DNA of 34,559 bases. It comes from Wenzhouxiangellaceae bacterium. GTDB lineage: Bacteria; Pseudomonadota; Gammaproteobacteria; Xanthomonadales; Wenzhouxiangellaceae. Both the position numbers and the translations under genes were made by a program. Each line of letters begins with the position of its first letter. Position 1 is the first letter of the stretch. The stretch is from NCBI GenBank assembly GCA_007135395.1, contig SLIZ01000027.1:1-34559 (forward strand), in the 5' to 3' direction. Positions 1 to 34,559 of the stretch are shown here, one piece after another. Under the pieces are notes generated by a model. That model searched no databases. It saw only the letters and a program-made list of their open reading frames with translations, and was not told the DNA's origin.

Positions 1-2109
1 ATCGGGCGTGAAACGCCGGGCCTCGGCGCGCCAGTTGAACATCAGGCTGGTGGGGGCAACCACCAGGCTGGGTCGGTCCATGCGACCGCTTTCCTTCTCG
101 ACCAGCAGGTGGGCAAGCGTCTGGACCGTCTTGCCCAGGCCCATGTCATCGGCCAGGATGCCGCCGAGTTCGAAATCCCGCAGGAACTGGAGCCAGTCCA
201 GCCCGGCCCGCTGATAGTCCCGCAGCCGGGTCTTGAGGCCGTCGGGAACAGCCACCGGGTCGACCCCGGTGAAGTCGGCCAGGCGCGCCGTCAGCCGGTC
301 GAGCCGGTCGGGGGCCGAAAGCTGCCAGTGCCGGTCCTCGCCAATTCCCGCAATTCCGGCCCGGGTCCCGGCCACACGCAAGGGCTTGCGCAGGTCCGGC
401 GGGGCATCGAAAAGATCCACCAGCAGGCCCGCAATCCGTCGAAGTCGGGCAACGGGCATGAGCAGCACACGCTGTTCATCGATTCGTACCGTGATCTGCC
501 GGTCTTCCGGAAAGTCTGAAAGCAGGTCCAGCCTTTCCGGGTGGGCGTACTGACCGATCCAGTCGGTGATCAGGGGCAGCAGCGCAATGGATTTGCCCTC
601 GACTTCGACAGAAAAGTCCAGCTCGAACCAGTTCGGGTCCTCCGTTGCCCGGGCCTCGATCTGCCAGTTGTCCGGGCGGGTTTTTCGATACCTGAACGAC
701 GGGGCCTGGACCACGGTCCAGCCGGCCGATTCCAGCTCATCCAGCCCGGCGATGAGTTCCGGCCAGGCCCGTTCTTCCATGTCCGGTTCCGGGACCATCC
801 AGAGTCCCGTGAAATCGGGCAGCTCGCCGGCATCCGGCCGCTGTTCGGTCGGGGCCAGGCCCAGGTGGCGCAGCCGTTCAACTGCACTGCGCTCGGCGGT
901 TTCGTTTCGCCTGACCTGGTAGACCCGCGGCGGCGTCCGTTCGATTGAATCGCGAACCCAGTCTCCCGGGTGATCCCAGTCGATCCGGGCCTGACCCTCC
1001 GAATCACCGTAGGCAAACTCCAGTCGTGCCGCCGAGAGGATTCCGGATCCGGGCCGGCCAGTTCCGTCATTACCGGCAGCCGCATCCGGGCCCGGCAGGC
1101 TGAAAAGCTCCAGGCATATCCCGGGGGCGGATTCGGGCAGGGCGATCAGTTCGATCGCCCGGGGCCGGGGCACCGGTTCCCCGGAACTGGCAGCCAGGCG
1201 GTGGATTTCGTCCCGGACGGAGTCCACCTGGTCCGGTTCCACCGGCGCAAGCGCCCGCACACGGACCAGGGTGTCCCGCGTCACCCCGGAATCCAGCGGG
1301 CCAATGGTGCCTTCCGGACGGTCCAGGTACAAAGGCGGCATGACGGGCAGCTGGTCCAGGCCCTGTCTGCTCTCGAAGGCCAGTTCCTGGGTGCCCGTTT
1401 TCCCCATTTGCCACTGGAGCCGCACCCTGCGGGCCGGTCCCGGTTTCAGGGCGGGGGACGTGATGGATTCCCAGCAGGCCCGCCCGGTCTGGACAATCCG
1501 CTGGAGCAGGCTTCCGCCTTCTACCGGAATCCCGTGCCAGACCCCGTCCCGGGAAGGGCAGGCCTCATCCATGACCAGAAGGATTTCTTCGTCCTCGGCG
1601 AGCAGGTAGTCGGGTCGGTTGACCTGGCGTACCCGCCCCGGGGCGAAGGGGGTGGCCCGGGTCAGGTCATTGAATGGCCTGGTGCCGGAGTCCTGGCCGA
1701 CCGGGACCCGAAGGGCACATACGGCCAACTCCTGGCCGGTGCTGTCGAGCTGCAGGAGGTAGAGGAGCCGGTGGCGTGCCGCGCCTTTTTCCCCGTCCCG
1801 GGAGCCCCGGTTTCCGGCATCGGGCTGGTTGGTCTGGTCGGCCAGGGCCTGGAGCAGGGTGGCCGCTGCATGCCGGCAGTTGATTTCCGGTGAGCAGGAG
1901 CAGTCTCCGTCCACGGATTGGTCGCTGATTCTCAGGTAGACCCGACTCGGGCCCGCGGCATCGTCGCGAACCGTCGCCGTGATGACTTGCTCGGAGCCAT
2001 CGGTGAGTTGCTCCAGGCCCCCGACACGGCCGTCCTTCAGAAAGGTTCTGGCCCGGGCCAGTTTCTCTTTGTCGAATGCTTCCAGAAGGGATTCGGACAA
2101 TCGGGTCAT
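1..2109 (-). CDS. SWIM zinc-finger SNF2-family helicase, 3'-truncated by window edge
   Basis: The reading frame is open for 703 codons from an ATG at 2109 to the left edge, so the C-terminus is missing. Translating the minus strand shows a SWIM zinc-binding motif (CxC...CxH) at C70, C72, C78 and H80. A long middle part follows. At about residues 648-662 comes the SNF2 helicase nucleotide-binding loop (ILADDMGLGKTVQTLAHL), then the start of the next conserved block (LVVAPTSLMFNW). Bacterial proteins of this build are about 1,000-1,100 residues long and are ATP-dependent DNA translocases of the SWI2/SNF2 superfamily. The SWIM domain is thought to bind DNA or protein. The cellular role of this subgroup is poorly known. 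The gene diverges from the lipoprotein gene at 2182 across a short spacer. The family call is firm; the biological role is not. Confidence 0.9.
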   Translation of the reverse strand, partial: MTRLSESLLEAFDKEKLARARTFLKDGRVGGLEQLTDGSEQVITATVRDDAAGPSRVYLRISDQSVDGDCSCSPEINCRHAAATLLQALADQTNQPDAGNRGSRDGEKGAARHRLLYLLQLDSTGQELAVCALRVPVGQDSGTRPFNDLTRATPFAPGRVRQVNRPDYLLAEDEEILLVMDEACPSRDGVWHGIPVEGGSLLQRIVQTGRACWESITSPALKPGPARRVRLQWQMGKTGTQELAFESRQGLDQLPVMPPLYLDRPEGTIGPLDSGVTRDTLVRVRALAPVEPDQVDSVRDEIHRLAASSGEPVPRPRAIELIALPESAPGICLELFSLPGPDAAAGNDGTGRPGSGILSAARLEFAYGDSEGQARIDWDHPGDWVRDSIERTPPRVYQVRRNETAERSAVERLRHLGLAPTEQRPDAGELPDFTGLWMVPEPDMEERAWPELIAGLDELESAGWTVVQAPSFRYRKTRPDNWQIEARATEDPNWFELDFSVEVEGKSIALLPLITDWIGQYAHPERLDLLSDFPEDRQITVRIDEQRVLLMPVARLRRIAGLLVDLFDAPPDLRKPLRVAGTRAGIAGIGEDRHWQLSAPDRLDRLTARLADFTGVDPVAVPDGLKTRLRDYQRAGLDWLQFLRDFELGGILADDMGLGKTVQTLAHLLVEKESGRMDRPSLVVAPTSLMFNWRAEARRFTPD

Positions 2110-2181
2110 GGGCAATCGTGGCAATTGACAAATGGATGTCGACTTCGCAAGCTGAACGCCGAGATCATGAGGAAGCCAAAG

Positions 2182-2637
2182 ATGATGACACGGAAAGCCT
2201 ACCTTGTTCCTGCCGGTATTTGTCTGTCTGCAATTCTCGTAGCCTGCCAGGTCGACGAGCCCGATGAGGCCGCGGTGGAAGAGGAGACCGAAGCCCCCAT
2301 GGAAGCCGAGCCGGAGGTCGAGGCCTCGGTGGTCGATGACCAGATTCTTGAGGATGCGGTGCAGTTTGCCCGTGAAGATCTGGCCAAGCGCGAAGCGCTC
2401 GACGACGACCGGATTCAGGTGGCCGAGGCCCGCCCGGTTGTCTGGCGCGATGGATCGCGGGGCTGTCCCCTGCCGGATACCTCCTACACCCAGGCACTGG
2501 TTGAAGGGGTCTACATTCGACTGACCGTCGATGATGAGGATTACCACTACCATGGAGTGACTGACGGGCGTGTCCGGCACTGCCCCCCCGAGCGTCGCCA
2601 GGAGCCGGCCGAAACCGGCGAACGGTCCTTGATGTGA
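2182..2637 (+). CDS. Small lipoprotein with WRDGSRGCP core, function unknown
   Basis: This is a 151-residue protein with a lipoprotein signal peptide. A basic start (MMTRK) is followed by a hydrophobic stretch ending in the lipobox LVAC, with the lipidated cysteine at residue 22. A very acidic linker follows (about residues 23-60, rich in E, D, A and P). The C-terminal half has the motif VVWRDGSRGCPLPD, then YTQALVEGVYIRL and a YHYHG segment with a later cysteine. I recognise this core from short uncharacterised secreted proteins in many bacteria; no function is established. An in-frame ATG at 2167 exists, but AGGAAG (2170-2175) lies inside that extension and is ideally spaced from ATG 2182, so I start there. 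The aldehyde dehydrogenase gene follows 19 bp later on the same strand. Confidence 0.8.
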   Translation: MMTRKAYLVPAGICLSAILVACQVDEPDEAAVEEETEAPMEAEPEVEASVVDDQILEDAVQFAREDLAKREALDDDRIQVAEARPVVWRDGSRGCPLPDTSYTQALVEGVYIRLTVDDEDYHYHGVTDGRVRHCPPERRQEPAETGERSLM

Positions 2638-2656
2638 CCGGCCGAGTAACCGGGGG

Positions 2657-4021
2657 GTGAACGAAGCCAGCCCCCTGGGGGGACTCAACCGGACCTTTGA
2701 AACCGGCAGAACCCGGCCCATCGAATGGCGCCGGGCGCAGTTGCGTGGACTCCAGTCCATGGTCGCCGAACAGGAAGAATCCATTCTCAAGGCCCTGGCC
2801 GAAGACCTGGGCAAGCCGGCCCAGGAGGGGTTTGCCGAACTGGCCATCGTTGGCGGTGAGGTGGCCCATTCGCTCAAGCACCTGCGCTCCAGGATGAAGC
2901 CCCGCCGGGTACGCACCCCGATGGTCGGGCAACCCGGGCGGAGCTGGATACAGCCTGAGCCGGTCGGGACGGTATTGATCATTGGCGCCTGGAACTTTCC
3001 CTTTCAGCTTCTTATGGCCCCACTGGTCACTGCCCTGTCCGCCGGCAACTGTGCCCTGCTGAAGCCTTCGGAGCTGGCCCCGGCCACCGCGGCACTGATC
3101 GCCGAGCTCGTCCCCGGTTACCTGGACGTCGAGGCGGTTGCTGTTGTTCAGGGGGGGGTTGAAGAGACCACTGGCCTGCTGCGTGAGCGGTTCGATCATA
3201 TTGTTTTTACCGGCAGCAGCCACGTAGGCCGGATCGTGATGCGCGCGGCAGCCGAGCACCTCACGCCGGTTACCCTGGAACTGGGCGGGAAGAGTCCGGC
3301 TGTGGTTGATGCGGGCGCCGATCTGGTATCGGCGGCCCGGCGAATCGTATGGGGCAAGTGCCTCAACGCCGGACAGACCTGCATCGCGCCGGATTATGTG
3401 CTGGTCGATACCGCCCATCGTGATGCGCTGGTCGATGAAATCGGCAAGGTGCTGGGACAATGGTACGGAGACGATCCGGACAAGGTCGGTGATTATGCAC
3501 GGATCATCAATGATCGCCACTATGAACGGCTTGTCAGCCACCTCTCCGAGGGCAGGGTTGCCATCGGGGGCGGTGTCGATGCCGGCCGGCGGTTCATTGA
3601 ACCCACTGTGCTGGTGGATGTGGCACCGGATTCACCGGTCATGACCGAAGAAATCTTCGGCCCAATCCTTCCGGTCATCACTACCGAAAGCCTGGGTGAG
3701 TCCCTGGATTTCGTTGCCCGGCGGGACAAGCCCCTGGCCGCCTACCTGTTCAGTCGCAACACCGGCTCACACAATCGGTTCGTGGAGCGGATCAGTGCCG
3801 GGAGCATTTGCATCAATGACACGCTGATGTTCATGACGGTGCCCGACCTGCCATTCGGGGGCATTGGCCCCAGCGGCATGGGCCAATACAAGGGGCGGGC
3901 AGGGTTTGACCGGCTCAGTCATTTGAAGGCGGTCATGAAAAGGGGGCGCTGGCCGGAAGTAAGCATCCGGTTTCCACCATATAATCGTATCAAGATGCGC
4001 CTTTTGCGCATGCTTGGCTGA
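2657..4021 (+). CDS. Aldehyde dehydrogenase, ALDH3-like (coniferyl-aldehyde dehydrogenase type)
   Basis: The protein has 454 residues and a GTG start. It is an NAD(P)+-dependent aldehyde dehydrogenase that oxidises aldehydes to carboxylic acids. All hallmarks are visible: the oxyanion-hole asparagine in GAWNFP (N113), the cofactor lysine in LLKPSE (K136), the Rossmann loop FTGSSHVG (184-191), the general base E208 in LELGGKSP, and the catalytic C242 in NAGQTCIAPDY. EEIFGP and LPFGGIGPSGMG follow near the C-terminus. The length and the TCIAPDY context fit the class-3 (ALDH3) branch, which acts on long-chain or aromatic aldehydes. The substrate cannot be read from sequence. No strong Shine-Dalgarno sequence precedes the GTG, but the N-terminus fits the family length. 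The VOC gene follows 21 bp downstream. Confidence 0.93.
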   Translation: MNEASPLGGLNRTFETGRTRPIEWRRAQLRGLQSMVAEQEESILKALAEDLGKPAQEGFAELAIVGGEVAHSLKHLRSRMKPRRVRTPMVGQPGRSWIQPEPVGTVLIIGAWNFPFQLLMAPLVTALSAGNCALLKPSELAPATAALIAELVPGYLDVEAVAVVQGGVEETTGLLRERFDHIVFTGSSHVGRIVMRAAAEHLTPVTLELGGKSPAVVDAGADLVSAARRIVWGKCLNAGQTCIAPDYVLVDTAHRDALVDEIGKVLGQWYGDDPDKVGDYARIINDRHYERLVSHLSEGRVAIGGGVDAGRRFIEPTVLVDVAPDSPVMTEEIFGPILPVITTESLGESLDFVARRDKPLAAYLFSRNTGSHNRFVERISAGSICINDTLMFMTVPDLPFGGIGPSGMGQYKGRAGFDRLSHLKAVMKRGRWPEVSIRFPPYNRIKMRLLRMLG

Positions 4022-4042
4022 CAAATCTCGCCTGAAAAATCC

Positions 4043-4495
4043 ATGACCAGCAATCAACGCCCACCCTTTCACCTGGCTATCCCGGTCATCGACCTGGAAA
4101 AGGCCCGGGAATTCTACGAAGATCTGCTCGGTTGCCGCCGGGGCCGGGAATCGGACCGGTGGATTGATTTTGACTTCTACGGCCATCAACTGGTTACCCA
4201 CCTTGTTGCCCCGGAGGACCATCCGGCAAGTGCGACCAACCCGGTTGATGGCCAGGCCGTGCCCGCCGGTCATTTCGGCCCGATTCTGGGATGGGACGAG
4301 TTCCACCGGCTGGCCGAAGGTCTGCGCGATGCCGGAGTCGAGTTTGTCATCGCCCCGGGCATCCGCTTTGAAGGGAAAAAGGGAGAGCAGGCCACCATGT
4401 TCATTGCCGACCCCTCGGGAAACCACCTGGAATTCAAGGCCTTTCGGGATATCGGTATGCTGTTTGCAGCCGATCCGGACACGCCCCTGAACTAG
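4043..4495 (+). CDS. VOC-superfamily (glyoxalase/dioxygenase fold) protein
   Basis: This 150-residue protein has two beta-alpha-beta-beta-beta modules of the vicinal-oxygen-chelate fold. The N-terminal module opens with [17 protein letters not shown] (metal-ligand position at the His). The second module ends with [15 protein letters not shown], which carries the Glu ligand position. Members bind a divalent metal and include glyoxalases, extradiol dioxygenases and antibiotic-binding proteins. This one resembles the unassigned single-domain group, in which dimers form the active site. It lies just after the aldehyde dehydrogenase and before a transporter on the same strand, so co-expression is likely, but no pathway can be named. 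Confidence 0.88.
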
Positions 4496-4536
4496 AGCTA
4501 CCAGCAGCCCAACAGCCAACCAGGACACCGACCGAA

Positions 4537-5418
4537 TTGGATATTGATGTACTGACCCGGGTCTTGTTGCCCACCTCCCTGGCCGTGATCATGTTCGGCC
4601 TGGGGGTCGGCTTGACTCCGACGGATTTCAGGCGCATTGCGACCTTCCCCCGGGTTGTGATGATCGGTCTGTTCGGTCAGTTCGTGTTGTTGCCCGCCCT
4701 GGCCATCGTTGTGGCCGTGGGCTTCGGATTGCCCCCGGAACTGGCAGCCGGGCTGCTGATCCTGGCCCTGTGCCCGGGGGGCGTGACATCGAATTTCTTT
4801 TCCTTTCTCGCCCGGGGCGATGTGGCGCTGTCGGTCACCCTCACGGCGGTAATTTCCCTGGCTGCTCCGTTTTCCGTGCCCCTGCTGGCCGGCTGGATGG
4901 TGCCGGTGGTGGCTGGCAAGCCGGCGGAGTTTCAGTTGGGTCTGGTCGAGACCTGGGCCACGCTGCTGGCCCTGACCGTGGTCCCGGTCTTGCTGGGCAT
5001 GATGGTGCGACAGATCAACCGGGCCGTGGCCGGTGAACTGCAACGCTGGACCGGACCGGTCGGGATCGCGCTGATGTTCCTGATCATCGGCGGCATCGTG
5101 GCCCAGAACTGGGAAATGATGCCGGCGTTTTTTGCCCAGGTCGGAATTGCGGTGACCGTGCTGGTTTTCCTGGCGCTTCTTTCCGGCTGGCTGATTGCCC
5201 GGATTGGCGGTGCAAATCGGCAGCAGCGGGCAACCATAGCGATCGAAGTGGGTATCCAGAACGGCACCATGGCCATGCTGGTTACCGGAGTTTTACTGGC
5301 CAGTACCGAGATGACCGTTGTACCGGCCATCTACGGGCTGGTCATGTTTCCCGCCGGTGCGCTGTTCGTGCTGGCCGTCAGGAGCCTGGGTCGCCCGGAA
5401 TCCGGTCGGGCCGGTTAA
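4537..5418 (+). CDS. Bile acid:sodium symporter (BASS) family transporter
   Basis: The protein has 293 residues, is strongly hydrophobic, and has about nine or ten predicted membrane spans. Family landmarks are FGLGVGLTPTDFRR near the N-terminus, the broken-helix segment ALCPGGVTSNFFSFLARGD, and EVGIQNGTMAMLV in the C-terminal half. BASS proteins are inner-membrane Na+-coupled carriers of organic acids; bacterial members move bile acids, pantoate or other carboxylates. Substrate is unknown here. The only plausible start is TTG at 4537, with AGGA at 4522-4525 a rather long 11 nt upstream. The stop codon abuts the first base of the REP-like repeat at 5419, and serA converges on it 26 bp away. 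Confidence 0.88.
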   Translation: MDIDVLTRVLLPTSLAVIMFGLGVGLTPTDFRRIATFPRVVMIGLFGQFVLLPALAIVVAVGFGLPPELAAGLLILALCPGGVTSNFFSFLARGDVALSVTLTAVISLAAPFSVPLLAGWMVPVVAGKPAEFQLGLVETWATLLALTVVPVLLGMMVRQINRAVAGELQRWTGPVGIALMFLIIGGIVAQNWEMMPAFFAQVGIAVTVLVFLALLSGWLIARIGGANRQQRATIAIEVGIQNGTMAMLVTGVLLASTEMTVVPAIYGLVMFPAGALFVLAVRSLGRPESGRAG

Positions 5419-5451
5419 CCCGGCTATTGCAAAAAATCCCCTGATCAATAG
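5419..5451. repeat. REP-like repeat, degenerate copy at a convergent junction
   Basis: CCCGGCTATTGCA (5419-5431) is identical to 8167-8179 and to the reverse complement of 8192-8204. With flanks, 5413-5431 matches the reverse complement of 8192-8210 at 18 of 19 positions. A weak partner arm, CAATAG (5446-5451), pairs with CTATTG (5424-5429), so the copy is a degenerate stem-loop. It touches the stop codon of the transporter gene and overlaps the last codons of serA. It has no good T-run for a terminator on either strand. Confidence 0.5.
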
Positions 5452-6680
5452 AGAAAACGGCGCCGGATCGTTGCCGGAATCTTCTTCAACCCTTCCAGGA
5501 TCGGTCCGGCGTCGTCGGTTTCGATGTCCATGACCACATAGCCCACCTCCTCGTGGGTCTGCAGGTACTGGGCGGCCACATTGCCTCTGGAGTCAGAGAT
5601 GACCGAGTTGATGGCCTGGAGGACACCCGGCTCGTTTCTGTGGATATGCATGATCCGGCGGGCGGTTGCGTGGTCGGGCAGGGAAACCTGGGGAAAATTG
5701 ACAGCACCCATGGTGGAGCCGTTGTCGCTGTAGCGAACCAGCTTGGTGGCCACGTCGAGGGCAATGTTCTCCTGGGCTTCCTGGGTGCTGCCGCCGACAT
5801 GGGGGGTAAGCACTACGTTGTCCATGCCCCTGAGCTCGCTGATGAATTCATCATCCGGCGAAGTCGGTTCGATGGGAAATACGTCAATGGCCGCACCACC
5901 CAGGTGGCCGTTCTCCAGTGCTGCGGCTAGAGCGGGAATCTCCACCACCTTGCCCCGGGATGCGTTGACAAGGTGGGCTCCTTTTTTCATGGCTGCCAGC
6001 TGGGATGCACCGATCATGCCCCGGGTATCGGCCGTATCCGGTACGTGAAGGGAGACCACGTCGGCCGATTCCAGTACAGCTTCCAGGCTGCTGGCAGCTT
6101 CTGCATTACCCAGCGGCAATTGCTCCACGATATCGTGGTAGACCACCCGCATCCCCAGGCCTTCGGCCAGGATGCCGAGCTGGGTACCGATATGGCCGTA
6201 GCCGATGATGCCCAGGGTCTTGCCCCGAACCTCGTGGGAGCCCTTGGCGGTTTTCAGCCACTGTCCCTTGTGGGCACCTGCATTCTTGGCCGGGATCCCC
6301 CGCATCAGCAGGATGATCTCGGCGAGCACAAGTTCAGCCACCGACCGGGTGTTTGCATAGGGGGCGTTGAACACAGGGATTCCCCGCACCTGGGCGGCGT
6401 GCAGGTCGACCTGGTCGGTACCGATGCAAAAGCAGCCGATGGCGTTGAGTTTCTCGGCCGAATCGAGCAGGGACTCGGTAATCTGGCTTCGTGATCGAAT
6501 GCCAAGGAAGTGGACATCGGTCAATGCCCGGGCCAGCTCGGCGTCGGTCATTGCGCGGGATTCCTGGTGGATATTCGTGTAGCCGGCGTTTTTCAGGTTC
6601 TCGACCACCCGGGGGTGGACGCCCTCGAGCAGCAGGAACTTGATCTTGTCCTTGGACAGGGAGTAGCTTCGAGTGCTCAT
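5445..6680 (-). CDS. serA: D-3-phosphoglycerate dehydrogenase
   Basis: SerA oxidises 3-phosphoglycerate to 3-phosphohydroxypyruvate with NAD+, the first step of serine biosynthesis. At 411 residues it matches E. coli SerA (410) along its whole length. Visible features are IGCFCIGTDQVDL, NAPYANTRSVAEL, the NAD-binding GYGHIG (160-165), and the catalytic triad R242, E271 and H294. The C-terminal ACT domain (about 335-411) keeps the serine-binding residues H347, N349 and N367, so feedback inhibition by serine is expected. The ATG has no clear Shine-Dalgarno sequence and lies about 16 nt from a predicted transcription start below a TATAAT at 6709-6704. E. coli SerA can also reduce 2-oxoglutarate to D-2-hydroxyglutarate. 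That makes the divergent FAD dehydrogenase next door a likely functional partner. Confidence 0.97.
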   Translation of the reverse strand: MSTRSYSLSKDKIKFLLLEGVHPRVVENLKNAGYTNIHQESRAMTDAELARALTDVHFLGIRSRSQITESLLDSAEKLNAIGCFCIGTDQVDLHAAQVRGIPVFNAPYANTRSVAELVLAEIILLMRGIPAKNAGAHKGQWLKTAKGSHEVRGKTLGIIGYGHIGTQLGILAEGLGMRVVYHDIVEQLPLGNAEAASSLEAVLESADVVSLHVPDTADTRGMIGASQLAAMKKGAHLVNASRGKVVEIPALAAALENGHLGGAAIDVFPIEPTSPDDEFISELRGMDNVVLTPHVGGSTQEAQENIALDVATKLVRYSDNGSTMGAVNFPQVSLPDHATARRIMHIHRNEPGVLQAINSVISDSRGNVAAQYLQTHEEVGYVVMDIETDDAGPILEGLKKIPATIRRRFLY

Positions 6681-6703
6681 GTCAAATTCGGGTGCGGGGA
6701 AGC

Positions 6704-6711
6704 ATTATAAT
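6704..6711. promoter_or_regulatory. Symmetric -10 box shared by serA and the FAD dehydrogenase gene
   Basis: The palindrome ATTATAAT gives a perfect TATAAT on each strand: 6706-6711 on + and 6709-6704 on -. It lies in the 62-bp divergent spacer. Predicted transcript starts fall about 16 nt before the serA ATG and about 25 nt before ATG 6743. No good -35 hexamer is visible at 17-bp spacing on either strand, so activator dependence is possible. Confidence 0.5.
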
Positions 6712-6742
6712 ATCGGTTCCCCGATGGCTTCATTCAACCTGC

Positions 6743-8116
6743 ATGGAGGAAAGAATCGATACTTTGCCCCGTCTCCCCGTGTCAACTGACACCGGAGACC
6801 TTGAACACTATGGCCGGGACTGGACCCGGTTCTGGAAGCCCGCCCCGTGCGGAGTGGTATTTCCCGAATCCACCGATGATGTGGCCGAACTGGTCGGCTG
6901 GGCCCGGAAGACGAAGACCCCGCTGGTCCCCTCGGGTGGCCGGACCGGTCTTTCCGGCGGTGCGGTGGCCAGCCGCAACGAACTGGTGGTGTCCCTGGAG
7001 CGCATGCGCTCGCTGGTGGAACTCGACGAGGCCGATGCTTCCATTACGGTCCAGGCCGGCATGACCATAGGCGAGGTCCAGCGCCGGGCCGTTGATGCGG
7101 GATTCTGCTATCCCGTCGATTGGGCGGCTGCCGAATCCAGCCAGGCCGGCGGCTCCATTGCCACCAATGCCGGCGGGATCCGGGTGTTGCGCTATGGCAT
7201 GACCCGGGACTGGGTGCGGGGTCTGGAGGTGGTCACGGGGGCCGGGGAAGTCCTCGAGCTCAACCGGGGGCTTATCAAGAACAACGCCGGTTACGATCTG
7301 CGTCAGCTTTTCATCGGCTCGGAGGGCACCCTGGGCTTCATCACCCGGGCGACCTTCGGGCTGGCCCCGCCCCCGGTCCAGCAGTCGGTGCTGCTGCTCG
7401 GCTTTGCCGACCTGGAAGCAATCATGCCCGCCTTCGCCTTGCTGCGCCGGCAACTTTCGCTTTCGGCCTTCGAGTTTTTCGACCAGGCTTCCCTGGAACA
7501 TGTGGCCACTCATACGGGTCAGTCTTCGCCGATCGAGACCGAATGCCCGTTTTATGCCGTGGTGGAGTTTGACGACCCGGACGGCAGTGCCCAGGAAAGG
7601 GCCCTTGAAGTTTTCGAGGGGGCAGTGGAAGAGGGATGGGTCACCGACGGAATCATCAGCCAGTCCGAATCCCAGGTTCAGGAGCTGTGGCAATGGCGAG
7701 AGGCCATCAGCGAGGCCATCGCCGTGCACACGCCCTACAAGAACGACCTTTCAGTTCGGATTTCCCGGGTTCCGACTTTCCTGGCAGAACTCGACCGGCT
7801 GGTGGAAGCAAAATACCCGGAATTCCAGGTGGTCTGGTTCGGACATATCGGCGATGGGAACCTGCACATGAACGTGCTCAAGCCCGAATCCTGGTCGGTG
7901 GAGGATTTTCACACCGCCTGCAATGGTCTCAGCGAGCAGGTTTTCGAACTGGTCAGAAAACATGAGGGCAGTCTTTCGGCCGAACACGGGGTTGGACTGC
8001 TCAAGCGGGATCACCTGGCCATGTGTCGGTCGGAATCGGAGATCGAGCTGATGCGCCGGATCAAGCAGGCCTTCGACCCGGACAATCTGATCAACCCGGG
8101 CAAGATCCTGCCCTGA
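6743..8116 (+). CDS. FAD-binding 2-hydroxyacid dehydrogenase (GlcD / D-2-hydroxyglutarate dehydrogenase type)
   Basis: The 457-residue flavoprotein belongs to the VAO/PCMH family with an FAD-oxidase C-terminal domain. The FAD-binding domain shows PLVPSGGRTGLSGGAV (60-75), GGSIATNAGG (137-146), YGMTRDWV and IGSEGTLGFIT (191-201). The substrate domain shows WFGHIGDGNLHMNVL (about 367) and LSAEHGVGLLKRD (about 413), the His/Glu motifs of D-lactate, glycolate and D-2-hydroxyglutarate dehydrogenases. Length and these motifs suit a soluble D-2-hydroxyglutarate dehydrogenase. Divergence from serA supports that, because D2HGDH is known to pair with SerA in Pseudomonas. D-lactate or glycolate remain possible substrates. 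Start choice is uncertain: ATG 6743 has no ribosome-binding site, while GGAGG (6745-6749) lies 14 nt before an in-frame TTG at 6764. Confidence 0.88.
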   Translation: MEERIDTLPRLPVSTDTGDLEHYGRDWTRFWKPAPCGVVFPESTDDVAELVGWARKTKTPLVPSGGRTGLSGGAVASRNELVVSLERMRSLVELDEADASITVQAGMTIGEVQRRAVDAGFCYPVDWAAAESSQAGGSIATNAGGIRVLRYGMTRDWVRGLEVVTGAGEVLELNRGLIKNNAGYDLRQLFIGSEGTLGFITRATFGLAPPPVQQSVLLLGFADLEAIMPAFALLRRQLSLSAFEFFDQASLEHVATHTGQSSPIETECPFYAVVEFDDPDGSAQERALEVFEGAVEEGWVTDGIISQSESQVQELWQWREAISEAIAVHTPYKNDLSVRISRVPTFLAELDRLVEAKYPEFQVVWFGHIGDGNLHMNVLKPESWSVEDFHTACNGLSEQVFELVRKHEGSLSAEHGVGLLKRDHLAMCRSESEIELMRRIKQAFDPDNLINPGKILP

Positions 8117-8131
8117 TGCCCCGGAAGACAG

Positions 8132-8166
8132 AACGGGCCCGAAAACACCGTGACCGGGCCTGTTTT
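8132..8166 (+). terminator. Rho-independent terminator of the FAD dehydrogenase gene
   Basis: A 10-bp stem with one G-U pair forms between AACGGGCCCG (8132-8141) and CGGGCCTGTT (8155-8164), with a 13-nt loop. It ends in TTTT (8163-8166), 15 bp after the stop codon. Confidence 0.75.
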
Positions 8167-8204
8167 CCCGGCTATTGCACGAATACCCGGATGCAATAGC
8201 CGGG
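8167..8204. repeat. REP-like palindrome between convergent genes
   Basis: This is a perfect 13-bp inverted repeat: CCCGGCTATTGCA at 8167-8179 and its complement at 8192-8204, around a 12-nt loop. It starts directly after the terminator T-run and ends one base from the ptsI stop codon (8206-8208). The + strand continues with TTT, so it may act as a second terminator stem. The same 13-mer recurs at 5419-5431, which makes a small repeat family more likely than chance. Confidence 0.65.
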
Positions 8205-8205
8205 T

Positions 8206-9948
8206 TTACCCACCTCCCTTGTTCTCCAGTTCATCCAGCAATTCCGATTCCCGGCCCTCCACACCACCGGCCATGTAGCGGCCCACGATTTCCCGGCAAC
8301 GACGGGCATGGCTGCCCAGCAGCACCTTCTTGACCGCAAGAAGCCGCGCCGGGGGCATGCTGAACCCGGTAAAGCCCAGTCCCAGCAGTAGCCGGCTGTA
8401 ACGCAGGTCACCGGCAATTTCCCCGCAGATGGCCAAGGGGCGTTTACGCTCCCGTGACACGCGCACGATACGGCTCAGGGTTTCGAGTACCGCAGGGTGA
8501 CAGGGGTTGTAAAGGTGGTTGACCAGTTCATCCTGCCGGTCGATGGCCAGCAGGTACTGGATCAGGTCGTTTGTCCCGACGGAAAGGAAATCCAGCTCCT
8601 CGGCCAGCGTCTCAATCGCGATGGCCGCAGCCGGAACCTCGATCATGCCCCCCAGGGCGATATCCGGGTCCGTCTTGTGGCCGTCGGTGCGCAAAGACTC
8701 CCGGCATTCGGCAATCAGCTCCCGGACGCGCCGGATTTCCCGGCAAGTGGTAACCATGGGCAGAAGGATCCTTACCGGACCGTGGCTGGCTGCCCGAAGA
8801 ATAGCCATGATCTGCTGGCAGAAAATCTCCGGCATGCTCAGGGACAATCGAAGCCCGCGCAGCCCCAGGGCCGGGTTTGGGCCGGGCATCAGGCCCAGGC
8901 CCGGTGGAAGCTTGTCGGAGCCGGCGTCCAGGGTCCGGATGGTGACCGACCGGCCGCCCATCGCCTCCACGGCGGCCCGGTAGGTTGCGTACTGCTCGTT
9001 CTCGTCGGGAAGGCTGGGTTGCATGAACAGGTATTCGGTGCGCATCAGTCCCACTGCATCGGCCCGGGTCCGGTGTGCCCGCTCGATCTCTGCGGGAAAC
9101 TCGGCGTTGGCCTGGAGGCTGAAGGACTTGCTGTCTGCCGTCCGGGATGGCCGCTGGATAAAGGCGTTGAGTTCGGCCCGGTGGCGCCGGGTATCGGCCT
9201 GTTTGTCCCGGTAATGCCGGGCGATGGCCTCATCGGACCCGGCCAGAACCACGCCGTAGTGGCCGTCCAGGATGACCCGTTCGTCTTCCCGCAGCACCGA
9301 GCAGGCCCGGTGAACGCCCACAACAGTGGGAATCTCCAGGCTGCGGGCCACGATTGCTGCATGGGCCCAGGGACTGCCGTGTTCGGTGACCAGGCCCGCC
9401 ACCTTTCGCTGGTGCAGGATCGCCAGGTCCGCCGGTGACAGGCTCCCGGCGACCACCACGGTGTCTTCCAGGCGGTGGGGGATGCGTTCGGTAATCAGCG
9501 TGGTGGGCTGTTCGGCCAGCTCCCGCTGGACAAGCTGAACCACCTGGTCCACATCCTCCCGCCGTGCCGAAAGGTAGTCATCCTCCATCCGGTCGAACTC
9601 GTTGAGCAGGAACTCCCGTTGGCTGGCCAGGGCCCATTCGGCATTGATCTGGCCGGACTGGATCCGGTCGCAGGCAGCCTGCAGCAGCATGTCGTCGCGC
9701 AACATCATGCGGTGGGCCTCGAGGAACTCCAGGGCGGTCTTGCCGGTTTGTTCATCCAGCCGCACCTGCAGGGTGTTCAGGTAGGCCTCGACCCGGGAAA
9801 CGGCTCCGTGCAGGCGGGATATCTCCGACCGGATATCGGCCTCGTCCAGGTGATATTCGGGAATCTCCAGCTCCCCGGGGGCCAGTCGGTGGACCTTGCC
9901 GGTGGCAATGCCGGAGTTGACCCCGATGCCGGTCAGCGCCAGGATCAT
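8206..9948 (-). CDS. ptsI: PTS enzyme I (phosphoenolpyruvate-protein phosphotransferase)
   Basis: Enzyme I takes phosphate from phosphoenolpyruvate and passes it to HPr. The 580-residue protein has the full EI layout without an N-terminal GAF domain. The order is a helical HPr-binding region (about 30-140), the phosphohistidine domain with H196 in SPWAHAAIVARS, and the PEP-binding TIM barrel. The barrel shows LMRTEYLFM (301-309, R303), EVPAAA, GTNDLIQYLLAIDR (458-471) and C508 in ICGEIAGD. The active-site loop reads TEHGSPWAHAA instead of the common GGRTSHTA form, but the histidine and the following ARSLEIPTVVG are kept. The ATG overlaps the ptsH stop as ATGA, so the two are translationally coupled. 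It is the last gene of the rpoN-PTS series. With no permease nearby, the relay is probably regulatory. Confidence 0.95.
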   Translation of the reverse strand: MILALTGIGVNSGIATGKVHRLAPGELEIPEYHLDEADIRSEISRLHGAVSRVEAYLNTLQVRLDEQTGKTALEFLEAHRMMLRDDMLLQAACDRIQSGQINAEWALASQREFLLNEFDRMEDDYLSARREDVDQVVQLVQRELAEQPTTLITERIPHRLEDTVVVAGSLSPADLAILHQRKVAGLVTEHGSPWAHAAIVARSLEIPTVVGVHRACSVLREDERVILDGHYGVVLAGSDEAIARHYRDKQADTRRHRAELNAFIQRPSRTADSKSFSLQANAEFPAEIERAHRTRADAVGLMRTEYLFMQPSLPDENEQYATYRAAVEAMGGRSVTIRTLDAGSDKLPPGLGLMPGPNPALGLRGLRLSLSMPEIFCQQIMAILRAASHGPVRILLPMVTTCREIRRVRELIAECRESLRTDGHKTDPDIALGGMIEVPAAAIAIETLAEELDFLSVGTNDLIQYLLAIDRQDELVNHLYNPCHPAVLETLSRIVRVSRERKRPLAICGEIAGDLRYSRLLLGLGFTGFSMPPARLLAVKKVLLGSHARRCREIVGRYMAGGVEGRESELLDELENKGGG

Positions 9949-10214
9949 TGCCCTTCTCCGAACCGGTTTTCAATCAAATTCACCAGGGCCTCCATGGCTT
10001 CGTCTTCATCCGGTCCGTCGGATTCCAGCTCCAGCTCGGTACCGCAAGGGGCGGCCAGCATGAGTATGCCCATGATGGATTTGCCGTTTACCCGCTGATG
10101 CTCCTTGCGGATCCAGATTTCCGATTCGTATCCCGTGGCAGTCTGGACCAGCTTGCTGGCTGCCCGAGCGTGGAGCCCGAGCCGGTTGGTCAGCTTGATG
10201 GAGGCGTTCTTCAT
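9945..10214 (-). CDS. ptsH: Phosphocarrier protein HPr (NPr-type)
   Basis: The 89-residue HPr carries phosphate from enzyme I to the EIIA proteins. The active-site histidine is H15 in NRLGLHARAASK. The regulatory site S46 in NGKSIMGIL is also present, which fits the hprK gene in the same cluster: HprK can phosphorylate and dephosphorylate this serine. It thus has two phosphorylation inputs, one from PEP at H15 and one from ATP at S46. Both ends overlap neighbours by 4 nt (ATGA), upstream with the EIIA gene and downstream with ptsI. That points to strict co-translation of the three relay components. Confidence 0.95.
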   Translation of the reverse strand: MKNASIKLTNRLGLHARAASKLVQTATGYESEIWIRKEHQRVNGKSIMGILMLAAPCGTELELESDGPDEDEAMEALVNLIENRFGEGQ

Positions 10215-10588
10215 GCGTTGACTATCCCGTCATGCCCGCCGGCCAGGGCCTTGGCCATGAGGGTTTCCAGGTCGTTACCGGAATAGTTGATGACCTTGAG
10301 CAGCATGGAAAGATTCACGCCCGATACGACCCTGGAGTGTTTTCCGCTGCTGGCTTCCACGGCCAGGTTGTGCGGGGTTGCACCGGGCAGGTCGGTCAGA
10401 ACGATCACCCCGTCGCCCTGGTCGGCAATCTGGATGGCGATGCCGATGGAGTCCCGGGCCTGGGTCGGGTTGGCATCGTAGCGAACAGAGATGGTGTAGA
10501 CCATGGCCGGATGGCCGATGATGGTTTCCGCCTGGCGCACCAGGCAATCCCCCAGCCCGTCATGGGTGACCAGCACGATCGCGGTCAA
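10211..10588 (-). CDS. PTS EIIA component, mannose/fructose/sorbose (EIIA-Man) type
   Basis: This 125-residue protein is a single EIIA-Man domain. It starts with AIVLVTHDGLGDCLV, whose H9 is the phospho-acceptor histidine. DGVIVLTDLPGATPHNLA and VVSGVNLSMLLKVI follow, the usual core of this fold. It receives phosphate from HPr. Free-standing EIIA-Man proteins without the IIB, IIC and IID parts occur in PTS gene clusters of proteobacteria and are thought to be regulatory. The start is TTG at 10588, inferred because it overlaps the rapZ stop as TTGA, has GGGAG upstream inside rapZ, and gives the family N-terminus. A longer frame extends to 10693 but would add about 35 unconserved residues. Confidence 0.88.
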   Translation of the reverse strand: MTAIVLVTHDGLGDCLVRQAETIIGHPAMVYTISVRYDANPTQARDSIGIAIQIADQGDGVIVLTDLPGATPHNLAVEASSGKHSRVVSGVNLSMLLKVINYSGNDLETLMAKALAGGHDGIVNA

Positions 10589-11463
10589 CGTTCCAGCTCC
10601 CGGTGGTGGACCACCGTGGTCAGGCCTTCGCTGGTCAGGGTCTCGGCGATTTTTTCGCTCAGGTAGACCGAGCGGTGCTGCCCGCCGGTACATCCGATGC
10701 CCACGGTTAGGTAGCTTCTCTGGTGTTCGGCATAGCGGGGTATCCAGGTTCGAAGAAAATCCAGGATCGTTTGCAGAAACTCCATCACGATTCCCTGGCG
10801 TTCAAGAAACTCGATGACCGGCTGATGCTGACCGGTCCAGTTGCGCAGCTCCTCTTCCCAGTGGGGATTGGGCAGGCAGCGGGCATCGAACAGCAGGTCC
10901 ACATCCCCCGGCACACCGCGTTTGAAGGCAAAGGATTCGAGCACCAGGGTAGGTGCGCCATCCTGGTCCGGGCGGGAAACGTTTTTCCACACCTGGCGGC
11001 GAAGCTGGTGAATGTTGGTGTCGGAGGTATCGATGACCCAGTCCGCACGGGCCTCCAATGGGGCCAGCAGGTCTCGCTCGTCGGAGATGGCCTCGGACAG
11101 GGAGGCCCCGGTTTCGGTCATCGGGTGACGGCGCCGGGTTTCGCTGAACCGGCGCAGGAGGATGGAATCTTCGGCGGTCAGAAACAGGAGTCTGGCCTCG
11201 ATCCGCGCATCGATCTGGTCCAGGTGGTCTGTCAGTCGGCTGAGTTCAGGGGCTCGGGAGCGGGCATCGACCCCGATCGCCACGTAGCGATACAGTTCGG
11301 CGCGCTGACCTATGGTCTCGATAAAATCCGGGATCAGGCTGGGCGGGAGGTTATCGACGCAGAAATACCCGAGATCCTCCAGCGCGTCGAGTGCCACCGA
11401 CTTGCCACTGCCGGACATTCCGCTGGTCACGATCAGCTGAATCGGTCGATCCTGGTCGCTCAT
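10585..11463 (-). CDS. rapZ: RNase adapter protein RapZ
   Basis: RapZ (formerly YvcJ/YhbJ) is a nucleotide- and RNA-binding protein. In E. coli it senses glucosamine-6-phosphate and guides RNase E to the small RNA GlmZ. The 292-residue protein has a Walker A motif GMSGSGKS (15-22), LEDLGYFCVDNLPPSLI, and the conserved C-terminal block GIGCTGGQHRSVYLSE, whose fold is linked to RNA and metabolite binding. E. coli RapZ has 284 residues. I start at ATG 11463, 7 bp after the hprK stop. An upstream ATG at 11505 would overlap hprK and add 14 unconserved residues. Whether a GlmZ-like target exists in this organism cannot be told from the window. Confidence 0.95.
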   Translation of the reverse strand: MSDQDRPIQLIVTSGMSGSGKSVALDALEDLGYFCVDNLPPSLIPDFIETIGQRAELYRYVAIGVDARSRAPELSRLTDHLDQIDARIEARLLFLTAEDSILLRRFSETRRRHPMTETGASLSEAISDERDLLAPLEARADWVIDTSDTNIHQLRRQVWKNVSRPDQDGAPTLVLESFAFKRGVPGDVDLLFDARCLPNPHWEEELRNWTGQHQPVIEFLERQGIVMEFLQTILDFLRTWIPRYAEHQRSYLTVGIGCTGGQHRSVYLSEKIAETLTSEGLTTVVHHRELER

Positions 11464-11470
11464 CGGCGTC

Positions 11471-12415
11471 CTATCGCTCGCGCATAAGGTAGGAATGTCT
11501 TTCAATAAATTCGGCGGCTGCGTCGAAGCCCTTCATCTTGAGCATGAAATCCCTTACTGCGGCCTCCACGATCACCGCCAGGTTCCGTCCGGCCAGTACC
11601 GGCAGGGTGATCTGGGGAATTTCCAGATCCAGTACCTGACGCTTGGACAGGTCGCCGGCCAGTCGGTTTCCGCCGCTGTCGGCAGGCCCCTCTCCGGGTA
11701 GATTGAGATGGATGATCAGGCGCAGGAACTTGTTGGCCTTGACTGCGCTGTCGCCAAACATTTCCCGGACGTTGAGAATGCCCAGCCCGCGAACCTCAAG
11801 GCAATCTCGCAGGACGGCAGGGCAGGTCCCGTCGATGATTTCCGGCGAGATCTGGGTGAATTCCGGTGCATCGTCGGCGATCAGTCGATGGCCCCGGGTC
11901 AGAAGCTCCAGGGCCAGTTCGCTCTTGCCGCAGCCGGGCTCGCCGGTGATCAGGACCCCGATGGTAAAAACTTCCATGAATACTCCATGGAGCGAGATTC
12001 TCCGGGCCAGGGTCCGGGAAACCTGGTACTCGAGAAAGGCAACCAGCTCGTAGCTTGGAATCGGCGTGGAAAACAGGGGGGTGCAGGTTTCCCGGGCTGC
12101 GTCGATCAAATCGTCGGGGACCGACAGGTCATTGGCCACCATGAGCGCCACCGGCTGACTGTCGAACATCCGGGCTACCGTTTCCCAGCGAAGCTTGGCG
12201 TCCAGGCCGTCCAACCACTGGTTTTCCTCGACGCCGAGGACCTGGATATCGTTGGGATGGATCAGGCTGAGGTAGCCGACCAGGGAGCGCCGGGCCTGGA
12301 TGCTGGCGGAACTGACCTTGCGGGAATCCCCCGAATCCCGGCCCGCAATCCAGTTGAGTTCCAGTCGGTCCCGGTAACGCTTGAACAACTCCTGGGCGCT
12401 GAGCGTGCGTTCCAC
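11471..12415 (-). CDS. hprK: HPr kinase/phosphorylase
   Basis: HprK phosphorylates HPr at Ser46 with ATP and removes that phosphate with inorganic phosphate. The 314-residue protein has the N-terminal regulatory domain (about 1-130) and the P-loop kinase domain. The latter shows SLHGVF (H143), Walker A GEPGCGKS (158-165), HRLIADDAPEF, and the HprK family signature EVRGLGILNVREMFG (207-221). GTG at 12415 lies 4 bp after the ptsN stop. E. coli lacks this gene; it sits in the same cluster in many alpha-, beta- and some gammaproteobacteria. The S46 site kept in the HPr encoded 1.3 kb downstream gives it an obvious substrate. Confidence 0.95.
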   Translation of the reverse strand: MERTLSAQELFKRYRDRLELNWIAGRDSGDSRKVSSASIQARRSLVGYLSLIHPNDIQVLGVEENQWLDGLDAKLRWETVARMFDSQPVALMVANDLSVPDDLIDAARETCTPLFSTPIPSYELVAFLEYQVSRTLARRISLHGVFMEVFTIGVLITGEPGCGKSELALELLTRGHRLIADDAPEFTQISPEIIDGTCPAVLRDCLEVRGLGILNVREMFGDSAVKANKFLRLIIHLNLPGEGPADSGGNRLAGDLSKRQVLDLEIPQITLPVLAGRNLAVIVEAAVRDFMLKMKGFDAAAEFIERHSYLMRER

Positions 12416-12419
12416 CGGA

Positions 12420-12878
12420 TCAGCCCGAAGGGTCCCTTGACAGCTCCTCCAGAATCTCCTGGGGCGTGCTGGCTGCCCTCAGGGACGCGCGGCGCTCTTC
12501 ATCGGCAAAGATTTCGGCGATTTCCGACAGCAGCTTGATATGCGTATTGGTGCACTCCGATGGCACGACAAGGGCGAAGAACAGGTCCACCGGCTCACTG
12601 TCGGGTGCATCGAATCCGATGCCCTTGGTCAGCCGGATGAGCGCCCCGATTACTTCATCCTGTTCATCCGGGCGGCCATGGGGAATTGCCACGCCATGGC
12701 CCAGCCCGGTACTGCCCAGCCTTTCCCGCTGGCAAAGGCTTTCGAAAATAGCCCGGGCATGGGCCCCGTCGGAAGGCGCGGCCAGCAGTTTGCTGGCCTT
12801 TTCCAGCAGGATCTTCTTGCTTGATGCCGAACTGTCGATGGAAATTCGGTCGGCGGCAAGAACGTCTGAGAGTTGCAT
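12420..12878 (-). CDS. ptsN: PTS nitrogen-regulatory EIIA (EIIA-Ntr)
   Basis: EIIA-Ntr is the terminal phospho-acceptor of the PTS-Ntr relay and does not transport sugar. Depending on its phosphorylation it binds potassium transport regulators and other targets. The 152-residue protein has the EIIA-fructose fold with H67 in GHGVAIPHGR as the phosphorylated histidine, followed by FDAPDSEPVDLFFALVVP. The gene lies between hpf and hprK as in related genomes. The start at 12878 has only an A-rich leader (AAAAAAAGA) and no Shine-Dalgarno sequence. A small hairpin lies just upstream (12894-12908). Confidence 0.95.
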   Translation of the reverse strand: MQLSDVLAADRISIDSSASSKKILLEKASKLLAAPSDGAHARAIFESLCQRERLGSTGLGHGVAIPHGRPDEQDEVIGALIRLTKGIGFDAPDSEPVDLFFALVVPSECTNTHIKLLSEIAEIFADEERRASLRAASTPQEILEELSRDPSG

Positions 12879-12893
12879 TCTTTTTTTACCGGA

Positions 12894-12908
12894 TTTCGTG
12901 CTACGAAA
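12894..12908 (-). other. Short hairpin in the ptsN leader
   Basis: TTTCGT (12894-12899) and ACGAAA (12903-12908) form a 6-bp stem around a 3-nt loop, 15 bp before the ptsN start and close to an A-rich run. It lacks a T-run on either strand, so it is not a normal terminator. It could influence ptsN translation or mRNA processing; this is a guess. Confidence 0.35.
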
Positions 12909-12925
12909 GCCGCGAATTGTACGCC

Positions 12926-13252
12926 TTATCCGGCCTGAATGGAGCGATTCGCGGCCCGGTGATGGTCCGTCACCTTGGATTTGTGTTTGCGCACCTGCCG
13001 GTCCAGTTTGTCGACCATGGCATCGATGGCCGCGTACATGTCGTCAGAGGTCGCAGTGGCGTTGAGGTCATTGGTCCGCCCGCCAACGGCCAGTGTCGCC
13101 TCGGCGGTATGTTCAAGTCTTTCCAGTCGCAGTACCACGTGGGCACCGATCAGGTTGCCGAAGTGGCGTTCGATCCGTTCCATCTTCTCGTTCACGTAGG
13201 CGCGCAGGGCCTGGGTAAGTTCAACATGATGACCCGTGATTTCAATCTGCAT
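12926..13252 (-). CDS. hpf: Ribosome hibernation-promoting factor, short form
   Basis: The 108-residue protein binds the 30S decoding region and helps form inactive 100S ribosomes in stationary phase. It starts MQIEITGHHVELTQALRAYV and contains the RLERLEHTAEATL and DDMYAAIDAMVDKLDRQ segments typical of HPF/YhbH, with a basic tail (KHKSKVTDHHR). It lacks the extra C-terminal dimerisation domain of long HPF. GAGGA lies 6 nt before the ATG. As in E. coli it lies directly after rpoN and before ptsN, here with a 227-bp spacer from rpoN that may hold its own promoter. Confidence 0.95.
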   Translation of the reverse strand: MQIEITGHHVELTQALRAYVNEKMERIERHFGNLIGAHVVLRLERLEHTAEATLAVGGRTNDLNATATSDDMYAAIDAMVDKLDRQVRKHKSKVTDHHRAANRSIQAG

Positions 13253-13479
13253 GGAAGTTCCTCGAAAAGTTCTGTTAATGATTGGCCGCTCTGCCCGAAA
13301 TCCTCAGGGCATGCGGGGCTGGCTGTCGCCGGCTGGCCGGTGCGTTGGCTGCATCTCCTCATACCCCATATTATCGATTGCGGGCGTGGATTCCAATACA
13401 TCCGGTTGGCCGGCCTGGTTGGAAAAGCTGGCTTCCCTAGCTGAGACGGCTGTCGTTGCGGCAGGTTCCGGCAATCGGT
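13253..13479. other. 227-bp rpoN-hpf spacer without a gene
   Basis: I see no convincing coding sequence here. On the minus strand it carries the hpf ribosome-binding site and an AT-richer patch near 13370-13380 (TAATAT) that could be a -10 element for hpf. A search by eye for a GG-N10-GC sigma-54 promoter found only near-misses with 11-nt spacing. Confidence 0.4.
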
Positions 13480-14910
13480 TCAGGCCGTGGCGGAAAACCG
13501 GTTGATCCGGCGGCGGGCCGCGGATGTGGGAATGCCAAGTTGTTCCCGATACTTGGCCACGGTCCGCCGGGCGGCAAGAATCCCGGTTTCGGCCAGGGTG
13601 TCGGCCAGGGCCTGGTCACTCAAGGGTTTGCCCACCGGCTCCTCGGCGATCAGTTTTCGGATGCGCTCCTTGACCGCCGTCGCCGAGATTTCCTCACCGT
13701 TGGCCAGGGGCACGGAACTGGAGAAGAAGTACTTGAGCTCGAAGGTCCCCCGGGGGGTATGGACGTATTTCTGGGTGGTGGCCCGGGAGACCGTGGATTC
13801 GTGGATGTCGAGAGCTTCGGAGATCTGCCGCTGGACCAGGGGGCGCATGCCGGCTTCTCCGTGTTCGAGAAAATCCGGCTGGCGTTCCAGGATGGCCCGG
13901 GTCACCGAGACCAGGGTATTGTTGCGAAGCTCCAGGCCGGCAATCAGCCAGCGTGCCTCCTGGAGCCGCTCCTTGAGGTATTTCGCATCCTCGCCACTGG
14001 TTTTCTTGATCAGGCTGACGTAGTAGTCATTGAGTTTCAGCCCAGGGTCATTTTCCGGATTGAGCGTCAGGTGCCAGCCCTCCGGGCCCGGATGAATATA
14101 GACGTCCGGGGCGATGTAGTTGGATTCGTCCAGCCCGAAGCGGGATCCCGGGCGCGGGTCCAGGGATCGGATTAGCGCTACTGCGCCAGCTACGGCTTGT
14201 TCGGCAAATCCGGTTGCGTGCTGCAGCGCTTTCAGATTCTGCCTGGCCAGCAGCTCCAGGTGCTGCTCCACGATGCGCTCGGCCAGGCCGCGCCAGGGAA
14301 CGTGCCCGGGCAGCGCCTGAAGCTGGACAGCCAGGCATTCGGCCAGGTTCCGGCTGGCAACCCCGACTGGCTCGAAACTCTGAATTCGGCGAAGGACGGC
14401 GGCGACTTCTTCCCGGCTGACCAGAAGTTCCGGTGCAAGGCTGATCCGGATGGTGTCCAGGTCGTCGACCAGGTAGCCGGCATCGTCCAGGGCAAAGATG
14501 ATGGCCCGGGCAATGGCCTCGTCGGTCTCCGTAAACGATGACAGGTTCAGTTGCCACAGCAGATGCTGGATCAGACTGTCTGCGGATTTGTCCTCGGCAA
14601 ACTGGTCCAGGGAGTTTTCCGCCGGGCCGGCCGGGGAAAAGCCTTCGGGCAGGTCGGACCAGTCCTCGAAACTGTCGTCAAACTCGAATTCCTCCTTCCC
14701 TTCGGTGCTGTCGGTCGACTCCGGGGCTTCCTCGTCGGTCTCGGTGCCGGATTCTTCCTGCTCCAGCAGGGGATTGGATTCGAGCAGTTCGGTGATGTGG
14801 TCCTTGAGTTCAAGCCGATTGAGCTGCAGAAGCCGGATGGCCTGGCGCAACTGGGGGGCAAGCTTGAGCTTTTGTCCCAGGCGGAGCTGAAGTTTCGGAC
14901 CGGCGTTCAT
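13480..14910 (-). CDS. rpoN: RNA polymerase sigma-54 factor
   Basis: Sigma-54 directs RNA polymerase to -24/-12 promoters and needs AAA+ activators to open them. The 476-residue protein begins with region I (LKLAPQLRQAIRLLQLNRLE), rich in Gln and Leu. An acidic region II follows (about 50-110, long runs of E and D), then the core-binding domain and the HTH. The C-terminal RpoN box ARRTVAKYRE (447-456) recognises the -24 element. KYVHTPRGTFELKYFFSS is also present as in the family. The start fits the conserved N-terminus. Upstream is the 170-bp palindrome, which separates it from lptB. A TAGAAT hexamer close before the ATG might be a -10 element, but no well-spaced -35 was found. Confidence 0.97.
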   Translation of the reverse strand: MNAGPKLQLRLGQKLKLAPQLRQAIRLLQLNRLELKDHITELLESNPLLEQEESGTETDEEAPESTDSTEGKEEFEFDDSFEDWSDLPEGFSPAGPAENSLDQFAEDKSADSLIQHLLWQLNLSSFTETDEAIARAIIFALDDAGYLVDDLDTIRISLAPELLVSREEVAAVLRRIQSFEPVGVASRNLAECLAVQLQALPGHVPWRGLAERIVEQHLELLARQNLKALQHATGFAEQAVAGAVALIRSLDPRPGSRFGLDESNYIAPDVYIHPGPEGWHLTLNPENDPGLKLNDYYVSLIKKTSGEDAKYLKERLQEARWLIAGLELRNNTLVSVTRAILERQPDFLEHGEAGMRPLVQRQISEALDIHESTVSRATTQKYVHTPRGTFELKYFFSSSVPLANGEEISATAVKERIRKLIAEEPVGKPLSDQALADTLAETGILAARRTVAKYREQLGIPTSAARRRINRFSATA

Positions 14911-14919
14911 GGGCCCATT

Positions 14920-15089
14920 CTAGTGTACCCCGCCGCTCATTCTGCAACTTTCAGCGAGTCGGAAAGCGCTTGGCTGCAAGGCAGGTCTCGCAGGGAATGG
15001 CCGTAGCCCTTTCCAAGAGACATAACGCCGCAGATGAGTGCTTTCCGGCTCGCCCTGAATGTTACAGAATGAGTGGCGGGGTTCACTGG
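14920..15089. repeat. Near-perfect 170-bp palindrome (MITE/ERIC-like or structured RNA)
   Basis: Arm 14927-14954 pairs with 15055-15082 (25 Watson-Crick, one G-U, two mismatches of 28). Arm 14955-14970 pairs with 15037-15052 (14 Watson-Crick, two G-U of 16) after a 2-nt bulge. Pairing goes on inward with GTCTC (14985-14989) and GAGAC (15017-15021), then GGAA and TTCC, to a CGTA loop at 15002-15005. Weaker matching extends outward to 14920 and 15089. The G-U pairs occur when the + strand is read as RNA; on the minus strand those positions become C-A mismatches. It fills most of the lptB-rpoN spacer. Confidence 0.8.
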
Positions 15090-15148
15090 CGCCGGGCGGG
15101 GGGATTGGGTTGAGCGGGACGGCTAGGGAGGAATTCCGGTGTTTTTGT

Positions 15149-15880
15149 TCAGAGCCTGAAATCCCGGCCCAGGTAGACGTTTCTTACATCCTCGTTGTCG
15201 AGGACCTGTGCCGGTGTGCCCTGGGTCATGACCTGGCCGTCGGAAATGATGTAGGCCCGGTCGCAGATGCCCAGGGTTTCGCGCACATTGTGGTCGGTGA
15301 TCAGGATGCCGATGTCCCGTTCCTTGAGCTGGCGGACGATGCGCTGGATTTCGGTCACGGAGATCGGGTCGACACCGGCAAAGGGTTCGTCAAGCAGGAC
15401 GAACCGGGGATTGGCCGCCAGGGCCCGGGCGATTTCCACCCGGCGACGCTCGCCTCCGGAAAGGCTCACGCCCATCTGGTCATGAAGGTGTTCGACATGC
15501 AGTTCGCTCATCAGCCGACCCAGTTCGGCTTCCCGTTCCGAGCGGTTCAGGTCCCGGCGCAATTCCAGGATGGCCAGAATGTTGTTGCGTACCGACAGCT
15601 TGCGAAAGATCGAAGCCTCCTGGGGCAGGTACCCCAGGCCCTTGCGGGCCCGCTGATGCATGTTGGCCCGCGTAATTTCGGCTCCGTCGAGCAGGATTTT
15701 TCCACCGTCGGCGGCCACCAGCCCCACGACCATGTAAAAACAGGTGGTTTTGCCTGCGCCGTTGGGACCGAGCAGGCCGACGATCTCACCCTGACGTACC
15801 TCCAGGCTTACCCCCCGGACGACTTCGCGGCCCCGGTAGCGCTTGACGAGTCCCTCGGTCTGAAGCATCGACTCAGTCAT
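15149..15880 (-). CDS. lptB: LPS export ABC transporter ATPase
   Basis: LptB is the cytoplasmic ATPase that, with LptF and LptG, extracts LPS from the inner membrane and pushes it to the outer membrane. The 243-residue protein (E. coli 241) shows Walker A GPNGAGKT (38-45), the Q-loop at Q87 in GYLPQEASIF, the signature LSGGE (140-144), Walker B VLLDEP (D164, E165), and the switch histidine H197. Start ATG 15880 overlaps the lptA stop by 8 nt; a further upstream ATG at 15916 would give an unconserved extension. lptF and lptG are not in the window, as usual for these genes. Confidence 0.96.
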   Translation of the reverse strand: MTESMLQTEGLVKRYRGREVVRGVSLEVRQGEIVGLLGPNGAGKTTCFYMVVGLVAADGGKILLDGAEITRANMHQRARKGLGYLPQEASIFRKLSVRNNILAILELRRDLNRSEREAELGRLMSELHVEHLHDQMGVSLSGGERRRVEIARALAANPRFVLLDEPFAGVDPISVTEIQRIVRQLKERDIGILITDHNVRETLGICDRAYIISDGQVMTQGTPAQVLDNEDVRNVYLGRDFRL

Positions 15881-16448
15881 CCGACCGTTCGGCGTTGTCC
15901 TCTTCGGGGGTATCATCTTCGCCGTTGTCTTCCGCGGGTTCTTCTTCCCCGGTGACCCGGCGCGCCTGTCCGCTACCTGGTTCGATGACGTATCGCACCC
16001 GGCTTCCCTCCTCGGTACTGGTGGCCGAGAGGGTCTCGTTGTCCAGGTTGTAGGTCAGGATGTCGCCGGTCACATCCCCCTGGGGATGGCGGACGAAGGC
16101 ATTGCCGGTAAACCGGATGGAATTGCTTTCGATGTCGAAGTTGATCTGACTGGCCTCACCGTTGACCTCCGTGCCGTCCTCCAGCCGATCCTTCCAGGTG
16201 CACGGCTCGCCGGTCAGTTCCAGTTCGGTCAAACGGTTTTCGGCGTAGCGCACCAGCCCGTTGTCGGCCCGTACTTCCATGGCGCCCCGGGTGATGATCA
16301 CATCCCCGATCAGGCGGGTGAATCCGGTCCGGGTTTCGGTTTCCGAATCCCGGGCTTCCACGTTGATCTTTTCATCCGAAGATGCCTGGGCCGGATCAGG
16401 GGCTGCGATCAGCAGCACGAGCGTCCAGAGAAAAATGACCTTCCACAT
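15873..16448 (-). CDS. lptA: LPS transport periplasmic protein LptA
   Basis: LptA is the periplasmic bridge protein that carries LPS from LptC to LptD. The 191-residue precursor has a signal peptide (MWKVIFLWTLVLLIAAP, cleavage likely after AQA at residue 22). The beta-jellyroll repeats follow, with GDVIITRGAMEVRADNGLV and GNAFVRHPQGDVTGD typical of the OstA/LptA domain. The C-terminal tail from about residue 165 is very acidic (long runs of E and D), which is unusual compared with the basic end of E. coli LptA. The start overlaps lptC by 53 nt; GAGGA about 11 nt upstream supports it. Confidence 0.93.
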   Translation of the reverse strand: MWKVIFLWTLVLLIAAPDPAQASSDEKINVEARDSETETRTGFTRLIGDVIITRGAMEVRADNGLVRYAENRLTELELTGEPCTWKDRLEDGTEVNGEASQINFDIESNSIRFTGNAFVRHPQGDVTGDILTYNLDNETLSATSTEEGSRVRYVIEPGSGQARRVTGEEEPAEDNGEDDTPEEDNAERSDD

Positions 16449-16971
16449 GATTACTCATCCTCACGGTTTCTTGGTCCAGCGACACCTTCAGACCACCAGC
16501 ACGCAGTTCCGTGCCCGGCTGTTGCATGGTAACCGGATCGTCACTGGTGATGGTGCGTTCCTGGTGGTCGAGGAGGAAACGTTCTCCCCGGATATCGGTG
16601 CGTGGCCGATCCGGCTGTTCGGAATACAGTTGCACGTTACGCTCAAGCACCAGCCGGTCCCGCTGCCGGTCGATTCGCGCAAGCTCGGCATTGCCGTGCC
16701 AGGCATCGTCTTGCGGTCCGAAGCTGAAAACCGGCTGGTCGATGATCGCATCCCGGGTTCTCGGGTCGTGTTCCAGGCGGGGGCCGGAAACTTCCAGGCC
16801 GGGTTGGCCGGTTGCATCGGAAAACCGGGCGGTAAAGTTCTGGAGGACGTAATCAAAGCGGGTATCGAGTTCCGGCGGGGCAGGTGCCGGTTCGCCTGTG
16901 GTCAGCAGCCAGCGCAGGAGGAGCGCGGCAAGCAGCGCCACCAGGGCGCCGGTGACGATTCGGAATGTCAC
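16396..16971 (-). CDS. lptC: LPS export protein LptC
   Basis: LptC is the bitopic inner-membrane protein that receives LPS from LptBFG and hands it to LptA. From GTG 16971 the protein has 191 residues, the same as E. coli LptC. It has one N-terminal membrane helix (VTGALVALLAALLLRWLL) and a periplasmic LptC domain with FSFGPQDDAWHG and a GERFLLDHQERTITSDDPV segment. The GTG overlaps the kdsC stop as GTGA, which decides the start; a longer frame to 17028 would lie inside kdsC. It sits between kdsC and lptA as in E. coli. Confidence 0.92.
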   Translation of the reverse strand: MTFRIVTGALVALLAALLLRWLLTTGEPAPAPPELDTRFDYVLQNFTARFSDATGQPGLEVSGPRLEHDPRTRDAIIDQPVFSFGPQDDAWHGNAELARIDRQRDRLVLERNVQLYSEQPDRPRTDIRGERFLLDHQERTITSDDPVTMQQPGTELRAGGLKVSLDQETVRMSNHVEGHFSLDARAADRSP

Positions 16972-17501
16972 CGGAAGGACTCCCGGAAGCTGTCGAGCTG
17001 GTCTCGTGCCTGGAGGATCCGTTCGCACATTTCACGCACCGCCCCCCGGCCGGCACGGGCCTGGCTGACCCAGTCCACCCGGTCGCGAATCCAGGGGTCT
17101 GAATCGGCCGGGGCCAGACTCAGGCTGCTACGGGCCAGGACCGGCCAGTCGACCAGATCGTCGCCGGCATAGCTTGTCTGGTCGTCGGAAAGGCCGAGCC
17201 GGTCGAGGAGTTCGGAAAAGGCCGCTGATTTGTCCTCCCGGCCCTGGATGACATGTTCGAGTCCAAGTTCCCGGCCGCGATTGGTCACCAGGCGGGACTG
17301 GCGGGCGGTCAGCAGGGCCACCTGGATTCCCGCATTTTTCAGCGCCTTGAGCCCCAGGCCATCCCGGGAAAAGAAGGCCTTGGTCTCGATGCCTTCATCG
17401 GACAGGTAAAGCCGGCCGTCGGTGAGAACCCCGTCGACATCGAACACGGCCAGCTTCAGGCCGACCGCCCGTGCATCGAATTCGCTTGTCGCCAGGGGCA
17501 T
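16968..17501 (-). CDS. kdsC: 3-deoxy-D-manno-octulosonate 8-phosphate phosphatase
   Basis: KdsC removes phosphate from Kdo-8-phosphate to give Kdo, the inner-core sugar of LPS. The 177-residue protein is a C0-type HAD phosphatase. Its nucleophile loop FDVDGVLTDG carries D21 and D23, T65 lies in ALLTARQS, K91 in EDKSAAF, and the Mg2+-binding GDDLVD has D114. Length and motifs match E. coli KdsC (188). It starts 2 bp after the kdsD stop and overlaps lptC by 4 nt, so Kdo supply and LPS export are coded in one transcription unit. Confidence 0.96.
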   Translation of the reverse strand: MPLATSEFDARAVGLKLAVFDVDGVLTDGRLYLSDEGIETKAFFSRDGLGLKALKNAGIQVALLTARQSRLVTNRGRELGLEHVIQGREDKSAAFSELLDRLGLSDDQTSYAGDDLVDWPVLARSSLSLAPADSDPWIRDRVDWVSQARAGRGAVREMCERILQARDQLDSFRESFR

Positions 17502-17503
17502 CT

Positions 17504-18475
17504 TCAGACCACCCGGGCCTGCAGCAGGTCCTGAAAGTTGAGGGCACCGACCAGTTGCCCGGCTTCATCGACTACCAGCAGGCCCTGGATGCGATGCTGC
17601 TCCATCATCTCGGCAGCCTCTGCGGCCAGGGCATCGGGACGAATGGTGCGGGGGCTGGCACTCATGACCTGGGAAACGGGTATGGATCGAAGGTCCCCGG
17701 TTTCCTCGATGGCCCGGCGCAGGTCGCCGTCGGTGAGAATGCCGGTAACCTGGCCGTTGGCGTTCTCGATGGCACACAGGCCCAGGCGGCTGCGGGTCAT
17801 TTCGACCACCGCCTCGGCCACGGTATGATCCTGGCCAATGCGCGGAAGCCGGTCGCCTGCATGCATGACATCCCGGATGTGAACCAGCAGCCGCTTGCCC
17901 AGCCGGCCGCCGGGGTGGGAGCGGGCGAAATCGTCCACCGTAAAGCCCCGGGCTTCGAGCAGGGCAATGGCCAGTGCATCCCCCATGGCCAGCTGGGCAC
18001 TGGATGATGCGGTGGGCGCCAGCCCGAGGGGGCAGGCTTCCCGGTCAACGGAGGTGTCCAGGTGGCAATCGGCATGCCGGGCCAGGGTGGAGTCCGGGTT
18101 GCCGGTCAGGGCGATCATGTGAACCCCCATTCGCTTGAACAGGGGCAGCAGTTCCAGCAGCTCCTCGGTCTCCCCGGAGTTCGACAGGGTCACGACCAGG
18201 TCTTCGGGCCGGATCATGCCCATGTCGCCGTGACTGGCCTCGGCCGGATGGACAAAAAAGGCCGGCGTTCCGGTCGATGCCAGGGTCGCAGCCAGCTTGT
18301 GACCAATGTGCCCGGATTTGCCCATGCCGGAAACGATCAGGTGGCCGCGGCATTCCAGGATCAATCTGCAGGCGGCGACAAACCGGTCGTTGATCCGGGA
18401 TTTCAGCGCCCGGATGGCGTTGGACTCGATTTCGATGACTTCCCGGGCTATGGACTTGATGCGTTCGGAATTCAT
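17504..18475 (-). CDS. kdsD: D-arabinose-5-phosphate isomerase
   Basis: KdsD converts ribulose-5-phosphate to arabinose-5-phosphate, the precursor of Kdo. The 323-residue protein has a SIS domain (about 40-180) followed by two CBS domains (about 200-260 and 268-323). Aligned by eye, residues matching the E. coli active site K59, E111, E152 and H193 are K53, E105, E146 and H187, all kept. The nucleotide or metabolite bound by the CBS pair is unknown. It lies 25 bp after the cation exchanger and 2 bp before kdsC, as in the E. coli yrb locus. Confidence 0.96.
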   Translation of the reverse strand: MNSERIKSIAREVIEIESNAIRALKSRINDRFVAACRLILECRGHLIVSGMGKSGHIGHKLAATLASTGTPAFFVHPAEASHGDMGMIRPEDLVVTLSNSGETEELLELLPLFKRMGVHMIALTGNPDSTLARHADCHLDTSVDREACPLGLAPTASSSAQLAMGDALAIALLEARGFTVDDFARSHPGGRLGKRLLVHIRDVMHAGDRLPRIGQDHTVAEAVVEMTRSRLGLCAIENANGQVTGILTDGDLRRAIEETGDLRSIPVSQVMSASPRTIRPDALAAEAAEMMEQHRIQGLLVVDEAGQLVGALNFQDLLQARVV

Positions 18476-18500
18476 TGGCTGGAATTGTAACGGTTTCCGG

Positions 18501-19484
18501 CTATGCGCCTGAAATTCCCGATCTCCCGATCAGTTCCTGGTAGATAACCAGGCCCATGTAGCATGCAAAAACCCCGAAGAGAATGCCCCCGGTCAGGCGG
18601 GTGATATTGCCCCGGTACAGGGCAAAGATAAACAGCAGGCCGGTGGTCAGGAACATCACCGATACGTCCCGCCACAGGAGCATGGGCTCGATGGTCATGG
18701 GATGGACCAGCGCCGCGATGCCGAGAACGCCCAGCAGATTGAACATGTTCGAGCCGATGATATTGCCGATGGCCAGGTCGTCTTCCCGCTTGATGGCGCT
18801 GACCAGGGCAGCGGCCAGCTCCGGAAGGCTGGTACCCATCGCGACGATGGTCAGACCGATGACCGCCTCTGAAACCCCCAGCAATCCGGCGATGCTGACC
18901 GCGCCGGTAACCAGGATGTGCGAGCTTAGCGGCAGCAGTGCGAGTCCGACGGCCATCCAGGCGAGGGCATGGCGATTGGGCATTCCTTCGGGAATTTCGG
19001 CGGCCAGGCTTCGCGCCATGGGATCCCTGCGCCCCTTTTTCAGGCCCAGGACGACCATGCCGGCTGTAACCAGCATCAGGCACCCGGCCAGAATGGCACC
19101 GTCGATTCTCGACAGGTCCAGGTTCCACATCAGGGCCAGGGCGACCAGCATCACCAGGCCCAGCACGGGAAATTCCCGTCGCAGGGTGGCCGACTCGATT
19201 CTCAGCGGGTAGATGATTGCCGTCAGTCCCAGAATAAGGGCGACATTGTGAATGTTCGATCCGATCGCATTGCCGATGGCCAGGGAAGGATTGCCCTGCA
19301 GGGAGGCGGTGGCCGAGACCACCATTTCCGGTGCCGAGGTGCCAAATCCCACAATGGTCAGTCCCACGATCAGGGGAGAAATTCCCATGTTTCGGGCAAA
19401 GGCGGACGCCCCGGCGACCAGTCGGTCGGCCGCCCACACCAGCAGGATGAAGCCTGCAGCCAGTTGGAGCAGTGCAATCAGCAA
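18501..19484 (-). CDS. Calcium/sodium antiporter of the CaCA family (YrbG type)
   Basis: The 327-residue membrane protein consists of two inverted halves of about five helices each. The alpha-1 repeat shows GFGTSAPEMV and GNAIGSNIHNVALILG; the alpha-2 repeat shows MGTSLPELAAALVSA and GNIIGSNMFNLLGVLG. These carry the ion-binding Glu, Asn and Ser residues of Na+/Ca2+ exchangers. A positively charged loop (KKGRRDPM) separates the halves. It is the counterpart of E. coli yrbG, and the first gene of the leftward run. The start is a TTG with only a weak GGA upstream. Its exact ions have not been settled even in E. coli. Confidence 0.9.
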   Translation of the reverse strand: MLIALLQLAAGFILLVWAADRLVAGASAFARNMGISPLIVGLTIVGFGTSAPEMVVSATASLQGNPSLAIGNAIGSNIHNVALILGLTAIIYPLRIESATLRREFPVLGLVMLVALALMWNLDLSRIDGAILAGCLMLVTAGMVVLGLKKGRRDPMARSLAAEIPEGMPNRHALAWMAVGLALLPLSSHILVTGAVSIAGLLGVSEAVIGLTIVAMGTSLPELAAALVSAIKREDDLAIGNIIGSNMFNLLGVLGIAALVHPMTIEPMLLWRDVSVMFLTTGLLFIFALYRGNITRLTGGILFGVFACYMGLVIYQELIGRSGISGA

Positions 19485-19642
19485 CGCGAAACATCCGTTG
19501 GATTGGGAAAACTCATCGGATTTCTATACCATTGGGCGCTCATTGGGGAGCCGGGGGAAACTAAACCGGCACCATCCCTGGAATCAAGTGCCAATCGATC
19601 CCGGCGATTGTCGAACTGCCGTTTTACCGACGAGCCTGACTC
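19485..19642. promoter_or_regulatory. Divergent spacer between the exchanger gene and ibaG
   Basis: This 158-bp region must hold the promoters for the leftward Kdo/LPS operon and for ibaG-murA. On the + strand TTGGAT (about 19498) and TATACC (about 19525) resemble -35 and -10 elements at wider than ideal spacing. No repeat or small gene is evident. Confidence 0.35.
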
Positions 19643-19873
19643 ATGAACAGTGACAAGATCGAGAACCTGATCCGCAAAGCCATGCCGGAGGCACGCGTGG
19701 TTGTTGAAAGTGATGACAATGTCCATTTTCATGCCGTCGTGGAAAGTCCCCGGTTCGAGGGCAAGCGCAAACTCCAGTGCCACCGGGAGGTCTACGCCGC
19801 TCTCGGTTCCTTGATGGGCGGTGAAATTCATGCAATGTCGCTGGATACCCGCGTTCCTGATCCCGATTCCTGA
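19643..19873 (+). CDS. ibaG: BolA family protein IbaG
   Basis: The 76-residue protein is a stand-alone BolA domain. It starts MNSDKIENLIRKAMPEARV and contains DDNVHFHAVV, a central FEGKRKLQCHREVYAAL and the end EIHAMSLDTRVP. BolA-type proteins pair with monothiol glutaredoxins to hold or pass [2Fe-2S] clusters. The conserved histidine of that interface is at the HAMSL position; a Cys-His pair occurs in the middle helix. Position directly before murA is the same as E. coli ibaG (yrbA), which supports the name. murA follows after 40 bp. Confidence 0.93.
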   Translation: MNSDKIENLIRKAMPEARVVVESDDNVHFHAVVESPRFEGKRKLQCHREVYAALGSLMGGEIHAMSLDTRVPDPDS

Positions 19874-19889
19874 CCCGGAGTCGCCCTGA

Positions 19890-21185
<1,296 letters not shown>

Positions 21186-21201
21186 GCCGTCGTCGCCGGG
21201 A

Positions 21202-22503
21202 TCAGCCGGCGGCGCCCATATCCTCCAGCGCCTGGCGGGCGGCACGGCCTGTCTGGCTGTCGGACTGGGCCGCGGTGCGGTAATGCTCAATGGCACGGCT
21301 GCGATTGCCGGCTTTACGTTCCACGTTACCCAGGTAGAAGTGTCCTTCGGCGGTAGGTATCAGTTCCAGGCTGCGGTTCAGGTCCTGTCTTGCCCCATCC
21401 AGGTTGTTCAGTTCTTCCCGGACCATGCCCCGTCGCAGGTGGTGATAAAACCAGCTTGAATCCCGCCGCAGGGCCTGGTTATAGGCCGACTCGGCATCGG
21501 CGAACTGACTCCGGCTGGCCAGGGCATCGCCCTTGAGTGCGTGAAAGATTGCCTCTGCGGGCTCCTGGCGGATCGCCTGGCGGGCATTTTCCAGGGCCTG
21601 CGTTGCATCCCCTCCTGCCAGGGCCTGGCGGCCTTCGTCGTGCAACCGGTAGGCTGGTTTAAGCTCAATGATGCGGGCGATCCGCTGCTGGTAGCGCTCC
21701 CGTCCGTAATCTCCCTCTGCACCCAGTTCCTGAAGGGTGCGCTTATTGTTTTCCACCCGTTCGGGGCTGGGCGGATGGGAGGAAAACAGGCCCTGGGCGA
21801 AGCCTGCGTCCCGCCCCTCGGACATCCGTACGAAGGTTTCCTGAAGGTCGACTGCTGCCTCCGGGTTGTAGCCGGCCCGATGCATGTAATGCATGCCGTA
21901 GAGGTCGGCTTCCCGCTCTGCATCCCGGCTGTAGCGAAGGGAAACGAGTTGGGCGCCGACCATGCCGCCGATCATGGCAACCCCGGCGTATCGTTCGTCG
22001 CCAGTGGCAATCCCCACGCCCACGGCACCGGCCAGGGCGGCACCGGTCATCAGGACCTGGCGGGACTGCATGGCGGCACTGTGGCGGGCAGCGGCGTGGA
22101 CCACTTCATGGCCCAGCACGGCAGCCAGCTCGGCCTCGGAATTCATCTCGGTGAGCAGTCCCCGGTTGATGGCGATCTTGCCCCCAGGCAAGGCCCAGGC
22201 ATTGGGGACGGAACTGTTCAGGACGGTGAATTCGTAGGGAAGCTCCCGGTCAGACTTTTCGGCCACGCGCTGGCCCACTTCCTGAACGTAGGCAATCAAC
22301 TGCGGATCGGTGACATAGTCACCTCCCTGCATCTGTCGAAGGGGAGCGTAGTTGGCTTCGCCAACCTCCAGTTCCCACTGCTCGCCGACCAGACTCAGTT
22401 CCCGGTCCCCGGTGACTGGATTGACCGCACAGCCGGTGACGGCAGCGAGGAAGAAGATGGAGGCCGCGAGGCGCCGGATGGTCATCATTGAATATCTGGT
22501 CAT
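21202..22503 (-). CDS. M48 family metalloprotease lipoprotein with TPR domain (BepA-like)
   Basis: The 433-residue precursor has a lipoprotein signal with lipobox VTGC (C25). The M48 catalytic domain shows the zinc motif HEVVH (H132, E133, H136) and a downstream Glu ligand, probably E196 in DAEREAD. A glycine-rich hydrophobic stretch lies between (about 150-187). SSHPPSPERV, found in BepA-type enzymes, follows at about 245. The C-terminal third (about 280-433) is made of tetratricopeptide repeats (ALENARQAIRQEP, AESAYNQALRRD, ARQDLNRSLELIP). E. coli BepA degrades or assembles outer-membrane proteins such as LptD; a similar periplasmic quality-control role is likely. BepA itself is not lipidated, so this may be a related subgroup. 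Confidence 0.9.
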   Translation of the reverse strand: MTRYSMMTIRRLAASIFFLAAVTGCAVNPVTGDRELSLVGEQWELEVGEANYAPLRQMQGGDYVTDPQLIAYVQEVGQRVAEKSDRELPYEFTVLNSSVPNAWALPGGKIAINRGLLTEMNSEAELAAVLGHEVVHAAARHSAAMQSRQVLMTGAALAGAVGVGIATGDERYAGVAMIGGMVGAQLVSLRYSRDAEREADLYGMHYMHRAGYNPEAAVDLQETFVRMSEGRDAGFAQGLFSSHPPSPERVENNKRTLQELGAEGDYGRERYQQRIARIIELKPAYRLHDEGRQALAGGDATQALENARQAIRQEPAEAIFHALKGDALASRSQFADAESAYNQALRRDSSWFYHHLRRGMVREELNNLDGARQDLNRSLELIPTAEGHFYLGNVERKAGNRSRAIEHYRTAAQSDSQTGRAARQALEDMGAAG

Positions 22504-22619
22504 TGGGGTTTTCCCGGGTGCAGGTTGCCTAAGTCAGGGTGAATACATAGACAGCTTAACCCATTGGTGCAAAACGGTATGTTCGGTAGGCGTGCCCCCG
22601 GTTCGAACCCCGCCCGGTG
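22504..22619. other. 116-bp spacer upstream of the M48 protease gene
   Basis: This holds the ribosome-binding region for the M48 gene (GGGAAAA before ATG 22503) and a perfect GGTTCGAACC palindrome near 22599-22608. The latter resembles a tRNA T-loop, but the flanks cannot form T or acceptor stems. No gene is evident. Confidence 0.4.
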
Positions 22620-23420
22620 CTAATCGCACTGTTCGGGGGCTTCCAGGAGGCTGGTTTCAATGAGCCGGATGTCCAGGTCCTGCCGGCCATCCCTTTCCTG
22701 GAGAATGCGAACGGGCATGAAGTGAAAATCCGGGGCATGCCAGGAGTTGAATACGCGATCGGACCCTTCCCGAATCCGTTCCATTTGCCAGGCTCCCAGG
22801 CAGCCGGCGGGCAGGTTGATGTTGAAATAGCCCCGGTTCCTGAACGACTGGGTTTCGACCTCGTTGCGTTCAAGAACGTCGAAGGAGTATTCATCGGCAG
22901 CCAGGTCCTCCCGGGCCATGGCCAGGGCCAGGGCCAGGCGCAGGGTCAACGGATCAAGGGTGGACTCGGTCAGTTCCACATCCAGTTCCCCGTTGTGGTC
23001 CTCGCCACGGGCGGCAGAGGCCTCCCAGTCGAAGTCGGCCTCCCAGAACCGGTTGCGCCCCGGAAAGCGCGTGCTCTGTTCGTACCGGCTTGGCTTCAGG
23101 CCGTCGCTGGTGAATTGGAACTCCGCGGCCTCGTCGGCGGATGCCCGAAGCATCCGGGCCAGGGTGCTGGTTGCCTCGCTTTCGGTACTGTAGTGGAACC
23201 GGTCTCCATCGCGCTCGAGCCGGACATGGAGCTTGCCTATGGAACTGCCCCGGCGCAGGACTTCGTAGACCGCCGTATGTTCGGGAATCGGAAAGTTTGA
23301 TCCGTTGTACTCATCCCCTGCTCTCGTCGGGGTGGCCCAGAGGATGGTGGTCAGCAGGGCGCCCAACACCAGGATCAAGGGGGCTGGCAAGTGGTTTTTC
23401 ATCGACATAGACTTGTTCAT
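22620..23420 (-). CDS. DUF3108 domain periplasmic protein
   Basis: From ATG 23420 the precursor has 266 residues. It has a signal peptide with a long hydrophobic core ([16 protein letters not shown], cleavage likely after TRA) and then the DUF3108 domain: HTAVYEVLRRGSSIGKLHVRLE and later GLKPSRYEQSTRFPGRNRFW. DUF3108 proteins are beta-rich periplasmic proteins of unknown function often found beside purN in gammaproteobacteria. Other in-frame starts are ATG 23408 and ATG 23402; none has a strong ribosome-binding site. Any of them places the start inside purN, so 90-110 nt are read in two frames. The C-terminal half (FNINLPAGCLGAWQMERI, then DFHFMPVRI) is also typical of the family. Confidence 0.85.
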   Translation of the reverse strand: MNKSMSMKNHLPAPLILVLGALLTTILWATPTRAGDEYNGSNFPIPEHTAVYEVLRRGSSIGKLHVRLERDGDRFHYSTESEATSTLARMLRASADEAAEFQFTSDGLKPSRYEQSTRFPGRNRFWEADFDWEASAARGEDHNGELDVELTESTLDPLTLRLALALAMAREDLAADEYSFDVLERNEVETQSFRNRGYFNINLPAGCLGAWQMERIREGSDRVFNSWHAPDFHFMPVRILQERDGRQDLDIRLIETSLLEAPEQCD

Positions 23421-24009
23421 CGCGCAGTTTGACTCGTTGCTGGCAAAAGAGTGCCACGGTTCGGACCAGCAATTCATGCTCCAGGGGAAGCAGGCGCCGG
23501 GCCAGTTCTTCCGGGGTCTGGCCGGGGTCGACGGCAAGCCGGACCTGGCTGATTACCGGGCCACCATCCAGTTCCGGGGTCACGAAGTGAACGCTGGCCC
23601 CGTGTTCGGTTTCCCCGGCTTCGAGCACACGCCTGTGGGTGTGCAGTCCCCGATAGGCGGGTAACAGGGAAGGGTGGATATTGATCATGTTTCCCGGGTA
23701 ACGGGACACGAATTGCCGGTCGAGTACGCGCATGAACCCGGCCAGGACGATCAGGTCGGGTCGGCTGGAATCGATGGCAAGCGCAAGATCGTTCTCGAAT
23801 GCTTCCCGGCTGGCAAATCCCTTTCGGTCGATGACTGCCGTATCCAGGCCGGCCCTGCGGGCCCGCTCCAGGCCGGCAGCTTCGGGCCGATCACACACCA
23901 CGGCCCCGACCGCGGCCCGGATCCGGGACTCGCCGATGGCATCGACAAGGGCCTGCAGGTTGGTGCCCCGGCCGGATATCAGTACGGTCAGGGAAAGGGG
24001 GGCACTCAC
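23311..24009 (-). CDS. purN: Phosphoribosylglycinamide formyltransferase
   Basis: PurN adds the formyl group from 10-formyltetrahydrofolate to glycinamide ribonucleotide, step three of purine synthesis. The 232-residue protein shows [13 protein letters not shown] and the active site N110, H112 ([17 protein letters not shown]) and D148 ([10 protein letters not shown]), with the same numbering as E. coli PurN. E. coli PurN has 212 residues. The extra 20 or so at the C-terminus (from about [14 protein letters not shown]) look unstructured and are the part that overlaps the DUF3108 signal peptide. The GTG start overlaps the purM stop as GTGA. Confidence 0.96.
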
Positions 24010-25046
24010 GCGCCCAGAAAGCGCACGCGGGGGGCCTTTTCTTCGTGGGGCACAACCCGCCCGATGATGGGAGCGTTTTCTCCCAGGGCAGCCTGGACCA
24101 GGGGTACATCGTCTTCGGCCACGATAAAGACGTAGCCGATGCCCATATTGAACGTCCGCCGCATTTCCCTGAGTTCGATGTCCCCCTCCTCGGCCAGCCA
24201 GTCAAAAACCGGGGGTACCGTCCATGCCCCCCCGTCGATCTCGATTCCCAGGCCTTCGGGAACCACGCGGATGATGTTTTCGGTCAATCCGCCACCGGTG
24301 ATATGGGCCATCCCCTCTACCTTGCCGGTTTTCAGGGCACTTTCGACCTGGTCGGTATAAATGCGCGTTGGCGCCATCAGCGCATCGCCGAGCAGTTGCC
24401 CGCCCAGGTCCGCATCCAGCCTTGCGCTGGTGATTTCCAGTACCTTCCGGATCAGGGAATAGCCATTGCTGTGGGGGCCGCTTGAAGCGATGCCAAGCAG
24501 GCAGTGTTCGGCCTGGATGCTGCTGCCGTCAATAAGCGCTTCCCGTTCCAGGGCACCAACGGCAAAGCCTGCCAGGTCATACTCGCCGGGCGCGTATACG
24601 CCGGGCATTTCCGCAGTTTCACCACCTATCAGGGCGCAGCCGGCCTGCTTGCAGCCATCGGTGATCCCGCGGATCACGGCGGTGGCGGTATCCAGATCCA
24701 GTTCGCCGCAGGCAAAATAGTCGAGGAAAAACAGGGGTTCGGCACCCTGGACAATGATGTCATTGATGCACATGGCGACCAGGTCGATGCCGATGGTGTC
24801 GTGGCGTTGAAGTTTGCGCGCAAGCAAGAGCTTGGTGCCCACCCCATCGGTTCCCGAAACCAGAACCGGGTCGCGAAATCGTGTTCCAAGATGAAACAGG
24901 CCTCCGAAGCCGCCGAGGCTGGAAAGCTGCTCCTCACGCCGGGTCTGGGCTACAAGGGGCTTGATGCGCTCCACGAGGGCATTGCCTGCATCGATGTTGA
25001 CGCCGGCGTCCCGATAACTCAGTCCGGTCTTGTTTTTCGTATTCAT
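24006..25046 (-). CDS. purM: Phosphoribosylformylglycinamidine cyclo-ligase
   Basis: PurM closes the imidazole ring of purines, converting FGAM to AIR with ATP. From ATG 25046 it has 346 residues (E. coli 345). Hallmarks are [14 protein letters not shown], the nucleotide-binding [35 protein letters not shown] and [13 protein letters not shown] longer frame up to 25112 exists, but the family start is LSYRDAGV preceded by a few residues, which supports ATG 25046. A TACAAT at 25083-25078 on the minus strand could be its -10 box. It is followed by purN with a 4-nt overlap and diverges from the DUF2066 gene. Confidence 0.97.
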
Positions 25047-25095
25047 GCTGGACTCTATCCAATCAACTCTTGCGGTGATTGTAAAGGAAGCATTG

Positions 25096-26217
25096 ATGAA
25101 TATCGCCTGCACTAATTTTTCCCGGCATGCTCGACGTCGAAACCTGCGCGCCCGGCTGTGCTATCTTTCACGCGCTGTGAGAGTCCTGATCCCTACATTG
25201 ATCCTGATCATGATCGGCTTGTCGCCGGGCACCGTGCCGGCGGCCCAGGATCTGTATACCGGCGAAGCCGTTGTCGAGCCCGGGCGGGCTGCCGATGCCC
25301 CGGCCTTTCGTGCAGCCCTCGGAGAGGTGCTGGTCAAGCTGACCGGCCAGCAGGCACTGGCCTCCGATCCGGCACTCATGGCCGCAGCCGGCGCGCCGGA
25401 GTCCCTTCAGGTGGGTTACCAGTTTCGGGAACACTCCTTGCCCATGCGCGATGACGATGCGTTGAAGGAGCGTCGCCTGGTTGTCGAGTTTGATCCGGAT
25501 TCGATCAACGATCTGCTGGCTGACCGGCAGATTCCCCGCTGGGGCGTGGAACGTCCCGATATTCTGATCTGGACCGTATTTGAAACCCGGGATGGCCGGG
25601 TGGAATTCGGCGAGTCGGAGTCCGGCTGGCTCGAGCCCCACCTGGAAGAAGTCGGTCGTCGCCGGGGCCTTTCCCTGATCAGCCCCTTGTACGACGGGAT
25701 GGATCGTTCGCTGGCCAGCACGGAGGATATCCGGGGCGGCTTCAGCGAACAGCTTGTCGACTCCCTGCCCCGATACGGCGCCGATGCGCTGGTCCTGGTG
25801 GACTTCCGGGAGATGGATCCGGGCTGGGTTTCAAGCTGGGTCATCCGGCTTGGTCGTCAGGAAGAGCGATTTGTACTGCGTGACGATGACCCCGAGCCGA
25901 TGCTTGCCGAGGGCATATCGAAACTGGCGGATTTTCTGGCTCGCCGTTTCGCCACGGTTCGCATGGCCGACCCAAGTCGCCAGCAACTGACCGTAAGCGG
26001 TGTTCGAGGCCCGGCTCATTTTGCCGAAGTCCTGCGCTATCTCAATGGCCTGAGCCTGGTGGATGCCGTTCATATCCGCCGGGCACGGGATGATCGGCTG
26101 GAGTTCGAACTCGAACTCAATTCCAGCGGGCTCGAGGATGTGCTTGGCCTCGGGGACCTGCTGGAATACCAGGGCACGGATGCCGTCGGTGGGCTGAGTT
26201 ACCGACTGCAGTGGTGA
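25096..26217 (+). CDS. DUF2066 domain protein
   Basis: This protein of unknown function has an N-terminal hydrophobic segment ([15 protein letters not shown], cleavage likely near PAA before QDLY), so it is probably exported. A DUF2066 domain follows: [31 protein letters not shown] and [17 protein letters not shown]2066 genes often lie between purM and hda in gammaproteobacteria, as here. The ATG at 25096 has a good AAGGAAG site 5 nt upstream but gives a long, very basic stretch before the hydrophobic core, with clearly lower third-position GC than the rest. A GTG at 25177 would give a standard signal peptide. The true start may be the latter. Confidence 0.85.
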
Positions 26218-26780
26218 ACCCGGCGATCATACCCAACGCCCTGACCGTGGGCCGCATGTTTACCGTGCCGCCCCTGGTGTGGTTGTTGCTGCAGGGTTAC
26301 TACGGCTGGGCGCTGGGGCTCGTGATTGCCGCCAGTCTTTCCGACCTGCTCGATGGCTGGCTGGCCCGGCGATTCGGGTGGAAGAGCCGGTTTGGCGGTT
26401 ATGCCGATCCCCTGGCTGACAAGATGCTCATGGTCGCCAGCTACCTCACCCTGGCCGCGCTGGGTTACTTACCCTGGTGGCTGGTTGCACTTGTCCTTCT
26501 GCGGGATCTGGTAATCGTGATCGGCGGGCTGATCTATCACTGGGCGTTCGAGCCGGTGGTCGCCGCACCGACCCAGTTGTCCCGGTTCAATACGGTCTGC
26601 CAGGTGGTGCTGGTCTGGTATGTGATGATTGCCCTGGCGGGCCTGCCCCTGCCCACCGGCCCGGTGCCGGTGCTGATCGGGCTGGTGGCTGTCATGGCGG
26701 TCGTGACACTGGTTCAGTATGTGTGGATCTGGAGTTTCAAGGCGGTGGAAGTCTCCAGGGCTCGCAAGGCATCCGACTGA
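26211..26780 (+). CDS. CDP-alcohol phosphatidyltransferase family membrane protein
   Basis: The 189-residue integral membrane protein has about six spans. It carries the complete family motif DxxDGxxAR...GxxxDxxxD at D45, D48, G49, A52, R53, G62, D66 and D70. The acidic residues bind two metal ions and displace CMP from a CDP-alcohol such as CDP-diacylglycerol. Members make phosphatidylglycerophosphate, phosphatidylserine or cardiolipin; which one cannot be told. It is unlikely to be the main pgsA on position alone. Two consecutive GTG codons (26211, 26214) overlap the DUF2066 stop; the second would give a 4-nt GTGA overlap. It is followed by hda after 4 bp. Confidence 0.9.
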   Translation: MVNPAIIPNALTVGRMFTVPPLVWLLLQGYYGWALGLVIAASLSDLLDGWLARRFGWKSRFGGYADPLADKMLMVASYLTLAALGYLPWWLVALVLLRDLVIVIGGLIYHWAFEPVVAAPTQLSRFNTVCQVVLVWYVMIALAGLPLPTGPVPVLIGLVAVMAVVTLVQYVWIWSFKAVEVSRARKASD

Positions 26781-26784
26781 GCCC

Positions 26785-27465
26785 ATGGAAAGCTACCAGT
26801 TGGCGCTGGACCTGGCCCCGCCGAGACGCCTTCATTTTTCCAACTTTCTTTATACCGACTGCCGTGCGGCGGTGGAAACCTTGCGCCGAGGTTTGGAACC
26901 CGGGGCCTGGTACTTCGTCGCCGGCCCGGCCGGATGCGGCAAGACCCACCTTGCAGCGGCCGTTTTCAACCAGGCCCTGGAAGCCGGTCAGCAGGCCCAG
27001 TTTCTGCCCGCAGCGCGGCTCGAGAGGGCTACCCTCCAGGCAATGCTCGAGTCCGTATCCTGCCCGCTGCTGGTGCTCGATGACGTGGACAGGCTGGCTG
27101 GAGACCAGTCATTGGAAGAAGTGCTTTTCCATGCCTTGAATCGCTGGAAGGCCGACCGGCTGACCCTGGTGATGACCGGTACCGGCCGGAACAACTTCCA
27201 GCTTCCGGACCTGAAATCCCGGCTTGGGGCAGCCACCCGGCTGACGCTCAAGCTGCCCGACGAGGCCCTGCGCCGGCGCATCCTGGAACAGATGGCCGGA
27301 GAACTGGAAATGGATCTGCGTCCCCGTGCCCTGGACTACCTGCTTACCCATGGCCCGCGCAATCTTCGTGAGCTGTCCGGGTTGATGGAGACCCTGCGGG
27401 GCCGTGCCCTTGGGCAGCGCCGCGGGATCACGGTCCCACTGATCAAGGAAGTGACCGGCCAGTGA
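26785..27465 (+). CDS. hda: DnaA regulatory inactivator Hda
   Basis: Hda binds the DNA-loaded sliding clamp and makes DnaA hydrolyse its ATP (RIDA), which blocks re-initiation of replication. The 226-residue protein (E. coli 233) starts MESYQLALDL, in which QLALDL (5-10) is the clamp-binding motif. The AAA+ domain shows Walker A GPAGCGKT (47-54), Walker B LLVLDDVDRL and the sensor/lid region RLTLKLPDEALRRRIL. The domain III homology ends near NLRELSGLMETL; no DnaA domain IV is present, as expected. I start at ATG 26785; a longer frame reaches 26719 but overlaps the upstream gene and lacks conservation. Confidence 0.95.
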   Translation: MESYQLALDLAPPRRLHFSNFLYTDCRAAVETLRRGLEPGAWYFVAGPAGCGKTHLAAAVFNQALEAGQQAQFLPAARLERATLQAMLESVSCPLLVLDDVDRLAGDQSLEEVLFHALNRWKADRLTLVMTGTGRNNFQLPDLKSRLGAATRLTLKLPDEALRRRILEQMAGELEMDLRPRALDYLLTHGPRNLRELSGLMETLRGRALGQRRGITVPLIKEVTGQ

Positions 27466-27478
27466 CCGGTTGGTTCGC

Positions 27479-29194
27479 CTAATCCAGGTAGAGCTTTTGC
27501 TCCATTTCCACGCCCTGTTCGGTCAGCCGTATCACCATCCAGGTCCTGCGAATGGCTTCGGCCATGTCCATCGAGCTTTGCATCTGCTCTTCCATCAGAT
27601 CCCTGTGCTCGGCCAACTCGTCGTTGTTTTCGAAGTCCTCCATCAGGGGCGTCATGTACTTTTGCATGAGCTCGGCATAGGCTTTCGTGTCGTAGCCAAG
27701 GCCGAACAGGGTTCCCCCTTCCCCCTTGCCCCGGGCCAGGTAGTCCTTGAGTCTGCCCGCATCGGCTTCGGAAAATGCAAGGCCGATGGACTCGTCGGAC
27801 ATGGCGATATACAGGTCCAGGCCTTCGGCTTCCTCTGCCGGGATGATGCCCGGAGGCAGGGCCACGGGATCACCACCGGGTCGTACCTCGAGGGCCGCAA
27901 GTTCCGGTGAAAACATCTCGGCCATACCGAAAAGGAGCTGGGGATTTCGCATGTGCAGGGCAAATACGCCCCGTAGCTGGTCAACCTTCCCGTCTTCCAT
28001 GTCCAGTTCGTCGAGCTGGATCCGAAAGCCGTGGATATTGGTGACAATCGGCGGAATGGGTCGGTTGACCGTCGTGCGCCATTCGTCCAGGTTTTCCCGG
28101 ATGTAGGCAAAGGTTTCGCATTCCGGGGGATTTTCGGCCAGCCGGTCCAGGGTGGATCGGAGGAAATCCCGCAGCGCGACCAGGTCCAGAGCCATCCCGG
28201 CATTGATTACCCCGTCGTCGGATTCGGCAATGTCCACCGGCGCCTCGGCAATCTGCGCCAGGTCGCCGGCAAATGCCTCGTCAACGACCAGGCGCAGGTG
28301 AGAAGTCAGGGATGCGCCGTCCATCTGCTTGTAGCCAGTCACCATACGGGGCATGAAGCCGGCAAGGGCTTCATATTCGGCACTGCAGGCGGCGCTGATC
28401 TCATCCAGGTCCAGACCCACGGCCGAACGGAACTGGTCCATTTCCCCGCCCGGGTCGCTCAGCAGCCGCGATACCATGCCCTGGATGTCGAAAAAGCCCG
28501 AACCGTACGGCAGGTAGTCGTGATCCCGGTTGAACTCGGCCAGGCGGGTGGCCGTGAATGCATCGTCGGGTAACTCGGTGCCCAGAATGGACCCGATCAG
28601 CCCGTCTTCCATGCCTGCAGGCATCAGGCTGATGATCAACTGGTCTTCCACGGTGGCCATTACGGCGACGATTTCGTCCAGTTCGAAGTGGAAATACTCG
28701 AGTTCGGCATGGGTGCGGCGTGGCAATGAACCTTCTGCACGGTCCTCGATTCGTTCAAGGGCCTGGACAAAGGCCTCGCTGTCCCGGAGGCCTGCACGGA
28801 TCACCGGAACCGGCCCGAGCCCGTAAGCAGCATAATGGGTGTTGATGTCCAGCCCGATTTCCCGCATGCCTTCCCGGTTGAAGCGTCCTTCAAATTCCTC
28901 GGCCACGGCCCGGATCCAGCCGGCTTCGTCCTCTTCGGCAGCGGCTTCCTGAAGCGTTTTCAGGGAATGATCGAAGGAATCGGAGTAGGCCTCCATCATT
29001 CGCCACAGGCTTTCTTCCGTCTCCGAAGGCAGCCGCTGCAGATTGGCAAGCAGGTAGGGGGTATCGGCGGGAACGTGTTCGAGCAGTTCAACCGGGTCGG
29101 TTGCATCGTCGGTCACATCTTCCCGCCCGCAGGCCGAAACAAGCAGGGTGGTCAGCCCAAGGGCAACGACTGGAGCCAGCATTTTCCGGATCAT
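27479..29194 (-). CDS. Large lipoprotein of unknown function
   Basis: I cannot name this protein. From ATG 29194 it has 571 residues and a clear lipoprotein signal: MIRKMLAPVV and a hydrophobic core ending in LVSAC (lipidated C22). The mature part is acidic and starts with PVELLEHVPADTPYLLANL, reminiscent of DUF3352-type exported proteins. Other blocks include FHFELDEIVAVMATVEDQLIIS, LPYGSGFFDIQGMV and a Met-rich helix near the C-terminus (about 530-555). AAGAGG at 29209-29204 directly touches the upstream ATG 29203 but is 9 nt from ATG 29194, so the latter is the better start. hda converges on it 13 bp away; it lies alone between hda and the lysR gene. An outer-membrane or periplasmic location is likely. 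Confidence 0.8.
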   Translation of the reverse strand: MIRKMLAPVVALGLTTLLVSACGREDVTDDATDPVELLEHVPADTPYLLANLQRLPSETEESLWRMMEAYSDSFDHSLKTLQEAAAEEDEAGWIRAVAEEFEGRFNREGMREIGLDINTHYAAYGLGPVPVIRAGLRDSEAFVQALERIEDRAEGSLPRRTHAELEYFHFELDEIVAVMATVEDQLIISLMPAGMEDGLIGSILGTELPDDAFTATRLAEFNRDHDYLPYGSGFFDIQGMVSRLLSDPGGEMDQFRSAVGLDLDEISAACSAEYEALAGFMPRMVTGYKQMDGASLTSHLRLVVDEAFAGDLAQIAEAPVDIAESDDGVINAGMALDLVALRDFLRSTLDRLAENPPECETFAYIRENLDEWRTTVNRPIPPIVTNIHGFRIQLDELDMEDGKVDQLRGVFALHMRNPQLLFGMAEMFSPELAALEVRPGGDPVALPPGIIPAEEAEGLDLYIAMSDESIGLAFSEADAGRLKDYLARGKGEGGTLFGLGYDTKAYAELMQKYMTPLMEDFENNDELAEHRDLMEEQMQSSMDMAEAIRRTWMVIRLTEQGVEMEQKLYLD

Positions 29195-29271
29195 TGGAGA
29201 CATCCTCTTGGAGAGTCAGAGTTATGAGACACCATTGCGCCCCTTCTGGCAATGGGTCGAAAGTAACAAGA

Positions 29272-30144
29272 CTACCCTATCTCGCCAAGAATTCCGGCAA
29301 GTCTTTCAACGGCCGGGCCCGCCCCGTCCCGGTCGGCAAAGACCAGGAACAGCTCCACGCTGCGTCTTGCGCCTTCGCGAAGGGGCAGGGGCTTGAGTTT
29401 TCCGGCCTCGATCAGGGGACCGATTTGTGCCTGCGGAAGCCAGGCAAAACCCAGGCCCCGGCTGACCGCGGCAATGGATGTGCTGGTATGGGTGACGGTC
29501 CAGCGCTGGTGGGCTTCCAGCCAGCCGGCGGACTTGCGCTCGCCGGTGCCCGAATCCCGGACCACCAGTTGCCGGTGGGACTCCAGATCGCGCCAGGTCA
29601 GCGTCCGGTCAAGTTGATGAAGCGGATGCCGGGGATGGGCGACAGCCTGCAACCAGACCCGATGGACCGGTTCCCCGAGAAAACCCCGGGGAATCCAGGG
29701 TGCAATGGCCAGGTCGGCCTGACCCTTTAGCAGCGCCTCCTCTGCCCCGGAAAGCACCGACTCGATCAGCTCGACCCGGGTGACCGGACAGGATCGGGCA
29801 AATCGGTCCAGGGCATCGAGCAACTGCTCGGGAGGGTAGAGGGTTTCTACAGCCAGCGAGATCCCCGCCTCGAAGCCCCCGGCTGTATCCCGGGCCAGTT
29901 CCTCCAGCCGTCGGGCATCCTGGAGCAGCACCCGGGCCCGCCGATAAACCAGCCGGCCAGACTCAGTAAGAACCGCCTTGCGCCCCTGTTGTTCGAACAG
30001 CCGGACGCCGAGGACTTCCTGCAGGTTCAGTACCGCATGGGAGACCGCTGACTGGCTCTTGTTGAGCCGCCTTGCGGCGGCAGCAAAGGTACCGGCGCGG
30101 ACCACACCTTCGAAGGCACGCCATTGTTCAAGGGTCGCTTTCAT
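29272..30144 (-). CDS. LysR family transcriptional regulator
   Basis: The 290-residue protein has the N-terminal winged HTH of LysR-type regulators: AFEGVVRAGTFAAAARRLNK and SQSAVSHAVLNLQEVLGVRLFEQ (about 10-53). A linker helix and the effector-binding domain follow (about 90-290). The second domain contains AEEALLKGQADLAIAPW and VSRGLGFAWLPQAQI. It diverges from azoR-pirin-wrbA, the usual arrangement in which a LysR protein controls its neighbour. No cysteine-rich redox motif stands out, so the inducer could be a quinone, azo compound or other small molecule. An inverted repeat of the T-N11-A type lies 15 bp upstream of its start. Confidence 0.92.
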   Translation of the reverse strand: MKATLEQWRAFEGVVRAGTFAAAARRLNKSQSAVSHAVLNLQEVLGVRLFEQQGRKAVLTESGRLVYRRARVLLQDARRLEELARDTAGGFEAGISLAVETLYPPEQLLDALDRFARSCPVTRVELIESVLSGAEEALLKGQADLAIAPWIPRGFLGEPVHRVWLQAVAHPRHPLHQLDRTLTWRDLESHRQLVVRDSGTGERKSAGWLEAHQRWTVTHTSTSIAAVSRGLGFAWLPQAQIGPLIEAGKLKPLPLREGARRSVELFLVFADRDGAGPAVERLAGILGEIG

Positions 30145-30158
30145 ATCAATAATTCAGA

Positions 30159-30179
30159 TCAATTAGAGCAAAAAATTGA
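30159..30179. promoter_or_regulatory. Probable LysR-type operator in the lysR/azoR spacer
   Basis: TCAATT (30159-30164) and AATTGA (30174-30179) form a perfect inverted repeat around 9 nt. It contains T-N11-A (T30163, A30175), the LysR-type binding consensus. A further half-site TAATTGAA lies near 30208. The 132-bp spacer (30145-30276) is far richer in A and T than its surroundings and must carry both promoters. Confidence 0.55.
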
Positions 30180-30276
30180 GCTTTTAATCTTTTCGATAGA
30201 TTGCTTTAATTGAACCCAACAAGCAAGCCCGGTTTCGATCGGGCCAACGGCAACAGGAATATTGAGGAGTAACAGC

Positions 30277-30927
30277 ATGAAATTAATGAGAATCGATTCG
30301 AGCATCACCGGGGCCGCCAGCGCATCCCGGGAATTGACCGACAGCTTCACCCGGGCCTGGCTGGGCACGGCACCGGCTACCCGGGTCATCAGCCGGGATG
30401 TGGGCCAGATCCCGGTCCCCCACCTGGATGGTCAGCGCCTGGCTGCGCTGGCTGCAGACGGCAGGGATCCCACCCCGGACCAGGAGCAGGTCATCGATGA
30501 CAGCGAGCGGTTCATTTCCGAGCTTGAACAGGCCGATGCGCTCGTTGTCGGAATGCCCATGTACAACTTCCATGCACCCAGCGGATTCAAGGCCTGGTTC
30601 GATCATGTGGCCCGGGCCGGGCGGACCTTCAACTACACCGCCAGCGGTCCGGTGGGTCTGCTGAAAGACCGCCCTGTGCATATCCTGGCCACCCGGGGCG
30701 GGGTCCACGAAGGCGCCGACAGCGACCTTCAGACTCCCTGGCTGGAACAGACCTTCGCGCTGCTCGGAATTCGGGATCTTCGATTTGTCTACGCCGAAGG
30801 GCTGAACCTTTCCGACATGGATCGAAAGCGTGCCATGAACCGGGCCCGGGTGCTGGTCGAGTCGGCGGCCATGACCGGTGCCGAGTGCCTGCTGGAAGAC
30901 GAGCGGATCCGGCGGGAGGCCATATGA
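30277..30927 (+). CDS. azoR: FMN-dependent NADH:quinone/azo oxidoreductase (AzoR-like)
   Basis: The 216-residue flavodoxin-fold protein uses NADH and FMN to reduce quinones by two electrons and can cleave azo bonds. It begins MKLMRIDSSITGAASASREL (FMN phosphate loop). The family's FMN-binding signature is PMYNFHAPSGFKAWFDHV followed by RAGRTFNYT, with ILATRGGVHEG after it. E. coli AzoR has 201 residues. AGGAG sits 7 nt before ATG 30277, which decides the start over a TTG 15 nt upstream. It is the first gene of a rightward run divergent from the LysR gene and overlaps the pirin gene as ATGA. Confidence 0.9.
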   Translation: MKLMRIDSSITGAASASRELTDSFTRAWLGTAPATRVISRDVGQIPVPHLDGQRLAALAADGRDPTPDQEQVIDDSERFISELEQADALVVGMPMYNFHAPSGFKAWFDHVARAGRTFNYTASGPVGLLKDRPVHILATRGGVHEGADSDLQTPWLEQTFALLGIRDLRFVYAEGLNLSDMDRKRAMNRARVLVESAAMTGAECLLEDERIRREAI

Positions 30928-31778
30928 GTACTCGTGCCGTCGAACGGATCATTCCGGCGGTCAAGGCCTCCGACGGCGCCGGCGTTCGCCTGATGCGCAG
31001 CCTGGGTCAGAGTCCCCATACCCGGCTGGATCCTTTTCTGATGTTCGATGAGTTCGGCTCCGACCAGCCGGAGGATTACCGGGGTGGTTTTCCGCCCCAT
31101 CCCCACCGGGGGTTCGAGACGGTTACCTACATGATGGCCGGGCGAATGCGCCACCGGGATCACATGGATAACGAAGGTATCATCGGCCCTGGCGATGTGC
31201 AGTGGATGACCGCCGGACGCGGGGTGATCCACGAGGAAATGCCCGAGCAGGAAGAAGGCTTGATGCGCGGGTTCCAGCTGTGGATCAATCTGCCGGCCGC
31301 CGAGAAGATGAAGCCGGCCGCCTACCGGGATATCCCCGCCGGCCAGATTCCCCGGGCAAGCCCGGCTCCGGGTGTGGAGGTTCGCATCATCGCCGGGCAG
31401 ATCGAGGTTGCTGGAACCCCGGTGACCGGTCCGATCCACGGGTTGAGCACCGACCCGCTGTACCTGGACATCGAGCTGGGCGCGGATGCCGGCTTCACCC
31501 TGCCCCTGGCCGATGAGCGAAACGCATTCGTCTATCCGTTCGACGGCAACGTCCGGGTCGGGGATTCACACCTGGATCGCCGGCACCTGGGTATCCTGGG
31601 ATCCGGTGGGGAGTTGTCCCTGAAGGCCGGTCCCGACGGAGCACGGGTGCTGCTGCTGGCAGCCCGCCCGATCGGCGAGCCCGTGGCCCAGTGGGGCCCC
31701 TTCGTGATGAACAACCGGGAAGAGATTGAACAGGCCCTGGCCGACTATCGTGCCGGAACCCTGGCCGAGCCGGCCTGA
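30924..31778 (+). CDS. Pirin family protein
   Basis: The 284-residue bicupin has the metal site in its N-terminal cupin: PHPHRGFETVTYMM with H59 and H61, and GRGVIHEEMPE with H103 and E105. Bacterial pirins such as E. coli YhhW bind Fe or similar metals and can cleave quercetin; human pirin is a redox-linked cofactor of transcription. PLYLDIELGADAGFTLPL and MNNREEIEQALADYRAGTL are typical of the C-terminal half. Start ATG 30924 overlaps the azoR stop by 4 nt. Linkage to azoR and wrbA suggests a job in handling quinones or flavonoid-like compounds; this is inference. Confidence 0.92.
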   Translation: MSTRAVERIIPAVKASDGAGVRLMRSLGQSPHTRLDPFLMFDEFGSDQPEDYRGGFPPHPHRGFETVTYMMAGRMRHRDHMDNEGIIGPGDVQWMTAGRGVIHEEMPEQEEGLMRGFQLWINLPAAEKMKPAAYRDIPAGQIPRASPAPGVEVRIIAGQIEVAGTPVTGPIHGLSTDPLYLDIELGADAGFTLPLADERNAFVYPFDGNVRVGDSHLDRRHLGILGSGGELSLKAGPDGARVLLLAARPIGEPVAQWGPFVMNNREEIEQALADYRAGTLAEPA

Positions 31779-31812
31779 GTGAACACAAACCGATTCTAAG
31801 GAGCAGAAGATC

Positions 31813-32418
31813 ATGAGCAGGATTCTCGTCGTTTACTACAGCATGTACGGCCATGTGGAAACCATGGCCAACGCGATTGCAGAAGGAGTGCGCACCGTGG
31901 ACGGGGCCGAGGTCACCGTCAAGCGGGTTCCTGAACTGATGCCTGAAGACGTGGCCCGCAAGGCCGGGGCCAAGCTGGACCAGCCGGCACCGGAGGCCAG
32001 TCCCTCGGAGCTGGCCGACTACGATGCGGTCATCTTCGGCACACCCACACGGTTTGGCAACATGTGTGCCCAGATGCGCAATTTTCTTGATCAGACCGGC
32101 AAGCAATGGGCCGAAGGATCCCTGATCGGCAAGGTCGGCAGCGTATTTACCTCCACGGCAACCCAGCATGGCGGTCAGGAGACCACCATTACCTCATTCC
32201 ACACCACCCTCCTGCACCACGGGATGGTCATCGTGGGTGTCCCGTATTCCTGCAAGGGCCTTACGGAAATGGGAGAGATCACCGGTGGCTCACCCTACGG
32301 GGCCAGCACACTGGCCGACGGCGACGGGAGCCGGCAGCCCTCGGACAATGAGCTGGAGATCGCACGCTTCCAGGGCCGACACGTGGCTGAACTGGCCGGC
32401 AGGCTGGCCCGGGACTGA
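31813..32418 (+). CDS. wrbA: NAD(P)H:quinone oxidoreductase WrbA
   Basis: WrbA is a tetrameric FMN enzyme that reduces quinones to hydroquinones and thereby avoids semiquinone radicals. The 201-residue protein has the FMN phosphate loop [14 protein letters not shown] (7-20), [21 protein letters not shown], and [20 protein letters not shown], all standard for WrbA (E. coli 198). [22 protein letters not shown] follows. AAGGAG lies 9 nt before the ATG. It lies 34 bp after the pirin gene on the same strand, so it is likely in the same transcript as azoR, giving two quinone reductases of different families under one regulator. Confidence 0.96.
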
Positions 32419-32513
32419 CCGGGCCGTAGCCGGGGTCCTGGCCGGGACCGGCCTGCTTGCCTGGCAGGTCTGATAAAGTTCGGATGGATCAGGATAGTCA
32501 TGCAGGAGGTGCC

Positions 32514-33056
32514 ATGAGCCGGCATTTTGAAAACGCCCCGGGGCTGTGCGAAACCCCGGACCCGGCGACCCGGGATTACGTATTCAACCAGACGATGCTT
32601 CGGATCAAGAATCCGGAAACGAGCCTGGACTTCTATACCCGAATCCTGGGCATGCGCCTCGTGCGCAAGATGGATTTTCCCGAAATGCAGTTCACCCTGT
32701 ATTTCCTGGCCTGGCTTTCCGACGACCAGGCCGGTGATGTACCCGGAGACGATGCCCGGCGGAGCACCTGGACGTTCAGCCGGGAGGCCATGCTGGAGCT
32801 GACCCATAACTGGGGAAGCGAGAACGATCCGGATCTGTCTTACCACGATGGCAATTCCGAACCCCAGGGGTTCGGGCATATCGGGGTCGCTGTTCCTGAT
32901 GTGTACGCTGCAGCCGAACGCTTCGAAAAACTGGGCGTGGAATTCGTCAAGCGGCCCGATGACGGGAAGATGAAAGGGCTGGCGTTCATCCGGGATCCCG
33001 ATGGCTACTGGATCGAGGTCCTGCAGCCGGACATGCTGGAAAAGCAGGGCAGGTGA
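32514..33056 (+). CDS. gloA: Lactoylglutathione lyase (glyoxalase I), long form
   Basis: Glyoxalase I converts the hemithioacetal of methylglyoxal and glutathione into S-lactoylglutathione. The 180-residue protein resembles the longer Zn-type enzymes of eukaryotes and pseudomonads rather than the 135-residue E. coli Ni-type. The four metal ligands are visible at Q26 ([10 protein letters not shown]), E95 (LELTHNWG), H122 (GFGHIGVAV) and E168 (GYWIEVLQP), at the spacing of human GLO1 (Q33, E99, H126, E172). [14 protein letters not shown] is standard. AGGAGG precedes ATG 32514; an in-frame ATG at 32457 is less likely. The next gene overlaps its stop by 4 nt. Confidence 0.95.
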
Positions 33057-33841
33057 TCAGGGGACTGGCCGGGCTGGGTGCCGGCATCCTGCTGGTACTT
33101 GCCTTCCCGGTTCTCCTGTACCAGGCCCGGCAACTCAAGACCTCCATCCCCCGCCTGCCCGAGGCCGGCGGGCCTCGCTCCGGCCGGATCGATGGCAGGG
33201 AGCCGGTGCTGAGACTGCATATCCTGGGTGAATCCCCGGCCGCCGGGGTGGGGGTCGAGCGCATGGAAGACTCCCTGGGCCCCCGGATGGCCCGGGAACT
33301 GGCTGCACGGAATGGGCGGGCGGTTCAATGGCAGGTTATTGCCGCCAACGGGCGCACTGCAGCCGCCCTGGCCGTCCACGATGTGGCCGGGATGGAGGAT
33401 GCTCCCGCCGACCTGGTGGTCATCGCCCTGGGGGTCAATGACAGTCTGCATTTCCATTCCGCCCGCCGCTGGATCCGGAGCCTTGAAGTCCTGATCGGAA
33501 TGGTTCGTCGTCGCTGCGGACGGGAAGTCCCGATACTGGTCACGCCAGTTCCGGACCTGGAACGTTTTCCGGCCCTGCCCGCGCCCCTGCGAACAGTCCT
33601 CGGACTCAAGGCCCGGGCCCTGGACCAGGCCCTGACCCGACGCCTGTCTGACATGCCCCATGTATTCCGGCCATCTGTGGAACTCGGCGGTGACAGCCCG
33701 GAATTCTTTGCCCGCGACGGGTTTCATCCGGGGCCCGCCGGACACCGGGAGTGGGGCCGACGCCTGGCTGTGGCAGCGGTCGATTGGCTGGGCGAAGAAT
33801 CGGCTCCGGTGGAGGCTTCCGGCAAGGCGGACCGGGTCTGA
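33053..33841 (+). CDS. SGNH/GDSL hydrolase family protein
   Basis: The 262-residue protein has one N-terminal membrane helix ([19 protein letters not shown]), then a periplasmic SGNH hydrolase domain. The blocks are: [13 protein letters not shown] with nucleophile S61; II, the oxyanion glycine near ANGRTAAA (G100); [10 protein letters not shown] (N129); [11 protein letters not shown] (D222, H225). Block I reads GES instead of the common GDS, which occurs in related sequences. It should hydrolyse an ester, possibly of lipid or sugar; the substrate is unknown. GTG 33053 overlaps the gloA stop as GTGA, so the two are translationally coupled, although no shared pathway is obvious. Confidence 0.88.
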
Positions 33842-33880
33842 CAGCGGTTCGGGTATCCTGACAGGTGAATTCCAAGACCC

Positions 33881-34504
33881 GTGAGCAACAACACCATGCC
33901 CCTGTGGTTCCGGTTGCTGTACCTGGCCTTCGTGGCCGTCCAGGTCCCCGTCTACATCCTGGAATACCCGCTGGTCAATTTCCTGTGGTTTTCCAACATT
34001 GCCCTGCTGGCCGGGCTGATCGCCGCCTGGCTTCGAAGTGCCCTGCTGGCCAGCATGATGCTGGTCTCCGTGGGGCTGATCGAAATGGGCTGGGTAGTGG
34101 ATTTCCTGCTCGGACTGGCCCTGGGTGGTCAGCCACCGTTCGGAATGGTCGGGTACATGTTCGATCCGGAAATCCCCCTGCACGTGCGGGGCTTGTCCCT
34201 TTATCACCTTTTTCTGCCGTTCGCCCTCTGGTGGATGGCATGGCGCCTGGGCTATGACCGGCGAGCCTTTCGGGTCTGGCTGCCCACGGGATGGGTGGTT
34301 TTCCTGTTGACCCGTCTGCTGGTCTCCGACGAGGAAAACGTCAACTGGGTACTCATGTCGCCATGGCACGAGACGGGCGATGTCCAGGGCTGGCCCTGGC
34401 TTGTGGTATTGCTGGCGGCCGCCGGGGTGGCCTGGTGGCTGACCCATCGGCTGGTGGACCGGCTGATCCGGCACACACCGGAGGATGCCGAGCCACCAGG
34501 CTGA
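33881..34504 (+). CDS. Hypothetical multi-pass membrane protein
   Basis: I do not recognise a characterised family. The 207-residue protein has about six or seven hydrophobic spans, rich in Trp (for example PLVNFLWFSNIALLAGLIAAWL and LFLPFALWWMAWRLGYDRR). Conserved-looking polar features are the early FSNIALL, MGWVVDFLL, DPEIPLHVRGLSLYH and SDEENVNWV. NVNWV in particular recurs in uncharacterised bacterial membrane proteins I know. The tail is short and charged (HTPEDAEPPG). The start is GTG 33881 or ATG 33896, neither with a clear ribosome-binding site. It follows the SGNH hydrolase after 39 bp. Confidence 0.75.
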   Translation: MSNNTMPLWFRLLYLAFVAVQVPVYILEYPLVNFLWFSNIALLAGLIAAWLRSALLASMMLVSVGLIEMGWVVDFLLGLALGGQPPFGMVGYMFDPEIPLHVRGLSLYHLFLPFALWWMAWRLGYDRRAFRVWLPTGWVVFLLTRLLVSDEENVNWVLMSPWHETGDVQGWPWLVVLLAAAGVAWWLTHRLVDRLIRHTPEDAEPPG

Positions 34505-34528
34505 CTACGGGCCGGTCGGGAGGGGGAT

Positions 34529-34559
34529 TTACCGGGCCAGCTTGCGCCACAGCCAGCCG
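34529..34559 (-). CDS. Possible C-terminal end of a leftward gene cut by the window edge
   Basis: The last 31 bp read leftward as GWLWRKLAR followed by TAA (34531-34529). The composition (Trp, Arg, Lys, Leu) is like a protein C-terminus, and the gene would converge on the membrane protein with 24 bp between. Ten codons are too few to identify anything, so this is only a plausible partial gene. Confidence 0.3.
   Translation of the reverse strand, partial: GWLWRKLAR

Follow-up and report, generated by a model that had tools for sequence, protein, structure and literature searches.

A non-autonomous IS630-type miniature element at the apparent -10 box of rpoN in a Wenzhouxiangellaceae bacterium

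Introduction

Small palindromic repeats without a transposase have been described from several bacteria. The RUP element of Streptococcus pneumoniae is 107 bp long, and its mobilisation by IS630-Spn1 has been proposed (PMC2229807). The Correia (NEMIS) elements of Neisseria have TA ends, lie between genes, carry putative promoters and occur in long and short forms (PMC2229807, PMC4853749). MITEPsy1 of Pseudomonas syringae, 100 bp long and with a 4-nt duplication, has been ascribed to ISPsy2, which is listed with a question mark under IS5 (PMC3189936).

Here we describe a palindrome that lies upstream of rpoN in a contig of a Wenzhouxiangellaceae bacterium; the whole contig, 34,559 nucleotides long, is referred to below as the window. 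Like RUP, the palindrome belongs to a family of small non-autonomous elements with inverted ends, a TA target and IS630-like ends (PMC2229807), but it differs from RUP in its host, its GC-richness, its length of up to 270 bp (107 bp in RUP), its two internal hairpins and its CTAG site. With Correia it shares, by description, TA ends, an intergenic place and a long and a short form set apart by an internal segment, whereas its ends match an IS630 element found in the host's own bacterial family. With MITEPsy1 it shares a gammaproteobacterial host and a CTAG target (PMC3189936), but here TA is duplicated and the ends are of IS630 type, in contrast to the 4-nt duplication and ISPsy2 ascription of MITEPsy1. 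The ISBmu8-like subgroup of IS630 contains the nearest named relatives of the transposase discussed below, and members of the wider group end in CTAGTGT; those elements are autonomous, about 1.1 kb long and encode a transposase, unlike the MITE described here.

We are highly confident that the palindrome is a non-autonomous IS630-type MITE placed into a CTAG at the apparent -10 box of rpoN with duplication of TA, and its assignment to the IS630-type MITEs is nearly certain. This is a known kind of element; the family itself is new, with ERIC and Correia set apart from it by its ends and its hosts.

Results

The palindrome and its fold

The palindrome spans positions 14921-15088, in the spacer between lptB and rpoN where the preliminary description had placed it, within the gene order lptC-lptA-lptB-rpoN-hpf-ptsN-hprK-rapZ (Table 1). 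This copy is 164 bp long, has terminal inverted repeats and no transposase, and 24 of its 28 outer pairs are Watson-Crick. The region 14910-15099 folds at -120.9 kcal/mol on the + strand (shuffle mean -70.3; z -10.7) and at -106.5 kcal/mol on the - strand (shuffle mean -66.4; z -9.2), far better than the shuffles, none of which (0 of 200) folded as well on either strand.

Table 1. Coordinates in the window of the element, its parts and the neighbouring genes
Feature	Position	Strand	Basis
Short-form MITE of 164 bp, oriented with GAGTCGGAAAGCG arm at left	14923..15086	+	Copies in own genome and relatives; ends by TA rule
TA target duplication, intact copy, within CTAG 14920-14923	14921..14922	.	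Filled/empty comparison; flank survey
TA target duplication, decayed to TG; rpoN strand reads CCAG	15087..15088	.	Filled/empty comparison
Left terminal inverted repeat	14923..14952	+	Copy comparison
Right terminal inverted repeat	15057..15086	-	Copy comparison
Internal hairpin 1, left arm	14955..14971	+	Fold, copy comparison
Internal hairpin 1, right arm	15036..15052	-	Fold, copy comparison
Junction of 100-bp internal deletion (hairpin 2 gone)	15053..15057	.	Comparison with 268-bp copy C38, TA included
Apparent rpoN -10 box TAGAAT; first two bases are the TA duplication; 6 nt before start codon	14917..14922	-	Same-type box at 6-7 nt in 25/29 genomes
rpoN (sigma-54), start codon at 14910	13480..14910	-	Pfam PF04552, PF04963, PF00309
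lptB	15149..15916	-	ABC_tran; lptA- and lptC-like genes next upstream

Such a stable fold on both strands could belong to a structured RNA, either transcribed from the + strand and antisense to the operon or serving as a leader of rpoN, with its pairing under selection. The preliminary description had raised this reading and had pointed to an excess of G-U pairs on the + strand. The wobble pairs are present in the window copy, but the family as a whole does not share the bias: counted in 35 copies, the outer arms have 24 G.T and 34 A.C pairs. In the inner stem the same count gives 35 G.T against 6 A.C pairs, but 25 of these 35 fall at a single inherited T.G position (14959/15048 in the window) and 8 at one other. 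The inference of an antisense RNA from the bias was therefore rejected. Paired changes do occur at some inner-stem pairs between copies and subfamilies (A-T/G-C 16:12 and T-A/C-G 15:13), although two-sided changes are also expected from matched transposon ends or from self-correction of a hairpin. Furthermore, the copies lie at unrelated loci, the corresponding spacers of relatives have no palindrome, no Rfam family scored above its gathering score in the window, and a consensus scan of both strands at positions 14800-15300 found nothing that resembles a promoter or a terminator. The palindrome is thus most likely not an RNA gene, and we regard selection on the pairing of an RNA as very improbable.

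A repeat family with long and short forms

A BLAST search with a 171 bp query found about 15 places in the palindrome's own genome that match it, full-length and partial copies included, the best five with 86-92% identity; these occupy unrelated loci on many contigs. The own genome (G000) amounts to 2.78 Mb in 271 contigs, the assembly being 92% complete, and counts within it draw on BLAST and on a 357-kb sample of its sequence. Matches to the MITE were present in 33 of the 61 genomes searched (own included), and the tip pattern in 23 of 43 genomes of Wenzhouxiangellaceae. In named genomes a first search for the exact tip pattern returned no match, while a degenerate pattern retrieved 24 loci; the named genomes with tips are Wenzhouxiangella spp., some gammaproteobacterial MAGs and Thioalkalivibrio denitrificans.

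About 264 bp long without the TAs, the full-length MITE contains two internal hairpins, and each of its ends reads CTAGTGTACCCCGCCACTCATTCTGTAAC inward; in the own genome, full-length copies that keep both ends measure 260-270 bp. With the TAs counted, the C38 copy measures 268 bp and the window copy 168 bp, a difference of exactly 100 bp. The window copy reads ...GGCTCGCCCTGAATGTTAC where the C38 copy has ...GGCTCGCCCTTCGGG, hairpin 2 and CTCTGAATGTTAC in succession; an internal deletion has thus removed hairpin 2. Further short forms in the genome G005 have a constant length of 165 bp and a different junction, and the short form therefore probably has more than one origin.

The own genome also contains a second MITE family, which is related to the first and has tips CTAGTGGGCCACGCGGCAAATCAGGTAAC (C120:1-145, C9 at about 2840-2975 and C250:1-145; loci L031, L033 and L032). 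Separately, solitary tips CGGGGTACACTAG without a partner arm were found at L020 (C145:3474-3508), L140, L039/L152 and L040/L151. At these places an open frame, which at L020 is 217 codons long, takes its C-terminus (ending in GGVH) and its stop codon from the solitary tip.

An IS630 element with matching ends

A search for the DDE_3 family led to an IS630 element in G005 (locus L160, 1353-2512), 1160 bp from tip to tip, with a transposase of 361 aa (DDE_3, PF13358, E 8e-20). Its ends match the MITE consensus at 23/29 and 20/29 bases, with the next best place in the locus at 16/29, and a MITE variant seen in G027 matches its left end at 26/29. The protein relatives of the transposase in plasmids are ISBmu8-like IS630 transposases (nearest named, 61% identity), and several more distant IS630 relatives (L170-L172, L174 and L177; 46-50% protein identity) belong to elements that end in CTAGTGT. 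Since the ends of the L160 element match and the related IS630 elements end in CTAGTGT, we take the MITE to be derived from IS630.

No DDE_3/IS630 transposase was found in the own genome (assembly 92% complete), and pairing solitary tips in G022, G012, G016 and G000 to recover a full IS gave no pair at IS distance. A transposase in the same genome is expected of an active family and is not defining for an old copy. The one IS with matching ends belongs to another genus than the window; an L160-type element is thus a candidate as the direct parent of the window copy, given also the lack of an IS630 transposase in the own genome. The same lack suggests that the window copy is immobile now.

The preliminary description had compared the palindrome to ERIC and Correia-type elements, and an ERIC, Correia or REP/BIME element proper would indeed be of like size, intergenic and, in ERIC and Correia, flanked by TA ends (PMC2229807); Correia elements also come in long and short forms, as the palindrome family does. 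But the palindrome's ends fit an IS630 element from the host's own bacterial family and the repeat occurs chiefly in Wenzhouxiangellaceae, and we give this assignment hardly any credence at all.

Target site and duplication

In a survey of flanks, x was C at 107 of 112 xTAG ends. CTAG occurs at 79 sites in 357 kb of the own genome against about 1245 expected by composition, an approximately 16-fold depletion, and CTAG is thus a true target preference. Approximately 16-fold under-representation of CTAG was also seen in 400 kb of G022.

A duplication of the whole 4-bp CTAG was considered and rejected in favour of TA: five copies (L029, L048, L128, L124 and L055) have TA on both sides in non-CTAG contexts, their outer bases being incompatible with a duplicated CTAG. 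The duplicated part is therefore TA, as in IS630.

Flanks of the CTAGAAT type were found at 8 of 107 MITE sides, as compared with 3/158 and 6/162 (9/320) among all CTAG sides, a weak excess from which we do not claim a MITE preference for promoters beyond CTAG itself.

The insertion site before rpoN

The rpoN loci of 30 genomes, own included, were compared, and the upstream region was readable in 29; no genome among these other than the window's own has this MITE upstream of rpoN. The nearest relative (L064) has an empty site that reads GGCG-CTAG-AATGAGGCCATG, while the filled site in the window reads GGCG-CCAG-element-CTAG-AATGGGCCCATG, one TA having decayed since. We would like to note that RpoN of this nearest empty-site genome is only 65% identical and that the spacer around the site aligns over few bases only. 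An uninterrupted CTAGAAT before rpoN is also present in L078, L080, L083 and L084. The preliminary description had offered a mobile miniature element as one of its readings, and the multi-copy family, the TA duplication, the empty site in a relative and the IS630 ends all bear this reading out.

The CTAG target overlaps the apparent rpoN -10 box (CTAGAAT). In 25 of the 29 genomes the start codon of rpoN is preceded at 6-7 nt by TAGAAT, TACAAT or TACACT, as compared with 3.7% in shuffles. This conservation suggests that the box works as a promoter, and the short distance from box to start codon, with no room for a ribosome-binding site, suggests that rpoN mRNA is leaderless in this bacterial family. 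The earlier claim that the palindrome splits an lptB-rpoN transcript does not hold: relatives keep the box directly before the rpoN start codon, and the MITE thus lies in what appears to be rpoN's own promoter, not in a simple cotranscribed spacer.

Of 24 relatives, 7 (L064, L065, L069, L074, L075, L076 and L081) carry a sigma-54-type site (TGGCNCG-N4-TTGC) at a fixed distance of 8-9 nt upstream of the -10 box, where 0.08 are expected, and rpoN may possibly be autoregulated through it in those relatives. In the window no such site was found in the displaced flank or, by eye, within 70 bases upstream of the start codon, and the site may have been lost before the MITE was inserted.

Other repeats (ACCGCGGATGAACGCAGATAAACGCGG, ACCACGGAAGACACGGAA and short tandem repeats) were observed in the rpoN-lptB spacers of L084, L072, L074, L075, L065 and L069, so this spacer seems to collect insertions.

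Discussion

Under the proposed mechanism, an IS630 transposase acting in trans would recognise the terminal inverted repeats of about 30 bp (TAGTGTACCCCGCC..., with TA as the target), and the MITE would have been inserted into the CTAG of the -10 box (CTAGAAT) directly before rpoN with duplication of TA. The -10 hexamer TAGAAT would thereby have been rebuilt on the rpoN side of the MITE, while the sequence upstream of the box would have been pushed away and replaced by the MITE end. Since TA is duplicated on insertion, TAGAAT would be left whole and only its upstream part exchanged, and rpoN is presumably still transcribed from the rebuilt box without its former upstream control.

The MITE might in addition have been kept for a regulatory part that it gave to rpoN, such as an outward promoter, a new -35 or loss of sigma-54 feedback; this would add to the identification as an inserted IS630-type MITE and not replace it. 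The insertion at the -10 box that keeps TAGAAT intact is consistent with such co-option, as are the TACACT carried by the MITE end, which is the rpoN -10 box in the relatives L077 and L086, and the absence from this genome of the sigma-54-type site of relatives. On the other hand, the consensus scan found no -35/-10 pair, and loss of the sigma-54 site may predate the insertion. CTAG is moreover the usual target and CTAGAAT-type flanks exceed their share among all CTAG sides only somewhat; the mere availability of targets may therefore be enough. We consider co-option possible but unlikely. Slightly more doubtful again is the specific reading in which the MITE both restored the -10 hexamer of a leaderless promoter of rpoN and separated that promoter from a sigma-54 site; were it true, a transposon would have rewired the feedback of a global regulator, given that in the relatives sigma-54 would control its own gene.

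The inserted IS630-type MITE adds a MITE family and a candidate IS630 source to a little-studied bacterial family. The kind of element is ordinary and the insertion spot is neat, a clean example of a TA-duplicating element that strikes a -10 box without destroying it; its effect on rpoN is a predicted one. The predicted leaderless rpoN promoter, with a sigma-54 site just upstream in several relatives, may prove of greater value than the palindrome itself.
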